Shown piece after piece: positions 1 through 64,000 of a DNA stretch of 64,000 nucleotides; within the stretch, counting starts at the first letter, position 1; every line of letters begins with the position of its first letter. A model generated the notes under the pieces. The model was not told the origin of the DNA, did no database searches, and saw nothing but the letters and a program-made list of their open reading frames with translations. The DNA is from Kutzneria kofuensis (GTDB taxonomy: Bacteria > Actinomycetota > Actinomycetes > Mycobacteriales > Pseudonocardiaceae). The position numbers were made by a program, and so were the translations under genes. The DNA is taken from positions 3,040,038 to 3,104,037 of the forward strand of contig NZ_JACHIR010000001.1 of assembly GCF_014203355.1 (NCBI RefSeq), read 5' to 3'.

Positions 1-2
1 CG

Positions 3-1514
3 GTCAGCGAGAAGGTCACCGTGCCGGCCGGCAGGTCCGCGAACCGGACCGCGCCGCTGCGGCTGACCGCAGGCCCCGACACCGAACGCGTGTACACCGT
101 CGCGCAGGCGAAGGTGACCGGGAACGGCAGCGTGTCGGCGGACGACCAGAACCTGACGGTGCACCTGGGCGCGGGCGAGTCGACCGTCAGCTACGTGGTC
201 GACGGCGCCGTCGCGGACCAGGGGTCGCACGAGGACGTGCGCTGGCAGGTGGCCAGCGGTTGGGACGTGACGATCGATCGGCTCACGGTGTCCGTGGTGA
301 CGCCGGCTGAGCCACAGTCCATCACCTGCCTGGCGGGCGATCCGGACTCGACGACCGCGTGCGGGCTGTCGCAGATCGGCGAGGGCGGCGTGCCGACCGC
401 CGAGCAGGACACGCTGACGCCCGGCCAGCGTGTCGACTTCGCGGTCGGCCTGCCGAACGGCACGGTGCCGGTGAACGAGCGCGTGGAGGCGACCAACGCG
501 CTGGCGTCGGCGTTCGCGCTGACCCCGGAGACCGGCATCGGCCTGCTGGTGCTGGTCGTGCTGCTGCTGGCGGGCCTCGGTCTGCTCTGGTATGCCCGCG
601 GCCGCGACGCGAAGGCGCTCGCCGGTGACGTGGGTGCGGTGGAGGTGCTGGCCAAGGACACGGGCGGCCGCGTGGCGTTCGCCTCCCCCGACGGCGTGCT
701 GCCGGGCCAGGTCGGCACCGTGATCGACGAGCACGTGGACGTCGTGGACGTGACGGCGACCGTCATCGACCTGGCCGTGCGCAACTACCTGTGGATCGAC
801 GAGGTGCCCGGCGACGGCGTGCTCGACTGGCGCATCGTGCGCCGCAACCCGGCCGACGACTCGCTCACGGCGTACGAGAAGGCGGTGTACTCGTCGCTGC
901 TCGGTGACGCCGACCAGGTGCAGCTGTCGCAGCTGCGCGGCAAGGGCGTGGACCTCACGGCGGTGCGCAACGCGCTGTACTCGGACGTCGTGGCCAAGGA
1001 GTGGTTCGCGCGCCGGCCCGACACCGAGCGCAGCCGCTGGTGGTGGGGCGGCATCGGCATCGTGGCGCTCGGCATCGTGCTCACGGTGGTGCTGGCGTTG
1101 ACGATCGGCCACGCGCTGCTCGGCCTCGCCGTGGTCATCGCGGGCGCGGCGCTCGCCGCGGGCTCGCGGTCCATGCCGGCGCGCACCCGGCGCGGCAGCG
1201 CGTTGCTGCACCAGGTGCGCGGTCTGCTGACGTACCTGACGACCGTGTCGCCCACGGACATCCCGGACAGCGACCGGGAGATGGTGTTCTCCCGGTCGCT
1301 GCCGTACGCGGTCGTGCTGGGCGAGACCGACCGGTGGCTGGCGGCGTTCCGCGGCCTCGACCCGGACGCCGACGGCACACCCGGCCTGTACTGGTTCGGC
1401 GAGGCGGAGCAGGCCCGCGACCTGGACCGCTTCGCGACCCGGTTCCCGGCGTTCCTCAGCTCCCTGGACGGGGTGCTGGCGCAGAGCGGTCACCTTCGCT
1501 CGTTGAAGGCTTAG
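3..1514 (+). CDS. DUF2207-like membrane protein, 5' end outside window
   Basis: The reading frame is already open at base 3, so the N-terminus lies left of the window and the GTG at 21 is probably internal. What remains is an extracellular beta-rich segment, a membrane helix encoded near 525-600 (GIGLLVLVVLLLAGLGLLWY), a cytoplasmic stretch with winged-helix-like content, and two more hydrophobic helices encoded near 1040-1170. This layout matches DUF2207-type predicted membrane proteins of actinobacteria; function is unknown. The last 59 bases overlap the 3' end of the convergent M1 peptidase gene. Family call is by architecture and recall only. Confidence 0.6.
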   Translation, partial: VSEKVTVPAGRSANRTAPLRLTAGPDTERVYTVAQAKVTGNGSVSADDQNLTVHLGAGESTVSYVVDGAVADQGSHEDVRWQVASGWDVTIDRLTVSVVTPAEPQSITCLAGDPDSTTACGLSQIGEGGVPTAEQDTLTPGQRVDFAVGLPNGTVPVNERVEATNALASAFALTPETGIGLLVLVVLLLAGLGLLWYARGRDAKALAGDVGAVEVLAKDTGGRVAFASPDGVLPGQVGTVIDEHVDVVDVTATVIDLAVRNYLWIDEVPGDGVLDWRIVRRNPADDSLTAYEKAVYSSLLGDADQVQLSQLRGKGVDLTAVRNALYSDVVAKEWFARRPDTERSRWWWGGIGIVALGIVLTVVLALTIGHALLGLAVVIAGAALAAGSRSMPARTRRGSALLHQVRGLLTYLTTVSPTDIPDSDREMVFSRSLPYAVVLGETDRWLAAFRGLDPDADGTPGLYWFGEAEQARDLDRFATRFPAFLSSLDGVLAQSGHLRSLKA

Positions 1515-2886
1515 GCGTCCAGTCCGGGTGGCCCGGCATCGGCGGCGTGGTGCTGCCGTACAGCCAGTCCCGCAGGAACGGGCCCAGGTCCTTGCCGCCG
1601 ACGCTCGTCGCCACCCTGATGAAGTCGGCGCTGGTGGCGGAGCCGTCGCGGTAGCGGTCCAGGTAGGTGTCGACGATGCGGTGGAACACCTGGTCGCCGA
1701 CCTTCTCGTGCAGCGCGTAGACCACCAGCGAGCCCTCGCCGCGGCCGACCCCCAGCAGCACGTCCGGCCGGGTCGGGTTCGCCGGCGTGATGCCCAGGGA
1801 CCGCGCCTTGGGATCCAGCACCTCGTACGCCCACCTGAACGCGTCCGCGAGGGACTGGCCGCCGTGCTCGGCGCTGTAGAGGTGGTCGAAGTAGCTCGCG
1901 AAGCCCTCGCTGAGCCAGATGTCGTTCCAGTCGGCGATGCCGGCGGAGTCGCCGAACCACTGGTGCGCCAACTCGTGCACGACCACGTAGCCGTTCTCCG
2001 GCCTGGTGAGCGCGTCCGCCTCGAACACGGGCAGTGTCTGCGTCTCCAGGGCGTCCGTCTGCATCGGCCGGGTCGCGGCGCCGAGCACGCCGACCGTCTC
2101 GAACGGGAAGGGGCGGCCGATGCGCTCCTGGAGCCAGTCCAGGAAGCTCGGCAGCTGGTCCAGCATCGGCTTGGCGGCGGCCGGATCCGGCACCGCGCTG
2201 CGAAGTGGGAGGCCGTTCGGTCCGGTTCCCGCAACCAAGGCGTACTTGCCGGCGGCCACCTGTGCGAGCTGGGGCGCGAAGGGATGCGACGAGGCGTAGG
2301 TGAAAGTAGATGCGGTTTTCGTGTCGTGACGTGAGACAAGGGGGCCATTCGCCACAGCGGTCCAGCCGGCCGGGACCGTCACGTGGAACGTGAAGTACGC
2401 CTTGTCTTCGACGGCGTCGTTGCAGGGGAAGAAGAGGTGGGCGCGGTCGGGCTGCCCGAACCACGCGAAGCCGCCGTCGGGGCTGTTCGCCCAGCCCGCG
2501 GTGTCGTCCACGGGCGAGGGCACCTTGGCGGCGCGGTCGGCGGTGAAGTCGACGGTCACGGTGAACGGGCCCCGGATCGCCGCCGCCGGTTCGACGACCA
2601 GCTTCTGCTTGTCCAGGTGATACGCGGCGTCGCGGCCGTCGACCTGGACCTTGCCGACCGTGCCGCCGGCGTAGTCGAGCCGGAACTCGGACAGTCGCCG
2701 ATCGGCGACGGCGGTGATCCGGGCGATGCCGGGCAGTAGCGAGGTGCTCGGGTCGACGTCGTAGGTGAGGTCGTAGGCGGCGACCTGGTAGCCGTCGTTG
2801 CCGAGATCGGGCAGCACCGGGACGGGAGTCGGTGTGACCGCGGACACAGCGAGTGCGGTCACCGCGGCCATGCTTGACAAGCTCAT
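1456..2886 (-). CDS. M1 family zinc aminopeptidase, probably secreted
   Basis: Zinc metallopeptidase of the gluzincin/M1 class, expected to remove N-terminal residues from peptides. The protein (476 aa) carries HELAHQWFGD with His304, Glu305 and His308, and the third ligand Glu327 in NDIWLSEGFASYF, the canonical HExxH-x18-E arrangement. An N-terminal saddle-like beta domain precedes it (residues about 30-230). Residues 1-25 are hydrophobic with Ala-Val-Thr character but almost no positive charge, so the signal peptide is weak and the true start could differ. It is shorter than full M1 enzymes because the long C-terminal helical domain is missing, as in many actinobacterial secreted forms. Its 3' end overlaps the convergent upstream gene. 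Confidence 0.85.
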   Translation of the reverse strand: MSLSSMAAVTALAVSAVTPTPVPVLPDLGNDGYQVAAYDLTYDVDPSTSLLPGIARITAVADRRLSEFRLDYAGGTVGKVQVDGRDAAYHLDKQKLVVEPAAAIRGPFTVTVDFTADRAAKVPSPVDDTAGWANSPDGGFAWFGQPDRAHLFFPCNDAVEDKAYFTFHVTVPAGWTAVANGPLVSRHDTKTASTFTYASSHPFAPQLAQVAAGKYALVAGTGPNGLPLRSAVPDPAAAKPMLDQLPSFLDWLQERIGRPFPFETVGVLGAATRPMQTDALETQTLPVFEADALTRPENGYVVVHELAHQWFGDSAGIADWNDIWLSEGFASYFDHLYSAEHGGQSLADAFRWAYEVLDPKARSLGITPANPTRPDVLLGVGRGEGSLVVYALHEKVGDQVFHRIVDTYLDRYRDGSATSADFIRVATSVGGKDLGPFLRDWLYGSTTPPMPGHPDWTPKPSTSEGDRSAPAPRPGS

Positions 2887-2987
2887 GCGGCAACAATCGC
2901 CAGTTCAGCCGTAGGCGGACATCGCACCAGGGGTTGATCACCACGGTACGACCGGGGGCTGACCTCGCGAGGTCGTAGTCTCTTCTC

Positions 2988-4271
2988 ATGGCCGCACCGG
3001 AACTGCACAGGTTCACTCTCCCCAACGGCCTGCGCGTGGTGCTCGCCCCCGACCGCACAGCCCCCGTGGTCGGCGTGAGCGTGCATTACGACGTGGGCTT
3101 CCGCTCCGAGCCCGAGGGCCGGACGGGGTTCGCGCACCTCTTCGAGCACCTGATGTTCCAGGGCAGCGAGAGCCTGGAGAAGCTGGCGCACTTCCGGCAC
3201 GTGCAGTCGTCGGGCGGCACATTCAACGGCTCCACGCACCCGGACTACACCGACTACTTCGAGACGCTGCCGTCGGCGGCGCTGGAGCGGGCGCTGTTCC
3301 TGGAGGCGGACCGGATGCGGGCGCCGCGGATCACCCAGGAGAACCTGAACAACCAGATCGACGTGGTCAAGGAGGAGATCCGGCTGCGGGTGCTGAACAC
3401 CCCGTACGGCGGATTCCCGTGGATCTGGCTGCCGCCGGTGCTCTACTCGACCTTCCCCAACGCGCACAACGGCTACGGCGACTTCACCGAGCTGGAGCAG
3501 GCCAATCTGGACGACTGCGCCCAGTTCTTCGACACGTACTACGCGCCGGGCAACGCGGTGCTGACGGTGGCCGGTGACTTCGCCGTCGCGCACGCGACCG
3601 AGCTGGTGAACAAGCACTTCGGCGACGTGCCGGCGCGGCCGACGCCGGCGCGGCCGTCGTTCGCGGAGCCGCACCCGCAGGGCGAGCAGCGTGCCGTGCA
3701 CGAGGACCCGCACGCGCCGCTGCCGGCCCTCGCGGTGGGCTACCGCCTGCCGGACCCGGGCACGGACCTGGACGGCTACCTGGCGAACGTGGTGCTGGCG
3801 GCGGTGCTGTCCGACGGCGACGCCTCGCGGCTGCAGCAGCGCATGGTGCACCGCGAGCCGCTGGTCACCGACATCTCGGTCGGCGCCGGCCTGTTCGGGC
3901 CGCTGGACGCGCGTGACCCCGACACGTTCACGGTGACCGCCATGCACTCCCCCGAGGTGTCCGAGGACCGGATCCTCGGCGTGCTCGACGACGAGCTGGA
4001 GAAGCTGGCCGCGACGGGGCCGCAGGAGGACGAGCTGGCGCGCGTGGCCGCGCGGTGGGCGGCGTCGATGCACCGCGAGCACGACCGCATCACCTCCCGC
4101 ACGCTCTCGTTCGGCGCCTCGGAACTGCTGCACGGCCGCGCCGAGCTGGCCTCGGAGCTGCCGGAGCGGATCCGTGCCGTCACCACGGAGCAGGTGGCGG
4201 CCGCCGCCAAGGCCCTGCGGCCGGATTCCCGGGCCGTGCTCGTCGTTCCCGCCGCCGGAGGCAACAAGTGA
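2988..4271 (+). CDS. M16 family peptidase, catalytic (HxxEH) subunit
   Basis: Insulinase/pitrilysin-family zinc peptidase, 427 aa. The inverted zinc motif HLFEH is present (His50, Glu53, His54) in FAHLFEHLMFQGSE, and an acidic KEEIRLR stretch about 80 residues later can supply the third ligand. The C-terminal half has the second M16 fold but not the Arg/Tyr pair. The next gene overlaps by 4 bases (GTGA) and encodes an M16 protein with the opposite pattern, so the two likely form a heterodimer with one active site. A TAGTCT hexamer at 2976-2981 just upstream could be a -10 box with a very short leader. Confidence 0.9.
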   Translation: MAAPELHRFTLPNGLRVVLAPDRTAPVVGVSVHYDVGFRSEPEGRTGFAHLFEHLMFQGSESLEKLAHFRHVQSSGGTFNGSTHPDYTDYFETLPSAALERALFLEADRMRAPRITQENLNNQIDVVKEEIRLRVLNTPYGGFPWIWLPPVLYSTFPNAHNGYGDFTELEQANLDDCAQFFDTYYAPGNAVLTVAGDFAVAHATELVNKHFGDVPARPTPARPSFAEPHPQGEQRAVHEDPHAPLPALAVGYRLPDPGTDLDGYLANVVLAAVLSDGDASRLQQRMVHREPLVTDISVGAGLFGPLDARDPDTFTVTAMHSPEVSEDRILGVLDDELEKLAATGPQEDELARVAARWAASMHREHDRITSRTLSFGASELLHGRAELASELPERIRAVTTEQVAAAAKALRPDSRAVLVVPAAGGNK

Positions 4272-5638
4272 CCACCACCAGCTACCGCACGGCCGAGCAG
4301 ATCGGCCACACCGAGCAGGGGCCGCGCCCGCTGCCGGCGCTCGGCGAGCAGACCGCGGCCGCGCAACCGTCCCTTGTGGACACCGTGCTGCCCAACGGGC
4401 TGCGGGTCATCGCCGTGCGCAAGGAATCCGTGCCGATGGTGGAGGTGCGGCTGCGCATCCCGTTCGCCGGCACAGAGCGGCTGCACTCGGCGCGCGCCGA
4501 GGTGCTGGCCAACACGCTGCTGACCGGCACCGAGCGCCGTGACCGCGCGCAGTTCGACACCGACCTCGCAGCGGTGGGCGGTGACCTGTCCTCCGTGGTC
4601 GACCCGGAGCGGCTCAGCGTCGGCGGCAGCGCCCTGGCCAGCGGCCTGGACGTGCTGTTGGACGTCCTCGCGGACGCGCTGACCGGTGCGGTGTACCGGG
4701 ACGAGGAGGTGGCCCGCGAGTCGGAGCGCCTGGTCGAGCGCATCACCATGGCGCGGTCGCAGCCCAGCGTGATCGCGCGGGAGGCGCTGCAGAAGCACCG
4801 CTACGGCGACCACCCGTTCGCCAAGGAGATGCCGGAGGCGGCGGAGATCGGCGAGGTGACGCCGGAGCAGGTGCGTGCCCTGCACAAGGCGTCCGTGCTG
4901 CCGCGGGGCTCGCTGCTGGTGCTCGTCGGCGACATCGACCCGGACGCCGCCGTGGCGACCGTGGGCACCGTGCTGTCCGGCTGGCAGTCCGACGCGAGCG
5001 CCGTGGAACTGCCGGCGCTGCCGGTGTTGACGCCCGGCGACGTGCGGCTGGTGCACCGCCCCGGCGCCGTGCAGTCGCAGATCCGGCTGTCCGCGCAGAC
5101 CTTGCCGCGCACGGACCCCGGGTACTCGGCGCTGCAGGTGGCGAACCTGGTGTACGGCGGCTACTTCTCCTCGCGGCTGGTGGAGAACATCCGTGAGGAC
5201 AAGGGCTACACCTACGGCGCGCACTCGTACTTCGAGTTCACCAAGGACAACGCGACCGTGCTGGTCGAGGCCGACACCGCCAGCGGCGTGACGCCGGCGG
5301 CGTTCTGGGAGACCCGGTACGAGCTGGGCCGACTGGTGCTGTCGCCGCCGAGCGCGTCCGAAGTGGACAACGCGCGGCAGTACGCGATCGGTTCGCTGCT
5401 CACCTCCACCTCGTCGCAGGCGGGGCTGTGCGCGACGCTGGCCGCGCTCGGCGCGCTGGGCCTGTCCTACGAGTGGCTGCGCGACCAGCCGATGCGGATC
5501 GCCGACGTGACCGTGGAACAGGTGACCGAGGCGGCCGAGAAGTACTTCGCGCCGACGAAGTTCACCGGCATCGTGGTCGGCGACGCGGACGTGCTGGCGC
5601 CGCAGTTCCGGGCGATCGGCGGCGTGGTGCTCCCGTGA
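4268..5638 (+). CDS. M16 family peptidase, non-zinc (R/Y) partner subunit
   Basis: M16-family protein of 456 aa from a GTG at 4268 that overlaps the previous stop. The position of HxxEH holds AEVLANTL, so it cannot bind zinc in the usual way. It does have FSSRLVENIREDKGYTYGAHS-like sequence with the Arg and Tyr typical of the substrate-binding half of M16B enzymes. In known M16B heterodimers one chain gives zinc and the other the R/Y pair, which fits this gene pair. The reading frame is open upstream to 4055, but the overlapping GTG is the natural start. It also overlaps nudC at its 3' end. Confidence 0.88.
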   Translation: MTTTSYRTAEQIGHTEQGPRPLPALGEQTAAAQPSLVDTVLPNGLRVIAVRKESVPMVEVRLRIPFAGTERLHSARAEVLANTLLTGTERRDRAQFDTDLAAVGGDLSSVVDPERLSVGGSALASGLDVLLDVLADALTGAVYRDEEVARESERLVERITMARSQPSVIAREALQKHRYGDHPFAKEMPEAAEIGEVTPEQVRALHKASVLPRGSLLVLVGDIDPDAAVATVGTVLSGWQSDASAVELPALPVLTPGDVRLVHRPGAVQSQIRLSAQTLPRTDPGYSALQVANLVYGGYFSSRLVENIREDKGYTYGAHSYFEFTKDNATVLVEADTASGVTPAAFWETRYELGRLVLSPPSASEVDNARQYAIGSLLTSTSSQAGLCATLAALGALGLSYEWLRDQPMRIADVTVEQVTEAAEKYFAPTKFTGIVVGDADVLAPQFRAIGGVVLP

Positions 5639-6603
5639 CCGCCTGCACCACGTCGGCCGGGTTCCAGCTCGACGAACTGCCGGCGCTGTCTCGCACTGCC
5701 GTGCCCCGCAACGATGTGCTGCGGGACGACGCCGAGCAGCTGGCGCGACTGTGGCCGACGGCGCGTTTGCTGCCCGTCGACCGCCGCGGCCGGGCGCCGA
5801 TGCGGCGCTCCGGCGACGTGCCGGTGCTGGAGTTCCGGTCCACGGAGCCGCTCGGCCCGGTGCCGCCCGTGGATGCCGTGTTGCTCGGCGAGCAGGACGG
5901 CGTCTGCTACTGGGCCGTGCGCGCCGAGCCCGACGGCCCCGTGCAGGAGGGCATGGGCTGGGACGCGACACTGCCGGACACCGACGAGCCGGTGTGGCAG
6001 GACCTGCGGTTGGCCGGTGGCCTGCTCAGCGCCGAGGACGCCGGGCTGCTCACCACCGCCGTGGCCGTGCTCAGTTGGCACGACAATGCCGGGTTCTGCG
6101 CGAAGTGCGGTTCACGGACGGAGTCGAAGCGGGCCGGGTGGGCGACGCACTGCACCGGCTGCGGGCGTGAGGAATACCCGCGCACCGACCCCGCCGTGAT
6201 CTGCCTCGTGCACGACGGCGGCGACCAGGTTTTGCTGGCGCGCCAACCGATCTGGCCGCCCGACCGGTACTCAGTGCTCGCCGGCTTCGTCGAGGGCGGC
6301 GAGTCGCTCGAGGCGTGCGTCGTACGGGAGATCTGCGAGGAAGTCGGCATCACCGTCGAGTCCGTGCGCTATCTCGGCAGCCAGCCGTGGCCGTTCCCAC
6401 GGTCGCTCATGGTCGGCTTCAGCGCCATCGGCGACCCGAGCAAGCCCCTGGTGCTCGCCGACGGCGAGATCGAGAACGCCCGCTGGGTCCACCGCGACGA
6501 GGTCACCGCCGCTCTCGCCGCCGGTGGCACCGGCCCCGGCCTGATCCTGCCCGGAGTCACGTCCATCGCCCGCCGCATGCTGGAGTCCTGGGCCAAGGGC
6601 TGA
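5635..6603 (+). CDS. nudC: NAD+ diphosphatase / RNA NAD-decapping Nudix hydrolase NudC
   Basis: Hydrolyses NAD(H) to NMN(H) and AMP and, in characterised homologs, removes NAD caps from RNA. From the GTG at 5635 (GTGA overlap with the M16 gene) the protein is 322 aa. It has the zinc ribbon Cys155/Cys158/Cys173/Cys176, the Nudix box GGESLEACVVREICEEVG (about 221-238) and the NudC signature SQPWPFP (249-255). Length and domain order (N-terminal domain, zinc ribbon, Nudix) are normal. Translationally coupled to the M16 pair; followed by strong hairpins at 6610-6706. In M. tuberculosis nudC (Rv3199c) also precedes the TrkA-type channel and adnB. Confidence 0.95.
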   Translation: MTACTTSAGFQLDELPALSRTAVPRNDVLRDDAEQLARLWPTARLLPVDRRGRAPMRRSGDVPVLEFRSTEPLGPVPPVDAVLLGEQDGVCYWAVRAEPDGPVQEGMGWDATLPDTDEPVWQDLRLAGGLLSAEDAGLLTTAVAVLSWHDNAGFCAKCGSRTESKRAGWATHCTGCGREEYPRTDPAVICLVHDGGDQVLLARQPIWPPDRYSVLAGFVEGGESLEACVVREICEEVGITVESVRYLGSQPWPFPRSLMVGFSAIGDPSKPLVLADGEIENARWVHRDEVTAALAAGGTGPGLILPGVTSIARRMLESWAKG

Positions 6604-6674
6604 CAGCTCGACAGGCCATGGGCAGCCCGGGCCGAGGGGCCGGTTGTCCGGCCTGTCAGCGACAAATCGGATCG

Positions 6675-6706
6675 AATGGCCGGTTCCACCGTCGGAACCG
6701 GCCATT
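6675..6706 (+). terminator. Hairpin terminator after nudC
   Basis: Perfect 13-bp inverted repeat AATGGCCGGTTCC / GGAACCGGCCATT with a 6-nt loop, 72 bases past the nudC stop. A second, longer-range inverted repeat GACAGGCC (6610-6617) / GGCCTGTC (6650-6657) lies before it. No U-run follows, which is usual in high-GC actinobacteria. Confidence 0.7.
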
Positions 6707-7103
6707 CGGCCGAGTCGGGCACTGTCCGTTGTGGAATATCGTCCTTCAGTCTGAACAGCTCCCGACTTTCGTTGGTTGACCCCGCAACGCCCGCCACAAA
6801 GAGTGGTCTGGCACGGGATTACAGCGATGTTCGGAGTTGTCGGAGATGCGTTCGAGCCCACTGGCCGCGGTCGTGCCCCACCTGGGCGACTTCACCCGGT
6901 TCGCCAACGCCGGCGACTCGCTGCAGGCGTTCCCGTACAGCCACACCGTCAGGTGATGCCCGGCGCGGGCGGCGCCTACCTGCCGCTGGGGTTCAGGTAG
7001 GGCCGCCCGCGCCGCTTGTCGGACAAGGAAAGAAGGGGGGCCGGCGGACCACCCGCACCGGCCGCCGGCAGGAAGATGCGGGCGGGGTTCGGCCCGTGAA
7101 CAC
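6707..7103. other. Non-coding or decayed stretch with a possible gene remnant
   Basis: Between the nudC hairpins and the M14 terminator there is no convincing gene. A short plus-strand ORF at 6846-6956 (starting MRSSPLAAVVPHLGDFTRF, preceded by GGAG) stops after 36 residues. A second short ORF follows at once in another frame and ends in AYLPLGFR at about 7000. The two read like one broken protein end, but I cannot name the parent family. Nothing else is seen. Confidence 0.3.
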
Positions 7104-7143
7104 GAAGAAGGGGCGGAGGCCGCTCGGCTTCCGCCCCTTCTTC
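7104..7143 (-). terminator. Strong terminator of the M14 carboxypeptidase gene
   Basis: 17-bp stem GAAGAAGGGGCGGAGGC (7104-7120) paired with 7127-7143 (one G-U), 6-nt loop, beginning 14 bases beyond the stop codon of the minus-strand gene. The minus-strand transcript reads GAAGAAGGGGCGG on its 5' side. Confidence 0.8.
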
Positions 7144-7156
7144 TCGCCGGTTGGTA

Positions 7157-8560
7157 TCAGTGGTTCTGGTACGGCGCCTTCGCCTGCTGCGCGGCGTAGA
7201 CGAGAGCGGGGCGCATCTTGGGCCAGAAGAAGCTGTCCTGGCAGGAGTACTTCGGCAGGAAGCCGCTGCAGCCGCGGCCGGCGTTGTCGCCGACCTCGAT
7301 GGTGAAGCTGGCCACGCCGAGCTTGTCGTAGGACCAGTCGTCGGTGCTGCCGGACGCGTTGTAGAGCACCTGCCCGGCCTGGCCGTACGGGTAGCCGGTG
7401 ATCGCGCCGAGCTGCTTGCCGATCGCCCGCAGCGAGGCGTCGTTGCCGGTGTGCACCGAGGAGCTGTAGTCCCACGGGAAGATGACCACGCTGCCGTCGC
7501 TGTGCATCGTCATCATGATGCCCTTGGTGTCGGCGGGCGCCGGGTCGGTGACGCCGGTGCCGGTGCGGCGGGCCGGCCACAGCTCGCGGAACAGCTTCTC
7601 CATCGAGGTGTTCTCGATCTCGGAGTCGGCCGACGGTCCCTTGTAGACCTCGCTGCACGGATCGGTGGACGTGCTCGCCCCGCCGAAGTGGGTGTTGTAG
7701 TTGCGGTTGAGGTCGACGCCGATCTGGCCGCTGAAGCCGCAGTTGCTGCCGTGGCTGTTGTCGGCGTTCTTGCGCTGGAGCTTGGGCGAGTTGCCGCCCT
7801 GCTGCACGATGTCGACGCCGTCAGGGTTGGCGATCGGCACCACCCACATCTCGGTGGAGTCGAGCAGAGCGGTCACCGTGCTGTCGGTGCCGTAGCTGTT
7901 GACCAGGTAGTCGATCCAGCGGTACGCGACGTCGCCGGTGGTGATCTCACGGGCGTGGATCTGCGCCATCAGGAAGAACCGGGGCTTGGCCGAGTTCGGG
8001 TTGAGCGCGCAGTCGCCGGCCTGCTTCTTGGTGATGCAGATGCCCTTGAGGTCGTAGCCGCCCTGGCCCTTGGACTTCAGCCACGACTGGCCGTAGGTGA
8101 ACGCCGTGGCGAGGTCGGGGTGCTGCTGGGCGACCTGGTCCATGTGCGCGTACTGGCCGTTGACCGTGTGGTAGCCGCCGTAGTACGTCTCGCCGGCGTC
8201 GGCGGCGGTGGGGCTGTTCGTCGCCCGCGGCTTGGGCGGCGTCCAGCTCGGCGGGTTCATCGCGCTCTCGGTGCTGACGGTGAAGCCGGCCGCGCGCAGC
8301 CGGTCGCCCTCGGCGGCGGCGCCGAGCACGAACAGGTCGTTGCCGTCGCGCTCCTCGAGCACGTCGAAGCCGTAGGAGAACAGCTTCTCCGCGGTCGCGG
8401 CGGCGCCGGAGACCCGGTAGACGAAGGTGGGCTGGGCGGACTGCGTGCTCTCGGTGGCGGCCACGGTGCTCGTGGCGGCGGCCTGGGGCAGCAGCAGTAC
8501 GGCCGCGGCGGCGAAGGCCGCCGCGACGCCGCTGATGGGCAGGGGCAAGCGCCGTGCCAT
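7157..8560 (-). CDS. Secreted M14 zinc carboxypeptidase (carboxypeptidase T-like)
   Basis: Predicted extracellular metallocarboxypeptidase that trims C-terminal residues. From ATG at 8560 (GGGAGG 4 bases upstream) the 467-aa product begins MARRLPLPISG followed by a hydrophobic Ala/Val/Leu stretch and AAA, a clear signal peptide. Zinc ligands are His202 and Glu205 in QIHAREITTGD and the later His in TMHSDGS; the catalytic Glu is in FTIEVGDN. A propeptide-like region of about 100 residues precedes the catalytic domain. The frame is open upstream to 8620 but the ATG with ribosome binding site is better. It has its own hairpin terminator at 7104-7143. Confidence 0.92.
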   Translation of the reverse strand: MARRLPLPISGVAAAFAAAAVLLLPQAAATSTVAATESTQSAQPTFVYRVSGAAATAEKLFSYGFDVLEERDGNDLFVLGAAAEGDRLRAAGFTVSTESAMNPPSWTPPKPRATNSPTAADAGETYYGGYHTVNGQYAHMDQVAQQHPDLATAFTYGQSWLKSKGQGGYDLKGICITKKQAGDCALNPNSAKPRFFLMAQIHAREITTGDVAYRWIDYLVNSYGTDSTVTALLDSTEMWVVPIANPDGVDIVQQGGNSPKLQRKNADNSHGSNCGFSGQIGVDLNRNYNTHFGGASTSTDPCSEVYKGPSADSEIENTSMEKLFRELWPARRTGTGVTDPAPADTKGIMMTMHSDGSVVIFPWDYSSSVHTGNDASLRAIGKQLGAITGYPYGQAGQVLYNASGSTDDWSYDKLGVASFTIEVGDNAGRGCSGFLPKYSCQDSFFWPKMRPALVYAAQQAKAPYQNH

Positions 8561-8683
8561 GTGTCCTCCCGCAGGGTGAAGGGGCCAGCACGGACGGTAG
8601 CGCCGCCGTCTGACGGACATAACCCAACGAAGGGCGGGAATCAGGCGTGGTCGCGTCAGAGGCAGGAACCAGACGCCGGCGGG

Positions 8684-9739
8684 TCAGGCCGGGGTGACCT
8701 TCTTGACGTAGAGCAGGCGGTCGCCGGTCTCGATGGCGTCGGCCTCCGGGGCGTCGACCCGGTGGAGCACGCCGTTGCGGACGACGCCGAGCACGATGTC
8801 GGACAGGTGCCGCGGCGAGCCGCCGACCTCGCCGTCCTCGACCTCGCGCTCGGCAATGGCCAGGCCGACGTCCGGGGTGAGCAGGTCCTCGACCATGGCG
8901 ACGACACTCGGCGTGCTGGTGGCCATGCCGAGCAGCCGGCCGGCCGTCTCGCTGGACACCACGACCTGGTCGGCGCCGGACTGGCGGAGCAGGTGTTCGT
9001 TCTCGGCTTCACGCACCGAGACCACGATCTGCGCCTTGGGCGCGAGCTCGCGGGCGGTGAGCGTGACGAGCACGGCGGTGTCGTCGCGGTTGGTGGCCAC
9101 CACGATCGCGCGGGCCTTCGGCACGCCGGCGACCCGCAGCACGTCGGAGCGGGTGCCCGAGCCGGTGACGGTGACCAGGCCGCGCGACCCCGCGGCCTCC
9201 AGCGCCGCCTTGGTGGTGTCGACGACGACGATCTGGCTCGGCTCGACGCCCTCGCCGAGCAGGGTGACGACCGCGGCGCGGCCCTTGGTGCCGTACCCGA
9301 CGACGACCACGTGGTCGCGCACCTTCGACCTCCAGCGTTGGATCTTGAACGACTGCCGGGAGCGCTCGGTGAGCAGCTCGAGCGTGGTGCCGACCAGCAG
9401 GATGAGGAACAGCACGCGAATCGGCGTGACGACCAGGACATTGACCAGGCGGGCCGCGGTGGTGACCGGCACGATGTCGCCGTAGCCCGTGGCGGTCAGC
9501 GAGACCGTCGCGTAGTAGAGGCAGTCCACCAGGCTCAGGCCCTGGGCGGCGCCGTTGGCGTCCCGGTAGCCCTCGCGGCCGAGGTAGACGACCACGACCG
9601 TGACGACCAGCGCCAGCAGTGCGAACAGCACGCGGCGGGTGATCGTCCGGACCGGGCTGCCGCCGGACGCCGGCATCCGCACCACGCCGACGAGGGCGTG
9701 CCCCGGGCGGTCCGCGAGCCCGTCGACGCTGCTGCTCAT
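8684..9739 (-). CDS. Potassium channel with cytoplasmic TrkA-N (RCK) domain
   Basis: Two-transmembrane K+ channel: helix 1 about residues 30-50 (VLFALLALVVTVVVVYLG), pore loop with selectivity filter in LTATGYGDIVP, helix 2 in VNVLVVTPIRVLFLILLVG, then an RCK/TrkA-N domain starting HVVVVGYGTKGRAAV (Rossmann nucleotide motif) and a TrkA-C-like end. From ATG 9739 the product is 351 aa; no strong ribosome binding site supports it, and the frame is open to 9838. Equivalent in place to Rv3200c between nudC and adnB, so it belongs to the conserved backbone. Gating ligand is not evident. Confidence 0.88.
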   Translation of the reverse strand: MSSSVDGLADRPGHALVGVVRMPASGGSPVRTITRRVLFALLALVVTVVVVYLGREGYRDANGAAQGLSLVDCLYYATVSLTATGYGDIVPVTTAARLVNVLVVTPIRVLFLILLVGTTLELLTERSRQSFKIQRWRSKVRDHVVVVGYGTKGRAAVVTLLGEGVEPSQIVVVDTTKAALEAAGSRGLVTVTGSGTRSDVLRVAGVPKARAIVVATNRDDTAVLVTLTARELAPKAQIVVSVREAENEHLLRQSGADQVVVSSETAGRLLGMATSTPSVVAMVEDLLTPDVGLAIAEREVEDGEVGGSPRHLSDIVLGVVRNGVLHRVDAPEADAIETGDRLLYVKKVTPA

Positions 9740-9906
9740 GCTGCCGCAGGGTAATGGGCGGCCCACTCCGTGATCACCTCCCCCGGATAGGTAAGTTTTC
9801 CACCGATCATGGGCACACCGTGGTAACTTCCCCACCATATCGCGTTCGACCTGCTAGGACCCGCATTGTCTCGCCGCGAAGGGACCCTTCGTGTCACTCT
9901 CGGTCC

Positions 9907-10275
9907 ATGACTTCCCGCCGTCCGGCGCTCGCACTGTCCACCCTGTTGGCGATCGCGGGCGTGACCCACTTCGCCTGCCCGAAGCCGTACGACCGGATCG
10001 TGCCGACCGTGCTGCCGGGCGAGGCTCGGACCTGGACGTATCTCTCCGGCGTCGCCGAGCTGGCGGTGGCCGTCGCGGTCGCCGCGCCGCGCACCCGGCG
10101 GCTGGGCGGACTGGCGGCGGCCGCCCTGTTCACGGCCGTCTTCCCGGCCAACATCAAGATGGCCCTGGACGCCCGTGGCCTGTCCAAGGGCGAGCAGCTG
10201 GCCACTGTCGCCCGCCTTCTGCTCCAGGTTCCATTGGTGATTTGGGCCCTTCGGGTGAGCCGTTCGGCCGCCTGA
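9907..10275 (+). CDS. DoxX family membrane protein
   Basis: Small integral membrane protein, 122 aa from ATG 9907. It has four hydrophobic segments and the family hallmark THFACPKPYDRIVP after helix 1. DoxX-type proteins are linked to redox or thiol homeostasis in some bacteria, but no specific role can be read here. The frame is open upstream to 9754; the downstream ATG aligns with the normal N-terminal helix. It is divergent from the K+ channel, about 170 bases away. Confidence 0.8.
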   Translation: MTSRRPALALSTLLAIAGVTHFACPKPYDRIVPTVLPGEARTWTYLSGVAELAVAVAVAAPRTRRLGGLAAAALFTAVFPANIKMALDARGLSKGEQLATVARLLLQVPLVIWALRVSRSAA

Positions 10276-10347
10276 GCCGTATGTTTCCTGCAATTGGCTA
10301 TCTGCAAGACCCTGTCGCCGCGGCGACCCTGACCATAGGATGATCGC

Positions 10348-10902
10348 GTGCAGTCGCGAACCCAGCACGCTGTGTCCGCCCTCGGGTGGCAGGGCACGGT
10401 GATCTCGGATGTGGCCGTGCTCGGTCAACGAGTGTCGGCGGTGGTTCGGCTGCGCGCGGACGTGCACCGCTGGCGCACCGAGAACGGCTGGCCACCCGCG
10501 CCGGACCCGTCCTGGTTCCACTCCTGGTTCGAGCCCGCGTTCCACGACGTGGTGCCGGTGTCGGCCATCGAGCTGATCGGCATCCTGGTCACCGAGTCGA
10601 CGGTGGAGCAGGCGCTTGAGGCCTGCGGCACGCTCATGACGCTCGCGCCGTGCGCGGTGGTGGTGCCCGAGAGCCCCGACTACGACCCGTGGCCGCTGAT
10701 CGAGCTCGACTACTACGGCGTCGGCCTCGTCCGCGCCGGCGACGACGGCCCCGCCCGGGTCGAGGTGGCGCCGGAGGACCGGGCCAGCGAGTTCGGCCCC
10801 TCGCCGTTCAGCCGGTGGCTGCTCGAGGTGCTGTACGCGCACGTCACCGCCCCGGGCGCGATGCTGCTCCAGCACTGGGACGGCGCCGAGCAGCTGCCGT
10901 AA
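10348..10902 (+). CDS. Hypothetical protein
   Basis: 184-aa soluble protein that I do not recognise. GTG start at 10348 with AGGA 7 bases upstream. No signal peptide or membrane helix; rich in Trp and Asp (WFHSWFEPAFHDVVPVSAIE, DYDPWPLIELDYYGVG). Mixed alpha/beta composition. It lies 73 bases after the DoxX gene on the same strand and converges on adnB. Codon bias is like its neighbours, so it is likely a real gene. Confidence 0.65.
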   Translation: MQSRTQHAVSALGWQGTVISDVAVLGQRVSAVVRLRADVHRWRTENGWPPAPDPSWFHSWFEPAFHDVVPVSAIELIGILVTESTVEQALEACGTLMTLAPCAVVVPESPDYDPWPLIELDYYGVGLVRAGDDGPARVEVAPEDRASEFGPSPFSRWLLEVLYAHVTAPGAMLLQHWDGAEQLP

Positions 10903-10935
10903 CCGGGCGCCGGGATCGGCGGGCCCGGCGTGCGA

Positions 10936-11031
10936 CGAGTTCGGCCTCAGGCGCGGGGCACCGGCTTGACGGCACCGCCGAGACCGACGGGCTCACCGTA
11001 CGGCGAGTTCGACCTCAGGCGCGGGGCACCG
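10936..11031. repeat. Tandem partial duplication of the adnB 3' end
   Basis: A 28-bp segment at 11004-11031, which contains the last codons and stop of adnB, is repeated at 10936-10963 with one mismatch (shared core CCTCAGGCGCGGGGCACCG). The offset is 68 bp. The outer copy lies in the convergent intergenic gap. It looks like a recent slippage or duplication that left a spare C-terminal tail (encoding VPRA and a stop) behind the gene. Confidence 0.75.
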
Positions 11032-14000
11032 TGCTCAGCAGGAGCTTGAGGCCGTCGGCGTCCAGAAGGTCGGCGGGTCGCAGGGTGTGGTCGTGCCGCA
11101 CGTAGTGGAACGCTGCGCGGACCCGGTCCACCGGCACGTTCTTCAGCGCCGCCCACGCCAGGCGGTAGGCGGCCAACTGGACGGACAGCGCCGGCAGCTT
11201 GTCCTCGTCCGGAACGGCGCCGGTCTTCCAGTCGACGACGGTCCAACCACCGTCGGGGTCGGCGTAGACGGCGTCCATCCGGCCACGCACGGAAACGCCG
11301 TCGACCTCGGTCTCGAAGGCGACCTCGACGTCCACGGGGACACGGTCGGCCCACTGGCTGGACAGGAACGCCGAGCGGAGGCGAGCGAGGTCGGCGTCGG
11401 TCTCCTGACCGACGACGTCATCAGCGGCGCCGGGTAGCTCGTCGAGGTCGAACAGCCGGTTGGACTTGAAGCGCTGCTCCAGCCAGGCGTGGAACGCGGT
11501 TCCCCGGCGAGCCAACGGATTCGGGGGGAACGGGAGCGGTCGGCGCAGGCGTCGGGCGAGCGCGTCGGGGTCGTCGGCCAACTCGACGAGCTGGCTGACG
11601 GTGAGCTGGTCGGGCAGCGCCACGAGTTCACGCCGGCTGCGCGCGGCTTCCCGTTCCGCGAGCAACACGTCGACGTCGGCGGCCCAGCCCTCGGGGTCGT
11701 CTTCCTCCTCTGTGTCCTCCTCACGTTCGGCATCGGGATTGGAGAGATCAGCGAGCGCAGCGAGGACCATTGTGGCCCCTTCGGCGACCGCTTCGCGGCG
11801 AGCGGCCAGCGGATCGACCGGCCAGCGCGCGGTACGCACGTCGGCGGTCAACGGGTTGGACTCGTCCTCGGCCGGCGCGGGGGCCCAGTGATCGATCATG
11901 CCGGGCGGCCGGTCGCCGGTGCTGAGCACGGCGTGGACCTCGTCGAGGAAGTCCGACGGGCCGCGCGGCTTCTCCCCCGTCTCCCCCCACCAGTGCCCGG
12001 AAACGAGCAACACTCGCTCCGACCGGGTCAGCGCCACATAGCACAGTCGCCGCTCCTCGACCAGGCGCCGCTCCTCGAACTCCTCGTTGTGGATGGCGAT
12101 GGCCTCCTCGACCTCCTTGCGGTTCGAGGCGCCGTCGAGGTTGAGCCGAGGCAGGTCCTGGCTGTCGCCGCGAAGGTCGGCCGGCAGCTCGGTGACGTTC
12201 TTCAGCCACGACGACGACTTCCGCGGCCCGGGAAAGACGTTGCGCACCACGTGCGGCACCACGACGATCTCCCACTCCAGGCCCTTCGCGGCGTGCATGG
12301 TGAGGATCTGCACGCGGTCCTCGGCGACCTCGACCTCGCCGGGTTCCAGCCCGTCCTCGGCGTTCTCGGCGGTGCGCAGATAGTCCAGCAGGGACGGCAA
12401 GGTCGCGGACGGGCTGGCCGAGGCGTAGTCGGCGACCACGTCGGCGAACGCGTCGAGGTGGGCGCGGCCGACGCGGCCGGGCCGGGCGGTGGCCTCGATG
12501 TCGAGCAGCAGCGTGCGTTCCACGTCGGCGACGAGGTCGGGCAGCGGCTGGTCCTGCCGGCGGCGCAGCGTCGCCAACTCGTTGCCCAGGCGGCGGATCC
12601 GCTTGTAGCCGGCCTCCGAGTAGTTCTCGGGATCGCCGGGATCGTCGATGGCGTCGACCAGCCCGGCCTGCTCGGCGTGCTCACCGGGCAACGCGTCGGT
12701 GATCGCCGCCAACGGGTCGTCGCCGCTGCTGGGACGCTGCCGGCCGGCCAGCTCGCCGGCACGCTCCCACAACGCGGCGATGTCCGCCGCGCCGAGCCGC
12801 CAGCGAGATCCCGTGAGCAGTCGTGCGGCGGCGGTGCCGGCAAGGGGTTCGATGAGCACGCGCAGTGCACTGACGAGGTCGCGCACCTCGGGCTCGTCGA
12901 GCAGCCCGCCGAGGCCGACGACTTCCACCGGCAGCCCACGCTCGCGTAGGGCATGGGCGATGGCGCCCATGTCGGCCCGGCGGCGCACCAGCACGGCGGC
13001 GGTCGGCGGCTTGCCGGTGGCGTCGTACTGCGCCTCCCAACGCGCGGCGAGCTCGTCGGCGAGCCAGGTGACCTCAGTGCGCACGTCGGGCAGCAGCGCG
13101 CAGTGCACATCGCCGGGGTTCGCGCCGGGTCGAGCGCGAAGCTCGTCCACGTCGAGACCGGCGGCGCGCAGCGGCCCGGACAGCGCGTTGGCCACGGCCA
13201 ACACCTCGGGCGGGTTGCGGAAGCTGGTGAGCAGCCCGTACTTCGCGGCGGGCCGCTTGTCCGCCAGCGGGAAGTCGGTGGTGAACCGGGGCAGGTTGGC
13301 CGCGCTGGCGCCGCGCCAGCCGTAGATCGCTTGTGCGGGATCGCCAACGGCCGTCACCGGCATCGGGTCGCCGGTGCCGAACAGCGAGCGCAGCAGCACG
13401 CGCTGGGCGTGGCCGGTGTCCTGGTACTCGTCGAGCAGCACCGCCCCGTACCGGTTGCGCTCGCCCTCGGCGACCTCCGGGTAGCCGCTGGCCAACTGCG
13501 CGGCGAGCGCCATCTGGTCGGCGAAGTCGAGCGCCGCCTCCTTGCGCTTGCGCAGTTGATACGCGTCGAGCAGCGGCAGCATCGCGACCCGGAACCGCTG
13601 CGCGGCGATGATCTCCCGCAGCGTCGTGGACAACTCGGCCCGCTGCCGGGGGCCCTTCGGGGCGGACTCGATCGTGCGCTGCAGCCACTCGGCGTGCCGC
13701 CTGATCTTGTCCGGGTCGACGAGGTGCTCGGCCAGCTCGCCGGCCAGCGCCAGCAGGTAGCCGGTGATGGTGGCCGGCACCTTGTCGGTGTCGAGGTCCT
13801 CGGTCCACGTCGACACCACGCGGTGCGCGAGTTGCCACGACGCCGTGCCGGTGAGCAGCCGCGCTCCGGGTTCGACCGGCAGCCGCAGGCCGTGCTCGCC
13901 GACCAACCGACCCGCGTAGGCGTGATAGGTGAGGACGGTCGGTTCGGTCGCCAGGACCAGCGCACGCCGGTCACCGCCGGGGTCGAGCCGGTCCAGCAGG

Positions 14001-14287
14001 GGTGAGCCGGCCAGCCGCCGCAGCCGGGCCCGGACGCGCTCGCCGAGCTGGCGGGCAGCCTTGCGGGTGAAGGTCAGTCCGAGCACGCGATCGGGCGTGA
14101 CCAGGCCGTTTGCCACCAGCCACACCACGCGGGCGGCCATCGTCTCGGTCTTGCCCGCGCCGGCGCCGGCGACGACGAGCGCCGGCTGCGCCGGGGCCGC
14201 GATCACCGCGGCCTGCTCGTCCGTCGGCGGTGGCAGGCCGAGCGCGGCCGCCACCTCCTGCGGGCTGACCAGTTGCACGTGCACCAC
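11015..14287 (-). CDS. adnB: Helicase-nuclease subunit AdnB (UvrD motor plus PD-(D/E)XK nuclease)
   Basis: One chain of the actinobacterial AdnAB machine that resects double-strand DNA ends for recombination repair. Superfamily 1 motor: Walker A GAGAGKTE (about residues 41-48), Walker B VLLDEYQDT, and later helicase motifs including ILTMHAAKGLEWE and VALTRSERVLL. The C-terminal nuclease shows RGRMDAVY and VVDWKTGAVP, the D...D-x-K core. Length 1090 aa from GTG 14287 (start uncertain; TTG 14365 is the far limit) matches mycobacterial AdnB (about 1100). Unlike AdnA, no Cys cluster is seen at the C-terminus. Normally co-transcribed behind adnA; here two opposite-strand genes lie between them. 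Confidence 0.93.
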   Translation of the reverse strand: MVHVQLVSPQEVAAALGLPPPTDEQAAVIAAPAQPALVVAGAGAGKTETMAARVVWLVANGLVTPDRVLGLTFTRKAARQLGERVRARLRRLAGSPLLDRLDPGGDRRALVLATEPTVLTYHAYAGRLVGEHGLRLPVEPGARLLTGTASWQLAHRVVSTWTEDLDTDKVPATITGYLLALAGELAEHLVDPDKIRRHAEWLQRTIESAPKGPRQRAELSTTLREIIAAQRFRVAMLPLLDAYQLRKRKEAALDFADQMALAAQLASGYPEVAEGERNRYGAVLLDEYQDTGHAQRVLLRSLFGTGDPMPVTAVGDPAQAIYGWRGASAANLPRFTTDFPLADKRPAAKYGLLTSFRNPPEVLAVANALSGPLRAAGLDVDELRARPGANPGDVHCALLPDVRTEVTWLADELAARWEAQYDATGKPPTAAVLVRRRADMGAIAHALRERGLPVEVVGLGGLLDEPEVRDLVSALRVLIEPLAGTAAARLLTGSRWRLGAADIAALWERAGELAGRQRPSSGDDPLAAITDALPGEHAEQAGLVDAIDDPGDPENYSEAGYKRIRRLGNELATLRRRQDQPLPDLVADVERTLLLDIEATARPGRVGRAHLDAFADVVADYASASPSATLPSLLDYLRTAENAEDGLEPGEVEVAEDRVQILTMHAAKGLEWEIVVVPHVVRNVFPGPRKSSSWLKNVTELPADLRGDSQDLPRLNLDGASNRKEVEEAIAIHNEEFEERRLVEERRLCYVALTRSERVLLVSGHWWGETGEKPRGPSDFLDEVHAVLSTGDRPPGMIDHWAPAPAEDESNPLTADVRTARWPVDPLAARREAVAEGATMVLAALADLSNPDAEREEDTEEEDDPEGWAADVDVLLAEREAARSRRELVALPDQLTVSQLVELADDPDALARRLRRPLPFPPNPLARRGTAFHAWLEQRFKSNRLFDLDELPGAADDVVGQETDADLARLRSAFLSSQWADRVPVDVEVAFETEVDGVSVRGRMDAVYADPDGGWTVVDWKTGAVPDEDKLPALSVQLAAYRLAWAALKNVPVDRVRAAFHYVRHDHTLRPADLLDADGLKLLLSTVPRA

Positions 14288-14432
14288 GCTAGGTCGTCGC
14301 ACCTCAGGGACCGAAACGGACCCGCCGTGCGGCCGATCGGCGCAGCCATTGTCCGCGACCGACAATGAAGAAGTTTCACATTGGTCCGGTCGCGGCTATC
14401 CGGGTCACACCGATTTAACCCAAACTAGGCCG

Positions 14433-15626
14433 ATGCCGACCGTGCGCATCCTCCTGGCCGCCGCGGTAGCCGCGGCTTCCGTCGCCGCCCCCGCGGCCTC
14501 CGCCAGCCCTGCAACGCCGCACGTCACCGGGCTCAAGAACGTGTTGCTCGTGGGCAACAGCCAGACGGGCTCGGTGAGCTTCATCGACGAGAACGGCTTC
14601 GCCAACCTGGGCAGCTTCAACGTCATCCCCGACCTGCAGCAGCGCATCAACGAGATGGACCCGATCCAGCGGATCGGCTACGAGACCGTGAAGGGCATCG
14701 AGGGCGGCGACCGCTTCGTCGACGACGCCGCGCTGTCCCCCGACGGTCGCCGGCTCTACGTCTCCCGCGGCAACCTCGACGACGTCGCCGCCTTCGACCT
14801 GGCCACCAAGCAGGAGCTGTGGCACACCCGACTGGAGGGCTTCCACGCCGACCACGCGGCGCTGTCCCCGGACGGCACCAGGTTCGTGGTGTCCGCGACC
14901 ACGGCAAACAAGGCGCAGTTCATCGACACCGCCAACGGCAAGATCGTCAGCTCCGCCCCGACCGGCAACTACCCACACCAGAACGACTACACGCCCGACG
15001 GCAAGTACGTCTACAACTCCAGCATCGGCAACATCTCGCTGCCGCAGTCGATGGAGTGGGCCAAGGGCGCGTTCCAGCTGACCAAGATCGACGCGTCGAC
15101 CATGCAGGTCGTCAAGACCTGGACGTTCCCGCACGGCATCCGGCCCAACCTGGTCGCGCCGGACGGCAACACCTTCTACGCGCAGCTGTCCTACCTCAAC
15201 GGCTTCGTGAAGTACGACCTGAACGCCGGCAAGATCGTCGCCACGGTGAACCAGCCGTTCAGCGAGCACGCCAAGTCGCTCAAGCCGGACGACTACCCGA
15301 AGAACTCGGCGCACCACGGCCTCGCGCTGTCCGGTGACGGCAGCACGCTGTGCGACGTCGGCACCATCGACGACTACGTGGCGCTGGTGAGCACCGACGG
15401 CCTGGTGGACAAGGCGTTCGTCAACTACCCGACCAACAGCCTGCCCTACTGGGGCCAGACCAGCACCGACGGCAACTACTGCTACGTGTCGCTGAGCCAG
15501 GCCAACGCCGTGTCGGTCGTCGACTACCGCTCCGGGACCGAGGTCGCACGGGTGCCCGTCGGCACGTTCCCGCAGCGCGAGCGCGTGGCCAAGGTCGACC
15601 CGAGCGTGCTCGGCTCGCTGTCCTGA
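14433..15626 (+). CDS. Secreted YVTN/YncE-type beta-propeller protein
   Basis: 397 aa from ATG 14433, beginning MPTVRILLAAAVAAASVAAPAASAS, a textbook signal peptide with Ala-x-Ala site. The mature part has repeats of the form ALSPDGRRLYVSRGNLDDVAAFD, HAALSPDGTRFVVSATT, YTPDGKYVYN and ALSGDGSTLCDVG, the surface-layer/YncE seven-bladed propeller pattern. Such propellers bind proteins or DNA or redox partners; no catalytic residues can be assigned. It sits on the plus strand between minus-strand adnB and adnA, 7 bases ahead of a CdaR-type regulator with which it is probably co-transcribed. Confidence 0.8.
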   Translation: MPTVRILLAAAVAAASVAAPAASASPATPHVTGLKNVLLVGNSQTGSVSFIDENGFANLGSFNVIPDLQQRINEMDPIQRIGYETVKGIEGGDRFVDDAALSPDGRRLYVSRGNLDDVAAFDLATKQELWHTRLEGFHADHAALSPDGTRFVVSATTANKAQFIDTANGKIVSSAPTGNYPHQNDYTPDGKYVYNSSIGNISLPQSMEWAKGAFQLTKIDASTMQVVKTWTFPHGIRPNLVAPDGNTFYAQLSYLNGFVKYDLNAGKIVATVNQPFSEHAKSLKPDDYPKNSAHHGLALSGDGSTLCDVGTIDDYVALVSTDGLVDKAFVNYPTNSLPYWGQTSTDGNYCYVSLSQANAVSVVDYRSGTEVARVPVGTFPQRERVAKVDPSVLGSLS

Positions 15627-15633
15627 GGCGGCC

Positions 15634-16827
15634 ATGACCGAGGAGACGACTGGGCGCGCCACGCTGCGCCGCATCATGGAGCAGATGCGGGCGGACCCGG
15701 ACGTGCTCGACGGCGTGGTGACGGAGGTGCGGGCGCAGTCGCCGCAGGTGGCTGCGCTCCCCGTCGCCGAGGTGCGGCGGCACATCGCCGCGCTGCTCGG
15801 TGTCGCGTCGGCGGCCTTCATCGACTCCACCGGACTGGGCGTGGAGGTCGCCGACCGGCTCGCCACCGACCGGGCACTGCAGGGCGTTCCGCTGTCGGCG
15901 CTGCTCGCCGGCTTCCAGACCGGGCGCGCGCATGTGCTGCGCGAGCTCGGCGGCCGGCTGCGCCAGCACGAGATGCTCGCCGACGACTTCGTGGCGGCAT
16001 TGCTCGAACTCGACGGCTACGCCAACAAGCTGCAGAACCGGCTTGTCGAGGCGTACCGGGAGACCGAGCTGCGGCTGGCCCGCACCGCCCAGGCGGCCCG
16101 TGTGCAGGCGCTGCGCGAGCTGCTCAAGGGCGGGCCGGTGACCGGCGTGGTCAACACCGGCCTGGCCGAGGACCGGCACTACCACGTGGTGCTGGCCGAC
16201 GTGAGCGACCCGCGCCAGGCCCGCCGCGCGGAGGCGGCGCTGGCGGAGACATTCTGCGTCACCGTGGACGGTCTGGTGTGCGGCGTCGCCGTGCAGCTGC
16301 CGGACCTGGCGTCCGTGGCCGACGTGCTGGCCGTGGTGACGCCGCCGGTGTTGCCCAAGGACTTCGGCGCGGCGTACCAGGCGTGCCGAGCCGCCCTGCA
16401 GACCGGACGCTGCCGCGGCCTGGTCGGGCCGGTGCGCCTGGCCGAGCTGGCCGTCGATCTCGTCACCGACGGCTTCCCGGCGCTGGGCCGGATGCTCGCC
16501 GACGAGCTGCTGGCGGGCCTCGCCGGCACCGACGAGTTCCACCGGCTGCTGGCGTCGACCGCGTTGACCTACCTCGACCACGGCGGCCGGGTGGACGCCA
16601 CGGCGCTGGCACTGCACGTGCACCCCAACACCGTGAAGCACCGCCTGCGCCGGCTCGGCGAGCTGACCGGCTTCACCCCGCCGGAGGGCTCGCTGGCCGA
16701 GGCGCTGCGCTGGCGCTGGGCCGTGGACACCTGGCTGCGGTCGACCGGGGCCTGGCCGACACCCGAGGCGGCGTCGTCGCCGCAGTCGTCACGTCATCGA
16801 GTCACCTCCTCTCACTCCCCGACCTGA
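15634..16827 (+). CDS. CdaR/PucR-type helix-turn-helix regulator
   Basis: 397-aa protein with an N-terminal helical region, a GGDEF-like middle domain (HYHVVLADVSDPRQARRAE...) and a C-terminal PucR-type HTH: ATALALHVHPNTVKHRLRRL (about residues 330-350). Family members control nearby catabolic or stress genes. ATG 15634 follows the propeller stop after 7 bases, so the two form a pair. The last 16 bases overlap the convergent adnA 3' end. Its effector is unknown; a role in regulating the propeller gene or the flanking adn genes is only a guess. Confidence 0.8.
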   Translation: MTEETTGRATLRRIMEQMRADPDVLDGVVTEVRAQSPQVAALPVAEVRRHIAALLGVASAAFIDSTGLGVEVADRLATDRALQGVPLSALLAGFQTGRAHVLRELGGRLRQHEMLADDFVAALLELDGYANKLQNRLVEAYRETELRLARTAQAARVQALRELLKGGPVTGVVNTGLAEDRHYHVVLADVSDPRQARRAEAALAETFCVTVDGLVCGVAVQLPDLASVADVLAVVTPPVLPKDFGAAYQACRAALQTGRCRGLVGPVRLAELAVDLVTDGFPALGRMLADELLAGLAGTDEFHRLLASTALTYLDHGGRVDATALALHVHPNTVKHRLRRLGELTGFTPPEGSLAEALRWRWAVDTWLRSTGAWPTPEAASSPQSSRHRVTSSHSPT

Positions 16828-19800
16828 CGACCGGACTCCTGCAGCGGGCACGAGGTCCGCGCCGGGCAGCGCGGGCAGTCGGGGCTCTCGGTCGCGGTGT
16901 ACTCGGGCCCGACGCAGGAGGACGCCGCCTCCTGCACCGTGGCCAGCCACACCTTGGACGAGTCCGGGTCCAGCGGCGCCTGGACCCGTTCCGCCGCACC
17001 GGTCTTCTTGTCCTCCTTGGACACGTAGAGCAGCCGGGCGCCGCCCGGCTCCTCGCTCAGCCCCAGCTCCTCGAACGCCCCCAGCTGGGTGGCCAGCTGG
17101 TACACCGCCAGCTGCGGGTGTTCCTGGGCGTCGTCCTTGCTGACCGGCTGCTTGCCGGTCTTGATGTCGACGACGACGGGCCGGCCCTGGTCGTCGACCT
17201 CCAGCCGGTCGACCCGGCCGCGCACCCGCAGCCACGGGCCGTCGGCCTGCTTGGGCACCTGCACCGACAGGTCCCGCTCGACCGCCACCTGGGTCAGCTC
17301 GGCGCGGCTGCGCTCGAACCAGGCCATGAACGTGTCCAGCATCTTCTGCACCCGGTTGCGCTCCCGGCGGGAGAACCAGGGCGCGCCGGCATCCACCGCC
17401 GCCCACGCCTGGTCCAGCCGGACCTGCAGTTCGAGCCGGTCCACGCCGCTGGCCGCGGCCTGAGCGAGCGCGTGCACGAGAGTGCCGGTGATCGAGGCGA
17501 GCTGCGCCGGGTCCTCGCCGCCGTGCCGCTCAACCATCCACCGCAGCGGGCACTTGCTCAACACCTCGATGGTGGACGGGGAGACGCTGACCGTCTCCTC
17601 ATCCGTCCACAACGGACTGTCAGTGGAGACTTCCGGCAGCCCGTACCAGGACCCGGGGTGCGCTCCGGGCACCCCGGCCGCCGCCAGCCGGGCCAGCTGC
17701 TTGGCGGCGCGGCGGCGCCTTTCGGGCTCCGCCTCGCCGTCGCAGCAGACTCGGCGCAACTCCCCGACCAGCTCGGACAGCACCAGCCCACGCGGCGGCG
17801 TGAACACCGGGCGGACCGCCGCCTCGGGGTCGGCGGCGGTGCCCTCCAACTCGTCGAGGAACCGTGACGGCTGCTCGTCCTCGCCTCGCACGGCGCTCAC
17901 CAGCAGCGTTCGCTTCGCCCGGCTGGCGGCGACGATCAGCAGCCGGCGTTCCTCGGCGAGCAGCGGCGCGGTCGCCGACACCACGTCACCGGGGACGACG
18001 CCGTCGAGCAGGTCCCGCATCCGTTCCACGCCGAGCAAAGTGCCGCGCATACGCAGGTCCGGCCAGCTGCCCTCCTGCACGCCCGGCACCGCTACGACCG
18101 TCCACTCGCGACCGGCCGCCGCATGCGCCGTGATCACGGTGACGGCCTCGCCCAGCGGCGCCGTCGGCGCCAACGAGTCACCGACGATCTGTTGCGCCGT
18201 AAGGTAATCGGTGAAGCCGGCGACGCTCGCGGCGGGCAATCGGTCGACGTATCGGGCAGCCGCGTCGAACAGGCCGACGATCGCGTCCAGGTCGCGGTCG
18301 GCCTGCGCGCCGGTCGGGCCGCCGCGGGTGGCCTGCGCGACCCAGCGCTGTTCGAGGCCGCTGTCCTTCCACAGCTGCCACAGCACCTGTTCCACGCTCG
18401 CGCCGGCCTCGATCGCGTCCCGGGCCGTCCTGATCAGCGTGCCGATCCGGCGGACCGGCGCCGCCTCGCTGTCCTCCAACGCGATCAACAGGTCGTTGTC
18501 GTTGATCACGTCGACGAGCAGCTCGCCGCTGGACCTATCGCCTCCGGCGGCCAGTTCCAGCCGGCGCAGACCACGGCGCAGTCGCCGCAGTGCCAACGTG
18601 TCCGCGCCGCCGAGCTGAGATTCGAGCAGGTACGCGGCGGTGTCCTGATCAAGCATGGAGGGGTCGTCCGCGCACCGGAGCAGCACCAGGAACTGCCGCA
18701 CCGCCGGGAGTTGCGCCAGCGGCAGTTCGTCGACCGGAACGGCCAGCGGCACGCCGGCGGCGAGAAGTGCCCTGCGCAGCACGGGAAGCGAGTGCACGGT
18801 TGACCGGACCAGCACCGCCATCTCCGACCACGGCACCTCGTCCAGCAGGTGGGCGCGGCGGAGTTGATCGCCGATCCAGGTCGCTTCCTGCGCCGCCGAG
18901 GCGAGCAGCCGGATCTGCACGCTGCCGCGTTCCTCGTGCTCCCGGGGAAGAAGCTCCCGCTGCGGGCCCGCGCCCGGCAACCGTGCCTGCAAGCGGCCGA
19001 CGGCCTTGCGGATCTCCGGCGCCATCCGGTGATCCACCTTCAGCACCTCGACCGGGCCGTCGCCACGGTCGGTGAACAGTGTGGGATCCGCGCCGCGGAA
19101 GGAGAAGATCGCCTGGTCCGGGTCGCCGGCGACGATGAACTCGTGCGCCGCCGCTCCCAGCGCCCTGACCAGCGCGAACTGCTGATGATCGAGGTGCTGG
19201 GCGTCGTCGACGAGCAGGTACCGGACCCGCGCGCGCTCGTCGGCCAGCAGGTCGGGATCCAGGTCGAACGCCAGCAACGCGCCGGCCACCAGCTCCGCCG
19301 CGTCGTAGGCCGGGGCGGCCGACTCCTGCGCCTCGCTGCCGGCAAGGAGCGTGACCTGTTCGTACTGGTGCCAGAAGGTGCCGGCCGCGGTCCACTCCGG
19401 CACGCCCTGTTCACGTCCTAGCCGCACCAGGTCCTCGGGGCCCTGACCCCGTTCGGCCGCGCGCAGGATGAGGTCGCGCAGCTCCGCCGCGAAGCCGGGA
19501 ATGCCCAGCGCCGGCCGCAGGCTCTCCGGCCAGTACCCCGCGCCCATCTCGATGTCGCCGACGAGAAGGTCACGGACCATCGCGTCCTGATCCGGGCCGG
19601 CGAGCAGGCGTGGCGGCGGCAGACCCTCCTTTGTGGACACGAGGCGGAGCACCGCGAAGGCGTAGGAGTGGACGGTGCGAACCAGGGGCTCACGGGCCGT
19701 GCGGGACGGGCCGCGGTCCTTGAGCAGGCGGGTGATCTGCGACCGCAGCGCCACCGCCGACTTCCGGCTGGACGCCAGCACCAGAACGCTCTCCGGGTCC

Positions 19801-19994
19801 ACGCCCGTGTTCAGGACGCGATCCGCCGCGACGCCGGCCAGCAGCGTCGTCTTGCCCGTTCCCGGGCCGCCGAGCACGCGCAGCGGGCCACCCTCGTGGT
19901 CGATGACCCGACGCGCGGTCGCGTCCCACCGCGGCCGGGGCGGCGGCTGCGCCGGCCGGCGGACCAGCGCGAGTGGAGTGCTTCTGCGTGCCAC
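16812..19994 (-). CDS. adnA: Helicase-nuclease subunit AdnA (UvrD motor, PD-(D/E)XK nuclease, Cys cluster)
   Basis: Partner of AdnB. 1060 aa from GTG 19994, close to mycobacterial AdnA (about 1055). Walker A is GGPGTGKTT near residue 40; motif II is the variant VDDAQHLD rather than DEYQD. The C-terminal nuclease has RGRVDRLEV and VVVDIKTGKQP. It ends with C-x12-C-x2-C-x5-C (last part CPRCPARTSC), the arrangement expected for an iron-sulfur staple as in AddB-like nucleases. Upstream of the start lie one copy of the structured repeat family (20032-20048) and the divergent VOC gene. The stop overlaps the convergent CdaR-type gene. Confidence 0.93.
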   Translation of the reverse strand: MARRSTPLALVRRPAQPPPRPRWDATARRVIDHEGGPLRVLGGPGTGKTTLLAGVAADRVLNTGVDPESVLVLASSRKSAVALRSQITRLLKDRGPSRTAREPLVRTVHSYAFAVLRLVSTKEGLPPPRLLAGPDQDAMVRDLLVGDIEMGAGYWPESLRPALGIPGFAAELRDLILRAAERGQGPEDLVRLGREQGVPEWTAAGTFWHQYEQVTLLAGSEAQESAAPAYDAAELVAGALLAFDLDPDLLADERARVRYLLVDDAQHLDHQQFALVRALGAAAHEFIVAGDPDQAIFSFRGADPTLFTDRGDGPVEVLKVDHRMAPEIRKAVGRLQARLPGAGPQRELLPREHEERGSVQIRLLASAAQEATWIGDQLRRAHLLDEVPWSEMAVLVRSTVHSLPVLRRALLAAGVPLAVPVDELPLAQLPAVRQFLVLLRCADDPSMLDQDTAAYLLESQLGGADTLALRRLRRGLRRLELAAGGDRSSGELLVDVINDNDLLIALEDSEAAPVRRIGTLIRTARDAIEAGASVEQVLWQLWKDSGLEQRWVAQATRGGPTGAQADRDLDAIVGLFDAAARYVDRLPAASVAGFTDYLTAQQIVGDSLAPTAPLGEAVTVITAHAAAGREWTVVAVPGVQEGSWPDLRMRGTLLGVERMRDLLDGVVPGDVVSATAPLLAEERRLLIVAASRAKRTLLVSAVRGEDEQPSRFLDELEGTAADPEAAVRPVFTPPRGLVLSELVGELRRVCCDGEAEPERRRRAAKQLARLAAAGVPGAHPGSWYGLPEVSTDSPLWTDEETVSVSPSTIEVLSKCPLRWMVERHGGEDPAQLASITGTLVHALAQAAASGVDRLELQVRLDQAWAAVDAGAPWFSRRERNRVQKMLDTFMAWFERSRAELTQVAVERDLSVQVPKQADGPWLRVRGRVDRLEVDDQGRPVVVDIKTGKQPVSKDDAQEHPQLAVYQLATQLGAFEELGLSEEPGGARLLYVSKEDKKTGAAERVQAPLDPDSSKVWLATVQEAASSCVGPEYTATESPDCPRCPARTSCPLQESGRQVGE

Positions 19995-20025
19995 GCGTCG
20001 ATAGAACCACGCGCCCCCGACAGTC

Positions 20026-20075
20026 TCTTTGCCGCCCGTTCCGGGCGGGGGCTCGGCCGCTCTGAGCCTCGCACC
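20026..20075 (+). repeat. Structured intergenic repeat, copy A (hairpin only, diverged)
   Basis: Hairpin CCGCCCG-TTC-CGGGCGG at 20032-20048 followed by GGGGCTCGGCC. Same pattern as copies B, C and D, which have CCGCGCG arms. The stem change from G-C to C-G keeps pairing. This copy lies between the divergent starts of adnA and the VOC gene, not behind a stop codon. Confidence 0.65.
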
Positions 20076-20171
20076 TCCGCATCATCGGGCCCTTCGCAGC
20101 AGTTGTAGGTAAAGAATAAGTAATGACATACTCAAGGCGAGGCCCCTTCTACACCTTGAGGAGGCGACCCC

Positions 20172-20948
20172 ATGTCCGTCATCACGAAGCCCGCCCTGGG
20201 CAGCCCGTGCTGGCTTGAGATCGCCACACCCGACCCCGACGCCACCGCCCGCTTCTACGGCCGACTGTTCGGCTGGGAATTCGACGACACCACCGCCACC
20301 TTGTTCGGCGAGCCGGTCGCCGGCGTGCGCCGCGCCGCCGAACCGGCACTGGGCTGGACGCCGTACCTGGCCACGCCCGACATCGACACGACCGCGCGAC
20401 TGGCCACTCGATACGGAGGTCGAATAGCGGAACGCCTGGGAGACAAGGCGATCCTGCTCGACCCGACCGGCACCGCGGTGGGACTGTGCCAATGCGACGA
20501 GGGCCACCACTTCACCGCCGGCGTGCCCGGATCGCTGGTGTGGGCCGAGCTCGTCACGTGGCGGGCGACGCTCGCCGACCGGTTCTTCGGGGCCGTCTTC
20601 GACTACGGCCAGAAGCAGTTCGGCGACGGCCGGCGCTTCGACCACATGGTGTGGTACGCGGGCGAGGATTCGGTCCTCGCCCGCGTACGGATGGCGCTGG
20701 ACACGCCGGAGGACGTGCCGGCCCGGTGGATCGCGCAGTTCGCGGTCGACCCGGACCTGGGCTTCGAGGCCACGGTCGCGCTGGCCCGGCGACTCGGGGC
20801 GCGGCTGCGGTTCAAGCCGTACCGCTCGACGCTCGGGCGGGTCGCCGTGCTGGCCGACCCGCTCGGCACCCGGTTCGCGTTGATCGACCCGGACGACACC
20901 GACGAGTCCGAGTACGGCTCGGTCGCGGACGACCCGTACGACGACTAA
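20172..20948 (+). CDS. Two-domain VOC (glyoxalase/bleomycin-resistance fold) protein
   Basis: 258 aa with two vicinal-oxygen-chelate domains in tandem. The first (about 10-115) begins SPCWLEIATPDPDATARFYGRLFGW-like and the second (about 120-245) begins with GSLVWAELVTWRATLADRFF. ATG 20172 has a strong GAGGAGG 7 bases upstream. In Streptomyces similar two-domain proteins act as hydrolases, bind drugs or are uncharacterised; metal ligands cannot be fixed by eye. Its TAA overlaps the stop codon of the convergent chitinase gene. Confidence 0.82.
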   Translation: MSVITKPALGSPCWLEIATPDPDATARFYGRLFGWEFDDTTATLFGEPVAGVRRAAEPALGWTPYLATPDIDTTARLATRYGGRIAERLGDKAILLDPTGTAVGLCQCDEGHHFTAGVPGSLVWAELVTWRATLADRFFGAVFDYGQKQFGDGRRFDHMVWYAGEDSVLARVRMALDTPEDVPARWIAQFAVDPDLGFEATVALARRLGARLRFKPYRSTLGRVAVLADPLGTRFALIDPDDTDESEYGSVADDPYDD

Positions 20949-21973
20949 CCTTTGAAGCCGGCGAACACCTTGGCGAAGTCGAACGCCTTCTGCGGGACGT
21001 TGGTGCACTGGAAGAGCGCGCCGGTGCAGGCGTTCGCGTCCCGGCTCTGCTCCCAGTAGCCGAGGTAGCCGACGTGCTGGGAGTTGGCGAAGTTCACCAC
21101 GGCCTTGGCGTCGGCCAGGCTGAACACCTCGGTCTGGGTGTCGTTGACGCCGAGCATGGGCGTGATGCCGAGCATCTTGAACGCCTGCGCGTCGGACAGG
21201 CCGGTGAAGATCGTCTTGAGCTGCTTCTCCGTGCTCTGGGCGGACTGGATCACCTGCGCGCCCATGTCCTTCTCGGCGGTGCCGAAGTCCATCGCCATGA
21301 TGTTGACGACGTCCAGGCCCACGCCGGCGGCCTTGGCCGACTTGACCACGTTGAGGCCGTCGGCGGTGAGGCCGGTGGGCAGCACCGGCAGCGTCAGCGA
21401 CACCTTCACGCCCGGATTCTGCTTCTGCACCAGTGCAAGCGCCTTGGACCGCCGGTCGACGGAGGCCTTGTCGGCGACTGCCGCGCCCTCCACGTCCATG
21501 TCGATGTGGGTGAGCTTGTACTCCTTCACCACCGACGTGTACTGCGCGGCGAGCTGGTTGACGTCCGTGCAGGCCTGGGCCAGTTCGATGCCGGTCGCGC
21601 CGCCGAAGGACACCTTCACGTCGCCGCCAGCGGCCCGGATCTTGTTGACCTGGTCGAGGCCGAAGCCCTCGGCGATGGTGTGCGCGTTGAACCAGCTGGC
21701 CTGGCAGCCGGCCGACGTGACGAAGGCGAGGCTGAACGACTTGATCCCGCTGGCGCTGGCGAACTGGGACAGCTTGTCCGCGGACAGGCCCATGTCCACG
21801 TACGGGGCGACGGCGATGGTCGTCGCCGCGGCCGGGCGGGCGACCTTGTTGTTCGAGGCGGCGTTCGCGTCGTTCGAGCTGGCGCCGAACACCGTTGCCA
21901 TGCCGATCGTGACGGCCGCCGCCATCACACCGCCGACCATCAGCGCCTTGCGGCGGGCAGGGGGAATGGTCAT
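20945..21973 (-). CDS. Secreted GH18 chitinase, first of three
   Basis: 342-aa glycoside hydrolase family 18 protein. ATG 21973 follows GGAGGACCCCCG. The N-terminus MTIPPARRKALMVGG plus a hydrophobic stretch forms a signal peptide or anchor. The catalytic DxDxE appears in HIDMDVEGAAV and the substrate Tyr/Asp region in NIMAMDFG, so the acid Glu is kept. No chitin-binding domain. It is about 60% alike by eye to the next gene. Its promoter region contains a dre-like operator (22010-22025) inside a larger inverted repeat. Expected to cleave chitin or chito-oligosaccharides outside the cell. Confidence 0.88.
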   Translation of the reverse strand: MTIPPARRKALMVGGVMAAAVTIGMATVFGASSNDANAASNNKVARPAAATTIAVAPYVDMGLSADKLSQFASASGIKSFSLAFVTSAGCQASWFNAHTIAEGFGLDQVNKIRAAGGDVKVSFGGATGIELAQACTDVNQLAAQYTSVVKEYKLTHIDMDVEGAAVADKASVDRRSKALALVQKQNPGVKVSLTLPVLPTGLTADGLNVVKSAKAAGVGLDVVNIMAMDFGTAEKDMGAQVIQSAQSTEKQLKTIFTGLSDAQAFKMLGITPMLGVNDTQTEVFSLADAKAVVNFANSQHVGYLGYWEQSRDANACTGALFQCTNVPQKAFDFAKVFAGFKG

Positions 21974-21995
21974 CGGGGGTCCTCCAGGAGCAGTC

Positions 21996-22039
21996 GAACC
22001 GGGTCGAATATTGGTACGCACCAATTTCCGACCCGGTTC
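21996..22039. promoter_or_regulatory. DasR-type operator nested in an 11-bp inverted repeat
   Basis: The inner palindrome ATTGGTACGCACCAAT (22010-22025) has TGGT/ACCA half-sites like the GntR/HutC regulator DasR (dre core TGGTCTAGACCA). It is enclosed by perfect arms GAACCGGGTCG (21996-22006) and CGACCCGGTTC (22029-22039). It lies 23 bases or more ahead of the chitinase start at 21973. Confidence 0.65.
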
Positions 22040-22042
22040 ACC

Positions 22043-22079
22043 GCTGGGCCTCACCCGACAGGGTTGGGCGAGGCCCAGC
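22043..22079 (-). terminator. Terminator of the second chitinase gene
   Basis: Inverted repeat GCTGGGCCTCACCC (22043-22056) with GGGCGAGGCCCAGC (22066-22079), one mismatch, four bases past the stop codon at 22084. It separates the second chitinase transcript from the first chitinase promoter. Confidence 0.75.
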
Positions 22080-22083
22080 CGGC

Positions 22084-23079
22084 TCAGCCGGTGTAACCGG
22101 CGAAGATCTTGGAGAACTGGTAGGGCGACTGCGGCACGTTGGTGCAGCGGTAGAGCGCACCCGTGCAGGCGTTGGCGTCCCGGCCGACCTCCCAGAAGGC
22201 CAGCATGCCCAGGTGCACCGACTTGGCGAAGTTGACCACCTTGGTCGCGTCGGCCGGGTAGAAGATCTCGTTCTGCGAGTCGTTCACGCCGAGCATCGGG
22301 GTGACGCCGACCTTCTTCCACGCCGCCGCGTCGGACAGGCCGTACAGCGACTTGAGCTGAGCCTGCGTCGCCTTGGCCGCCGAGACGGCACGGTCGCCCT
22401 GGTTGGCCGAGCCCATGTAGTAGTCCATGGCCATGATGTTGACCATGTCGAGGTTGACGCCCGCACTCTTGGCCGCCTTGACCACGTTGAGGCCGTTGGT
22501 GTCCAGGCCAGACGGCAGCACCGGCAGGGTCAGCGAGATCTTGATGCCGGGGTTGGCCGACTGCACCTGGGCCAGCGCCTGGGAGCGGCGGGTGATCGAG
22601 GTCGGGTCGGCCACGGCCGCGCCCTCGATGTCGAAGTCGACGTACTTCAGGCCGTAGGCCTTGATCACAGCGTTGTACTCGGCGGCCAGGGAGCTGACGC
22701 TGCTGCAGGCCTGGGCCAGTTCGATGCCGCTGGCGCCGCCGAAGGACACCTTCACGTCGCCGCCGGCGGACCGGATCTTGGCGATTTCGTCGCTCTGCCA
22801 GGCGGCTCGCGGGTCGTAGGCGTTGAACCAGCTGGCCTTGCAGCCGGCCGAGGTGACGAAGCCGAGCGTGAATCCCTTGAGGTTGCCGGACTTCGCCATC
22901 GTGGACAGGACGGGCGTCGGCCACTCGCCCATGTCGACGTAGGGCGCGACGGGGATGGGGGAACCGGCCGCCTGCGGCAGGGCCGCGGACTGCGGTGCGG
23001 AGGCGGCCGTGGCCGCGACTGGCGCGACGAATGCGCCCATGAGAGCGATCGCGGCGACGGTGAGGGAACGCAAGCGCAT
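22084..23079 (-). CDS. Secreted GH18 chitinase, second of three
   Basis: 331 aa from ATG 23079, with GGAGG 6 bases upstream. MRLRSLTVAAIALMGAFVAP is a normal signal peptide. Catalytic DxDxE is in VDFDIEGAAV; NIMAMDYY gives the conserved Met-Asp-Tyr. Four Cys near 80, 130 and the C-terminal CTGALYRC suggest disulphides shared with the first paralog. The frame is open upstream to 23184 but that start lacks support. Its dre-like site is at 23135-23150. Tandem with the first chitinase and divergent from the third. Confidence 0.88.
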   Translation of the reverse strand: MRLRSLTVAAIALMGAFVAPVAATAASAPQSAALPQAAGSPIPVAPYVDMGEWPTPVLSTMAKSGNLKGFTLGFVTSAGCKASWFNAYDPRAAWQSDEIAKIRSAGGDVKVSFGGASGIELAQACSSVSSLAAEYNAVIKAYGLKYVDFDIEGAAVADPTSITRRSQALAQVQSANPGIKISLTLPVLPSGLDTNGLNVVKAAKSAGVNLDMVNIMAMDYYMGSANQGDRAVSAAKATQAQLKSLYGLSDAAAWKKVGVTPMLGVNDSQNEIFYPADATKVVNFAKSVHLGMLAFWEVGRDANACTGALYRCTNVPQSPYQFSKIFAGYTG

Positions 23080-23134
23080 GACGGACCTCCAGAGGCGGGC
23101 AGGGAACCACGCGGCGGCCGGAAGAGCGTTCCCA

Positions 23135-23150
23135 ATTGGTATAGACCAGA
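23135..23150. promoter_or_regulatory. DasR-type (dre) operator, second chitinase
   Basis: ATTGGTATAGACCAGA, 56 bases upstream of the ATG at 23079. It matches the Streptomyces dre consensus (TGGTCTAGACCA) at 11 of 12 core positions, and is flanked by CCCAAT and ATTGGG arms. DasR releases such sites on GlcN-6-P, linking chitin use to amino-sugar supply; a DasR-like regulator is not in this window. Confidence 0.75.
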
Positions 23151-23244
23151 TTGGGCAAGCGCCGCCATCAACCGTTCGGAGCAACAGGTTCAGGGCCGAC
23201 CGGCGTAGAAATGCCTTCTGGACCGATCCCGATCGTCTACCTTC

Positions 23245-23272
23245 TTGACGGTTTCAACTGGTCTAGTCCAGT
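23245..23272 (+). promoter_or_regulatory. Promoter with DasR-type (dre) operator, third chitinase
   Basis: The operator ACTGGTCTAGTCCAGT (23257-23272) is an almost perfect 16-bp palindrome matching the dre consensus. TTGACG at 23245-23250 can serve as a -35 box, placing the operator over the spacer and -10 region, a repressor position. It lies 50 bases before the ATG at 23323. Confidence 0.75.
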
Positions 23273-23322
23273 GTGGAAAGCGCTTCACCGAAGTGACCTG
23301 ACTCACCCTGCGGAGGACGTCG

Positions 23323-24294
23323 ATGAAGCTGACCCGACGCGGCCTGGCGGCCCTGCTCACCGCCGGCCTCGTGGGCACCGGGGCCCTGACCAGCACGGTT
23401 GCCGACGCGGCGCCGGCCGCGGTCAACCCGGTGACCGCATCTCCGTACATCTACCTCGGCGCCGGCTGGCAGCCGAACGTCGCGTCGACGATGTCCGCGA
23501 CCGGCCTCAAGGCCTTCACCATCGCCTTCGTGCTGTCCAACGGCGGTTGCACGCCGGTGTTCGACGGCGGCGCGTCCGCCGCGTCGAACACGATCAACGC
23601 GGTCCGCAAGGCCGGCGGCGACGTGATCGTCTCCTTCGGCGGCTGGGGCGGCGCGAAGCTCGGTGAGCACTGCTCGAGCGTGTCCGCGCTGGCCGGCGCC
23701 TACCAGAAGGTGATCACGCAGTACTCGTTGAAGGCCATCGACATCGACATCGAGGCCACCGAGATGAGCACCCACTCGGTGCAGGACCGGGTGCTCGGCG
23801 CGCTCAAGACCGTCAAGCAGAACAACCCCGGTCTCAAGGTCGTGGTGACCATGGGCACCACCACCTCCGGGCCGGACGCGGACGGGCAGCGGCTCATCCA
23901 GCAGGGCAAGGCGCTCGGCGCCAACGTCGACGTCTGGTCGATCATGCCGTTCGACTTCAGCAGCGGCGGCGACATGTGGGCGCACACCAAGTCCGCCGCC
24001 GAGGGGCTGAAGGGCCGGCTCAAGAGCGCCTTCGGCTGGACCGACGCGCAGGCGTACACGCACATGGGCATCTCGTCGATGAACGGCAAGACCGACAACG
24101 CGGGCGAGACCGTGACGCTGGGCAACTTCAACAGCATCCTGTCCTACGCGCAGACCAACCACCTGGCCCGGCTGACCTACTGGTCGGCCAACCGGGACCG
24201 CGCCTGCGGCTCCGGTGGGGACGGCGACACCTGCAGCGGTGTTGCGCAGAACGCAGGAGATTTCAGCAAGGTGATCGGCAAGTTCACCGGCTGA
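23323..24294 (+). CDS. Secreted GH18 chitinase, third of three
   Basis: 323 aa, ATG 23323 with GGAGG 7 bases upstream. Signal peptide MKLTRRGLAALLTAGLVGTG ending near ADAAP. The catalytic motif is AIDIDIEATEM (DxDxE) and the later region SIMPFDFSSGG replaces the MAMDYY of the other two. It is clearly more distant from them, so this is not just a recent triplication. No binding domain. Expected extracellular chitinolytic role; own dre operator and own terminator. Confidence 0.87.
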   Translation: MKLTRRGLAALLTAGLVGTGALTSTVADAAPAAVNPVTASPYIYLGAGWQPNVASTMSATGLKAFTIAFVLSNGGCTPVFDGGASAASNTINAVRKAGGDVIVSFGGWGGAKLGEHCSSVSALAGAYQKVITQYSLKAIDIDIEATEMSTHSVQDRVLGALKTVKQNNPGLKVVVTMGTTTSGPDADGQRLIQQGKALGANVDVWSIMPFDFSSGGDMWAHTKSAAEGLKGRLKSAFGWTDAQAYTHMGISSMNGKTDNAGETVTLGNFNSILSYAQTNHLARLTYWSANRDRACGSGGDGDTCSGVAQNAGDFSKVIGKFTG

Positions 24295-24302
24295 CCACGA
24301 GT

Positions 24303-24348
24303 TGCGGGGCCCCCGTCGAGCTGGCGGCGGATCGACGGTGGCCCCGCA
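24303..24348 (+). terminator. Terminator of the third chitinase gene
   Basis: 17-bp inverted repeat TGCGGGGCCCCCGTCGA (24303-24319) with 24332-24348, one mismatch and a 12-nt loop, 9 bases after the stop codon. Confidence 0.8.
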
Positions 24349-24397
24349 TCCCCCTTTATCGGTGGGAAGAAGGCGCTCCGCGCCGCATAATCCGCCC

Positions 24398-25162
24398 ATG
24401 ACACTTCACGTCCACGAGTTCGGGCCTGCCGACGGCAGGCCCGTCGTGTTTCTGCACGGGTTGACCGGCCACGGCGGCCGGTGGCGGTTGCTGGCCGAGC
24501 GTGAACTGGCGGATTTCCGTGTAGTGGCACCGGATCTGCGTGGTCACGGCGATTCGACACGGCTGCCGCCGTGGACGTTGGAGCAGCACGCCGCGGACGT
24601 GATCGATCTCCTCGACGCATTGGAGCTGGACCGGGTGCCGCTCGTCGGGCATTCGTACGGCGGGGCGACCGCGCTGCACGTGACCACCAGGGCGCCCGAG
24701 AGGGTGGAGCGGCTGGCGCTGTTGGACCCGTCGACCGGGCTGTCCCCGCTGAGGTGCCAGGAAGTCGCCGAGGAGGAGCTGGAGCCGGAGTTCTGGCCCG
24801 ATCTCGACGCCGCTCGGGCCGAGTTCGCCGAGATGTGGCCGGCGGAGGGCGTCGACCTTGAGGTGCCGGCCAACTTCGTGCAGACGCCGGACGGCCGGTG
24901 GCGCCGGCGGTACTCCACCGTGATGGCCGTGACGGCGTGGAGCGAGATGGCTCGGCGGCCGATGCTGCCGCCGCGAGGTACGCGAACACTGCTGCTTCCC
25001 GCAACCAAGGCGGACTTCGTGTCACCGGAACTCGTGGCCGCGCTGCAGGACCGGCTCGGCGACGACCTGACCGTGCGCGAGGTGGACAGCGGGCACGTGC
25101 TGTACCTGGAACGGCCGGCGGAAGTCGGTGCGCTGCTGCGCGAGTTCCTCTGCGAGGCTTGA
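24398..25162 (+). CDS. Alpha/beta hydrolase (LipV-type)
   Basis: 254-aa alpha/beta hydrolase, ATG 24398. Oxyanion strand FLHGLTGHGGRW, nucleophile elbow GHSYGG (Ser near 90), catalytic His in SGHVLYLERP near 240. Same place as lipV (Rv3203), between adnA and the alkyltransferase-like gene, though here a chitinase block intervenes on the adnA side. Substrate (ester, lipid or lactone) cannot be told from sequence. Four-base gap to the next gene, so likely one operon with the ATL and PaiB-like genes. Confidence 0.85.
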   Translation: MTLHVHEFGPADGRPVVFLHGLTGHGGRWRLLAERELADFRVVAPDLRGHGDSTRLPPWTLEQHAADVIDLLDALELDRVPLVGHSYGGATALHVTTRAPERVERLALLDPSTGLSPLRCQEVAEEELEPEFWPDLDAARAEFAEMWPAEGVDLEVPANFVQTPDGRWRRRYSTVMAVTAWSEMARRPMLPPRGTRTLLLPATKADFVSPELVAALQDRLGDDLTVREVDSGHVLYLERPAEVGALLREFLCEA

Positions 25163-25165
25163 CCG

Positions 25166-25507
25166 ATGGATGCCGAGATCCTCGACCCGGTGATCGTCGA
25201 ACAGGTGCGGGCGGTGATCGCCCGGATCCCCGCCGGGCGCGTCGCCACCTACGGCGATGTCGCCGACATCTCGCGGGCGCCGTCCGCCCGAATGGTCGGG
25301 CGGGTGCTGCAGAACGGGCACGACCTGCCGTGGCAGCGGGTGCTGCGCGCCAACGGGACCTGCGCCCCGCACCTGGCCGACGAGCAGCTCAGCCTGCTCG
25401 CCGCCGAGGGCGTTCCGTCCGTGGAAGGCAAGGTTGACCTGCGGAAGTACCGTTGGGAGGAGGCTGTGCCCGAGCAGCCGGACGAACCGCAGTTGGGACT
25501 GTTCTGA
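25166..25507 (+). CDS. Alkyltransferase-like (ATL) DNA-binding protein
   Basis: 113 aa, similar to the C-terminal DNA-binding part of O6-alkylguanine DNA methyltransferase: IPAGRVATYGDVADISRAP, the Arg-finger region ARMVGRVLQNG, and PWQRVL where true transferases have PCHRV. With Trp for the active Cys it cannot accept alkyl groups; ATLs instead flip out O6-alkylguanine and hand the lesion to nucleotide excision repair. Rv3204 is the positional equivalent. Its TGA overlaps the next ATG by one base. Confidence 0.9.
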   Translation: MDAEILDPVIVEQVRAVIARIPAGRVATYGDVADISRAPSARMVGRVLQNGHDLPWQRVLRANGTCAPHLADEQLSLLAAEGVPSVEGKVDLRKYRWEEAVPEQPDEPQLGLF

Positions 25508-26106
25508 TGTACGTGCCCGCGCACTTCGCCGCCACCGACGAGGACGTTCGTGAGCTGCTGGCCCATCACGGCGCCGCCGACCTGATCACCTCGACCCCCG
25601 ACGGTCTCGTCGCCACCCTGCTGCCGTTCGTCTACGACGCTTCGCGGCACGCGTTGCTCGGGCACGTCGCCCGTAACAACGACCAGTGGAAGCAGCCAGT
25701 GCTCGGCGAAGCCCTTGTCATCGTGCGTGGGCCCGACGCCTACATCTCGCCCAGCTGGTACGCCAGCAAGGCCGAGCACGGCCGTGTCGTGCCGACGTGG
25801 AACTACGTCACCGCACACGTGTACGGGACGCTCACCGTGCACGACGATCCGGAGTGGGTCGACGATGTCGTGCGGCGGCTCACCTCCCGGCACGACAGCA
25901 CCTGGTCCGTCGACGACGCTCCCCCGGCCTTCGTGGCCGGGCAGCTGCGGGCCATCGTCGGCGTCGAAGTGGCGATCAGTCGGGTGGAGGCCAAGCTCAA
26001 GCTGAGTCAGAACCGGCCTTCGGCCGACATCGACGGGGTTGTCGCCGGCCTGCGGGAACGCGGCGACGAGGCCAGTGCCGACGCGGTCGAACGGCATCGC
26101 CCCTGA
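25507..26106 (+). CDS. PaiB-like FMN-binding protein
   Basis: 199 aa with a split-barrel flavin fold: MYVPAHFAATDEDVRELLAH at the start, then LGHVARNNDQWK and YISPSWYASKAEHGRVVPTWNY, the signature of the FMN-binding negative regulator/PaiB family. Such proteins bind FMN; a true regulatory role is shown only for Bacillus PaiB. The ATG overlaps the ATL stop (TGATG). An oxidoreductase-type function is equally possible. Confidence 0.85.
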   Translation: MYVPAHFAATDEDVRELLAHHGAADLITSTPDGLVATLLPFVYDASRHALLGHVARNNDQWKQPVLGEALVIVRGPDAYISPSWYASKAEHGRVVPTWNYVTAHVYGTLTVHDDPEWVDDVVRRLTSRHDSTWSVDDAPPAFVAGQLRAIVGVEVAISRVEAKLKLSQNRPSADIDGVVAGLRERGDEASADAVERHRP

Positions 26107-26264
26107 GCCCGTGACACAGCAGGCCCCCGAACCAATCCAAGCAGATCAACCTGGCAGCGCCGGAGCGGCGACCGTCGGCGAACGGAAATCCAATGCTCCG
26201 GGTGCAGTTGGACCGATACATCGCAGCGGCCGCGACGACGTTCAACTCCAGTACCGTCATGGGT

Positions 26265-26774
26265 ATGCCCGCACCGCCGCCCTGGACCATCCGTCCGGCG
26301 ACGCGCGAGGACGGCGACTTTCTGGTCGACATGCTCGTCGAAGTGGTGAACTGGTCGCCGGAATGGAAGCGGAAGAGCCGACGGCGGGTGCTGTCGGCAC
26401 CGGGCACCGCACAGTACATAGCCGATTGGCCGAGGGAAAACGACCTCGGCGTAGTCGGCCAGGTCGGTGACGAACGGATCGGCACGGCCTGGCTACGGTT
26501 CTTCCCCACGGCGGAGCCCGGCTACGGATTCATCGCCGCCGACGTCCCCGAGCTCACGATCGGCGTGGTCGCGCGGTGGCGTGGTCGGGGCGTCGGACGG
26601 GCATTGCTGCGGGCCGTCGAAAACGAGGCCCAAGTGGCGGGAATCCGGCAGGTCAGCCTCAGCGTCGAGCGGAAGAACCTCGCGCAGCAGCTGTACCGCG
26701 CCGAGGGCTACCGCGTCGTGCGCCCGGGATACGCGGGGTCGGACGTCATGCTCAAGGACCTCGTCCAGACCTGA
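26265..26774 (+). CDS. GNAT family N-acetyltransferase
   Basis: 169 aa from ATG 26265 (ATG 26259 and 26193 are alternatives; no clear ribosome binding site). The N-terminal strand TIRPATREDGDFLVDML and the acetyl-CoA loop VVARWRGRGVGRALLRAV are typical GNAT. The acceptor substrate is unknown. It stands alone after a 158-base gap and converges on the pirin gene. Confidence 0.85.
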   Translation: MPAPPPWTIRPATREDGDFLVDMLVEVVNWSPEWKRKSRRRVLSAPGTAQYIADWPRENDLGVVGQVGDERIGTAWLRFFPTAEPGYGFIAADVPELTIGVVARWRGRGVGRALLRAVENEAQVAGIRQVSLSVERKNLAQQLYRAEGYRVVRPGYAGSDVMLKDLVQT

Positions 26775-26781
26775 GGCCGGC

Positions 26782-27771
26782 TCAGAGATCGGTGTCGGCG
26801 GAGCTGCGGTGCGCGAGGTGCTGGGGCTGCACGGTCGCCAGCCGGCCGGCCTGGAAGTCGTCCATGGCCTGGTAGATCTCTTCCTTGGTGTTCATCACGA
26901 ACGGCCCGTAGCGGGCGACGGGCTCGCGGATGGGACGGCCGCCGAGGACGAGGACGTCCATGGCGTTGGCGGCGGCCTGGGGCTGGGTGTCGGCGGCACG
27001 GAGGGTGACGGCCTCGCCGTAGCCGAAGTCGGCGAGCTGCCCCTCTTCGATGGGCCGGCCTTCGCGGCCGACGGTGCCACGGCCGGACAGGACGTAGACC
27101 ATGGCGTTGAAGTTGGTGGGCCAGCGCATGTCGAGCTGCGCGCCGGCGGCGACGGTGGCGTGCAGGTAGATGATCGGTGTGTAGGTGTCGCCGGGGCCAT
27201 GGTGCCCGTCGAGGTCGCCGGCGATGACCCGCACGAGCGCCCCGCCGTCGGTGCTGGAGACGAGGGCGGCGTCGCGGGCGCCGATGTCCTGGTACCGGGG
27301 CGGGGTCCACTTGGCGGCGCGGGGCAGGTTGACCCACAGCTGCACGCCGTGGAACAGCCCGCCCTTGGCGATGAGCTCCTGGGACGGCAGCTCGCTGTGC
27401 AGCACGCCGGCGCCGGCCGTCATCCACTGCGTGGAGCCGTCGGTGATCACGCCGCCGCCACCGGTGGAGTCCTGGTGCTCGAAGACACCGTCGATCATGT
27501 ACGTGACGGTCTCGAATCCCCGGTGCGGATGCCACGGCGCGCCCTTGGCCTCGCCGGGGCCGTACTCGACGGCCCCCATGTGGTCGAGCAGCAGGAACGG
27601 GTCGGCCAGCGGCATCTCGGCGCTGGGGAAGGGCCGGCGGACCTGGAAGCCCTCGCCCTCCAGGAACTTGCCGGCGGTGACAACCTTCAGCACCGGTCGC
27701 CACTCGATGGTGGCGGCGGGCAGCTCGGGCAGCCGCGGCAGGGTCAGCGTGTCGGCGGTGACGGCAGGCAT
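26782..27771 (-). CDS. Pirin family bicupin protein
   Basis: 329 aa, ATG 27771. N-terminal cupin has HPHRGFETVTYMI with the metal-binding His pair, and WMTAGAGVLHSE with the third His and Glu. The C-terminal pirin domain ends YGPFVMNTKEEIYQA. Pirins bind Fe and include quercetinases and transcription cofactors; the role here is open. Own promoter is likely as the next minus-strand gene stops only 25 bases upstream. Confidence 0.92.
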   Translation of the reverse strand: MPAVTADTLTLPRLPELPAATIEWRPVLKVVTAGKFLEGEGFQVRRPFPSAEMPLADPFLLLDHMGAVEYGPGEAKGAPWHPHRGFETVTYMIDGVFEHQDSTGGGGVITDGSTQWMTAGAGVLHSELPSQELIAKGGLFHGVQLWVNLPRAAKWTPPRYQDIGARDAALVSSTDGGALVRVIAGDLDGHHGPGDTYTPIIYLHATVAAGAQLDMRWPTNFNAMVYVLSGRGTVGREGRPIEEGQLADFGYGEAVTLRAADTQPQAAANAMDVLVLGGRPIREPVARYGPFVMNTKEEIYQAMDDFQAGRLATVQPQHLAHRSSADTDL

Positions 27772-27795
27772 GGGGGCCTCCTCGACGGGATGTGC

Positions 27796-28485
27796 CTACT
27801 GTCCCACCAACATGATTGAGCGGTCAACTATTCCGGCGGCCAGGGCGCGGCGGACCACCAGCTCGACCACGCGAGGGTGCGCGCCGATGGGCTCGGACAC
27901 CAGGTCAGCTCCCATGTCGGCGAGCCGCTGGTGGAAGAGACCGGGCGCGAGCAGCCACGACGCGATGGCGACCCGGCCTCGGCACGAAGCCACCGCTTCC
28001 GGCACCGAGGGCCGGGCGGAGGTGATGAAACCGACCTGCACCGCCGAGCGGGTCAGCACCGACAGCCGGCGCGCCGCGCGGTGGACGTCGGCGACGGCCC
28101 GGGTATCCGACGAGCCGGCGGCGGCCAGAACCACCGGGGTGCCGTACCCCCAGCCGGCGGCGACGAGACGGTCGTACACGGCGTCGAGCACCAGGTCATC
28201 GGGCCCCAAAGCCGGGGTGACGGTGACCGACGGGCAGCCGGACAGGAGGATCTGCTGGGGCACGTCGACCCGCACGTGGTAGCCGGCGGCGAGGAAGGCG
28301 GGCACGACGACGGCGGGCCCGACAACCGACCGGAGCACCTCGGTCAGGGACGGGGAGCGGACGTCGACGTAGGCGACCTCGACGTCCACCCCGGGCAACC
28401 GGAGCCGCACGGCGGCGGCGATCTGTTCGACGGCGACGGCGCCGGCCGGGTCTCGGGTGCCGTGAGCGGCTAGCACCAGCGTCAT
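27796..28485 (-). CDS. cbiX: Sirohydrochlorin ferrochelatase-like protein CbiX
   Basis: 229 aa from ATG 28485. Two CbiX half-domains: MTLVLAAHGTRDPAGAVAV with the N-terminal metal His, PAFLAAGYHVRVDVPQQI with the second His, and a second half beginning PVVLAAAGSSDTRAV. CbiX-type enzymes insert Fe or Co into sirohydrochlorin; here, last gene of a nir operon, Fe chelation to siroheme for NirB is the likely task. Start overlaps the nnaR stop (TGATG). Confidence 0.88.
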   Translation of the reverse strand: MTLVLAAHGTRDPAGAVAVEQIAAAVRLRLPGVDVEVAYVDVRSPSLTEVLRSVVGPAVVVPAFLAAGYHVRVDVPQQILLSGCPSVTVTPALGPDDLVLDAVYDRLVAAGWGYGTPVVLAAAGSSDTRAVADVHRAARRLSVLTRSAVQVGFITSARPSVPEAVASCRGRVAIASWLLAPGLFHQRLADMGADLVSEPIGAHPRVVELVVRRALAAGIVDRSIMLVGQ

Positions 28486-29597
28486 CAAGCCTCCAGGGCC
28501 AACCGGTAACCGCGTTTCACCACGGTCTGCACGAGCTTGGGCTGCCCGAGCGCAGTCCGCAGCCGGCCGATGGCGGTCTCGACGGCGTGCTCCTGCACGG
28601 GCGTGTTGTCCCGCTGCAGCACGGACATCAGCCGCTGCCGGGACACGACGTGGCCGGGCTGCTCGGCCAGCGCGCGCAGCACGGCCATGGGGGCCGGCGC
28701 GATGGGCCGCAGGTCGCCGTCGATGACAACGGCCTGCCCCCGCACCTGGACTTCGGCCGTGGCGAACCGAATCCGCTGCGCCCGGGCCGGCAGCTCGACG
28801 GCGATGGACCGGGCCAGGGCTCCGATGCGGGCGCGGTCGGGAATGAGGCACGGCACGCCGTACGGAGCGAACGGCCCGGCGCAGATCTTCCCCACGCACG
28901 CAACGAGAATGTCGTCGCGCAGTGCGGAGACGACGGCCTCGCGCCGGCCGGTGGCCTTGGCCCGGGCCAGCGTCGAGGCCACCGCGGGCGCGCTGGTGAA
29001 GGCCAGGGCGTCGACCTGACGGCCGACGATGGCGTCCAGCAGCCGATCCAACGGGTTGGTGTCGGCGGGCGCGGTCCACCGGTAGACGGACACCTCGGTC
29101 ACGTCGGCGCCGGCGTCACGCAGGGCGTTCACGAAGTCGGGCAGCGGCTCGCCGTGCAGCTGCACCACGACCCGCTTGCCGGCAACGCCCCGGTCCAGCA
29201 GGTACGCCAGCAGCTCGGCGTTGCTCTCCGACTCCGGCGCCCACGTCTCGCTCAGCCCGGCGGCCCGCACGGCGCCGCGGACCTTGGGCCCCCGCGCCAG
29301 CACCTCGGCGCCTTCGAGGTGCTTGAGCAGGTCCTCGCCGAGCCCCCATCCGTCGGCGGCCTCGATCCAGCCGCGGAAGCCGATCGCGGTGGTGATCACG
29401 GCGACGTCCACCGGCCCGGTCATCAGCTGCTCGGTGCTGGCCCGCAGCTGCGCGTCGTCCAGCAGCGGCACGATCCGGATCGCCGGCGCGTGCTGCACGG
29501 ACGCGCCGCGCCGGACCAGCAGCGCGGCCAGTTCGTCGGCCCGTCTCGCGGCGGTGACGCCAATGGTGTAACCGGCGAGCGGGTCGACCTCAGTCAC
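28485..29597 (-). CDS. nnaR: NnaR-type regulator: uroporphyrinogen-III synthase-like domain fused to winged helix
   Basis: 370 aa from GTG 29597. Residues 1-260 form a HemD-like fold (GYTIGVTAARRADELAALL, ITTAIGFRGWIEAA, ALAFTSAPAVASTLARA) and residues 275-370 an OmpR-type winged helix (HAVETAIGRLRTALG, VKRGYRLALE). This fusion is the NnaR activator of nitrate/nitrite genes described in mycobacteria and Streptomyces. It may still bind a tetrapyrrole intermediate. GTGA overlap with nirD and TGATG overlap with cbiX tie it into the operon. Confidence 0.88.
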   Translation of the reverse strand: MTEVDPLAGYTIGVTAARRADELAALLVRRGASVQHAPAIRIVPLLDDAQLRASTEQLMTGPVDVAVITTAIGFRGWIEAADGWGLGEDLLKHLEGAEVLARGPKVRGAVRAAGLSETWAPESESNAELLAYLLDRGVAGKRVVVQLHGEPLPDFVNALRDAGADVTEVSVYRWTAPADTNPLDRLLDAIVGRQVDALAFTSAPAVASTLARAKATGRREAVVSALRDDILVACVGKICAGPFAPYGVPCLIPDRARIGALARSIAVELPARAQRIRFATAEVQVRGQAVVIDGDLRPIAPAPMAVLRALAEQPGHVVSRQRLMSVLQRDNTPVQEHAVETAIGRLRTALGQPKLVQTVVKRGYRLALEA

Positions 29598-29935
29598 GGT
29601 GAGCCCACCCGGACGTACCCGTCCCACACCTCGACCGGGTAAGTCGCGACGGCGACGGCGGCATCGTCGACACAGCGGCCGGTGGCCAGCTCGAACGCCT
29701 GCTTGTAGACGGGCGAGACGACGACCGGAACACCGCCCCGGTCCCCGACGATGCCCCGGGAGAGCACCGCGGCACAGCTGAACGGGTCATGGTTGGACAA
29801 TACGTGGAGGCCGTCGTGGGTGCGGAACACCGCGACCTGCTCGCCATCGGGCAGCAGCGCGGCCACGCCGCGCCCGGGCAGCAGCTCCTCCAGGCGGCAC
29901 ACGGTGGTCCAGGTGCGTTCCTGTACGGCGGTCAT
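29594..29935 (-). CDS. nirD: Assimilatory nitrite reductase small subunit NirD
   Basis: 113 aa, ATG 29935 overlapping the nirB stop (ATGA). Rieske-like fold (WTTVCRLEELLPGRGVAALL, ELATGRCVDD) but the C-x-H and C-x2-H cluster ligands are missing; SNHDPFSCAAVLSRG and SPVYKQAFEL replace them, as in typical NirD. It therefore serves as a structural partner of NirB, not an electron carrier. Confidence 0.92.
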   Translation of the reverse strand: MTAVQERTWTTVCRLEELLPGRGVAALLPDGEQVAVFRTHDGLHVLSNHDPFSCAAVLSRGIVGDRGGVPVVVSPVYKQAFELATGRCVDDAAVAVATYPVEVWDGYVRVGSP

Positions 29936-32373
29936 CGGGCCATCACCTCCGGAATACCCAGCTGAACGGGGACGCGCTGGCCGCGCTCCTCGCGGAACGA
30001 GATCGTCGGATCGGGCACTCCCGGCGCGTTCACGAAGGAGCTGAACCGCGCCAGCTTGACCGGGTCCTCCAGGACGCCACGCCACTCGTCCGCGTAGTCG
30101 CGCACGTGGTCGGCCATGGCGGCCTCGAGGTCGGCGCAGATGCCGAGGCTGTCCTCGACGATCACGTCCCGCAGGTGGTCGAGGCCGCCCTCCATGGCCT
30201 CGATCCACGCGGACGTGCGCTGCAGTCGGTCCGCGGTGCGGACGTAGAACATGACGAACCGGTCGATCATCCGAATCAGGGTCTCGGTGTCCACATCGGA
30301 CACCAGCAGGTCGGCGTGCCGAGGCGTGAAGCCGCCGTTGCCGCCCACGTACAGGTTCCAGCCTTGTTCGGTGGCGATCACGCCGAAGTCCTTGCCGCGC
30401 GCCTCGGCGCACTCCCGGGCGCAGCCGGAGACGCCGGCCTTGAGCTTGTGCGGCGACCGCAGCCCGCGGTAGCGCAGCTCCAGCTCGATGGCCAGGCCGA
30501 CGGAGTCCTGCACGCCGTAGCGGCACCAGGTGCTGCCGACGCAGGACTTGACCGTGCGCAGGGCCTTTCCGTACGCGTGGCCGGACTCGAAGCCGGCGTC
30601 GACGAGCCGGCGCCAGATCAGCGGCAACTGGTCCACGGTCGCGCCGAACAGGTCGATGCGCTGCCCGCCGGTGATCTTCGTGTACAGCCCGAAGTCCTGC
30701 GCCACCTCGGCGATCACCATCAGCTTCTGCGGGGTGATCTCGCCGCCGGGGATGCGCGGCACCACCGAGTAGGTGCCGTTGCGCTGCAGGTTGGCCAGGA
30801 AGTGGTCGTTGGTGTCCTGCAGCGCGGCCTGCTCGCCCTCCAGCACGTGCCCGCTGTTCAGCGAGGCCAGGATGGACGCGACGGCCGGCTTGCACAGGTC
30901 GCAGCCGCTGCCGCTGCCGTGCTCGGCGACCAGCCGGCTGAAGGTGCGGATGCCGGTCGCCCGGATGATCTCGAACAGCTCGGCGCGGGACTGGGTGAAG
31001 TGCTCGCACAGCGCCTTGGACTGCTCGACGCCGCAACTGGTGAGCAGCTGCTTGAGCGTCGGCACGCAGGAACCGCAGCCGGTGCCGGCCTTGGTGCACG
31101 CCTTCAGGGACGGAACGTCGGCGCACCCGGTCCCGATGGCCGCGACGATGTCCGCCTTGGTGACGGCGTGGCAGGAGCAGACCTGGGCGTCGTCGGGCAG
31201 CGCGGTGTTGGTGGCGGCGGCCGGGGCGATCAGCGAGCCGGGGTCGGCCGGCAGCGGGCGGCCGACGAAGGCGCGCAGCGTGGCGTACGCGCTGGCGTCG
31301 CCGACCAGGACGCCGCCGAGCAGCGTGCCAGCGTCGTCGGAGACCACGATCTTCTTGTACGAGCCGGAGACCGGGTCGTTGTGCACGACCTCGAGGGCGC
31401 CCGGCGAGGTGGCGTGCGCGTCGCCGAAGCTGGCCACGTCGACGCCGAGAAGCTTCAGCTTGGTCGAGGTGTCCGCACCGGGGAACTCCTTGCTGCCGCC
31501 GGAAAGCCGGTCCGCGACGACCTCGGCCATCGCGTAGCCGGGGGCGACCAGGCCGTACACACGGCCGTCGATGCAGGCGCACTCACCGATGGCGTAGATC
31601 GACTCGTCCGAGGTGCGGCAGCCCGCGTCGACGACGATGCCGCCGCGCTCGCCGATCTCCAGCCCGAACCGGCGGGCGAGTTCGTCCTGGGGCCGCACAC
31701 CGGCGGAGAAGACCACGATGTCGGCGGGAAGTTCGCTGCCGTCGGACAGCACGACGCGATCGTCCTCGACCGACGCGACCGACACTCCACAGTGGACGTC
31801 GAGGCCGAGCCGGAGCACTTCCCGGCGCAGCAGCGCACCGCCGCCCTCGTCGACCTGCAACGGCATCAGCCGGGGCGCCAGCTCGACGACCTGGGGGCGA
31901 ACGCCCATGAGCCGTAACGCGTTCGCGGCTTCGAGCCCGAGCAGGCCGCCGCCGATCACGACGCCGTTCACGCCCCCGTGGGCACGAATCGCGTCCAGGT
32001 CCTCGATGGTGCGGTAGACATAGCAGTTGGCGCGGTCATGCCCGGGCACCGGCGGCACGAACGGATACGAGCCGGTGGCCAGCACCAGGGCGTCGTAGTC
32101 CTGCACGAAACCCTGCTCGGTCACCACTTTCCGGGCCGCGCGGTCGATCTCGACGACCTTGTCACCCAGCCGGGTCTCCACGTCCACCGGCGGGAGCGAC
32201 AGCTTGTCGGCGTCCCAGCCGTCCACGTACGAGGACAGCGCCACCCGGTCGTAGGCCGGACGCGGCTCCTCGGCCAGCACGACGATCCGCCAGTCGCCGC
32301 CGCGCTCGGTGAGCGTGCGCACGAGGTGGTGCCCGACCATCCCGTTGCCGATCACGACCAGTGTCCGCGTCAT
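29932..32373 (-). CDS. nirB: Assimilatory NAD(P)H-nitrite reductase large subunit NirB
   Basis: 813 aa from ATG 32373. Reduces nitrite to ammonium with NAD(P)H. Order: FAD/NAD oxidoreductase part (VVIGNGMVGHHLVRTL at residue 5; YVYRTIEDLDAI), BFD-like [2Fe-2S] segment (CSCHAVTKADIV ... GTGCGSCVPTLK), then the siroheme/4Fe-4S domain with CVGSTWC and CAREC plus NLYVGGNGG. All cluster cysteines are present. First gene of nirB-nirD-nnaR-cbiX, all overlapping. A GlnR-like box and a GTGACCC palindrome lie in the 97-base upstream gap. Confidence 0.95.
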   Translation of the reverse strand: MTRTLVVIGNGMVGHHLVRTLTERGGDWRIVVLAEEPRPAYDRVALSSYVDGWDADKLSLPPVDVETRLGDKVVEIDRAARKVVTEQGFVQDYDALVLATGSYPFVPPVPGHDRANCYVYRTIEDLDAIRAHGGVNGVVIGGGLLGLEAANALRLMGVRPQVVELAPRLMPLQVDEGGGALLRREVLRLGLDVHCGVSVASVEDDRVVLSDGSELPADIVVFSAGVRPQDELARRFGLEIGERGGIVVDAGCRTSDESIYAIGECACIDGRVYGLVAPGYAMAEVVADRLSGGSKEFPGADTSTKLKLLGVDVASFGDAHATSPGALEVVHNDPVSGSYKKIVVSDDAGTLLGGVLVGDASAYATLRAFVGRPLPADPGSLIAPAAATNTALPDDAQVCSCHAVTKADIVAAIGTGCADVPSLKACTKAGTGCGSCVPTLKQLLTSCGVEQSKALCEHFTQSRAELFEIIRATGIRTFSRLVAEHGSGSGCDLCKPAVASILASLNSGHVLEGEQAALQDTNDHFLANLQRNGTYSVVPRIPGGEITPQKLMVIAEVAQDFGLYTKITGGQRIDLFGATVDQLPLIWRRLVDAGFESGHAYGKALRTVKSCVGSTWCRYGVQDSVGLAIELELRYRGLRSPHKLKAGVSGCARECAEARGKDFGVIATEQGWNLYVGGNGGFTPRHADLLVSDVDTETLIRMIDRFVMFYVRTADRLQRTSAWIEAMEGGLDHLRDVIVEDSLGICADLEAAMADHVRDYADEWRGVLEDPVKLARFSSFVNAPGVPDPTISFREERGQRVPVQLGIPEVMAR

Positions 32374-32396
32374 GAGGGCAATGCTGTGCAAGATCC

Positions 32397-32414
32397 GTGA
32401 CCCCGCCGGGTCAC
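32397..32414. promoter_or_regulatory. Palindrome GTGACCC-n4-GGGTCAC ahead of nirB
   Basis: Perfect 7-bp arms with 4-base spacer, 24 bases before the nirB ATG. Its place suggests an operator or the -10/leader region of the operon. NnaR is a candidate binder, but I know no consensus that would prove it. Confidence 0.5.
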
Positions 32415-32418
32415 CGGC

Positions 32419-32434
32419 GTTGCCTACGAGTTAC
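32419..32434 (-). promoter_or_regulatory. GlnR-like box ahead of nirB
   Basis: Reading toward nirB the site is GTAAC-TCGTAG-GCAAC, matching the GlnR half-site pattern GTNAC-n6-GNAAC. GlnR activates nirBD in other actinobacteria under low nitrogen. Only one clear box is seen; a second, 22-bp-spaced box is not. Confidence 0.5.
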
Positions 32435-32470
32435 GTGGTGCTCCCACCGCAGGTCAGAAACTGGTGCGCG

Positions 32471-33268
32471 TCACACGATGTCGAGGATCTGGGTCGTCGC
32501 CCGCTCCAGGCCGCGCAGCGACTGCGTGGTCGAACGCGGGTGCAGAGCGTGCACGGCCAGCCGGAACAGCAGGGCCCGCACCAGCGCCTGCGGCCACTCG
32601 GCCAGGTGCGCCCAGCGCTTGAGAATGCCCTGGTCGGCGCCGCCCCAGGCCAGCGCGTCCACCACGATCACCGCGGCCGCCCACTCCGGCGGCCGCCAGA
32701 ACGGCGAGAAGTCGATCAATGCCGGCGCCGCGCCGCCGTCGAACAGCACGTTGCCGAACAGGTCGCCGTGCACCACCTGGGACTTCAGCCCGATCGGCAC
32801 CCGGGAGGCGGTCACCAGCTCGAACAGCCGGCCGCCCTTGTCGTGGTCCAGGTCCACGAGCTCCTCGCCCCAGGCCGCCCGGTCGGCGGTGGCGAAGACG
32901 TCCTTGCGGGCGTCCAGGAAACGCGGCCGCGGGAGCGTGTCCGTGGCGCCGTGCAGGCGTACCGACACCGCGACGACCTCGTCGTGGCGGGGCTCCGCGC
33001 GGCCGGACAGGTAACGGGTGGCGGACCAGCCGCCGACGACCCAGCGGCCGTCCGTCGAACGCAGCGGGCGGCCCAGCCGGAGGTTGTCCACGGCCAGCCC
33101 GTCCAGCGTCTGCGCCACCCAGGCCGCCTCCGCCGGGTTGGGCGCCGGACGGATCGCCGCGTCGCCGCAGCGCCACACCGGTCCGCCGTCGATCAGCTCC
33201 GGCTCGCTGCCCCGAGCACCGAACGCCGCACACACGTGTGGCGGCGGAGGCTGGGGGGAGGTCGTCAC
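32471..33268 (-). CDS. TIGR02569-type aminoglycoside phosphotransferase-fold protein
   Basis: 265 aa from GTG 33268 (frame open to 33343). Kinase-like phosphotransferase features: VVHGDLFGNVLFDGGAAPALIDFSP, i.e. the HGD-x4-N catalytic loop and the IDF metal-binding Asp. Actinobacterial TIGR02569 proteins sit beside moeZ, as Rv3205c does; function unknown. The ATP-binding lobe is short. The gene lies between the nir operon and the moeZ terminator. Confidence 0.78.
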   Translation of the reverse strand: MTTSPQPPPPHVCAAFGARGSEPELIDGGPVWRCGDAAIRPAPNPAEAAWVAQTLDGLAVDNLRLGRPLRSTDGRWVVGGWSATRYLSGRAEPRHDEVVAVSVRLHGATDTLPRPRFLDARKDVFATADRAAWGEELVDLDHDKGGRLFELVTASRVPIGLKSQVVHGDLFGNVLFDGGAAPALIDFSPFWRPPEWAAAVIVVDALAWGGADQGILKRWAHLAEWPQALVRALLFRLAVHALHPRSTTQSLRGLERATTQILDIV

Positions 33269-33332
33269 AAAGCGCGACGCTACCTTGTGCGGCGGCCGAA
33301 TTGGGGGACCGCCACAGGTGTCTTCATGTTGT

Positions 33333-33375
33333 GAAGGGGGCATTCCTGGCGTTGGACGCCAGGAATGCCCCCTTC
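33333..33375 (-). terminator. Perfect 20-bp hairpin terminator of moeZ
   Basis: Arms GAAGGGGGCATTCCTGGCGT (33333-33352) and its exact complement (33356-33375), 3-nt loop. It starts 13 bases beyond the moeZ stop. Symmetric, so it can also act on the other strand. Confidence 0.88.
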
Positions 33376-33388
33376 CGAACGACTACTG

Positions 33389-34561
33389 TCAGTACGTGGG
33401 CAGGCTCGGGTCGACCTCGCGGGCCCAGGCCAGCACGCCTCCGCCGACGTGCACAGCGTCGGAGAAACCGGCCTGGTGCAGGGCAGCCAGCGCCTCCGCG
33501 GACCGGGCGCCGGACTTGCAGTGCAGCACCAGCGGCTTGTCCTGCGGCAGCTCGGCGAACGCCTCGCCGGACAGGATCCGGTCCTTGGGGATCAGCACCG
33601 AGCCCGGGATCTTGACGATCTCGTACTCGTGCGGCTCCCGCACGTCGACCAGCAGGAAGTCGTCACCCGCGTCGATCTTCTGCTTGAGCTCCAGCGGGGT
33701 GATGGTGTGGCCGGCCGCGGCGGACCGGGCGTCGTCGGAGACGACACCGCAGAACGCCTCGTAGTCGATCAGCTCGGTGATCGGCTTGGCCTCCGGATCC
33801 TTGCGGATCTTGATGGTGCGGTAGGTCATCTCCAGCGCGTCGTACACCATCAGGCGGCCGAGCAGCGTCTCGCCGATGCCGGTGATCAGCTTGATCGCCT
33901 CGTTCACCATGATCGAGCCGATGGACGCGCAGAGCACACCCAGCACGCCACCCTCCGCGCAGGAGGGGACCATGCCGGGCGGCGGCGGCTCGGGGTAGAG
34001 GTCGCGGTAGTTCAGGCCCTGGCCGTTCGGCGCGTCGTCCCAGAACACGCTGGCCTGGCCCTCGAACCGGAAGATCGAGCCCCACACGTAGGGCTTGCCC
34101 AGCAGCACCGCGGCGTCGTTGACCAGGTACCGGGTGGCGAAGTTGTCGGTGCCGTCCAGGATCAGGTCGTACTCGCGGAAGATGTCGAGCGCGTTCTCCG
34201 AGCTCAGGTGGGTCTGGTGCAGGTTCACCTTGACGAACGGGTTGATCTCGGCGATCGAGTCCCGGGCCGACTCGGCCTTGGGCCGGCCGACGTCGGACTG
34301 CCCGTGGATCACCTGGCGCTGCAGGTTGGACTCGTCGACGACGTCGAACTCCACGATGCCGAGCGTGCCGACCCCGGCGGCGGCCAGGTACAGCAGCGCC
34401 GGGCTGCCGAGGCCGCCGGCGCCGACGACCAGCACCTTGGCGTTCTTCAGCCGCTTCTGCCCGTCCACCCCGACATCCGGGATGATCAGGTGGCGGCTGT
34501 AGCGCTCGACCTCTTGTTTGGTCAGCTCCGCGGCTGGCTCAACGAGCGGCGGAAGCGGCAT
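33389..34561 (-). CDS. moeZ: Adenylyltransferase/sulfurtransferase MoeZ (MoeB domain plus rhodanese)
   Basis: 390 aa from ATG 34561 with GAGGAGG upstream. N-terminal E1-like domain: nucleotide loop VGAGGLGSPALLYL, RQVIHGQSDVGRPKAE; C-terminal rhodanese domain with active loop CKSGARS. It activates and thiolates small ubiquitin-like carriers such as MoaD and CysO for molybdopterin and cysteine synthesis. The CxxC zinc pair of classic MoeB is not evident. Conserved backbone gene (Rv3206c). Confidence 0.95.
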   Translation of the reverse strand: MPLPPLVEPAAELTKQEVERYSRHLIIPDVGVDGQKRLKNAKVLVVGAGGLGSPALLYLAAAGVGTLGIVEFDVVDESNLQRQVIHGQSDVGRPKAESARDSIAEINPFVKVNLHQTHLSSENALDIFREYDLILDGTDNFATRYLVNDAAVLLGKPYVWGSIFRFEGQASVFWDDAPNGQGLNYRDLYPEPPPPGMVPSCAEGGVLGVLCASIGSIMVNEAIKLITGIGETLLGRLMVYDALEMTYRTIKIRKDPEAKPITELIDYEAFCGVVSDDARSAAAGHTITPLELKQKIDAGDDFLLVDVREPHEYEIVKIPGSVLIPKDRILSGEAFAELPQDKPLVLHCKSGARSAEALAALHQAGFSDAVHVGGGVLAWAREVDPSLPTY

Positions 34562-34648
34562 CTGCTCCTCCTCGACGCAGGGGGAATTCATCCTGCCCCC
34601 ACTTCAACGTCCAGCCTGCCCCACTGTCTTCCCGGTGGGAAAGTCGTC

Positions 34649-35764
34649 TCACTGGTTGGACTGGCCGCCCGGCGCGCCCTGCGGGTTCGGCCACGCGTTC
34701 GGCCGGCAGACCTTGCCGTCCTTGGCCACCGCCGTCCTGTTGGACGGGTCGGCCTGGTTGAGCTGCCACACGTAGTCGTCGGACACGCCGAAGGTCTGCT
34801 GCATCATCACCGGCGCCAGCCCGCCCTCGGTGCCGCAGCCCACGTGCGGGTTGCCGAACACGTGGCCGACCTCGTGGTTGATGGCGTACTCGCGGTACAG
34901 CCCGATGTCGCCGTTGAACGCCATCGCACCCCGGATCCAGCGGGCCAGGTTGATCACCACACGCTTGTAGTTCGGGTTCCAGCAGGACGCCTCGAACTGG
35001 ATCTGGTAGCCGCACATGTCCGGCCGGTGGTCGGTGTTCGGCGTGGTCAGGCTGACGATGAAGTCCGGGTTCTTGAACTCCGGCCCGACCCGCTGCAGCG
35101 ACAGCGTGCCGCTGCCGATCCAACTGCGCGGATCGGACAGGATGTTCTCGACCGTCTTGGCGTACGCGTCGTCGCCGCCGTAGGCGGACTGGTCGATGCC
35201 GTCCTCGACGGCGATCGCGTAGTGGTACAGGTGCGGGCCGCTGCCGACCTTCTGCCCGCTGCCCGGCACCAAGTGCCAGGTGCCGCTGCCGGCCTGCGGG
35301 AACGGGTCGCCCTGCGGCAGCACGGCGGTGCCCGTCTTCGGGTCGACCGGCACGGCGGAGTTCTCCGTGGCCACCGGCGGGCCGGTGGTGGTGGAGACGG
35401 GGTTCTGCGCGGCCAGCCCATCCACGCCGCTGGTGTCGGACGACGGCGTGCGGGCGACGTTGAACACCACCAGCGCCGTCACCACGACCAGCACCGGCAG
35501 GGCGTACACCCGCCAGCCGTAGGTCGCGGCGAAGCCCTTCACGCCCTTGCGTGGCTTGCCCGCCTTGTCGCCCTTGTCCTCGCCGGACCGCTCCGGACGC
35601 CACGAGGCCGTCAGCGGCTGCGCCGCGGTGCGGCGGCCGCCGGCGCGGTAGCGCTCCTCCGGGGGGCGGCGGGTCACCGCGGGCCGGATCGGCGACACGT
35701 TGCTGGGCGTGGGCTTCGCGGGGCTGTCCTCGCTGCCACGGCCTTCCTGTGTCGTCCGGGTCAC
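34649..35764 (-). CDS. Membrane-anchored DUF3152 metalloprotease-like protein
   Basis: 371 aa from GTG 35764 (ATG 35782 is possible). A basic, Pro-rich cytoplasmic tail of about 85 residues leads to one membrane helix (VYALPVLVVVTALVVFNVA) and an extracellular domain. It contains HEVGHVFGNPHVGC, the HExxHxxGxxH zinc motif of metzincins, and conserved Cys pairs. DUF3152 proteins are widespread in actinobacteria (Rv3207c); proteolysis has not been proved to my knowledge. Backbone gene next to moeZ. Confidence 0.88.
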   Translation of the reverse strand: MTRTTQEGRGSEDSPAKPTPSNVSPIRPAVTRRPPEERYRAGGRRTAAQPLTASWRPERSGEDKGDKAGKPRKGVKGFAATYGWRVYALPVLVVVTALVVFNVARTPSSDTSGVDGLAAQNPVSTTTGPPVATENSAVPVDPKTGTAVLPQGDPFPQAGSGTWHLVPGSGQKVGSGPHLYHYAIAVEDGIDQSAYGGDDAYAKTVENILSDPRSWIGSGTLSLQRVGPEFKNPDFIVSLTTPNTDHRPDMCGYQIQFEASCWNPNYKRVVINLARWIRGAMAFNGDIGLYREYAINHEVGHVFGNPHVGCGTEGGLAPVMMQQTFGVSDDYVWQLNQADPSNRTAVAKDGKVCRPNAWPNPQGAPGGQSNQ

Positions 35765-35810
35765 GGACTCAGAGTGCCACATCCGTGACGGCCCGCCACG
35801 CAGGCGGGGC

Positions 35811-36842
35811 TCACCACTGGTCCCGCTCCAGGGCCTCCCACATGCCCAGCACGGCCCGCGCGACCGTGACCGGGCGTTCGATCTGGGCACAGTGCCCCAC
35901 CCGGGGCAGCACCAGCAGCCGACCGCGTTGCAGCAGCTGAGCGGTCCGTGGCGCCTTGCGCACGCTGACCAGACGGTCCTGTGTGCCCCACACCACCAGG
36001 GAGGGGGCCGTGACCTTCGGCACGACCCGCCACATCGACTTGTGGGCCGGCGCCAACCAAGATCGAATCAACCCGATCGTGGTGGCCGCCAGCGCCGCCC
36101 GGTAGTACGGCAGGCCGTTGCGCTCGATCGTCTCGCGGACGCCCTCGTCGACACGGTGATCCGGGACCACCGACGGCCGGGCGAAGCACAGGCGCAGGAT
36201 CTGCAGCGACTGCTCACGCGGTGTCATCGAGGCCAGCCGGCGGCGCACCCCGTTGCCGATCAGCGGCACGAAGGCCAGCGGCATCATCGGGTTGGCGCAG
36301 CGCCGCGGGTCCGGGCGCAGGTCAGGGACCGCGGGCGAGACCAGCGTCAGGGAGCGCACCAGGTCCGGCCGCTGGGCCGCGACCGCCAGCGCGATCGCGC
36401 CGCCCATCGAGTTGCCGAACAGGTGCACCGGGCCGTCGAGGCCGGCCAGGAAGCGGACCACCGTGTCGGTGTGCGTGGCCATGCTGAAGTCGTAGCCGTC
36501 CGGGGGTGGCGTGCGGCCGAATCCGGGCAGGTCGACGGCGATGCCGTTGACCCGGCCGGCCAGCTGGCCCATCAGGTCCGTCCAGTTCGTGGACGAGCCG
36601 CCGAGGCCGTGTACGAAGACCGCGGTCGGGGCCGTCGGGCTCGGGCCGGGGGTGCGGCGGACGTGCAGCGTGACGTCGCCGGAGGTCATCATCTCGCCCG
36701 GCCAGGGCGGGATCGTCAGGTCGAGCGGGGGCAGCGCCGCGGTGGACAGCGGCACGCTGGTCAGGGCGTGTGTCCGGGGGCGCGTGGGCAGGGTCAGCGG
36801 GATGCCGGCTCCGAGTGGCGCGGCCGAGGACACGGTCGTCAT
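35811..36842 (-). CDS. Alpha/beta hydrolase
   Basis: 343 aa, ATG 36842. Oxyanion FVHGLGGSSTNW, nucleophile GNSMGG, acid in WGTQDRLVS, His in GHCAQIERP: a full catalytic set of the epoxide-hydrolase/esterase type. About 55 residues precede the core (MMTSGDVTLHV could be a second start). No signal peptide. Divergent from the TetR gene at 37008; might be its target, but this is inference. Confidence 0.83.
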   Translation of the reverse strand: MTTVSSAAPLGAGIPLTLPTRPRTHALTSVPLSTAALPPLDLTIPPWPGEMMTSGDVTLHVRRTPGPSPTAPTAVFVHGLGGSSTNWTDLMGQLAGRVNGIAVDLPGFGRTPPPDGYDFSMATHTDTVVRFLAGLDGPVHLFGNSMGGAIALAVAAQRPDLVRSLTLVSPAVPDLRPDPRRCANPMMPLAFVPLIGNGVRRRLASMTPREQSLQILRLCFARPSVVPDHRVDEGVRETIERNGLPYYRAALAATTIGLIRSWLAPAHKSMWRVVPKVTAPSLVVWGTQDRLVSVRKAPRTAQLLQRGRLLVLPRVGHCAQIERPVTVARAVLGMWEALERDQW

Positions 36843-37007
36843 GTCGTCAAGGATGCCTCTTGTTCACCTGGATAGCGAAGTCCCGACACCTTCCGTACAC
36901 GTCAGGGCGTAGGAGGCTCACCACAGGCCGCTACCGGCGAGTAAGGTTTGTTGACCCGCCCGTCTGACTCGATCAGGACGGGCCGGGCGACGCTGGCGGG
37001 AGGCGAG

Positions 37008-37634
37008 ATGACGGAGACGGCACAACAGGGCATCGGGCGAGGCGTGCGGCTGCCCAGGTCGGCACGACGCGCCCAGCTGCTGGCCGCCGCGCAGGACGTG
37101 TTCGTGGCGAACGGCTACCACGCCGCCGCCATGGACGAGATCGCCGAACGGGCGGGCGTCAGCAAGCCCGTGCTGTACCAGCACTTCCCCGGCAAGCTCG
37201 AGCTCTACCTCGCGCTGCTGGAGAGCCATGTCGACGCCCTGGTCGCCGCCGTGCGCGGGGCCATGGAGTCCACCACCGACAACAAGCAGCGCGTGGTCGC
37301 CGCCGTCAGCGCCTTCTACGACTTCGTCGACAACGAGGGCCAGGCCTACCGGATGGTCTTCGAGTCCGACCTGCGCGGCGAGCCCGCCGTGCAGCAGGCC
37401 ATCGAGCGGGCCACCTCCGCCAGCGTCGACGCCATCACCGAGACCATCATGGCCGACGCCGCCCTCGACCGGGACCGCGCTCGGCTGCTGGCCGTCGGCC
37501 TCACCGGCCTCAGCCAGGTCACCGCCCGCTTCTGGCTCGACACCGAGCGGCGGGTGTCCAAAGAGGAAGCCGTCGCGCTGATCTCCACCCTGGCATGGCG
37601 CGGCATCGGCGGCGGCTTCCCACTCCAGCACTGA
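37008..37634 (+). CDS. TetR family regulator
   Basis: 208 aa from ATG 37008 with GGGAGG 6 bases upstream. HTH: AAAMDEIAERAGVSKPVLYQHFPGK-like (helix-turn-helix at about 38-60). The ligand domain is ordinary (SAFYDFVDNEGQAYRMVFES). Same position as Rv3208. The gap to the divergent hydrolase carries the inverted repeat GCCCGTC / GACGGGC near 36958-36984, a possible operator. Its stop is followed directly by repeat copy B. Confidence 0.88.
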   Translation: MTETAQQGIGRGVRLPRSARRAQLLAAAQDVFVANGYHAAAMDEIAERAGVSKPVLYQHFPGKLELYLALLESHVDALVAAVRGAMESTTDNKQRVVAAVSAFYDFVDNEGQAYRMVFESDLRGEPAVQQAIERATSASVDAITETIMADAALDRDRARLLAVGLTGLSQVTARFWLDTERRVSKEEAVALISTLAWRGIGGGFPLQH

Positions 37635-37635
37635 A

Positions 37636-37690
37636 TCTCTGCCGCGCGTTCCGCGCGGGGCTCGGCCCCTTTGGGGCCTCGCGCATGCCC
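37636..37690 (+). repeat. Structured intergenic repeat, copy B (two hairpins)
   Basis: Starts right after the TetR stop. Hairpin CCGCGCG-TTC-CGCGCGG (37642-37658), then GGCCCC-TTT-GGGGCC (37664-37678) and CTCGCGCATGCC. Same order as copy D but without the long hairpin. May act as the bidirectional terminator between the TetR and AurF genes. Confidence 0.75.
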
Positions 37691-37714
37691 CCCTAGTCCG
37701 GCGATCGCGGCAGG

Positions 37715-38596
37715 TCAGACCAGGTGCACGGCCTGCCACACCCGTTTGCTGGGGCCGCCGATGAGGTCGTTCTCGGTGAGGAACGTGGTCAGCTTGGAGC
37801 CGGCCCAGCGGAGGGTCTCCCGGTAGTGCGGGTTGGCCCACGCCACCCGGCGAGCCTCATACGGATCGAGGCCGACGGAGCGGTAGACGCGCGGGTGCAC
37901 GAGGGACCGCGTGACGACGAAGGCGGTCCGGGCGAGCATGGCGCGGTGGTACGCGAGGCCGGCGCGGGAGAGGCGAGGAGTGTCGCGAAGGACCTCCTCC
38001 CGGGCGTAGCGGACGTGCCGGGCCTCCTCGATGACGTGGATGCGGTTGACCATCCGCACCAGGGGCTGGACCGAGGAGTCGGCCATGGACTCGCGCTGGA
38101 GGGCGTCGGTGATCTCCTCGGCGACGAGGATGCCGGCGAACATGGAGGGCCCGAAGGCGATGGTCTTGAAGATCCGGCCCAGGCGCATGGCAGTCTGCCC
38201 GGGGCCGTACGCGGGGCAGCCGACCTTCTCGATGAGACGGGCGAACATCACCGAGTGCCGGCACTCGTCGGCGACCTCGGTGAGGGCGTACTGGGTGTGC
38301 CGGGTCAGCGGATCGGCGTCGTAGGAGTGCCGGACGAGCAACTCCATGAGGATGACCTCGAACCAGATGCCGACGCTGGCGATGCTGGCGAGTTCGTGCC
38401 GGGTGAGCTCGATCCGCTGCTCGACGGTGAGTCGCTCCCACAGCGCGGTGCCGTAGAGACTGCACCGGTGCGCGGGCAGGAAGTACTTGTCCGGCAACAG
38501 ATCGGCGTCCCAGTCGATGTCGACGTGGGGATCGTAGGACCGGTCGGCGGACGAGTTGAGCAAGCGCTCGGCGGTCTTCTCCCGGTCGGCGATCAT
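37715..38596 (-). CDS. AurF-type diiron N-oxygenase, paralog 1
   Basis: 293 aa, ATG 38596. Diiron ligands of the AurF family can be read: Glu68 (TRHELAS), Glu111 and His114 (DECRHSVMF), Glu160/161 (VAEEI), His187, Glu191 and His194 (RIHVIEEARHVRY). AurF itself oxidises p-aminobenzoate to p-nitrobenzoate; the substrate here is unknown. Closely similar to the protein at 39471. Its ATG overlaps the hydrolase stop by 4 bases, so the three genes form one operon. Confidence 0.85.
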   Translation of the reverse strand: MIADREKTAERLLNSSADRSYDPHVDIDWDADLLPDKYFLPAHRCSLYGTALWERLTVEQRIELTRHELASIASVGIWFEVILMELLVRHSYDADPLTRHTQYALTEVADECRHSVMFARLIEKVGCPAYGPGQTAMRLGRIFKTIAFGPSMFAGILVAEEITDALQRESMADSSVQPLVRMVNRIHVIEEARHVRYAREEVLRDTPRLSRAGLAYHRAMLARTAFVVTRSLVHPRVYRSVGLDPYEARRVAWANPHYRETLRWAGSKLTTFLTENDLIGGPSKRVWQAVHLV

Positions 38597-39474
38597 GCGA
38601 GTCCTCCGATCCTGGCGGTCACTTCCAGCCCCCGTTCGAACGGCAGCATGTGCCCGGCGCCGGGATAGATCACGAGCTCCGACGACGGCAGTTCGGCGGC
38701 GATGACGCGGGAATGCCGCAACGGGGTGAGGCGGTCGGCGCCGCCGGCGAGCACAACGGTTGGGATGTCACGGAAAACGGCCAGCGCGGCGCGACGGTCG
38801 TGATCACTCAGCGACGCCCGGAAGCCGACCATGGACGCGGGATGCACGCGGGCGACCTGCTCGGCCGCGGCGGCGACGTCCTCCCTGCGCGGCCGAGGAC
38901 CGAACAGCAGCCAGCGCAGGCCGGGCTCGGCCAGCCGGGGCTTGGCCAGCAGCGCCCGGTGCTCCATCTTGGTCAGTCGGGAGTTCACGACGCGTTCGCC
39001 GCGCATGACGATCCGCGCGACTGGAGCCGGCAAGCCGAGTGTCAGCGCGTCCAGGCCGCCAGACGACGTCGCCACGAAGGCGGCCCCGGTCACCCGAGAC
39101 GCAACCAGGGCGGGGTTTCGCTCCGCCAACGCCATCATCGTCATGCCGCCGATGGAGTGCCCGGCCAGCACGATCGGACCGGTCGGCACGCGGTCCGCGA
39201 TCAACTCCGCCAGATCGTCGGCCAGCTGGCCGATCGTGGCCGTGCCGAACGGCGCCGGCGACGAACCGCCGTGCCCACGGTGGTCGAACCGCAGCACACG
39301 GACGGTTCGCGACAGCGTCGAGGCGACGCGGTCCCACGACGTGTGGTCCAGGGTCCACGCGTGCACGAGGACAACGGTTGTCGGCGCATCCACGGGACCT
39401 TCGTCGACCACGTGCAGCGCGGTGCCGTCGGAGGTGACGAACCGGCCGCGCGCGGCCGTGTCCCACGGCGTCAC
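38593..39474 (-). CDS. Alpha/beta hydrolase between two AurF genes
   Basis: 293 aa from GTG 39474 (GTGA overlap with the preceding AurF stop; frame open to 39498). Catalytic set: VLVHAWTLDHTSW, GHSIGG nucleophile, ADRLTP acid, GAGHMLPFERG His. No signal peptide. Overlaps at both ends make co-translation with the AurF paralogs near certain, so it likely processes the same substrate or product. Confidence 0.85.
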   Translation of the reverse strand: MTPWDTAARGRFVTSDGTALHVVDEGPVDAPTTVVLVHAWTLDHTSWDRVASTLSRTVRVLRFDHRGHGGSSPAPFGTATIGQLADDLAELIADRVPTGPIVLAGHSIGGMTMMALAERNPALVASRVTGAAFVATSSGGLDALTLGLPAPVARIVMRGERVVNSRLTKMEHRALLAKPRLAEPGLRWLLFGPRPRREDVAAAAEQVARVHPASMVGFRASLSDHDRRAALAVFRDIPTVVLAGGADRLTPLRHSRVIAAELPSSELVIYPGAGHMLPFERGLEVTARIGGLA

Positions 39475-40370
39475 CGGACGAGGAACGACTTGCGCCACAA
39501 CGACATCCCCGGATTGCCGACGAGACCCATCTCGCCGAGGAAGCTCATGATCCGCTCGCCCGCCCAGTGAATGGTGTCCCGGTAGTGCGGGTTGTTCAGC
39601 GCCGCCTGCTCGCCGACCTTCGGGTCGATGCCGACCGCGGCGTACACGCGCGGGTTGATGATGCTGCGGCAGATGAAAAAGCCGACCAGCGCGATCAGCT
39701 CCCGCTGGTACGCCAGTTCGGTGCGACCCACACGCTCCATGCCCCGCACGACTTCCTCACGGGCGAACCGCACATGCCGCGCCTCCTCCAGCACGTGGAT
39801 GCGGTTGACCATGCGGACCAGCGGCTGCACCGACTCGTCCTGCATGGCCTCGCGCTGCATCCGGTCCAGCACCTCCTCGGCGATGAGGATGGAGCCGTAC
39901 ATGGCCGGTCCGTAGCCGATGGTCGGCAGCAGCTTGGCCAGCTGGTGCACGTAGCGCTTGGGCCCGTAGGCCGGGCAGCCGATGCGCTCCACCATGCGCG
40001 CGAACATCGTCGAGTGCCGGCACTCGTCGGCGACCTCGGTGAGGGCGTACTGTGCGTGCCTCGTGGTGGGATCCGCGTTGTAGACGGCCTTGACCAGCAT
40101 CTGCATCAGGATGACCTCGAACCACAGGCCGACGCTGGCCACGCTGGCGACCTCGTGCCTGGTCAGCTCGATGCGCTGGGGTTCGGTCAGGCCGTCCCAC
40201 AGCGCGGTGCCGTAGAGCGAACTGCGGTGCTGCGGGATGAAGTACTTGTCCTCGGCCAGCGGCGCCGCCCAGTCGATGTCCACCTCGGGGTCGTAGAACC
40301 GGTCGGCCGAGGAGTTGAGCAGCCGTTCGGCGGTCTTCTCCCGGTCGGCGACCTTCAACGATCGAGCCAT
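39471..40370 (-). CDS. AurF-type diiron N-oxygenase, paralog 2
   Basis: 299 aa, ATG 40370. The whole diiron ligand set is kept (TRHEVAS, DECRHSTMF, AEEVLDR, RIHVLEEARHVRF). N-terminal ADREKTAERLLNSSADR is shared with paralog 1 and the pair are similar along their full length. First gene of the operon; a palindromic TetR-type operator lies 32 bases upstream, shared with the divergent TetR gene. Confidence 0.85.
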   Translation of the reverse strand: MARSLKVADREKTAERLLNSSADRFYDPEVDIDWAAPLAEDKYFIPQHRSSLYGTALWDGLTEPQRIELTRHEVASVASVGLWFEVILMQMLVKAVYNADPTTRHAQYALTEVADECRHSTMFARMVERIGCPAYGPKRYVHQLAKLLPTIGYGPAMYGSILIAEEVLDRMQREAMQDESVQPLVRMVNRIHVLEEARHVRFAREEVVRGMERVGRTELAYQRELIALVGFFICRSIINPRVYAAVGIDPKVGEQAALNNPHYRDTIHWAGERIMSFLGEMGLVGNPGMSLWRKSFLVR

Positions 40371-40401
40371 CGCTCCTCCGCTCGGTCCAGCCGGATTTAG
40401 T

Positions 40402-40422
40402 GTTACCGGAAGTAACGGTAAC
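40402..40422. promoter_or_regulatory. Palindromic operator between AurF operon and TetR gene
   Basis: 21-bp site with outer arms GTTACCG / CGGTAAC and an inner GTTAC / GTAAC overlap, 19 bases before the TetR ATG and 32 before the AurF ATG. Typical size and place for a TetR self-operator controlling both directions. Confidence 0.7.
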
Positions 40423-40440
40423 TCTGGTAGCGTGGGTCAC

Positions 40441-41196
40441 ATGGGTCGAGCTGTCAAGAGGTCGCCGGACGGTGGGGACGCACGCCGCGAGCGGTGGCGG
40501 GCGCACCGCGAGGCCCGGCGCGAGGAGTTCGTGGACGCCACCATCCGGGCGCTGACCAAGCACGGCCCCGAGGTCGGCATGGACGAGATCGCGGCCGAGG
40601 CCGGCGTGACCAAGCCGGTGCTCTACCGGCACTTCGCCGACAAGTCCGACCTGTACCTGGCCGTCGGGCAGCGGGGCACCGACCTGCTGATGAACCGGCT
40701 CAAACCGGCGCTGGTCGACGAGGGCACGCCGTACGAGCGGATCTACCGCGCGGTGGACTCCTACCTGGCCACCATCGAGGAGTTCCCCGAGCTGTACCAC
40801 TTCGTGGTGCGGCGGTCGTTCACCGACAAGCCGGTCGAGACCGACATCGCCACCGAGGACAAGCGGATCATCGCCAACACGCTGGCCCGGCTGCTCGGCG
40901 ACTACCTGCGGGCGTTCGACATGGACTCCGGCGGCGCCGAGCCGTGGGCGCACGCGGCCGTCGGCATGGTGCAGAGCGCGGGCGACTGGTGGCTGGAGCG
41001 GCAGTCGATGACCAGGCAGAGCCTGAGCGACTACCTCACCAAGATCATCTGGTTCGCGGTGGACGGCCTGCTCCGCTCCGGCGGCATCACCATCGACCCG
41101 CAGGTGCCGCTGAGCCTGCAACCGAACCCGCCGCTGCGCCTCGTGCAGCCCAAGACGCCGGAGGAGACCGGGGATGACCGACGAGCACGCGGATGA
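40441..41196 (+). CDS. TetR family regulator, divergent from AurF operon
   Basis: 251 aa, ATG 40441. HTH GMDEIAAEAGVTKPVLYRHF (about 47-66). The frame is open upstream to 40315, but that would read through the operator. Long C-terminal tail of 25 residues rich in Pro. Likely represses the AurF operon and itself through 40402-40422 (inference). The 3' end overlaps the DUF4873 gene by 23 bases. Confidence 0.88.
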   Translation: MGRAVKRSPDGGDARRERWRAHREARREEFVDATIRALTKHGPEVGMDEIAAEAGVTKPVLYRHFADKSDLYLAVGQRGTDLLMNRLKPALVDEGTPYERIYRAVDSYLATIEEFPELYHFVVRRSFTDKPVETDIATEDKRIIANTLARLLGDYLRAFDMDSGGAEPWAHAAVGMVQSAGDWWLERQSMTRQSLSDYLTKIIWFAVDGLLRSGGITIDPQVPLSLQPNPPLRLVQPKTPEETGDDRRARG

Positions 41197-41488
41197 GGGC
41201 TACACCGGCGACGCCGTGCTCCTGGACGGCGACCGCGAGGTGAAGGTCCGCGCGGTACTGCGCGGCTACTTCCAGCCCATCGACGGCCGCTACCACTGGT
41301 ACGGCCGCCTCGACGCCGACCAGGCGGTGACCGACCTGGTCGAGGGCGGGCGACGGGAGCTGCTGCTGCGCACGCCCGAGGGCGAGGCGACGGCGACGCT
41401 GTCCGACCCGGACCCGTGGCAGCGTTACCGCGTCACCGGCACGTCCAGGCCGCCGTTCGCGGTGGAGACGGTCCCCGCGGGCGACTGA
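41174..41488 (+). CDS. DUF4873 domain protein
   Basis: 104 aa, ATG 41174 inside the end of the TetR gene. Matches DUF4873: EGYTGDAVLLDGDREVKVRAV, RGYFQPIDGRYHWYGRL, PFAVETVPAG. In other actinobacteria this domain is found beside or fused to flavin monooxygenases. Coupled to the TetR gene; perhaps an accessory to the AurF system. Function unknown. Confidence 0.78.
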   Translation: MTDEHADEGYTGDAVLLDGDREVKVRAVLRGYFQPIDGRYHWYGRLDADQAVTDLVEGGRRELLLRTPEGEATATLSDPDPWQRYRVTGTSRPPFAVETVPAGD

Positions 41489-41493
41489 GACAC

Positions 41494-41542
41494 GACAACG
41501 GCCCGGCCGGCAGTGATGCCGACCGGGCCGTACGCCGTTGTC
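41494..41542. terminator. Bidirectional terminator between DUF4873 and DUF3107 genes
   Basis: Outer arms GACAACGGC (41494-41502) / GCCGTTGTC (41534-41542), inner arms 41501-41511 / 41518-41528 with one mismatch. It lies between two convergent stop codons. Confidence 0.8.
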
Positions 41543-41545
41543 GAC

Positions 41546-41767
41546 CTAGGCGAAGCCGACCTTGCGCGAGTCGGACGCGCCGATCTCGACGTAGGAGATC
41601 CGCGCCGACGGGATGACGAAGCGGCGGCCCTTGTCGTCGGACAGCGTCAGCACCGGCTGCTTGCCGTCCAGCGCGCCGGCGACGAGCGCCTCGACCTCGT
41701 CCGGCGACAGGTCGCTGTTGACGAGGAGCTCCCGGGGGCTCTCGACGACGCCGATCTTGATCTCCAC
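41546..41767 (-). CDS. DUF3107 small protein
   Basis: 73 aa from GTG 41767, with GGAGGTCAGC just upstream deciding the start (the frame is open to 42034 through the repeat). Sequence EIKIGVVESPRELLVNSDLS ... SYVEIGASDSRKVGFA is the DUF3107/TB9.4 family (Rv3208A). ATP- or RNA-related roles are unproved. Conserved backbone gene between TetR and the ferritin-fold gene. Confidence 0.9.
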   Translation of the reverse strand: MEIKIGVVESPRELLVNSDLSPDEVEALVAGALDGKQPVLTLSDDKGRRFVIPSARISYVEIGASDSRKVGFA

Positions 41768-41878
41768 GCTGACCTCCGGATCCGTGCATGCTCTCGTCGA
41801 CCAGGCTAGTAGAGCCGGCGACACCCCCGCCGCACCGACCCATCCGCCCACGGCGAAATGTGGCAGGACCGGCAACCG

Positions 41879-42030
41879 CGCGAGGCCGCGCCGGTGCTTC
41901 GCACGGTTGCTGGATTTCGATCGCCGCCACCCGACGCAACCCACGACCGAGCCGATGCGGCGTTCGAAATCCAGCAAGGGCGAGGCACCGGTCACGAGCG
42001 GCCTCGCCCCGCGCGGAACGCGCGGCAAAG
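41879..42030. repeat. Structured intergenic repeat, copy C (full length)
   Basis: Long hairpin built of three stacked stems: GCGAGGCCGC (41880-41889) / 41998-42007, perfect; CCGGTGCTTCGC (41891-41902) / 41980-41991 with one G-U on the plus strand; and TTGCTGGATTTCG (41907-41919) / CGAAATCCAGCAA (41965-41977), perfect. A terminal hairpin CCGCGCG-GAA-CGCGCGG follows (42009-42025). Lies between the ferritin-fold stop (42038) and the DUF3107 start. Arms differ from copy D but pair equally well. Confidence 0.85.
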
Positions 42031-42037
42031 ACACTGT

Positions 42038-42694
42038 TCAGCCGAGGCCGAGGGCGGACATGCGCTTGGTGTGGGACTGCTGGAGGCGCCGGAACAGGGC
42101 GCCGATGCCGGCCAGGTCGCCGGAGCCGCGGATGATCAGCTCGGCCAGCTCGTCCCGCTCCGCCGCCACGTGCTGGGCCTGGGTGAGGGCCTCGCCCAAC
42201 AGCCGCCGGCCCCACAGGGTGAGCCGGTCGCGCACCTTGCGGTCGTCCTCGCAGGCGGCCTTGACCTCGCGCTCGGCGAACGCGGAGTGCCCGGTGTCGG
42301 CGAGCACCTCCAGCACCAGCTTCTGCGTCGGCTCGTCCAGCCAGCCGGCGACCTCGCGGTAGAAGTCGGCGGCCAGCCCGTCGCCGACGTAGGCCTTGAC
42401 CAGTGATTCGTGCCACGATCGCGGCGCGGTCGACGCGTTGAAGGCGTCGAAGGCGGCCGCGAACGGCGCCATCGCGTCCGCGACGGCCACGCCGTGCTCC
42501 CCCAGGTACCGCTCGAGCAGCTGGTAGTGGCCGATCTCGGCGGCCGCCATGCTCGACAGCGCCGCCCGCCCCGCCAGCGTCGGCGCGCTGCGGGCGTCCT
42601 CGGCGAGCCGGTCGAACGCCGACAGCTCGCCGTATGCCAACACCCCCAACAGATCCGCGACGCCGTCAGCCAGAACCTCGTCCGCCTCGCTCAT
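42038..42694 (-). CDS. Ferritin-fold protein (MiaE-like)
   Basis: 218 aa, ATG 42694. Helical bundle with carboxylate/His motifs [47 protein letters not shown], that is E...ExxH...E...ExxH-type spacing for a diiron site. Actinobacterial members are annotated as ferritin-like fold proteins (Rv3210c) and resemble tRNA hydroxylase MiaE. Activity unknown. Divergent from the helicase gene, with a 286-base gap. Confidence 0.82.
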
Positions 42695-42980
42695 GTCCGC
42701 AGAGCGTAGCCGCCGCCGAACGAGCCAAAACCACGTCCGGGCAGGTAGACTCCGGGGCTGACGCCTGGTAATGGCGGCGGCGCGACCTGGGCAGCCCCCA
42801 CGAGTCCCACTGCTGGACCGGGCTGAACGAGCACGGCGGCCGGATGAGCCGCCATGCGGAACAGGGTGCGCGCACGACACCTCGTCGTCGCTCCCGCGGC
42901 CCGCCGGGCGACAGCCGTCCCGGGCGTGGTCGAGCGGCCAAGCCAGGCCGGTGCGCGCTGGTACGAGAGAGGCGATCACT
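42695..42980 (+). promoter_or_regulatory. Promoter and long leader of the DEAD-box helicase gene
   Basis: No gene is seen here. TAGACT at 42746-42751 fits a -10 box, giving a leader of about 225 nt. Within it GGCGGC / GCCGCC (about 42836-42855) forms a hairpin around the first of several in-frame ATG/GTG codons. The leader ends with GAGAGAGG ahead of a CTG. Long structured leaders are common for autoregulated RNA helicases. Confidence 0.45.
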
Positions 42981-44654
42981 CTGACCGTCAGCAACAACAC
43001 CCGGCTGGACCCGGTGACGCTGGAGCACAGCGAGGCCGGCCTGCCCGAGGTCGACACGTCCCATCCGCTCACCGCCGGCGCGCCCGTGCGCACCGAGGCG
43101 CCGACCTTCACCGAGCTCGGTGTGCGCGAGGAGATCGTGCGCGCACTGGCCGAGGCCGGCATCGAACGCACGTTCGCCATCCAGGAGTTGACCCTGCCGA
43201 TCGCGCTCGCCGGTGACGACGTCATCGGCCAGGCGCGCACCGGCACCGGCAAGACCCTGGGCTTCGGCGTGCCGCTGCTCCAGCGCATCGTCACGCCGGC
43301 CGACGGCGTGCCGCAGGCGCTGGTCGTGGTGCCGACCCGCGAGCTGTGCCTGCAGGTCACGCACGACATCACCGACGCCGGCAAGCACCTCGGCGTGCGG
43401 GTCGAGGCCATCTACGGCGGCCGCCCGTACGAGCCGCAGATCGCCGCCCTGCGCAAGGGCGTCGACGTGGTGGTCGGCACGCCCGGCCGGCTGCTGGACC
43501 TGGCCGAGCAGCGCCACCTGGTGCTGGGCAAGGTCCGCAACCTGGTGCTGGACGAGGCCGACGAGATGCTCGACCTGGGCTTCCTGCCCGACATCGAGCG
43601 CATCCTGCGGATGGTGCCCGAGCAGCGGCAGACGATGCTGTTCTCGGCGACGATGCCCGGCCCGATCATCAAGCTGGCCCGGACCTTCCTGAACCAGCCC
43701 ACGCACATCCGGGCCGAGGAGAACGACGCCGGCGCGATCCACGAGCGCACCAAGCAGTTCGTCTACCGGGCGCACTCGCTGGACAAGGGCGAGCTGATCG
43801 CCCGCGCGCTGCAGGCCCGCGACCGCGGCCTGACGATGATCTTCACGAAGACCAAGCGGACCGCCCAGAAGATCTCCGACGACCTGGTCGAGCGCGGGTT
43901 CGCCAGCGCGGCCGTGCACGGCGACCTGGGCCAGGGCGCGCGTGAGCAGGCGCTGCGGGCGTTCCGCTCCGGCAAGGTGGACGTGCTGGTCGCCACCGAC
44001 GTCGCCGCCCGCGGCATCGACGTCGAAGGTGTGACGCACGTCATCAACTACCAGTGCCCCGAGGACGAGAAGACCTACGTGCACCGGATCGGCCGGACCG
44101 GCCGCGCGGGCCGCGAGGGCGTGGCCATCACGCTGGTCGACTGGGACGAGGAAACACGCTGGAAGAGCATCTCCGACGCGCTCGGCCTGGACATCCCGGA
44201 GCCGGTGGAGACCTACTCCACCTCCGACCACCTGTTCACCGACCTGGACATCCCGACCGACACGACCGGCCGGCTGCCGATGAGCCAGCGCACCCGCGCC
44301 GGGTTGTCCGCCGAGGTCGAGGAGGACCTGTCCGGCGGCAAGAAGACCCGTAACCGTCGCCGCAGCGGTCGCGGTGGCGCGTCGGCGTCCACGTCGTCCC
44401 GCCCGGCCGGGCAGAGCCAGGCCAGCGGTGACGGCGAGCAGGGCGAGACGAAGCCGCGCCGCACGCGCACGCGCCGCCGTGCCGGCGTGGAGCAGGGCGA
44501 GGCCGCGCCGGCCGACGAGGCGCAGAGCAGCGCGAACGAGGACGCTCCCAAGGCGGACCGGCCGCGCCGGGTGCGCCGCCGACGCCGTTCGGGCGTCGAG
44601 GTGAGCGCGGGCGAGCAGGCCAACACGGGCGACACGGAGCGTTCGGCAGACTAG
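42981..44654 (+). CDS. rhlE: DEAD-box RNA helicase, RhlE-type
   Basis: 557 aa if CTG 42981 (encoding [11 protein letters not shown]) is the start; it has GAGAGAGG 8 bases upstream. GTG 42951 is the conventional alternative. Motifs: [19 protein letters not shown] with Q motif FAIQELT, Walker [27 protein letters not shown]. The C-terminal 130 residues are low-complexity Arg/Ser/Gln/Glu ([10 protein letters not shown]), an RNA-binding tail. Unwinds structured RNA in translation or decay. Backbone gene (Rv3211). The next gene starts 5 bases on. Confidence 0.92.
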
Positions 44655-44659
44655 GGCCC

Positions 44660-46042
44660 GTGGAGAGCCCCGAGGAGAGCGCCCCCGTGGCCGCCGAGGT
44701 CGACGAAGACGTGCTCGACGAGTCCGCCGAGCACGTCCCGCCGCCCGCGCCCGTGGGCCCGCGCACGCGGTTCCGACGCAAGCGCGACTACGCCGTGGTC
44801 GTGCTGATCGTGCTGCTGGTCGCCGGTGTCGCCACGGTCTGGTGGCGGGGCAGCGACGCGGCCGCGACGGTGTCGGTGACCGGCTCCAGCAACGTCACCG
44901 TGCCGCCGAAGCCGGCGGCGGTGCCGGCCGAGTTCAAGCAGCTGTGGCAGGCCCGCAGCGGCGCGACGCCGGACCCGGTGGTGGTCGGCCCGACCGTCGT
45001 CACGGGCGACAAGCACACGGTGACCGGGCACGACCCGGTCACCGGCGCGACCCGGTGGAGCTACGACCGCGGCAACCTCGACCTGTGCACGGTCACCGCG
45101 GCCTGGGGCAAGGCGCTCACCGTCTACCACAAGACGCACAACTGCAGCGAGGTCACCGAGCTGGACGGGGTGACCGGCAAGCGGGGCGCGCAGCGCAACG
45201 GCGACGCCGAGCTGAACACCCAGCTCATGTACGACGGCACGTACGTCTCCACCAGCGGCACCAAGCTGATCGACACGTGGCGGTCCGACCTGGTGCAGAC
45301 CCAGCAGTACGGCACCGTGACCGCGATGGTCAACCACGACAAGCAGCCCCGGCTGAACTGCGTGTACAGCTCGGAGCTGTCGGGGCCGAACCTGCTGGCC
45401 GTGCTGGAGCGCTGCCCGGACGAGCAGTTCAACCGGCTGACCGTGCTGCGCCCGGGCGGCACCGAGGGCGACGGCGAGAAGCCGAACGTGGTGTTCAGCG
45501 TGCAGGTGCCCGGCGACGGCGGCCGCATCGTGGCGCTCACGGACCAGCGGGCGGCGGTCGCGCTGCCCAACCCGAGCCGGCTGGTGATCTGGAACAGCAC
45601 CGGTTCCCAGGTGGAGACGGTGCCGCTGGAGGGCATGGACCTGTCCGCGACCCCGAACTCGCTGGTCCAGCCGGCGGTGGCGTTCACCTGCATCCAGACG
45701 CCCGACCAGACCGGCGCCTGCGAGCCGAACAGCTGGACCACCACCAACTCCATCGGCGCGCGGGTCGTCACCTGGTTCACCGGCACCAAGACGATCGCGC
45801 TGTCCGGGTCCACCCTTGATCCACTGTGGACCGTGGACGGCTCGTTCGGCCCCGGAACGGTCTACGCCGACCGGATCCTGGTGCCCGTCCCGGGCGGACT
45901 GGCCGTTGTGGACCCGGCCAACGGCAACCGCGGCCCGGACGTGAAGGTGGACCGCAAGGGCTACCAAGGGCAGGTGCGGCTGGCCACGCTCGGCGACGTG
46001 CTGCTGGAGCAGCGTGGCGACACTCTCGTCGCCATGCGCTGA
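44660..46042 (+). CDS. Single-pass membrane protein with PQQ-like propeller
   Basis: 460 aa from GTG 44660. Acidic cytoplasmic N-tail, membrane helix YAVVVLIVLLVAGVATVWW (about 44-62), then an extracytoplasmic domain with Trp-rich PQQ-type repeats (VTGHDPVTGATRWSYDRG, TLDPLWTVDGSFG, GGLAVVDPANGNRG). Equivalent to Rv3212. Several Cys may pair outside the cell. Function unknown; tightly linked to the helicase gene. Confidence 0.82.
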   Translation: MESPEESAPVAAEVDEDVLDESAEHVPPPAPVGPRTRFRRKRDYAVVVLIVLLVAGVATVWWRGSDAAATVSVTGSSNVTVPPKPAAVPAEFKQLWQARSGATPDPVVVGPTVVTGDKHTVTGHDPVTGATRWSYDRGNLDLCTVTAAWGKALTVYHKTHNCSEVTELDGVTGKRGAQRNGDAELNTQLMYDGTYVSTSGTKLIDTWRSDLVQTQQYGTVTAMVNHDKQPRLNCVYSSELSGPNLLAVLERCPDEQFNRLTVLRPGGTEGDGEKPNVVFSVQVPGDGGRIVALTDQRAAVALPNPSRLVIWNSTGSQVETVPLEGMDLSATPNSLVQPAVAFTCIQTPDQTGACEPNSWTTTNSIGARVVTWFTGTKTIALSGSTLDPLWTVDGSFGPGTVYADRILVPVPGGLAVVDPANGNRGPDVKVDRKGYQGQVRLATLGDVLLEQRGDTLVAMR

Positions 46043-46086
46043 TCCGGTACTACACGCTGCGTGCGGGGTGAGGCAGACTCCCAGCC

Positions 46087-46974
46087 ATGAGCGCCGCGTC
46101 CCAGCTGACCCCCAACCGCGCCGGCCGGGTGGACCTGCCCGGCCGCTACGGCCCGATCGCCGCGCTGAGGGCCCCCGCCGCCGGCACGGATCTCGGCGCG
46201 ACGGCGCTGCTGGTGCCCGGCTACACCGGGTCCAAGGAGGACTTCGCACCGCTGGTCGACCCGATCGCCGACGCCGGCATCGAGGTGCTGGCGATCGACC
46301 TGCCCGGCCAGTACGAGTCGCCGGGGCCGGACCAGGAGTCGGCGTACCGGCCGTCCGCGCTGGGCACGGTGCTGGCCGACCTGGTGGCCAAGATCGCCGC
46401 CGACGGCCGGCGGGTGCTGCTGCTCGGCCACTCCTACGGCGGCCTGGTGGTGCGGGCGGCGGTGCTGGCCCACGCTCCCGTCACCGGTCTGACGCTGATG
46501 GACTCCGGCCCGGCGGAGCTGCCGCCCGGTGACCGCCGTAGCGCCCTGGACGCCGGCGAGACGGTGCTGCGGGAGCACGGCATCGAGGCGGCCCACCAGG
46601 TGTTGGAGTCCCGTGCCGCGGAGGACCCGGCCTGGGCGGAGACGCCGATCGAGCTGAGGGAGTTCAAGCGCACGCGGTTCCTGCGCTCGGCCCCGGCCGG
46701 CCTGCTGGGTATGGCCGACGGCCTGCGTTACGAGCCGGACCTGGTGACCAAGCTGGCCGCCGCCCTGCGCACCGCCGGCGCGTCCGCGCTGGTGATCTGC
46801 GGCGAGCAGGACGACGCGTGGTCGGTGGCCTCGCAGCGGGACATGGCCGACCGGCTCGACGCCGACTTCGCCGTGGTCGTCGGGGCCAAGCACTCCCCCA
46901 ACACGGAAAACCCGGACGGCCTGCTCGGCACGATCCTGCCGACCTGGCGCGCCTGGCTCGCCGACGCCGTCTGA
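46087..46974 (+). CDS. Alpha/beta hydrolase
   Basis: 295 aa, ATG 46087. VPGYTGSKEDF oxyanion strand, GHSYGG nucleophile, CGEQDDAW acid and GAKHSPNTENP His. Cytosolic. It follows the PQQ-like gene after 44 bases and overlaps nothing; substrate unknown. Confidence 0.83.
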   Translation: MSAASQLTPNRAGRVDLPGRYGPIAALRAPAAGTDLGATALLVPGYTGSKEDFAPLVDPIADAGIEVLAIDLPGQYESPGPDQESAYRPSALGTVLADLVAKIAADGRRVLLLGHSYGGLVVRAAVLAHAPVTGLTLMDSGPAELPPGDRRSALDAGETVLREHGIEAAHQVLESRAAEDPAWAETPIELREFKRTRFLRSAPAGLLGMADGLRYEPDLVTKLAAALRTAGASALVICGEQDDAWSVASQRDMADRLDADFAVVVGAKHSPNTENPDGLLGTILPTWRAWLADAV

Positions 46975-46975
46975 C

Positions 46976-47284
46976 TCAGGACCACCAGAACAGCCACAGG
47001 GTGACGGCGGCGTCGACGAGCACGGCCATTGAGGCCAGCGCGGAGACGACGCCGGCACGGCGGTCGGCGGCGCGCTGCAGCAGCACGCCGATCGCGGCGG
47101 CGAGCGCGTGACCGCCGACCGCGGCCCAGCCGAACCCGGGATATCCCTGTAGCTGGAAGAAGATCTGCGACCCCAGCACGACGAGCAGCAGGATCACCAG
47201 GCACGCGGCAACCGCGCCGCTGGCGCCGCGCAGGACGCTGCGCCGCGGCGTCGCCTTCTCGGGCTCGGTCATCGTCTCGGTCAC
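46976..47284 (-). CDS. Small membrane protein, three helices
   Basis: 102 aa from GTG 47284, fixed by AGGAGGTGAC right upstream (ATG 47272 is internal). Three hydrophobic stretches: AVAACLVILLLVVLGSQIFF, GFGWAAVGGHALAAAIGVLL and SALASMAVLVDAAVTLWLFW. Not a family I can name. 23 bases behind the RecB-like gene on the same strand. Confidence 0.7.
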   Translation of the reverse strand: MTETMTEPEKATPRRSVLRGASGAVAACLVILLLVVLGSQIFFQLQGYPGFGWAAVGGHALAAAIGVLLQRAADRRAGVVSALASMAVLVDAAVTLWLFWWS

Positions 47285-47307
47285 GTCACCTCCTGAAGTA
47301 CCCGTGG

Positions 47308-48144
47308 CTACGGCGCGAGCATCGACCACGGCTCGAGTTCCTCGGCCACCGCGGAGCCCTCGGGGCAGCTCCGCCGGAAGTCGCACCACGAGCACTGCCG
47401 GCCCGGCCGCGGTGGGAACAGGATGTCGGGGTCGCCGCCCGCGGCCAACGTGTCGCCGGCCACCGTGAGTTCGTCGGCGCTCTCCTCGGCGCGGGCCACG
47501 TGCCGGGCGAGCGAGTCGTCGGTGTGCTCCCATGCTGCCACCGACCGCGTCGGCAGGTGGTGAAGCTCCACCCGATGGCATGGTTTGCGCAACGTCCGCC
47601 GGGCCGCGATCGCATACAGGGCAAGGGCTTGCGAGCCGCGGGCGTCGTCGGTGGTGAGGGCGTGCCGGCCGGTCTTGTAGTCGACGATGACCAGTTCGCC
47701 GTCCCGCACGTCGATCCGGTCGACCCGGCCCTCGGCGATGATTCGCCCGGCCGGCGCGGAAACCCAGCGCTCCAGGCCGATCGGGTCGTCGCTGACGTCG
47801 GTGTCCTCGACGTAGTGCGCGACCCAGTCCCGGGCCCGGTCCCGGTATTCGGCCTGCTGGTCGACGTCGCGGAAGCCGTCACCCTTCCAGTTGCGGGTGA
47901 CCAGCGCGGCCGCCTGTTCGGGGGTGCGCCGATCGACCGGTAGGTCGAAGAAGGCGCGCAAGGCGTTGTGCACCACCGCGCCCAGCGTGTTGTGCGCCCA
48001 CGCGCCGGCCCGCGGCGGCATGGGCCGGTCGAGGTAGTTCATCCGGTAGCGGCGTCGGCAGTCCGTCCAGGTGGCGAGCTTGGCGGGCGTGACGCGCACC
48101 AGTTTGGGCGGCATGCTCTCGAACAGTCCGAGCTGATCTGGCAC
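47308..48144 (-). CDS. RecB-family PD-(D/E)XK exonuclease with Cys cluster
   Basis: 278 aa, GTG 48144. Nuclease core: EGRVDRIDVRDGELVIVDYK (D...D-x-K) and QALALYAIAARR. An early Cys (TWTDCRRRY) and the C-terminal CSWCDFRRSC give C...C-x2-C-x5-C, the 4Fe-4S layout of Cas4/AddB nucleases. Stand-alone RecB-like nucleases of this size are common in actinobacteria (Rv2119-like). Probably acts on DNA ends; not part of a CRISPR locus here. Confidence 0.85.
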   Translation of the reverse strand: MPDQLGLFESMPPKLVRVTPAKLATWTDCRRRYRMNYLDRPMPPRAGAWAHNTLGAVVHNALRAFFDLPVDRRTPEQAAALVTRNWKGDGFRDVDQQAEYRDRARDWVAHYVEDTDVSDDPIGLERWVSAPAGRIIAEGRVDRIDVRDGELVIVDYKTGRHALTTDDARGSQALALYAIAARRTLRKPCHRVELHHLPTRSVAAWEHTDDSLARHVARAEESADELTVAGDTLAAGGDPDILFPPRPGRQCSWCDFRRSCPEGSAVAEELEPWSMLAP

Positions 48145-48160
48145 CGATCCACCGTAGCGG

Positions 48161-48778
48161 TCACGCCGCGCCCGTGATGAACCCCTTCACCGACTCGGCC
48201 ACCAGCTGCACGGCGATCGCGGCCAGCAGCAGGCCGGCGATCTTGGCCACGAGCACGATGCCGCTGTCCTTGATCAGCCGGATGACCAGGCCGGAGTAGC
48301 GCAGCACCAGGTAGTTGATCAGGTGCACGGTCAGGATCGCCGCGGCCAGCGCCAGATAGCTGGCGACCTGCCCGTTGGCCTGCCGGACGAACACGATCGT
48401 CGCCGCGATCGCGCCGGGGCCGGCCAGCAGCGGCGTGCCCAGCGGCACCAGCGCGATGTTGACGTCCTCGACGGCCTCCGGCTGGGTGGTGCCCTTGCCC
48501 GTCAACAGGTCCAGCGCGATCAGCAACAGCAGCAGCCCGCCCGCGCCCTGCAGCGCCGGGATGCCGATGCCGAGGTAGGACAGGATCGCCTCGCCGCCGA
48601 TGGCGAACGCCGAGATCACGCCCAGCGAGACCAGCACGCCCTGCCGGGCCGCCTTGTTGCGGGACTCGCGGCTGCGCCGGCCGACCAGGCTCAGGAACAC
48701 CGGGATGTTGCCGGTGGGGTCCATGATCACGGTCAGCGTGATGGTCGCCGTGAGGTACAGCGTGACGTTGAAGATCAC
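48161..48778 (-). CDS. MarC family integral membrane protein
   Basis: 205 aa from GTG 48778 (GTGA overlap with the PHP gene). Six hydrophobic segments, with TITLTVIMDPTGNIPVFLSL and ALVPLGTPLLAGPGAIAATI, the two family motifs. MarC proteins were once tied to drug resistance without proof; transport role unknown. Confidence 0.9.
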   Translation of the reverse strand: MIFNVTLYLTATITLTVIMDPTGNIPVFLSLVGRRSRESRNKAARQGVLVSLGVISAFAIGGEAILSYLGIGIPALQGAGGLLLLLIALDLLTGKGTTQPEAVEDVNIALVPLGTPLLAGPGAIAATIVFVRQANGQVASYLALAAAILTVHLINYLVLRYSGLVIRLIKDSGIVLVAKIAGLLLAAIAVQLVAESVKGFITGAA

Positions 48779-49635
48779 CCGATGACCACCTGGCTCCCGC
48801 TCGCCTTGTCGACCAGCGCGTCCAGCATCTCCGGCGCGGTCGTCTCCTGACCGAGCCTGACGACCTTGTTGGTGCCGTGGTAGTCGCTCGACCCGGTGAC
48901 GACCAGCGACAGGTCGGCGGCCAGCGCCCGCAGCCGGGCCCGGGTCGGCTCGTCGTGGTCGGGATGGTCGACCTCGACGCCGGACAGGCCGCGGTCGGCC
49001 AGGTCGGCGATCACCTCGGCCGTCACGATCGGGCCCCTCGAGCGGGCGAACGGGTGCGCCAGCACGGTCACGCCACCGGCGTCGGCGATCATGTCGATCG
49101 CCGTCTCGACCGGGGTGTCCGTGCGGGGCATGTGGTAACTGCTGCCGGTGGCCAGGTACTTGGCGAACGCCTCGTCCACGGTCCGCACGACACCGGCCCG
49201 GATCAGCGCGCGGGCCAGGTGCGGCCGGCCGCCGGGCGAGTCGGCGGGCAGCCGGCCCATCACGTCGTCGGCGTCGACCGGGAAGCCGTCGGCCGCCATC
49301 CGCTCCGCCATCCGCCGCAGCCGGTCCCGGCGCTCCGCCCGCAGCCGGCTCTGCTCGGCCTTGAGCGCCGGCGACTCCGGGTCGAACAGGTAGGCCAGCA
49401 GGTGCACGGTCACGTGCCCGCCGACGCCGTCCGGTGACTTGCAGGACAGTTCGGCGCCGGGGACGAGCCGCATGCCCGGCGACACCGCCGCCGCGGCCTC
49501 CGCCCAGCCGGCGGTCGTGTCGTGGTCGGTGATGGCCACGGCATCGAGGCCGGCGGCGGCCGCGGCCGCCATCAGTTCGGCAGGAGAGTCCGTCCCGTCG
49601 GAACGGGACGTGTGAGCATGCAGGTCGATAACCAC
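48775..49635 (-). CDS. PHP-domain phosphoesterase
   Basis: 286 aa, GTG 49635. PHP motifs: DLHAHTSRSDG (I), ITDHDT (II), VPGAELSCK (III) and TVLAHP and SSDYHG (IV). Matches the YciV/TrpH group, which hydrolyses 3',5'-nucleoside bisphosphates and trims RNA 5' ends. Coupled to the MarC gene. Repeat copy D lies between its start and the upstream PH-domain gene. Confidence 0.88.
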   Translation of the reverse strand: MVIDLHAHTSRSDGTDSPAELMAAAAAAGLDAVAITDHDTTAGWAEAAAAVSPGMRLVPGAELSCKSPDGVGGHVTVHLLAYLFDPESPALKAEQSRLRAERRDRLRRMAERMAADGFPVDADDVMGRLPADSPGGRPHLARALIRAGVVRTVDEAFAKYLATGSSYHMPRTDTPVETAIDMIADAGGVTVLAHPFARSRGPIVTAEVIADLADRGLSGVEVDHPDHDEPTRARLRALAADLSLVVTGSSDYHGTNKVVRLGQETTAPEMLDALVDKASGSQVVIG

Positions 49636-49711
49636 CCGGACAGTCTCGCCGACATCGCGACAACCGCGAAATCAGTGATGGGCCGGCGTGACCTGGGCCA
49701 ATGAGACAGCC

Positions 49712-49866
49712 GATCGCGAGGCCCCGCCGATGCTTGGCCCGGTTGGCGCGTTTCGAGCGCCGCCGCACCACGCGCCCCACCACTCAGCCGACGCGGCGCT
49801 CGAAACGCGCCAAGGGCCAGGCATCGGCCCCCGAAGGGGCCGAGCCCCGCGCGGAACGCGCGGCGT
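49712..49866. repeat. Structured intergenic repeat, copy D (full length)
   Basis: Long hairpin: CGATGCTTGGCCC (49728-49740) / GGGCCAGGCATCG (49814-49826) with one G-U on the plus strand, and a perfect 21-bp stem 49743-49763 / 49793-49813 (starts TTGGCGCGTTTCG). Then GGCCCC-CGAA-GGGGCC (49826-49841) and CCGCGCG-GAA-CGCGCGG (49847-49863). It ends 4 bases from the stop codon of the minus-strand PH-domain gene. Compare copies A, B, C. Confidence 0.88.
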
Positions 49867-49867
49867 G

Positions 49868-50428
49868 TTACGGCACCATCTTCTTGCCGCGGGCGGCCCG
49901 CTGCGCCTTGATCATGGAGAAGCGCTCGGCCTGCGCCTTCTTGTCACCGAAGACCAGCTCGGAGATGGCGTCGTAGACCTCCTCCGGGCGAGGCAGGTAC
50001 TCGATCTTGTTGAGTGCCTGGATCTGGCCCGCCGACTCCACGATGAGCGTGCCGTAGCCGAACATCCGCCCACCGAGACTGCGCTCGTAGGTGAGGTCGG
50101 TGACCTTGGTGACCGGCATCATCGCCACCTTGGTCACGAAGACGCCGCTGGTGATCATGAACCGTTTGTCGGTCACCACGATCCGCTCCACCCACCACTC
50201 GATGACGAAGTAGGCGAACCGCAGCAGCACCAGCAGCGCCGCGTACCACAGGATGTTCTGCACGACCGCCGCGTCCGACGGCAGCAGGTGCGAGATCAGG
50301 ACGGCGCCGGTGAGCAGCGCCGCCGCCTCGAAGATGTCCCAGAGCAGTGTGGCCCAGTGCCGACGCACCCGGATGACCCTGCGCTCGGTCCCGAGCAGGT
50401 ACTCGTCTGGATCCCTGGGTGCGAACAC
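49868..50428 (-). CDS. Bacterial PH-domain membrane protein
   Basis: 186 aa, GTG 50428. Two membrane helices (WDIFEAAALLTGAVLISHLL; ILWYAALLVLLRFAYFVIEW) followed by a bPH2-type domain: RIVVTDKRFMITSGVFVTKV, MPVTKVTDLTYERSLGGRMF. Common in actinobacteria; role unknown. Followed on the same strand by repeat copy D; preceded by a 52-aa membrane protein gene. Confidence 0.85.
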   Translation of the reverse strand: MFAPRDPDEYLLGTERRVIRVRRHWATLLWDIFEAAALLTGAVLISHLLPSDAAVVQNILWYAALLVLLRFAYFVIEWWVERIVVTDKRFMITSGVFVTKVAMMPVTKVTDLTYERSLGGRMFGYGTLIVESAGQIQALNKIEYLPRPEEVYDAISELVFGDKKAQAERFSMIKAQRAARGKKMVP

Positions 50429-50455
50429 GTAGGCGTTCTCCCCTCCCGCCGGGTG

Positions 50456-50614
50456 CTAGAACAGGTTCTGCACGAAACTGATCAGCGCCTCGGCCCCACC
50501 ACGAAGTGTGCCAAGGACATTGTGCACCAGGGTAGCGGCCTGTGCGGGAGCGCTCACCAGGAAAAAGAGCACCAACGCAACGCCGGCCCAGATCAGGATC
50601 TTCTTCAGGTTCAC
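50456..50614 (-). CDS. Small membrane protein (52 aa)
   Basis: GTG 50614 start, MNLKKILIWAGVALVLFFLV helix near the N-terminus and an amphipathic end (GGAEALISFVQNLF). 27 bases ahead of the PH-domain gene, so likely co-transcribed. The frame is open to 50731, but homologous small proteins start at the Asn-Leu-Lys-Lys. Function unknown. Confidence 0.65.
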   Translation of the reverse strand: MNLKKILIWAGVALVLFFLVSAPAQAATLVHNVLGTLRGGAEALISFVQNLF

Positions 50615-50760
50615 GGCGACCAACCCCGTCCAAGTACTTTCCGCAGCCTTCACACCCTCGCTGCAAGGTTGTACCGCACCGAGGTTCGCTTCGGGAGGTT
50701 TGTACTGCGCTCGGGTCAGCGCTGGCCGCACAGAGCGGAAAGTCGCTACGCTCCGTGTTC

Positions 50761-51183
50761 ATGGTCTCGGACGACGCTCAGCGTACTCGCTGCGTTGGCG
50801 GAATCGCACACGACTCGCGCGGCCGACTTTTGCTCGTTAAGCGCGGCAAACCGCCAGGTCAGGGCTTGTGGTCGATTCCGGGCGGCCGAGTGGAGCAGGG
50901 CGAGTCGGACGAGCGGGCGGTCGAGCGCGAGCTACTGGAGGAAACCGGACTCAGAGTTATCGTCGGTCACCTGATCGGATCGGTGGTCCGTCCGGCCCCC
51001 GTGGGCGTTTTTGACATCAGTGACTACTCCTGCCAGGCAATAGGCGGCGCGCTGCGACCCGGTGACGACGCGGCCGACGCCGCCTGGGTGGACGCCGAGA
51101 CCTTCGCCACACTCGAACGCCGCAATCTCCTCACGGAGGGTCTCGTCGAGGCTCTGACCTCGTGGAACGTCCTACCTAGATGA
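50761..51183 (+). CDS. Nudix hydrolase
   Basis: 140 aa, ATG 50761. Full Nudix box GGRVEQGESDERAVERELLE-ETG (residues 41-63). IAHDSRGRLLLVKRGKPPGQ and WSIPGG resemble MutT/ADP-ribose pyrophosphatase-type enzymes. Substrate not determinable. Divergent from the 52-aa membrane protein gene. Confidence 0.88.
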   Translation: MVSDDAQRTRCVGGIAHDSRGRLLLVKRGKPPGQGLWSIPGGRVEQGESDERAVERELLEETGLRVIVGHLIGSVVRPAPVGVFDISDYSCQAIGGALRPGDDAADAAWVDAETFATLERRNLLTEGLVEALTSWNVLPR

Positions 51184-51274
51184 TCACTGCTTGATCGACT
51201 GCACGAGGGTGTGCACCAACCCCGAGAACTGCCCGAAAGCACCAACATCCACTACCGCGATCACGCTGCGGGTG

Positions 51275-52345
51275 TCACCCGGTGGGTGGCAACCACTCCA
51301 GCCGCTGCCCGTGTCGCCCCGTCCGGGCGAGCGCCTGGGCCTGGGGATGCCCGTCCGACCAACGGACCAAACCGAGCACGCCCTCCCCCGGTTCACCCGG
51401 AAGATCATCCCGGCCGGGCATCAGCACGTGCAGCGCCGAGTCGTACGGCTCGTCGCTGGCCCACCACAGCGGCCGGCCCGCGGCCAGCTTGCCGAGCGCC
51501 GCCACGTAGTCGCCGGCCCGCTCCCCCAGCCGCAGCCCGCTGTTCACCACGACCAGCGGCAGCTCCTCGGGCAGCCGCCCGGCGGCCTCGGCCAGCCCGT
51601 CCACGGGATCGCCCGCGACCAGCTCCGGCGCCTCCTTGGCCAGCATCGTGGCGGCCACGCCCAGCCAGCGCACCCGCTCCGGCTGGTCGGCCCACACGCA
51701 CGCCTCCAGCCAGGCGAACTCGTCCGGGTCGTCGGCGTCCACCGGAGCCCGGTCCAGGCCGACCTTCGCCTTGACGGCGAGCTTCTTCGGCAGCGCGGGC
51801 GGGTCGCCGCCGAGCACGCAGTGCAGGCCGAGCGGCGTCTTGGCCGGGCCGGCGACGAACTGCCCGGCGGCGCCGGTCTGATAGCGGTAGCCGAACTTGT
51901 CCATCAGCAGCAGGAAGCCGGCGCACGAACCGACCGTCAGCAGCGCGACGGGCCCACGGGCCTGCTTGGCCGCCAGCGCCACCGCCGGGTACAGCAAGGC
52001 CGCCTTGCGTACGTCATCCGTGCGCAGGGAGCGGTTCGCCACCAACTCCCGCACCCGATCGGCCCGCTCCAGCACGAACTGCCGCCACAGCGGCCACGTG
52101 CCGTCGTCCGGGCCGGAGGCGCCGCCGAGGGTGGCGTAGTAGGCCGACAGCGGATGGATCGGGTCGGCCTGCACCAGCCGGTGCGCCGCAGCGAACAGCA
52201 GCTCCGGGTCGCGGTCGCCGAGCAGCCCCGCCACCTCGGCGTCCTCGGCCGCCCGCCCGGCCAGCAGCTGGTAGAGCGGGGACACCGCGGCGGCGTCCCC
52301 GTCGGCGAACTCACGCAGCCGGGCCGCTGCCCGCTCGGCGCTCAC
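51275..52345 (-). CDS. DUF2332 family protein
   Basis: 356 aa, GTG 52345. DUF2332 features: FAAAHRLVQADPIHPLSAYYATLGG, FVLERADRVRELVANRSLRTDDVRKAALL (in shorter pieces), LLTVGSCAGFLLLMDKFGYR and PLVVVNSGLRL. The family is seen almost only in actinobacteria and proteobacteria and has a methyltransferase-like middle (VGSCAG); function unknown. Starts 5 bases after the MaoC stop. A second DUF2332 protein is at 60883. Confidence 0.8.
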   Translation of the reverse strand: MSAERAAARLREFADGDAAAVSPLYQLLAGRAAEDAEVAGLLGDRDPELLFAAAHRLVQADPIHPLSAYYATLGGASGPDDGTWPLWRQFVLERADRVRELVANRSLRTDDVRKAALLYPAVALAAKQARGPVALLTVGSCAGFLLLMDKFGYRYQTGAAGQFVAGPAKTPLGLHCVLGGDPPALPKKLAVKAKVGLDRAPVDADDPDEFAWLEACVWADQPERVRWLGVAATMLAKEAPELVAGDPVDGLAEAAGRLPEELPLVVVNSGLRLGERAGDYVAALGKLAAGRPLWWASDEPYDSALHVLMPGRDDLPGEPGEGVLGLVRWSDGHPQAQALARTGRHGQRLEWLPPTG

Positions 52346-52349
52346 GGCG

Positions 52350-52853
52350 TCAGAGCTTCGGCTCGGGGCGGCCGGGCTGCTCGCCGCCGCGACTGTCGCC
52401 GTAGGAGCGCTTGGGCACCATCACCTTGCGCCGGTACACGCACACCACCGTCCCGTCCTGCTTGTAGCCGCGGGTCTCCACGTACACGATGCCGCGGTCG
52501 TCCTTGGACTTCGACGGAGTCTTGTCCAGCACCTCGGACTCGCCGTAGATGGTGTCGCCGTGGAAGGTCGGCGCGATGTGCCGCAGCGACTCGACCTCCA
52601 GGTTGGCGATCGCCTTGCCGGAGATGTCCGGCACCGACATGCCCAGCAGCAGCGAGTAGATGTAGTTGCCCACCACCACGTTCTTGCCGAAGTCGGTGGT
52701 CTCGCCCGCGTAGTGGGCGTCCATGTGCAGCGGGTGGTGGTTCATGGTCAGCAGGCAGAACAGGTGATCGTCGTACTCCGTGACCGTTTTGCCCGGCCAG
52801 TGCTTGTAGACCGCGCCGACCTCGAACTCCTCGAAATAACGCCCGAACTGCAC
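52350..52853 (-). CDS. MaoC-like (R)-hydratase
   Basis: 167 aa from GTG 52853, decided by GGAGGTGGAC directly upstream. Hot-dog fold: FGRYFEEFEVGAVYKHWPGK, TVTEYDDHLFCLLTMNHHPLHMD (catalytic D-x4-H) and ETTDFGKNVVVGNYIYSL. Likely hydrates or dehydrates an enoyl-CoA; similar to mesaconyl-CoA/ (R)-enoyl-CoA hydratases. Substrate unknown. Confidence 0.88.
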   Translation of the reverse strand: MQFGRYFEEFEVGAVYKHWPGKTVTEYDDHLFCLLTMNHHPLHMDAHYAGETTDFGKNVVVGNYIYSLLLGMSVPDISGKAIANLEVESLRHIAPTFHGDTIYGESEVLDKTPSKSKDDRGIVYVETRGYKQDGTVVCVYRRKVMVPKRSYGDSRGGEQPGRPEPKL

Positions 52854-52985
52854 GTCCACCTCCAGGTGTGGCCCGGACCTCGGCGGCCGGGGACGACAGT
52901 GTGGCCCCGCGAGGAGTAGTCTCTGCAACGGTGTGTGAGCGACTCCACCGCCGCACCGTCGACCTTAGGAGGTGAGGGACGCCAG

Positions 52986-53045
52986 ATGTCCAGTGCCAGT
53001 AGTAGGTACCGCGTCCCCACCGACCAGGTTCAGTCTTTCGTGTAA
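52986..53045 (+). CDS. Possible 19-aa leader peptide ahead of corA
   Basis: ORF MSSASSRYRVPTDQVQSFV with an excellent ribosome binding site (TTAGGAGGTGAGG, 7-8 bases upstream) and a TAGTCT -10 candidate at 52917-52922. It ends 59 bases before the corA ATG. Too short for the usual gene callers. A regulatory leader is a reasonable guess given known leader ORFs ahead of Mg2+ transporter genes in enterics. Confidence 0.4.
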   Translation: MSSASSRYRVPTDQVQSFV

Positions 53046-53104
53046 CGGCCTGGCCCGGCCCGGACGCGTTCGCCCTGGTTGAACCGTCCATCCCTGGAGG
53101 CCGT

Positions 53105-54190
53105 ATGCCCAGCCTGCCCTCGTTCAGCGGTCTGCGCGGACGGTCCGCCCGCACCAACGGGCGGGTCGCGCCGCCCGTCCCCGTGCCCCTGTCGGCGTAC
53201 GTCGTGGACTGCGGCGTGTACCTCGACGGAAAGCGCCTGCCCGGGCGCTGGACGCACACCGACGCGGTGCGCGAGGTGCGCAAGCGGCGCGAGGGTTTCG
53301 TCTGGATCGGCCTGTACGAGCCGGACGAGGAGCAGATCCAGGGCGTGGCCGAGACCTTCGGGCTGCACGAGCTGGCCGTGGAGGACGCGGTGCAGGCGCA
53401 CCAGCGGCCCAAGCTGGAGCGCTACGACGACACGCTGTTCATGGTGCTCAAGACGGTGCACTACATCGAGCACGACTCCCCGGACACGGCCAACGAGATC
53501 GTCGAGACCGGCGAGCTGATGGTGTTCCTGGGCAAGGACTTCGTGGTCACCGTGCGGCACGGCAAGCACGCCGGCGTCGGCACGTTGCGCCGGCAGCTGG
53601 AGGCCGATCCGGAGCGGCTGGCCATGGGCCCGGCCGCGGTGCTGCACGCGCTCGCGGACATGGCCGTCGACTCCTATCTCGCGGTCACCGAGGCCATCGA
53701 GGACGACATCGACGAGATGGAGGCGCGCGTGTTCGCGCCGCGCACCACCGTCGACGCCGAGCAGATCTACCTGATGAAGCGGGAGGTGCTGGAGCTGCGG
53801 CGCGCGGTGATGCCGCTCGCGGTGCCGCTGCGCCGGCTGTCCGAGGGCTACATCACGCTGGTGCCCGAGGACGTCCGCTCCTACTTCCGGGACGTCGAGG
53901 ACCACCTGACCACGGTGTCCGAGCACGTCGCCGGCTTCGACGAACTGCTCACCACGCTGATCGACGCGGCCCTGGCCAAGATCACGCTGCAGCAGAACAT
54001 GGACATGCGCAAGATCACCGCCTGGGCCGCGATCATCTCGGTGCCGACCATGATCGCCGGCATCTACGGCATGAACTTCGACGACATGCCGGAGCTGCAC
54101 TGGCGATTCGGCTATCCGATCGTGGTCGGCGTCATCGTGCTCAGTTGTCTGCTGCTCTACCGAATACTCCGCCGCAACCGCTGGCTGTGA
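53105..54190 (+). CDS. corA: CorA-type magnesium/cobalt transporter
   Basis: 361 aa, ATG 53105 with TGGAGG 7 bases upstream. Large cytoplasmic N-terminal domain (FVWIGLYEPDEEQIQGVAE), long stalk helix (RREV-type LMKREVLELRRAVMPL) and two C-terminal helices with the pore signature YGMNF just after the first (IISVPTMIAGIYGMNF). C-terminal RRNRWL is the basic ring end. Moves Mg2+ into the cell down its gradient. A tiny membrane protein gene follows after 32 bases. Confidence 0.95.
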   Translation: MPSLPSFSGLRGRSARTNGRVAPPVPVPLSAYVVDCGVYLDGKRLPGRWTHTDAVREVRKRREGFVWIGLYEPDEEQIQGVAETFGLHELAVEDAVQAHQRPKLERYDDTLFMVLKTVHYIEHDSPDTANEIVETGELMVFLGKDFVVTVRHGKHAGVGTLRRQLEADPERLAMGPAAVLHALADMAVDSYLAVTEAIEDDIDEMEARVFAPRTTVDAEQIYLMKREVLELRRAVMPLAVPLRRLSEGYITLVPEDVRSYFRDVEDHLTTVSEHVAGFDELLTTLIDAALAKITLQQNMDMRKITAWAAIISVPTMIAGIYGMNFDDMPELHWRFGYPIVVGVIVLSCLLLYRILRRNRWL

Positions 54191-54222
54191 CCTCACCCAT
54201 CTGAGCGACCGGAGACCCCGTC

Positions 54223-54318
54223 ATGTCCAAGATCTTGAGCAACCCGCTGTTCTGGGTCCTCACCGCGGTTCTGCTGTGGCTGGCGACCATCACCCTGATC
54301 ATCGCCCGCCAGGGCTGA
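54223..54318 (+). CDS. 31-aa single-helix membrane protein
   Basis: MSKILSNPLFWVLTAVLLWL then ATITLIIARQG, ATG 54223 with GGAGA upstream, 32 bases after corA and before its terminator. One membrane helix (about 8-28). Too short for usual callers. May be an accessory of CorA in the manner of small transporter-bound proteins; unproved. Confidence 0.55.
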   Translation: MSKILSNPLFWVLTAVLLWLATITLIIARQG

Positions 54319-54341
54319 CCACTTTCCCTTGGCGCTCAACG

Positions 54342-54366
54342 ATTTCCCGCCGGACCGGCGGGAAAT
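54342..54366 (+). terminator. Terminator of the corA unit
   Basis: ATTTCCCGCC / GGCGGGAAAT with a 5-nt loop, 23 bases after the small ORF. Confidence 0.75.
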
Positions 54367-54419
54367 AGTCGAGCCGTACTCGGTGCATCCAGCGCGCCGC
54401 CGGCACGTCTTCTCTCATG

Positions 54420-54438
54420 TCGGACCAACCGGGTCCGA
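54420..54438. promoter_or_regulatory. Inverted repeat ahead of propeller gene 1
   Basis: TCGGACC-AACCG-GGTCCGA, perfect 7-bp arms, 19 bases upstream of the ATG at 54458. Could be an operator or a leader hairpin for the array. Confidence 0.4.
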
Positions 54439-54457
54439 ACATTGAGGGGGAAACCCG

Positions 54458-55447
54458 ATGCTGCGCAACAAGTTCCGCATGGTCCTGCCGGTCGCGCTCG
54501 CCGCCGCCACCGCGGCGCTGACCATGGCCTCGCCCGCACAGGCCGCCGGCGACAACCCCGGTGACATGCAGCTGATCACCTCCGACGGCGTCGACCTCTC
54601 GCACACCATCCGCGACTTCTGGGGGAACTGGCAGCAGTTCGGCCACCTCGGTGGGTACACGGCCGTGCACGAGTTGACCTCGACCTACCACTTCGGTGAG
54701 GAGAACGCGTTCTTCCTGCACGACAACAACCAGCTGGCGCACCTGATCCGGCACAACAACGGTCAGTGGAACACGCTCGCCTCGGCGCCCGACGGCGCCG
54801 GCGTGATCCAGCTCACCAGCACCGACGTCGACGGCCACCTGACGCTGGTCGCGGTGCGCAACGGGACCGTGCAGACGACGCGCGAGAACACCGACGGCAC
54901 CTGGGCCGCTTGGACGGACGTCCCCACCGATGGCCACGGCGTGGTCGACGTCGCGGCCGTCGCGGAGGGCGGCACGCTCAAGGTTGTCGAACTCGATCAG
55001 GACTTCCGCCACATCGGCGAGTTCGAACGCTCCCCGAACGGCACGTGGACGTCCGACGGCTGGACGTGGATCGCCCCTGACTCGGGCATGTCGGCCCTCT
55101 CGATCGCCGCGGCCCAGGTCGACAACACGCTGCACGTCGCCGCAGTGGAGACCGACGGCTTCACCAACGCCGTCTACCACACGGTCCGGCCCGACAACGG
55201 CCAGTGGCAGACGCTGCCCGGGAACCTCACCGGCCCGATCAGCGACCACACCGCCGGCGCTCCCTGGTATGTCGCCGTCGCGCCGTGGGAAGGCGCACTA
55301 CAGCTGGTCTACAGCGCGAACAACGGCGACCTGAAGCACACCATTCGCCACACGGACGGCACCTGGCAGAGCTGGGGCTTGGTGCAGGCCGCGGCCGGCA
55401 ACGTCACCGCCGGTCCGGTGACCATGGCCACCAACCCGCTCGGCTGA
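54458..55447 (+). CDS. Secreted six-repeat propeller-like protein, array member 1
   Basis: 329 aa with signal peptide (MLRNKFRMVLPVALAAATAA, cut near AQAA). Six repeats of 45-50 aa, each with the pattern L-x-H-T-x-R-x(2)-D-G-x-W: LSHTIRDFWGNWQQFG, LAHLIRHNNGQWN, TTRENTDGTWAAW, GEFERSPNGTW, VYHTVRPDNGQWQ, LKHTIRHTDGTWQSWG. The regular Trp ends and Asp-Gly turns suggest a beta-propeller, perhaps lectin-like. No catalytic motif. Closest to member 4 (shared FWGNWQQFGH, YHFGEE). Ribosome site GAGGGGG. Confidence 0.75.
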   Translation: MLRNKFRMVLPVALAAATAALTMASPAQAAGDNPGDMQLITSDGVDLSHTIRDFWGNWQQFGHLGGYTAVHELTSTYHFGEENAFFLHDNNQLAHLIRHNNGQWNTLASAPDGAGVIQLTSTDVDGHLTLVAVRNGTVQTTRENTDGTWAAWTDVPTDGHGVVDVAAVAEGGTLKVVELDQDFRHIGEFERSPNGTWTSDGWTWIAPDSGMSALSIAAAQVDNTLHVAAVETDGFTNAVYHTVRPDNGQWQTLPGNLTGPISDHTAGAPWYVAVAPWEGALQLVYSANNGDLKHTIRHTDGTWQSWGLVQAAAGNVTAGPVTMATNPLG

Positions 55448-55587
55448 CGCGGTCCGTGACGCCTGCCGTCCGCCGGCTCGGCCCCGCCGTCCCGGTGGGA
55501 AAAAAATGGACCAGACCAGCTGGCAACCGAACGAGTCCCGATCACGTCTCCTTTCCGTCAGACCACCACACAAGGGGGAAGAAAGTC

Positions 55588-56595
55588 ATGCAGCGCAACG
55601 GAATCCGACTGCTCGCACCGGTCGCACTGGCAGCGGTCGCCACGGTCGGCCTGTCCGTTCTGGGGGGCGCGTCCGCACAGGCCGACACGCCGGGAACCGC
55701 CCAGCTGGTGACCATCGACCAGCAGGGCGACCTGGAGCACACCGTCCGCTCCGCGAACGGCGCCTGGCAGCCGCAGCTCGGCCAGCTTTCCGGCTACCAC
55801 AACGTTTCCGCGCTCACGTCGGTGATTCGGGCCGGTGAGGACAACATCTTCGTGCAGTACGACAACGGCTCCGGGCCGCAGCTGGGCCACCTGGTCCGGC
55901 ACGCCGACGGCACGTGGGACACCGCGGCGCAGACGCCGCCCACCCGCGCCGCGGCCCAGGAACTGAGCGTGACGAGCATCAACGGCCGGCTGGCCCTGGT
56001 GCGCCTGGACGCGTCGGGCACCCCCGAGGCCGCCGAGGAGAACGACGCCTACGGGAACTTCGGGCAGTGGTACCCGGTGCCGACCGACGGCCACAAGCTC
56101 CGGTCGATCGCTGCCGCCGGCGTCGGCGCCAGCACCACGCTGCGCGTGGTGGAGCTGACCGACGACGGCAAGTCCATCGGCGTGGCCGACGGCTCGCTCG
56201 GCGGCTGGACCACCGGCCGCTGGACGCCGAGCACGTCGAACCCGAACCTCAGCGCCACCCGGGTGGCCGCGGCCCAGGTCGCCGGGCAGCTCCAGGTCGC
56301 CGACGTGGTCAAGTCCGACACCAACGCGGACGCGATTCCGTCGGTCTGGCACGGGATTCTCGGCGACGCCGGCTGGTCCGGCTTCAACTCCGTGCCCGGC
56401 GTGTACGGCCGGCCGTACCACGTCGCGATGACCGCTGCCGGCAACGACATGCAGCTGGCCTACACCACCGAGGACGGCGGCCTGTTCCACACCGTCCGGC
56501 ACACCGCCGACGGCAGCTGGCAGCAGGACGCGGCCATGGTGCCGGGCTCCGCGAACAAGGCGCTCGGCGGCTGGGTGTCCATCGCCGGCGTCTGA
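55588..56595 (+). CDS. Secreted six-repeat propeller-like protein, array member 2
   Basis: 335 aa from ATG 55588 (AGGGGGAAG upstream); signal peptide MQRNGIRLLAPVALAAVATV ... GASAQAD. Repeats include LEHTVRSANGAWQPQLG, LGHLVRHADGTWD, a degenerate middle (NDAYGNFGQWYPVPTDG, GSLGGWTTGRW) and LFHTVRHTADGSWQQD. The most diverged member in the centre. Same length, order and C-terminal SIAG as the others. Function unknown. Confidence 0.72.
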   Translation: MQRNGIRLLAPVALAAVATVGLSVLGGASAQADTPGTAQLVTIDQQGDLEHTVRSANGAWQPQLGQLSGYHNVSALTSVIRAGEDNIFVQYDNGSGPQLGHLVRHADGTWDTAAQTPPTRAAAQELSVTSINGRLALVRLDASGTPEAAEENDAYGNFGQWYPVPTDGHKLRSIAAAGVGASTTLRVVELTDDGKSIGVADGSLGGWTTGRWTPSTSNPNLSATRVAAAQVAGQLQVADVVKSDTNADAIPSVWHGILGDAGWSGFNSVPGVYGRPYHVAMTAAGNDMQLAYTTEDGGLFHTVRHTADGSWQQDAAMVPGSANKALGGWVSIAGV

Positions 56596-56649
56596 TCAAC
56601 AAACCGAGTACTGCTCCACAGAACCATCCGACAAGGGGAGGGATCGGAA

Positions 56650-57684
56650 GTGTTCACCACCAAGATTCGTGCGGCGGCCACCATGGCACTCGCCGCGACG
56701 GCGGCACTGGCCGTCGCGGGCTTCGCCCAGGCGGCGCCGCTCCAGCCGCACGCGGCGGACCCGAACGACGTGCAGGTCGTCACCACCGACGGCAACAGCA
56801 GCCTGGTGCACACCATCCGCCACGGCGACGGCACCTGGCAGAGCTTCGGTCGGATCGGCAACTACGACGGTGTCAGCGGCCTGACCTCCACGCTGGTCAA
56901 CGGCGAGGAGAACATCTTCTTCCAGCACAGCACCGCCAAGGGCAAGATGCTGGCGCACCTCGTGCGGCACGCCGACGGCACCTGGAACATGGACGCGTCC
57001 ACCCCGGCGCTGCCGGCCGGGACGACCGTGGACAACCTCGCGGTCACTACCGTCAGCAACCAGATCAACCTGGTCCGCCGCAGCGGCAACGACGTGCAGC
57101 TGTCCACGCTGGGCGCCGACGGCGTGTGGTCGGCGTGGTCGGCCGTGCCCACCGACGGTCGGGCGCTGCGCGGCCTGTCCGCCGCCGCCTCGCAGGAGAA
57201 CGACTACCTCAACGTCGTCGAGCTCACCGCCGACGGCAAAACCGTCGTGGAGTACGTCCGCAACGGCGACGGCACCTGGACGGCCGGCAACGCGACGCCG
57301 TCCGACCCCAACGGGTACGGCGTGGCCACCGAGGTCAGCGCCGCGATGGTGGGCCAGGACCTCCAGGTCGCGGCCGTCGAGATCGACCGCACCTTCCCGG
57401 AGGTCTTCCACACGGTCCTGCACCACAACACCAACGCCTGGGACCCGTTCCGCCAACTCGTCGGCGCGGTGGGCGTCAGCTACGGCAGCCCGGCGCACGT
57501 GGCCATCACCAACGCCCCGAACGCCTTCCTGCCCACGCTCCAGCTCGTCTACACCACGAGCGACGGCGACATGTACCACACCATCCGCGACTACAACGGC
57601 AACTGGCAGCCGCTGGGCAACGTGGAGAACGCGGCCGGCAACGTGACCGCCGGCCAGGTCAGCATCGCCGGTCAGAACTTCTGA
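56650..57684 (+). CDS. Secreted six-repeat propeller-like protein, array member 3
   Basis: 344 aa, GTG 56650 (GGGGAGGGATCG before it). Signal peptide MFTTKIRAAATMALAATAAL, cut near AQAAP. Repeats: LVHTIRHGDGTWQSFGRIG, LAHLVRHADGTWN, DGVWSAWSAVPTDGR, VEYVRNGDGTW, VFHTVLHHNTNAWDPF, MYHTIRDYNGNWQPLG. Ends in AAGNVTAGQVSIAG. Closest to member 5 (both have TLVNGEEN). No Cys apart from none in the mature part that I can see. Confidence 0.75.
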   Translation: MFTTKIRAAATMALAATAALAVAGFAQAAPLQPHAADPNDVQVVTTDGNSSLVHTIRHGDGTWQSFGRIGNYDGVSGLTSTLVNGEENIFFQHSTAKGKMLAHLVRHADGTWNMDASTPALPAGTTVDNLAVTTVSNQINLVRRSGNDVQLSTLGADGVWSAWSAVPTDGRALRGLSAAASQENDYLNVVELTADGKTVVEYVRNGDGTWTAGNATPSDPNGYGVATEVSAAMVGQDLQVAAVEIDRTFPEVFHTVLHHNTNAWDPFRQLVGAVGVSYGSPAHVAITNAPNAFLPTLQLVYTTSDGDMYHTIRDYNGNWQPLGNVENAAGNVTAGQVSIAGQNF

Positions 57685-57719
57685 TCCGCCACAAACTCAG
57701 CAGGGGGGAACGAACCATC

Positions 57720-58694
57720 ATGAAGACCACGAAGCTGGTGCTGCCGCTGGTGCTGGCCGCGACGGCGGCGCTGGGCCTCATGCAGGCGGCGCAAGCCACG
57801 CCGGCGCCCGAGGGGGAGGTGCAGCTGCTGACCACGGACGGCAACAGCGGCCTGGCCCACACCGTCCGCGGTTTCTGGGGGAACTGGCAGCAGTTCGGCC
57901 ACATCGACGGCTACAACGGCGTGACGGCCATGGCCTCGATCTACCACTTCGGCGAGGAGCACGCGTTCGTCCAGCACGACGGCGGGCAGCTCTCACACCT
58001 CGTCCGGCACCAGGACGGCAACTGGGACTACCAGGCCTCGACGCCGGCCGGTGACAAGCTGGACGGCCTGTCCGCCACCGACTACCAGAACCACCTCACG
58101 TTGGTGGGGCTGCGGGGCGGGAACGTCCAGATGACGAGCCAGCAGGACGACGGCTCCTGGGCGCCGTGGACCGCCGTGCCCTCCGACGGCAGGAGCATCC
58201 GCAGCGTCGCCGTGGTCAACGACGGCGTCGAGCTCAAGGTCGTCGAGCTGGCCGCCGACGGCAAGGCCGTGGGCGAGTTCGAGCGGTCGGAGGGCAACCA
58301 GTGGTCGAAGGGCAACTGGCAGGCGGCCAACCAGGATCCGGGGGCGGTCGCCTCCGAGATCTCCGCGGCCTACGTGGCCGGCCAGCTCCAGGTCGCCGCG
58401 GTGGAGACCCGCGGCGGCTTCACCGAGGTGGACCACGCCACGATGACGGACAGCGGCGGCTGGAGCATCTTCCGGTCCCTCACCTACGCGATCGGAGTCT
58501 TCTACGGCAACGCCGTGCACGTCGCGGTGGTGCCGTGGGTGGGCGCCCTGCAGCTGGCCTACAGCACCAGCGACGGCCGGCTGTACCACACCGTCCGGTA
58601 CGAGAACGGCAACTGGCAGAGCTGGGGTGACGTGGAAGGCGCCGCCGGCAACATCACCGCCGGCCCATTGACCATGGCCTCGGCCACCTCCTGA
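57720..58694 (+). CDS. Secreted six-repeat propeller-like protein, array member 4
   Basis: 324 aa, ATG 57720 (GGGGGGAACG upstream, 36 bases after member 3). Signal peptide MKTTKLVLPLVLAATAALGL, cut near AQATP. Clearest repeats: LAHTVRGFWGNWQQFG (about 43-58), LSHLVRHQDGNWD, TSQQDDGSWAPWTAV, GEFERSEGNQWS, VDHATMTDSGGWSIF, LYHTVRYENGNWQSWG, ending AAGNITAGPLTMA. Blades of about 47 aa. Followed by the only terminator inside the array. Confidence 0.75.
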   Translation: MKTTKLVLPLVLAATAALGLMQAAQATPAPEGEVQLLTTDGNSGLAHTVRGFWGNWQQFGHIDGYNGVTAMASIYHFGEEHAFVQHDGGQLSHLVRHQDGNWDYQASTPAGDKLDGLSATDYQNHLTLVGLRGGNVQMTSQQDDGSWAPWTAVPSDGRSIRSVAVVNDGVELKVVELAADGKAVGEFERSEGNQWSKGNWQAANQDPGAVASEISAAYVAGQLQVAAVETRGGFTEVDHATMTDSGGWSIFRSLTYAIGVFYGNAVHVAVVPWVGALQLAYSTSDGRLYHTVRYENGNWQSWGDVEGAAGNITAGPLTMASATS

Positions 58695-58710
58695 CCCGGG
58701 GGGGAGGAGG

Positions 58711-58741
58711 AACGCCCGTCGTCACGGTGACGGCGGGCGTT
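58711..58741 (+). terminator. Terminator between array members 4 and 5
   Basis: AACGCCCGTCGTCA / TGACGGCGGGCGTT with a 3-nt loop and one G-U pair, 17 bases after the member 4 stop, followed by TTCG. Splits the array into at least two transcripts. Confidence 0.8.
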
Positions 58742-58817
58742 TCGCCGCTTTCGGGCAACCTGAGCCGCCTCGGCGGCGTGTAGAGGGAGATCACACCGAA
58801 TCGGGGAGGGAAACGGA

Positions 58818-59840
58818 GTGAGAACCAGGATGACCGCCGGCGCGGTGCTCGTGGCGGCAACGGCGCTGGCATTCGGCCCGGCAGCCCAGGCGGCACCGGC
58901 CAAGCCGAACGCCGCGAACCCGCTCGACGTGCAGATCGTGACCACGGACGGCTACAACAGCCTGGCGCACACGATCCGGCACGGCGACGGCAGCTGGCAG
59001 AGCTTCGGCCGGCTCGACGGCCGCACCGGTGTCACCGCCTTGACATCCACGCTGGTCAACGGCGAGGAGAACGTGTTCTTCCAGGAGAGCGGCGGGCCGA
59101 ACCCGCCGCGGCTGACCCATCTCGTCCGGCACGCGGACGGCACCTGGAACCTCGACGCCTCGGTGCCGGCGTGGCCGGACGGCGTGTCGTCGGCGGAGAG
59201 CCTGGCGGCAACCACGGGCCAGGGCCGGCTGAGCCTGGTGCTGCTGCAGGGTGGCGTGCCGCAACTGTCCACATTGGGCAGTGACGGCGTGTGGTCGGCG
59301 TGGTCGCCGGTGCCCACCGGCGGCCGCTGGGTGCACCGCATCGCCGCCACCGGCGACAGCAACACGACGACCGTCGTCGAGCTCAACATGGACAGCCAGA
59401 CCGTGACCTCCTTCGTCCGGGGCTTCAAGGACCAGTGGTCGGGCGGCAGCAGCACGCCGGCCAACCCGAACCCGAACGCCTACGCGGTCGAGATCAGCGC
59501 CGCCCAGGTGGGAGCCGATCTGCAGGTGGCGGCCATCGAGTGGGAAGGCGGATTCCCGTCGGTCTACCACTCGGTCAAGCACCGGGACACCGGCTGGGAC
59601 CCGTTCCGCAACCTGACCGGCGCGCTGCCGGCGGTCTACGGCGAGCCGTTGCACGTGGCCATCACCTACTACCCGGCGCCCTTCGACGACGAGCTGCAAC
59701 TCGTCTACACGACGGCCACGGACGGGATGTACCACACCATCCGGCACGCCAACGGCAGCTGGCAGCCGCTGGGTGACGTGGAGGGCGCGGCCGGCAACGT
59801 GACCGCCGGCCAGGTCACCATCGCCGGCTACACCCGCTGA
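58818..59840 (+). CDS. Secreted six-repeat propeller-like protein, array member 5
   Basis: 340 aa from GTG 58818 (GGGGAGGG upstream; ATG 58830 is possible). Short signal peptide MRTRMTAGAVLVAATALAFG ... AQAAP. Repeats LAHTIRHGDGSWQSFGRLD, LTHLVRHADGTWN, DGVWSAWSPVPTGGR, FVRGFKDQW, VYHSVKHRDTGWDPF, MYHTIRHANGSWQPLG. Nearly the same arrangement as member 3, including NGEEN and WDPFR-N/Q-L. Ends AAGNVTAGQVTIAG. Confidence 0.75.
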   Translation: MRTRMTAGAVLVAATALAFGPAAQAAPAKPNAANPLDVQIVTTDGYNSLAHTIRHGDGSWQSFGRLDGRTGVTALTSTLVNGEENVFFQESGGPNPPRLTHLVRHADGTWNLDASVPAWPDGVSSAESLAATTGQGRLSLVLLQGGVPQLSTLGSDGVWSAWSPVPTGGRWVHRIAATGDSNTTTVVELNMDSQTVTSFVRGFKDQWSGGSSTPANPNPNAYAVEISAAQVGADLQVAAIEWEGGFPSVYHSVKHRDTGWDPFRNLTGALPAVYGEPLHVAITYYPAPFDDELQLVYTTATDGMYHTIRHANGSWQPLGDVEGAAGNVTAGQVTIAGYTR

Positions 59841-59907
59841 GGCAACCTCGGACGGCGGCCGGGCGTGAACGATTCGAGGCAGTTTTTCGGGGAGGGGAAA
59901 CACAGTC

Positions 59908-60882
59908 ATGTCACGCATCGTTCGCGCCCTGGTTCCGCTGACGGCCGGCGCCATGCTGGCCGCGGGTACGGCAGTTCCGGCGCAGGCCGCGCCACAGGCG
60001 GTCGGTGACGTCCAGCTCGTCACCGGCGCCGGTTGGCGGGACCTGCACCACACCATCCGCTACGCCGACGGCAACTGGCAGCGGTGGGGCTCGTTCGCCA
60101 GCTACAACGACGAGAACCAGCAGCTGGCGTCGGTAGTGATCAACGGTGTCGAGCACGTCGTCTCGTACGGCACCTACGTGCACATGCCCCCGCAGTCCAC
60201 GTATGACCACGTCATGCGGGACGCGGCCGGCAACTGGTCCGAGGGCACGTTGCCGACCGGGATGGACGGCTCCGCGGAGGCCGTCGCGAACCTGAACGGC
60301 CACCTCGCGTTGGTGCGTAAGGTGGGCGACGGCCTCAAGCTGTCCGTCCAGCAGGACGACAACACGTGGTCGGCGGTGGAGACCGTGCCCACCACCGACG
60401 GGATCGGCAGCTTCTCCGTCACCGCCAACGGGGACGTGCTGCGGGTCGTGGTGTCCACTTCGGACGGAACGCGGATCGGCGACTACGAGCGGGCCGCCAA
60501 CGGCACGTGGGCGCAGCCCAGCTGGGTTCCGTTCAACGGCGGCACTGCGACGCAGGTTGCGGTCGCGCAGGTCGGCACGGACCTACAGGTGGCCGCGGTG
60601 GCGCACAACGGGGACCGGTCCGAGGTGTGGCACGGCATCCGCCACGCCAACGGCTCCTGGGACCAGTTCGGCTACGTCGAGGGTGCGGCCGGCGACATCC
60701 CGGCGGTCAAGCAGATCGCCGTGACGAACTCGCGTGGCACGCTGCAGCTCGTCGCCTCGACCACGGACGGCGGGCTGTTCCACACGATCCGGTTCGCCAA
60801 CCGCACCTGGCAGCGCTTCGGCGACGTCAAGGCCGCGGCCGGCCCGACGTCGGTCGGCGAGATCTCGCTGGCCGGGGAGTGA
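59908..60882 (+). CDS. Secreted six-repeat propeller-like protein, array member 6
   Basis: 324 aa, ATG 59908 with GGGGAGGGG upstream. Signal peptide MSRIVRALVPLTAGAMLAAG, cut near AQAAP. Repeats LHHTIRYADGNWQRWG, YDHVMRDAAGNWSEG, VQQDDNTWSAVETV, GDYERAANGTWAQ, VWHGIRHANGSWDQFG and LFHTIRFANRTWQRFG. Diverged from the rest at the end (AAGPTSVGEISLAG). Last of the array; converges on the DUF2332 gene with only two bases between stops. Confidence 0.73.
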   Translation: MSRIVRALVPLTAGAMLAAGTAVPAQAAPQAVGDVQLVTGAGWRDLHHTIRYADGNWQRWGSFASYNDENQQLASVVINGVEHVVSYGTYVHMPPQSTYDHVMRDAAGNWSEGTLPTGMDGSAEAVANLNGHLALVRKVGDGLKLSVQQDDNTWSAVETVPTTDGIGSFSVTANGDVLRVVVSTSDGTRIGDYERAANGTWAQPSWVPFNGGTATQVAVAQVGTDLQVAAVAHNGDRSEVWHGIRHANGSWDQFGYVEGAAGDIPAVKQIAVTNSRGTLQLVASTTDGGLFHTIRFANRTWQRFGDVKAAAGPTSVGEISLAGE

Positions 60883-61947
60883 CTAGCCCCAGGGCCGTTC
60901 CTCCCAGGTGAACGGCAGGCCGTGGCCCCGGCCATGGCCCAGCCGCAGCGACAGGCCCGCGGGCCACAGCTTCAGCAGCAGCTCGAAGTTCCCGTGGGCC
61001 CGCCGCGGCTCGTAGACGAGGAGCGCTAGCGGGGCGCTCCCGGTGGCGCGGGCCGCCGCCCCGGCAAGGGCGGCGCGCCCGCGTTCGCGTTCGGCGGGGG
61101 ACGCGTACTGCCACATCACCGAGTGCCACACGACCGTCAGCACACCTTCGGGCAGTTCGGCCAGCTGCCGCTCCAGCCACTCGGCCCCGGGTGCCCGCTC
61201 GACCTGGACCGGATCGCTCTGGGCGAGGCGCATCGCCGCCCGCAGCCGTTCCAGCCGCTGTGTCATGTCCGCCCAGACGAACGAGGCGAGGTGCAGCTGC
61301 CCCGCCTTCGTCGACACGTCGACCGGGTTCACGTCGCAGCCGGCCCGGCTGTGCAGCACCAGCGGCCGGCTCAGGTCCGCCGGCGGCAGCCCCGTCCACT
61401 CCGGGTCCAGCTGCAGCTCGCTGTCGGGGTCGCCGAGCACGGTGCCGTCGGCCAGCCGGTAGGCGACCTTGTGCGGCCGCAGGTTCAGGCCGCCGCTGGC
61501 GCCGACCTCCAGCAGCCGCACCGGCAGCCCGCCGACCCGCTCCGACGCCACCAGCAGCCCGCCGTACAGCGGCCCGCTGCGGCCGGGCTCGTTGGTCTGC
61601 ACGGCGTTCGCGCGCACCAGCTGGCGCACCTCGACCTCGTGCTCCTTCAACGTCGCCTCGGCGGCCGGCCACAGCGTCGCCAGCCGGGGCTCGCCGCCCA
61701 CGCTCGGGTAGTGCGTGGCCAGTTCCGGGGCGCGGCCGTCGAGCACGACGTGGTGCAGCGCGGCGGCGAAGCGCAGCCCCGGCACGGTGCCCGGACGGTC
61801 CCGTTCCGAGCCGGCCATCGCGCGACCGGTGATGCCGCCCGCGTCCAGGTCGTCGGCGGCGGAGTTCAGCAGTGTGTAGGTCAGGGGGCTGCCGATGCGG
61901 CAGGAGGCCGAGATGTCGCGGAACAGCTTCGCCAGCACACCGTGCAC
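60883..61947 (-). CDS. DUF2332 family protein, second copy
   Basis: 354 aa, GTG 61947. DUF2332: LFRDISASCRIGSPLTYTLLNSAADD, LLEVGASGGLNLRPHK (SAM-like glycine loop), VVWHSVMWQY, and FELLLKLWPAGLSLRLGHG. The loop resembles methyltransferase motif I but no substrate is known. About 25% alike to the protein at 51275 by eye, so an old paralog. Divergent from the phosphoesterase gene at 61974. Confidence 0.82.
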   Translation of the reverse strand: MHGVLAKLFRDISASCRIGSPLTYTLLNSAADDLDAGGITGRAMAGSERDRPGTVPGLRFAAALHHVVLDGRAPELATHYPSVGGEPRLATLWPAAEATLKEHEVEVRQLVRANAVQTNEPGRSGPLYGGLLVASERVGGLPVRLLEVGASGGLNLRPHKVAYRLADGTVLGDPDSELQLDPEWTGLPPADLSRPLVLHSRAGCDVNPVDVSTKAGQLHLASFVWADMTQRLERLRAAMRLAQSDPVQVERAPGAEWLERQLAELPEGVLTVVWHSVMWQYASPAERERGRAALAGAAARATGSAPLALLVYEPRRAHGNFELLLKLWPAGLSLRLGHGRGHGLPFTWEERPWG

Positions 61948-61973
61948 GCTAGCCGCTCGTACGCTTGGCGGTC

Positions 61974-62639
61974 ATGGCCAAACTGCTCGCTGTATCCGAC
62001 GAGGTCGTCGAGAAGCTGTGGACCGACCAGGTCCGGCGGCTCGACGTCGACCTCGTGCTCGGCGCGGGCGACCTGCCGTTCGACTATCTGGAGTACCTGG
62101 CGAGCGCGCTGGACCGGCCGTGCGTGTTCGTGCCCGGCAATCACGACCCGGACCTCGGCGGCTACACGAACGTGCGCGGGCTGTGGACCCGGGCCGGCAT
62201 GCCGGCGGACTGGCCGGGGCCGGCCGGCGGGGTGAACGTGGACGGGGCCGTGGTCGACGTGGCCGGGCTGCGGATCGCCGGCCTGGGCGGCTCGGTCCGC
62301 TACCGCGGCGGCCCCAACCAGTGGACCGAGCGGCAGCAGGCGCGGCGGGCCCGGCGGATGGCCCGGCTGGCGGGCTGGCGCCGGCTGCGGGACGGTCGCG
62401 GCGTGGACGTGCTCCTGACGCACTCGCCGCCGGCCGGCTGCGGCGACCTGCCGGACGACCCGCCGCACCGGGGCTTCGCCTGCCTGCACGACACCGTGCG
62501 GCGGCTGCGGCCGAAGTTGCTGCTGCACGGCCACATCCACCCGCACGGCGCCGCGACGCCGGACCGGCGGCTCGGCGACACGCGGGTGGTCAACGTGGTC
62601 GGCTACCAGGTGTTCGAGGTGGTGCCCGATGGCCCGTGA
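61974..62639 (+). CDS. Metallophosphoesterase-like protein
   Basis: 221 aa, ATG 61974. Calcineurin-like motifs: LGAGDLPFDYLEYL (GD), FVPGNHDPDLGG (GNHD), LLTHSPPAGCGD and LLHGHIHPHG (GHxH). The usual first D-x-H reads SDE (LLAVSDEVVEKL), so metal site 1 is incomplete. Predicted phosphodiesterase or phosphatase, substrate unknown. Its end overlaps the ParB-like gene by 11 bases. Confidence 0.85.
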   Translation: MAKLLAVSDEVVEKLWTDQVRRLDVDLVLGAGDLPFDYLEYLASALDRPCVFVPGNHDPDLGGYTNVRGLWTRAGMPADWPGPAGGVNVDGAVVDVAGLRIAGLGGSVRYRGGPNQWTERQQARRARRMARLAGWRRLRDGRGVDVLLTHSPPAGCGDLPDDPPHRGFACLHDTVRRLRPKLLLHGHIHPHGAATPDRRLGDTRVVNVVGYQVFEVVPDGP

Positions 62640-63477
62640 CACCGGATTTCCCCGCGCCGACGCGGAGAACGACTTCCTGCGGGCCCGGCGCGGGCAGGTG
62701 CTGTCCCGCCTGGCGGCGTGGCTGCGGCGGGAACCCGACGACGTCAACATCATGCTGCCCTACGGCGAGGTCGTCGACGCCCTCGGCTATCTCGGTGAGC
62801 GGCGGCTGGGGATGCGGGTGATCCCGCTGGACTCGATCGTCGGCAGCGTGGACCGCACCCGCGACTTCGACCGCCGGTTCCGGCCGACCTCGGCGCGGGT
62901 GCGGGAGCGCTGGGAACGGCTGGCGCTGGCCCAGCGGCGCGGCGAGGCGGTGCCGCCGATCGAGGTGTACCGGGTCGGCGAGCTGCATTTCGTGCAGGAC
63001 GGGCATCACCGGGTGTCGGTGGCGCACGCCCTCGGGCTGGACGTGATCGAGGCGTACGTGACGGAAGTGCGCACCCGGTTGTCGGCGCACGGAATTCGCT
63101 ATCGCGGCGATCTGATCGTGAAGGACCACCGGCGATTGTTCCTGGAACGCGTTCCACTGGCCGGCGCGGCCCGCGCGGCGATAGTCGTCGGTGATCCGCT
63201 CGACTACGCGCGGCTCGGCGAACACGTCGAGGCATGGGGATTCCGGCTGATGCAGGACGAGAACACATTCCTCGACCGTTCGGTGATAGCTCGGCGCTGG
63301 TATGCCGAGGAGTACCTGCCGGTTGTCGCCATGCTCCGCGCCGCCGACCTGCTCGACGGCCGCACCGAGACGGAGACCTACCTGCGGGTGGCCGGCGAGC
63401 GGTATCGGCTCATGCGCACCCACCGCTGGGACGACGACGTGATCGCCGCCCTCCGGTCAGCGCGAGACCTCGGGTAG
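62629..63477 (+). CDS. ParB-like nuclease-fold domain protein
   Basis: 282 aa, ATG 62629 within the phosphoesterase end. A ParB/Srx-like core: VIPLDSIVGSVDRTRDFDRR, PPIEVYRVGELHFVQDGHHR and VSVAHALGLDVIEAYVTEV, where QDGHHR stands for the ParB GERR-type box. No HTH. Probably a CTP/ATP-binding or nuclease-like enzyme rather than a partition protein. Coupled to the phosphoesterase; 3' end overlaps the convergent last gene. Confidence 0.75.
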   Translation: MARDTGFPRADAENDFLRARRGQVLSRLAAWLRREPDDVNIMLPYGEVVDALGYLGERRLGMRVIPLDSIVGSVDRTRDFDRRFRPTSARVRERWERLALAQRRGEAVPPIEVYRVGELHFVQDGHHRVSVAHALGLDVIEAYVTEVRTRLSAHGIRYRGDLIVKDHRRLFLERVPLAGAARAAIVVGDPLDYARLGEHVEAWGFRLMQDENTFLDRSVIARRWYAEEYLPVVAMLRAADLLDGRTETETYLRVAGERYRLMRTHRWDDDVIAALRSARDLG

Positions 63478-64000
63478 CGGGCGGACGTGGTCCATCACCC
63501 GATCCGCGTAGTTGTCGAGCAGCCGCGTGCCCACCTGCTGCGAGTAGCCGAGCAGCGCCGCCCACAGCAGCAGCGCCGCCTGCGACGTGATGCAGGTCAG
63601 GCCCTCGGCGACGCCGGCGCTGAGCGCGAGCACGCCGATCACCGCGAACGCGGCGCCGAGCAGCACCTTGATGGCGGCCTGGTAGCCGATCAGCACGTAC
63701 GGGGACAGGCTCGGCCTTCGTCGCAGCAGTAGGACAACGGCCGCGACCATCGCCCCGAACGCCCCGAGCAGCTGCACCAGCCAGACGTCCAGTGGCCCCG
63801 GCGTCTTCGCGCCGGCGGCGCAGGCCTGGATGTGCTCGTTCGACGGCAGGTGGGCGCACATCGGCAGGAACTCCGGCCGCAGCAGGCCGACAATGCCCAG
63901 CGCGGTGTTGACCACGAACAACAGCACTGCCGCCGCGACCATCTTGTTCCGCAAAGCCCGCGCCGCCGCGTGGGCGTCGTCGGAGGCGTCGAACGCCGCC
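63457..64000 (-). CDS. Membrane protein, 5' end outside window
   Basis: The frame stays open to the right edge (reading AFDASDDAHAAARALRNKMV before the first helix), so the true start is beyond base 64000. Four hydrophobic segments: VAAAVLLFVVNTALGIVGLL, WLVQLLGAFGAMVAAVVLLL, LLGAAFAVIGVLALSAGVAE and a short one around QAALLLWAALLGYSQQ. A Cys-bearing loop (PMCAHLPSNEHIQACAAG) lies between helices 1 and 2. Family not recognised. Confidence 0.65.
   Translation of the reverse strand, partial: AAFDASDDAHAAARALRNKMVAAAVLLFVVNTALGIVGLLRPEFLPMCAHLPSNEHIQACAAGAKTPGPLDVWLVQLLGAFGAMVAAVVLLLRRRPSLSPYVLIGYQAAIKVLLGAAFAVIGVLALSAGVAEGLTCITSQAALLLWAALLGYSQQVGTRLLDNYADRVMDHVRPLPEVSR

Follow-up and report, generated by a model that had tools for sequence, protein, structure and literature searches.

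Umbrella toxins pick their victims by means of lectins that read variable wall polymers. According to the available text of two reports (Zhao et al. 2024, PMC11062931; Zhao et al. 2025, PMC13274773), six-bladed propellers occur among the UmbA lectins; the second report publishes 41 UmbA domain families and describes binding of a teichuronic-acid-like wall polymer by the UmbA4 propeller. The docking of UmbA on UmbB is stated to proceed via the trypsin domain (PMC11062931), and in Streptomyces the trypsin and lectin domains are reported from separate, neighbouring genes (PMC13274773). A formal parallel comes from Photorhabdus laumondii, which carries five co-localised paralogous propeller lectins, PLL1-5, with N-terminal tails that the available part of the report describes as not recognised as signal peptides (PMC12203525).

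The window, i.e., the whole stretch of 64,000 nucleotides that was analysed, comes from a soil actinomycete of the genus Kutzneria and holds at 54458-60882, on the plus strand, six consecutive paralogues of 324-344 aa, as the sequence-only reading had described; their pairwise BLAST identity is 34-58%. They are predicted to encode secreted propeller proteins, with six units in g1 (54458..55447, 329 aa), g2 (55588..56595, 335 aa), g3 (56650..57684, 344 aa), g4 (57720..58694, 324 aa) and g6 (59908..60882, 324 aa, the most divergent of the six), and with five detected units in g5 (58818..59840, 340 aa). The start of g2 was placed at ATG 55588 within a longer ORF beginning at 55204, that of g4 at ATG 57720 within a longer ORF beginning at 55914, and the intergenic gaps from g1 to g6 measure 140, 54, 35, 123, and 67 bp. 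The array is bounded on the left by corA (PF01544; 53105..54190, plus strand) and on the right by a DUF2332 gene (PF10094; 60883..61947, minus strand), two conserved flanks that lie outside the proposed function and are the same neighbours at the loci L008 and L009. Each of the six proteins starts with a hydrophobic segment bearing an AxA motif, indicating a signal peptide, after which no 19-residue window exceeds 1.38 on the Kyte-Doolittle scale; the LPxTG motif is absent from the six, and each of the 16 array proteins of the genus contains 0 Cys, and the earlier claim of signal peptides without anchor or Cys pattern was borne out.

The mature proteins are almost wholly covered by six repeats of about 47 aa, which in g4 span mature residues 6-36, 58-83, 94-128, 143-170, 191-229, and 247-280. 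The repeat is genuine: searched with a unit profile that had been trained on them, the 16 array proteins yielded 87 units scoring 10 bits or more, and 320 residue-shuffled copies yielded 0. With the floor set to 0 bits, six units were detected in 14 of the 16 proteins and five in the other two, and several units are weak; the fourth unit of g5 is missed at this floor, and two units of g2 score below 2 bits. The motif L-x-H-T-x-R-x2-D-G-x-W proposed for the repeat stands as a consensus and fails as a literal pattern, which occurs four times in the six proteins, and the Trp is the sole invariant residue, kept in 92 of 92 aligned units across the 16 array proteins. PLL lectins, which bind fucose or O-methylated sugars, have a hydrophobic fucose pocket formed by two Trp between blades; in the array units, the residue three places after the invariant Trp is F or W 50 times. 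Judged from sequence, the number of units and the protein ends suggest a closed ring, and the proteins probably adopt a six-bladed propeller fold in which the end strands would close it.

The assertion that the proteins lack an assigned function is correct insofar as no Pfam family, trypsin included, scores above cut-off on any of the six, and no full-length match to an enzyme family occurred; it needs qualifying with respect to NCBIfam, where three of the six have sub-threshold propeller-lectin matches: g2 to beta_propeller_lectin (E 2.4e-8), g3 and g4 to CV39L_fam_lectin (E 3.4e-9 and 1.2e-5). The best scores for NF052348 and NF052350 were 36.2 bits against a cut-off of 350 and 33.5 against 200. 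A profile of the 16 array proteins (A2) had one significant match in the PDB, the CV39L lectin 6gxs_A (E 4.7e-7); the profile from the six window proteins alone matched nothing significantly, and neither single relatives used as bridges to PLL structures nor a profile of seven fused domains (A4) gave any match. A relationship to the PLL/CV39L/BP39L lectins is thus detectable by sequence through 6gxs and the two NCBIfam families, and together with the hhalign results below it agrees with the earlier view of secreted, propeller-type, distantly PLL-like proteins. CV39L originates from Chromobacterium and BP39L from Burkholderia. The co-localisation of paralogous lectin genes is a trait shared with P. 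laumondii, whereas the PLL lectins have seven blades and the array proteins, as counted from sequence, six units.

Similarity was also found to domains in larger proteins. Aligned by hhalign, and over almost the full extent of the profile, the array profile matched the C-terminal domains of six UmbA-type proteins with 99.8% probability (E 3.1e-28, 266 columns) and the seven other fused domains of A4 with 99.9% (E 2.1e-35), while two reversed and 20 column-shuffled controls reached at most 0.4%. Three of the seven A4 domains sit on wall hydrolases (CHAP, M23, transglycosylase; e.g., L113:6485-10917), and the six-unit domain is common to three adjacent genes; the array proteins share this domain but have no catalytic domain. 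The six UmbA-type proteins contain a Pfam trypsin domain that is inactivated, with Ser at the place of the catalytic His and Ala or Thr at that of the catalytic Ser in 6/6, and for five of them ALF/UmbC repeats are found at a distance of no more than about 7 kb. L087, the member that was searched against the PDB, has a trypsin part that matches 8w20_C (E 1.6e-54), 8W20 being named in the available text of the umbrella paper as its structure. Against the solved umbrella chains 8w20 and 9oee, the array profile and the profile of the UmbA-type domains both gave no match, which places the UmbA lectin domains of known structure in other families.

Partner domains were surveyed among relatives obtained by merging ORFs that share the last 60 repeat-region residues, which gave 39 rows, nine of which were set aside (five copies of window genes and four cut duplicates) to leave 30. 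The Pfam scan covered 28 of these (all except L050 and L052), several being ORFs with overlong starts, and found above cut-off trypsin in six, peptidoglycan-active domains in four (CHAP in two, transglycosylase in one, M23 in one), and an Rv2525c-like glycoside-hydrolase-like domain and PLDc in one each. The remaining 16 of the 28 have no partner domain above the curated cut-off, which counts against our main reading given below. By these profile comparisons the family is already known from UmbA-type proteins and from certain wall hydrolases, in which it forms a domain, and the suggestion of an undescribed system needs correcting on this point. The C-terminal domain of the six UmbA-type proteins is homologous to the array proteins over six units, and UmbA systems likewise comprise diversified lectin sets within one genome; unlike UmbA, the array proteins are free, secreted, and encoded in tandem, without a trypsin adaptor and, among the ten neighbouring genes scanned, without umbB or an ALF/UmbC gene.

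The array lies between corA and the DUF2332 gene in three of seven Kutzneria genomes, with six, six, and four genes. Among the candidates scored it was not found in the other four, which also counts against the main reading; since the genome searches scored part of the candidates (for G000, 36 of 77 in one search and 5 of 89 in two others), the counts given for absences and tallies are to be read as lower bounds. Kutzneria sp. 744 has orthologues of g1 (its copy 1, 69% identical), g3 (copy 2, 76%), g4 (copy 3, 71%), and g5 (copy 4, 77%), g2 groups with CA-103260 copy 1 (support 87/87), and the g6 clade contains CA-103260 copy 4, 73% identical to g6, and copies 5 and 6 of sp. 744. The orthologues keep their gene order between two species. 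The claim that the genes diversified in place is right about duplication within the array and needs revision as to age: the duplication took place before at least two of the three Kutzneria species parted, indicating an old and maintained array. Gain, loss, and decay have nevertheless affected its copies. Genome G005 has no array, G001 has a single-unit, frame-broken remnant, and sp. 744 has decayed or partial copies elsewhere in its genome.

In five orthologue pairs of the array the dN/dS ratio is 0.53-0.96, and in the flanking genes, at similar dS, it is 0.04-0.25 (nine comparisons, six genes); further pairs gave 0.98 (g3 with CA copy 2), 0.72 (g6 with sp. 744 copy 5), and 1.18 (g2 with CA copy 1), all by the Nei-Gojobori method, whose estimates are biased in GC-rich genes. 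Change is unevenly spread over the unit positions (chi2 119, 35 df): the Trp changed in 0 of 29 cases and seven predicted outer-strand positions in 38-54%, with the division into inner and outer strands chosen after the per-position counts had been seen. By these estimates, protein change is rapid and focused on particular unit positions, and dN/dS values of 0.5-1 are compatible with relaxed constraint as well.

We consider it rather likely that the array encodes six co-secreted, unanchored, six-bladed lectins of the UmbA-type/wall-hydrolase domain family that target actinobacterial surface glycopolymers. Sugar binding is what we infer, and as no toxin or enzyme is attached, the proteins probably float freely and bind sugars on bacterial surfaces. 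Each propeller would bind several copies of a surface glycopolymer through pockets between or on the blades, as published for UmbA4 and the PLL lectins, the six copies would differ in the glycan recognised, and the set would most likely coat or cross-link the wall polymers on actinobacterial hyphae, whether those of neighbours or the producer's own, with adhesion, agglutination, or receptor blocking as candidate outcomes. The presence of the domain on UmbA-type proteins and wall hydrolases makes a bacterial surface glycan a more likely target than a host glycan. A PLL-like set directed through fucosylated or O-methylated glycans against insects, nematodes, fungi, or other eukaryotes has its close formal parallel in PLL1-5 (PMC12203525) and gains from CV39L being the only significant PDB relative; but the actinobacterial relatives occur in fusions with domains of umbrella-type or wall-acting proteins, there are six units and not seven blades, the array proteins have the signal peptides that PLL tails, as far as that report was available, were not recognised to be, and no recognised toxin against insects or nematodes is encoded by the ten neighbour genes scanned, one of them without a Pfam family, so that we regard this target as unlikely.

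The genome has its own ALF (UmbC-like) genes and a UmbA-type gene at 2.087-2.107 Mb. We rejected the array as part of this umbrella locus, where the UmbA-type protein has F5/8C domains and the called genes are unmatched by the array profile (best E 0.25). These genes, together with the split trypsin and lectin genes of Streptomyces, could still favour six lectin arms docking in trans on adaptors encoded elsewhere, yet the reported split genes adjoin each other, the Pfam scan of ten genes around the array found no trypsin domain, the ALF genes are about 0.99 Mb away, and docking on UmbB proceeds via the trypsin domain that is absent here (available text of PMC11062931), which renders such arms highly improbable. 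The fast change could instead stem from weak constraint on structural proteins of a hyphal sheath or wall without specific sugar recognition, in keeping with dN/dS up to 0.96 in clear orthologue pairs and 1.18 in the g2 pair, and with the missing array of G005, the broken remnant of G001, and the decayed or partial copies elsewhere in sp. 744; against this stand the strongly uneven change over unit positions, the invariant Trp, and the orthologous order kept between two species, and we think it very unlikely. That the propellers are enzymes acting on polysaccharides, such as lyases or hydrolases, appears extremely improbable, as the L-rhamnose-alpha-1,4-D-glucuronate lyases 7esk/7esl are matched weakly and locally by a single unit (E ~0.1), over 40 residues and without significance, no Pfam family reaches its cut-off on any of the six proteins, and the conserved residues, judged by eye, sit in the repeated framework.

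Under the favoured reading of free lectins, a tandem, old, and fast-changing set that comes with no toxin, adaptor, or enzyme points to actinomycetes employing such lectins on their own as well, which could mean blocking, agglutination, or self-recognition. We also entertain, as a quite unlikely case, a lectin shield without a particle, whose copies would occupy the receptor glycopolymers of umbrella toxins on own or kin hyphae and block incoming umbrella particles; if true, this would be a defence built from the attacker's own recognition domain. The six small secreted proteins are directly testable on wall polymers. The papers found to mention both Kutzneria and lectin, judged by title and start of abstract, deal with other subjects. 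A promoter scan of the array region found none, the terminator scan gave a single terminator-like site, on the minus strand, where 2.8 would be expected by chance on average, and Rfam had no match within 52000-62500. A G-rich stretch (GGGG) lies immediately upstream of all six array genes.

The six array genes g1-g6 of the window lie on the plus strand at 54458..60882, where the sequence-only reading had placed them, with intergenic gaps of 35-140 bp, and the encoded paralogues share 34-58% identity among themselves. The starts of g2 (ATG at 55588) and g4 (ATG at 57720), both on the plus strand, lie inside longer ORFs. The signal peptide proposed for each protein was borne out by a hydrophobic N-terminus and an AxA motif in all six. 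Neither LPxTG nor Cys occurs in g1-g6, in agreement with the lack of an anchor and of a Cys pattern in the sequence-only reading; a second hydrophobic stretch comparable to the N-terminal one was found in none. A unit profile built outward from the last repeat, with a detection floor of 0 bits, identified six units in 14 of the 16 array proteins from the window, Kutzneria sp. 744 and Kutzneria sp. CA-103260, and five units in g5 and in copy 6 of Kutzneria sp. 744, while several units across the set are weak. Units of at least 10 bits numbered 87 in the 16 proteins versus none in 320 shuffled copies, which demonstrates the repeat and not independence, since these very proteins served to train the profile. 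The motif L-x-H-T-x-R-x2-D-G-x-W, on which the repeats were said to be built, stands as a consensus and not as a literal motif, because its literal form occurs just four times in the six proteins. In the later units, a conserved, strand-like stretch precedes the strand with which unit 1 starts; the tail that follows the last unit at the C-terminus shows the pattern of this stretch. From this we infer that the propeller, with six predicted blades, is closed by strand exchange in the usual way.

None of the six window proteins has a Pfam match above cut-off, and an NCBIfam propeller-lectin match was found in three, below threshold (E 1.2e-5 to 3.4e-9). The sole significant match of the 16-protein profile among 177,635 PDB sequences is the CV39L lectin (E 4.7e-7). 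Relatives are sparse in other actinobacteria: in the order, at least 12 of 397 genomes have one, and in the class at least 9 of 394 (E 1e-8), both tallies including the window's own genome. Thirty relatives were kept, and the Pfam scan covered 28 of them. The partner domains above cut-off are trypsin (6), CHAP (2), and transglycosylase, M23, Rv2525c-like and PLDc (1 each); PHP matches weakly, below cut-off, in two, and the remaining 14 of the 28 have no convincing Pfam partner. The repeats of the relative at locus L087 match CBM_6 with 31.7 bits at a cut-off of 28.9, and those of several others do so below cut-off, which is taken as a putative repeat-on-strand resemblance. The proteins at L036:5470-7104 and L038:2913-4550 appear NlpC/P60-like when their motif is judged by eye; Pfam gave no NlpC/P60 match for either.

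All six relatives with a trypsin domain resemble UmbA. In each of them, Ser takes the place of the catalytic His, and Ala or Thr that of the catalytic Ser. ALF repeats, which form the ring of UmbC, lie within ~7 kb of five of these six, the exception being L083, and were found in six of the eight genomes examined; the two without them, G682 and G703, both hold PHP-type relatives. When L087, alone of the six, was compared with the PDB, its trypsin part matched 8w20_C (E 1.6e-54) and 9oee_A (E 7.7e-44); the Nature umbrella-toxin paper (PMC11062931) gives 8W20 as the entry for its structure, and 9oee is presumably UmbA4. In hhalign, the array aligned with the six UmbA-type C-terminal domains at 99.8% (E 3.1e-28, 266 columns) and with seven other fused domains, i.e., three on wall hydrolases, one on PLDc and three with unassigned N-terminal parts, at 99.9% (E 2.1e-35), and the controls, two reversed and 20 column-shuffled alignments, all stayed at or below 0.4%. 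Neither the array profile nor the UmbA-type domain profile matches 8w20 or 9oee, therefore the array domain appears to belong to another UmbA domain family. The Cell paper (PMC13274773) counts 41 UmbA domain families, four of them six-bladed, and reports binding of a teichuronic-acid-like polymer by a six-bladed domain of UmbA4.

The window's genome (10.4 Mb, five contigs) has three large ALF-repeat, UmbC-like genes and a UmbA-type gene at G000:C1:2087680-2106797 (L078, L079), a probable umbrella-toxin locus in Kutzneria by its gene content; the UmbA-type gene encodes trypsin and F5/8C domains. The array itself is ruled out as an umbrella locus by its distance of ~0.99 Mb from these ALF genes and by the absence of a trypsin gene among the ten array neighbours scanned. 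Moreover, UmbA docks by a part that the array proteins lack. ALF repeats occur in five of the seven genus genomes, and the array in three of these five and in neither of the other two, a co-occurrence over too few genomes to carry meaning.

The scan of named genomes gave three matching loci, in Kutzneria sp. 744, Kutzneria sp. CA-103260 and a Streptomyces. Those of the two Kutzneria strains, with six and four genes, respectively, occupy the same site as in the window, between corA and a DUF2332 gene. All seven genus genomes have corA. The corA-DUF2332 junction is closed in G005, with ~150 bp between both genes; in G003 and G004, the genome search, which scored part of the candidates, found no array match, and no DUF2332 match lies within 1.5 kb on the array side of corA. 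The junction of G001 (L044:808-942) holds a frame-broken remnant, one propeller unit flanked by what resemble the start and the end of an array gene, likely left by a collapse between the first and last repeats. Decayed or partial extra copies of array type lie elsewhere in Kutzneria sp. 744 (L034, L035) and CA-103260 (L041). In the window, DUF2332 paralogues at 51275-52345 and 60883-61947, both on the minus strand, flank the corA-lectin block on either side. No description of the array was found in the open-access papers searched; papers drawn on for comparison include PMC12203525, PMC6943638, PMC5584973, PMC11062931 and PMC13274773.

In a maximum-likelihood tree of 18 proteins, g1, g3, g4 and g5 pair with copies 1-4 of Kutzneria sp. 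744 in order (support 100/99 or 100/100), g6 shares a clade with copies 5 and 6 of that strain and copy 4 of CA-103260, and g2 groups with CA-103260 copy 1 with a support of only 87/87. The orthologue pairing indicates that the array duplications predate at least the split between the window and Kutzneria sp. 744. By a counting method, which is biased in GC-rich genes, dN/dS of five window-relative orthologue pairs (identity 69-77%, dS 0.17-0.35) is 0.94, 0.96, 0.66, 0.53 and 0.54, versus 0.04-0.25 for flanking genes at dS 0.16-0.35 (six genes, nine comparisons), thus dS is alike and dN is in excess. Pairs of lower certainty or greater distance had ratios of 0.98 (g3 with CA-103260 copy 2), 0.72 (g6 with sp. 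744 copy 5) and 1.18 (g2 with CA-103260 copy 1), and two paralogue pairs 0.91 and 0.89. Among 914 aligned unit residues of the five orthologue pairs, 222 differ, unevenly over positions (chi2 119, 35 df): 0 of 29 Trp, 49 of 288 inner-strand and 147 of 550 outer-strand residues are substituted, with the inner/outer split defined after the per-position counts were known. Such unevenness would be expected if the framework were fixed and the outer face varied, although the fast change may also reflect relaxed constraint.

According to published work on relatives, glycans are bound at blade pockets in UmbA4 and in PLL propellers. For the array proteins, sequence shows the secretion signals, the repeats, the homology, and the age and fast change of the array. 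We propose that each of them is probably a soluble lectin that binds a wall glycopolymer multivalently, and that specificity may differ among the copies.

Three further loci were observed. In G549, adjacent CHAP, M23 and transglycosylase genes (L113:6485-10917) all carry a C-terminal propeller of array type. The other copies share 87-88% identity with the first, a pattern that looks like the spread of a single targeting domain across a wall-hydrolase set. A 750-aa protein of the window's genome (L080:3276-5528; G000:C2, ~612.3-614.5 kb) matches the array profile weakly (E 3.8e-4; 5.3e-7 among a few dozen ORFs) and is a possible distant propeller. The 569-aa protein at L063:1291-3000 of Kutzneria sp. 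744 joins an N-terminal part, Cys-peptidase-like by eye, to repeats that match the CV39L family below cut-off (E 5e-27) and are more PLL-like than those of the array.
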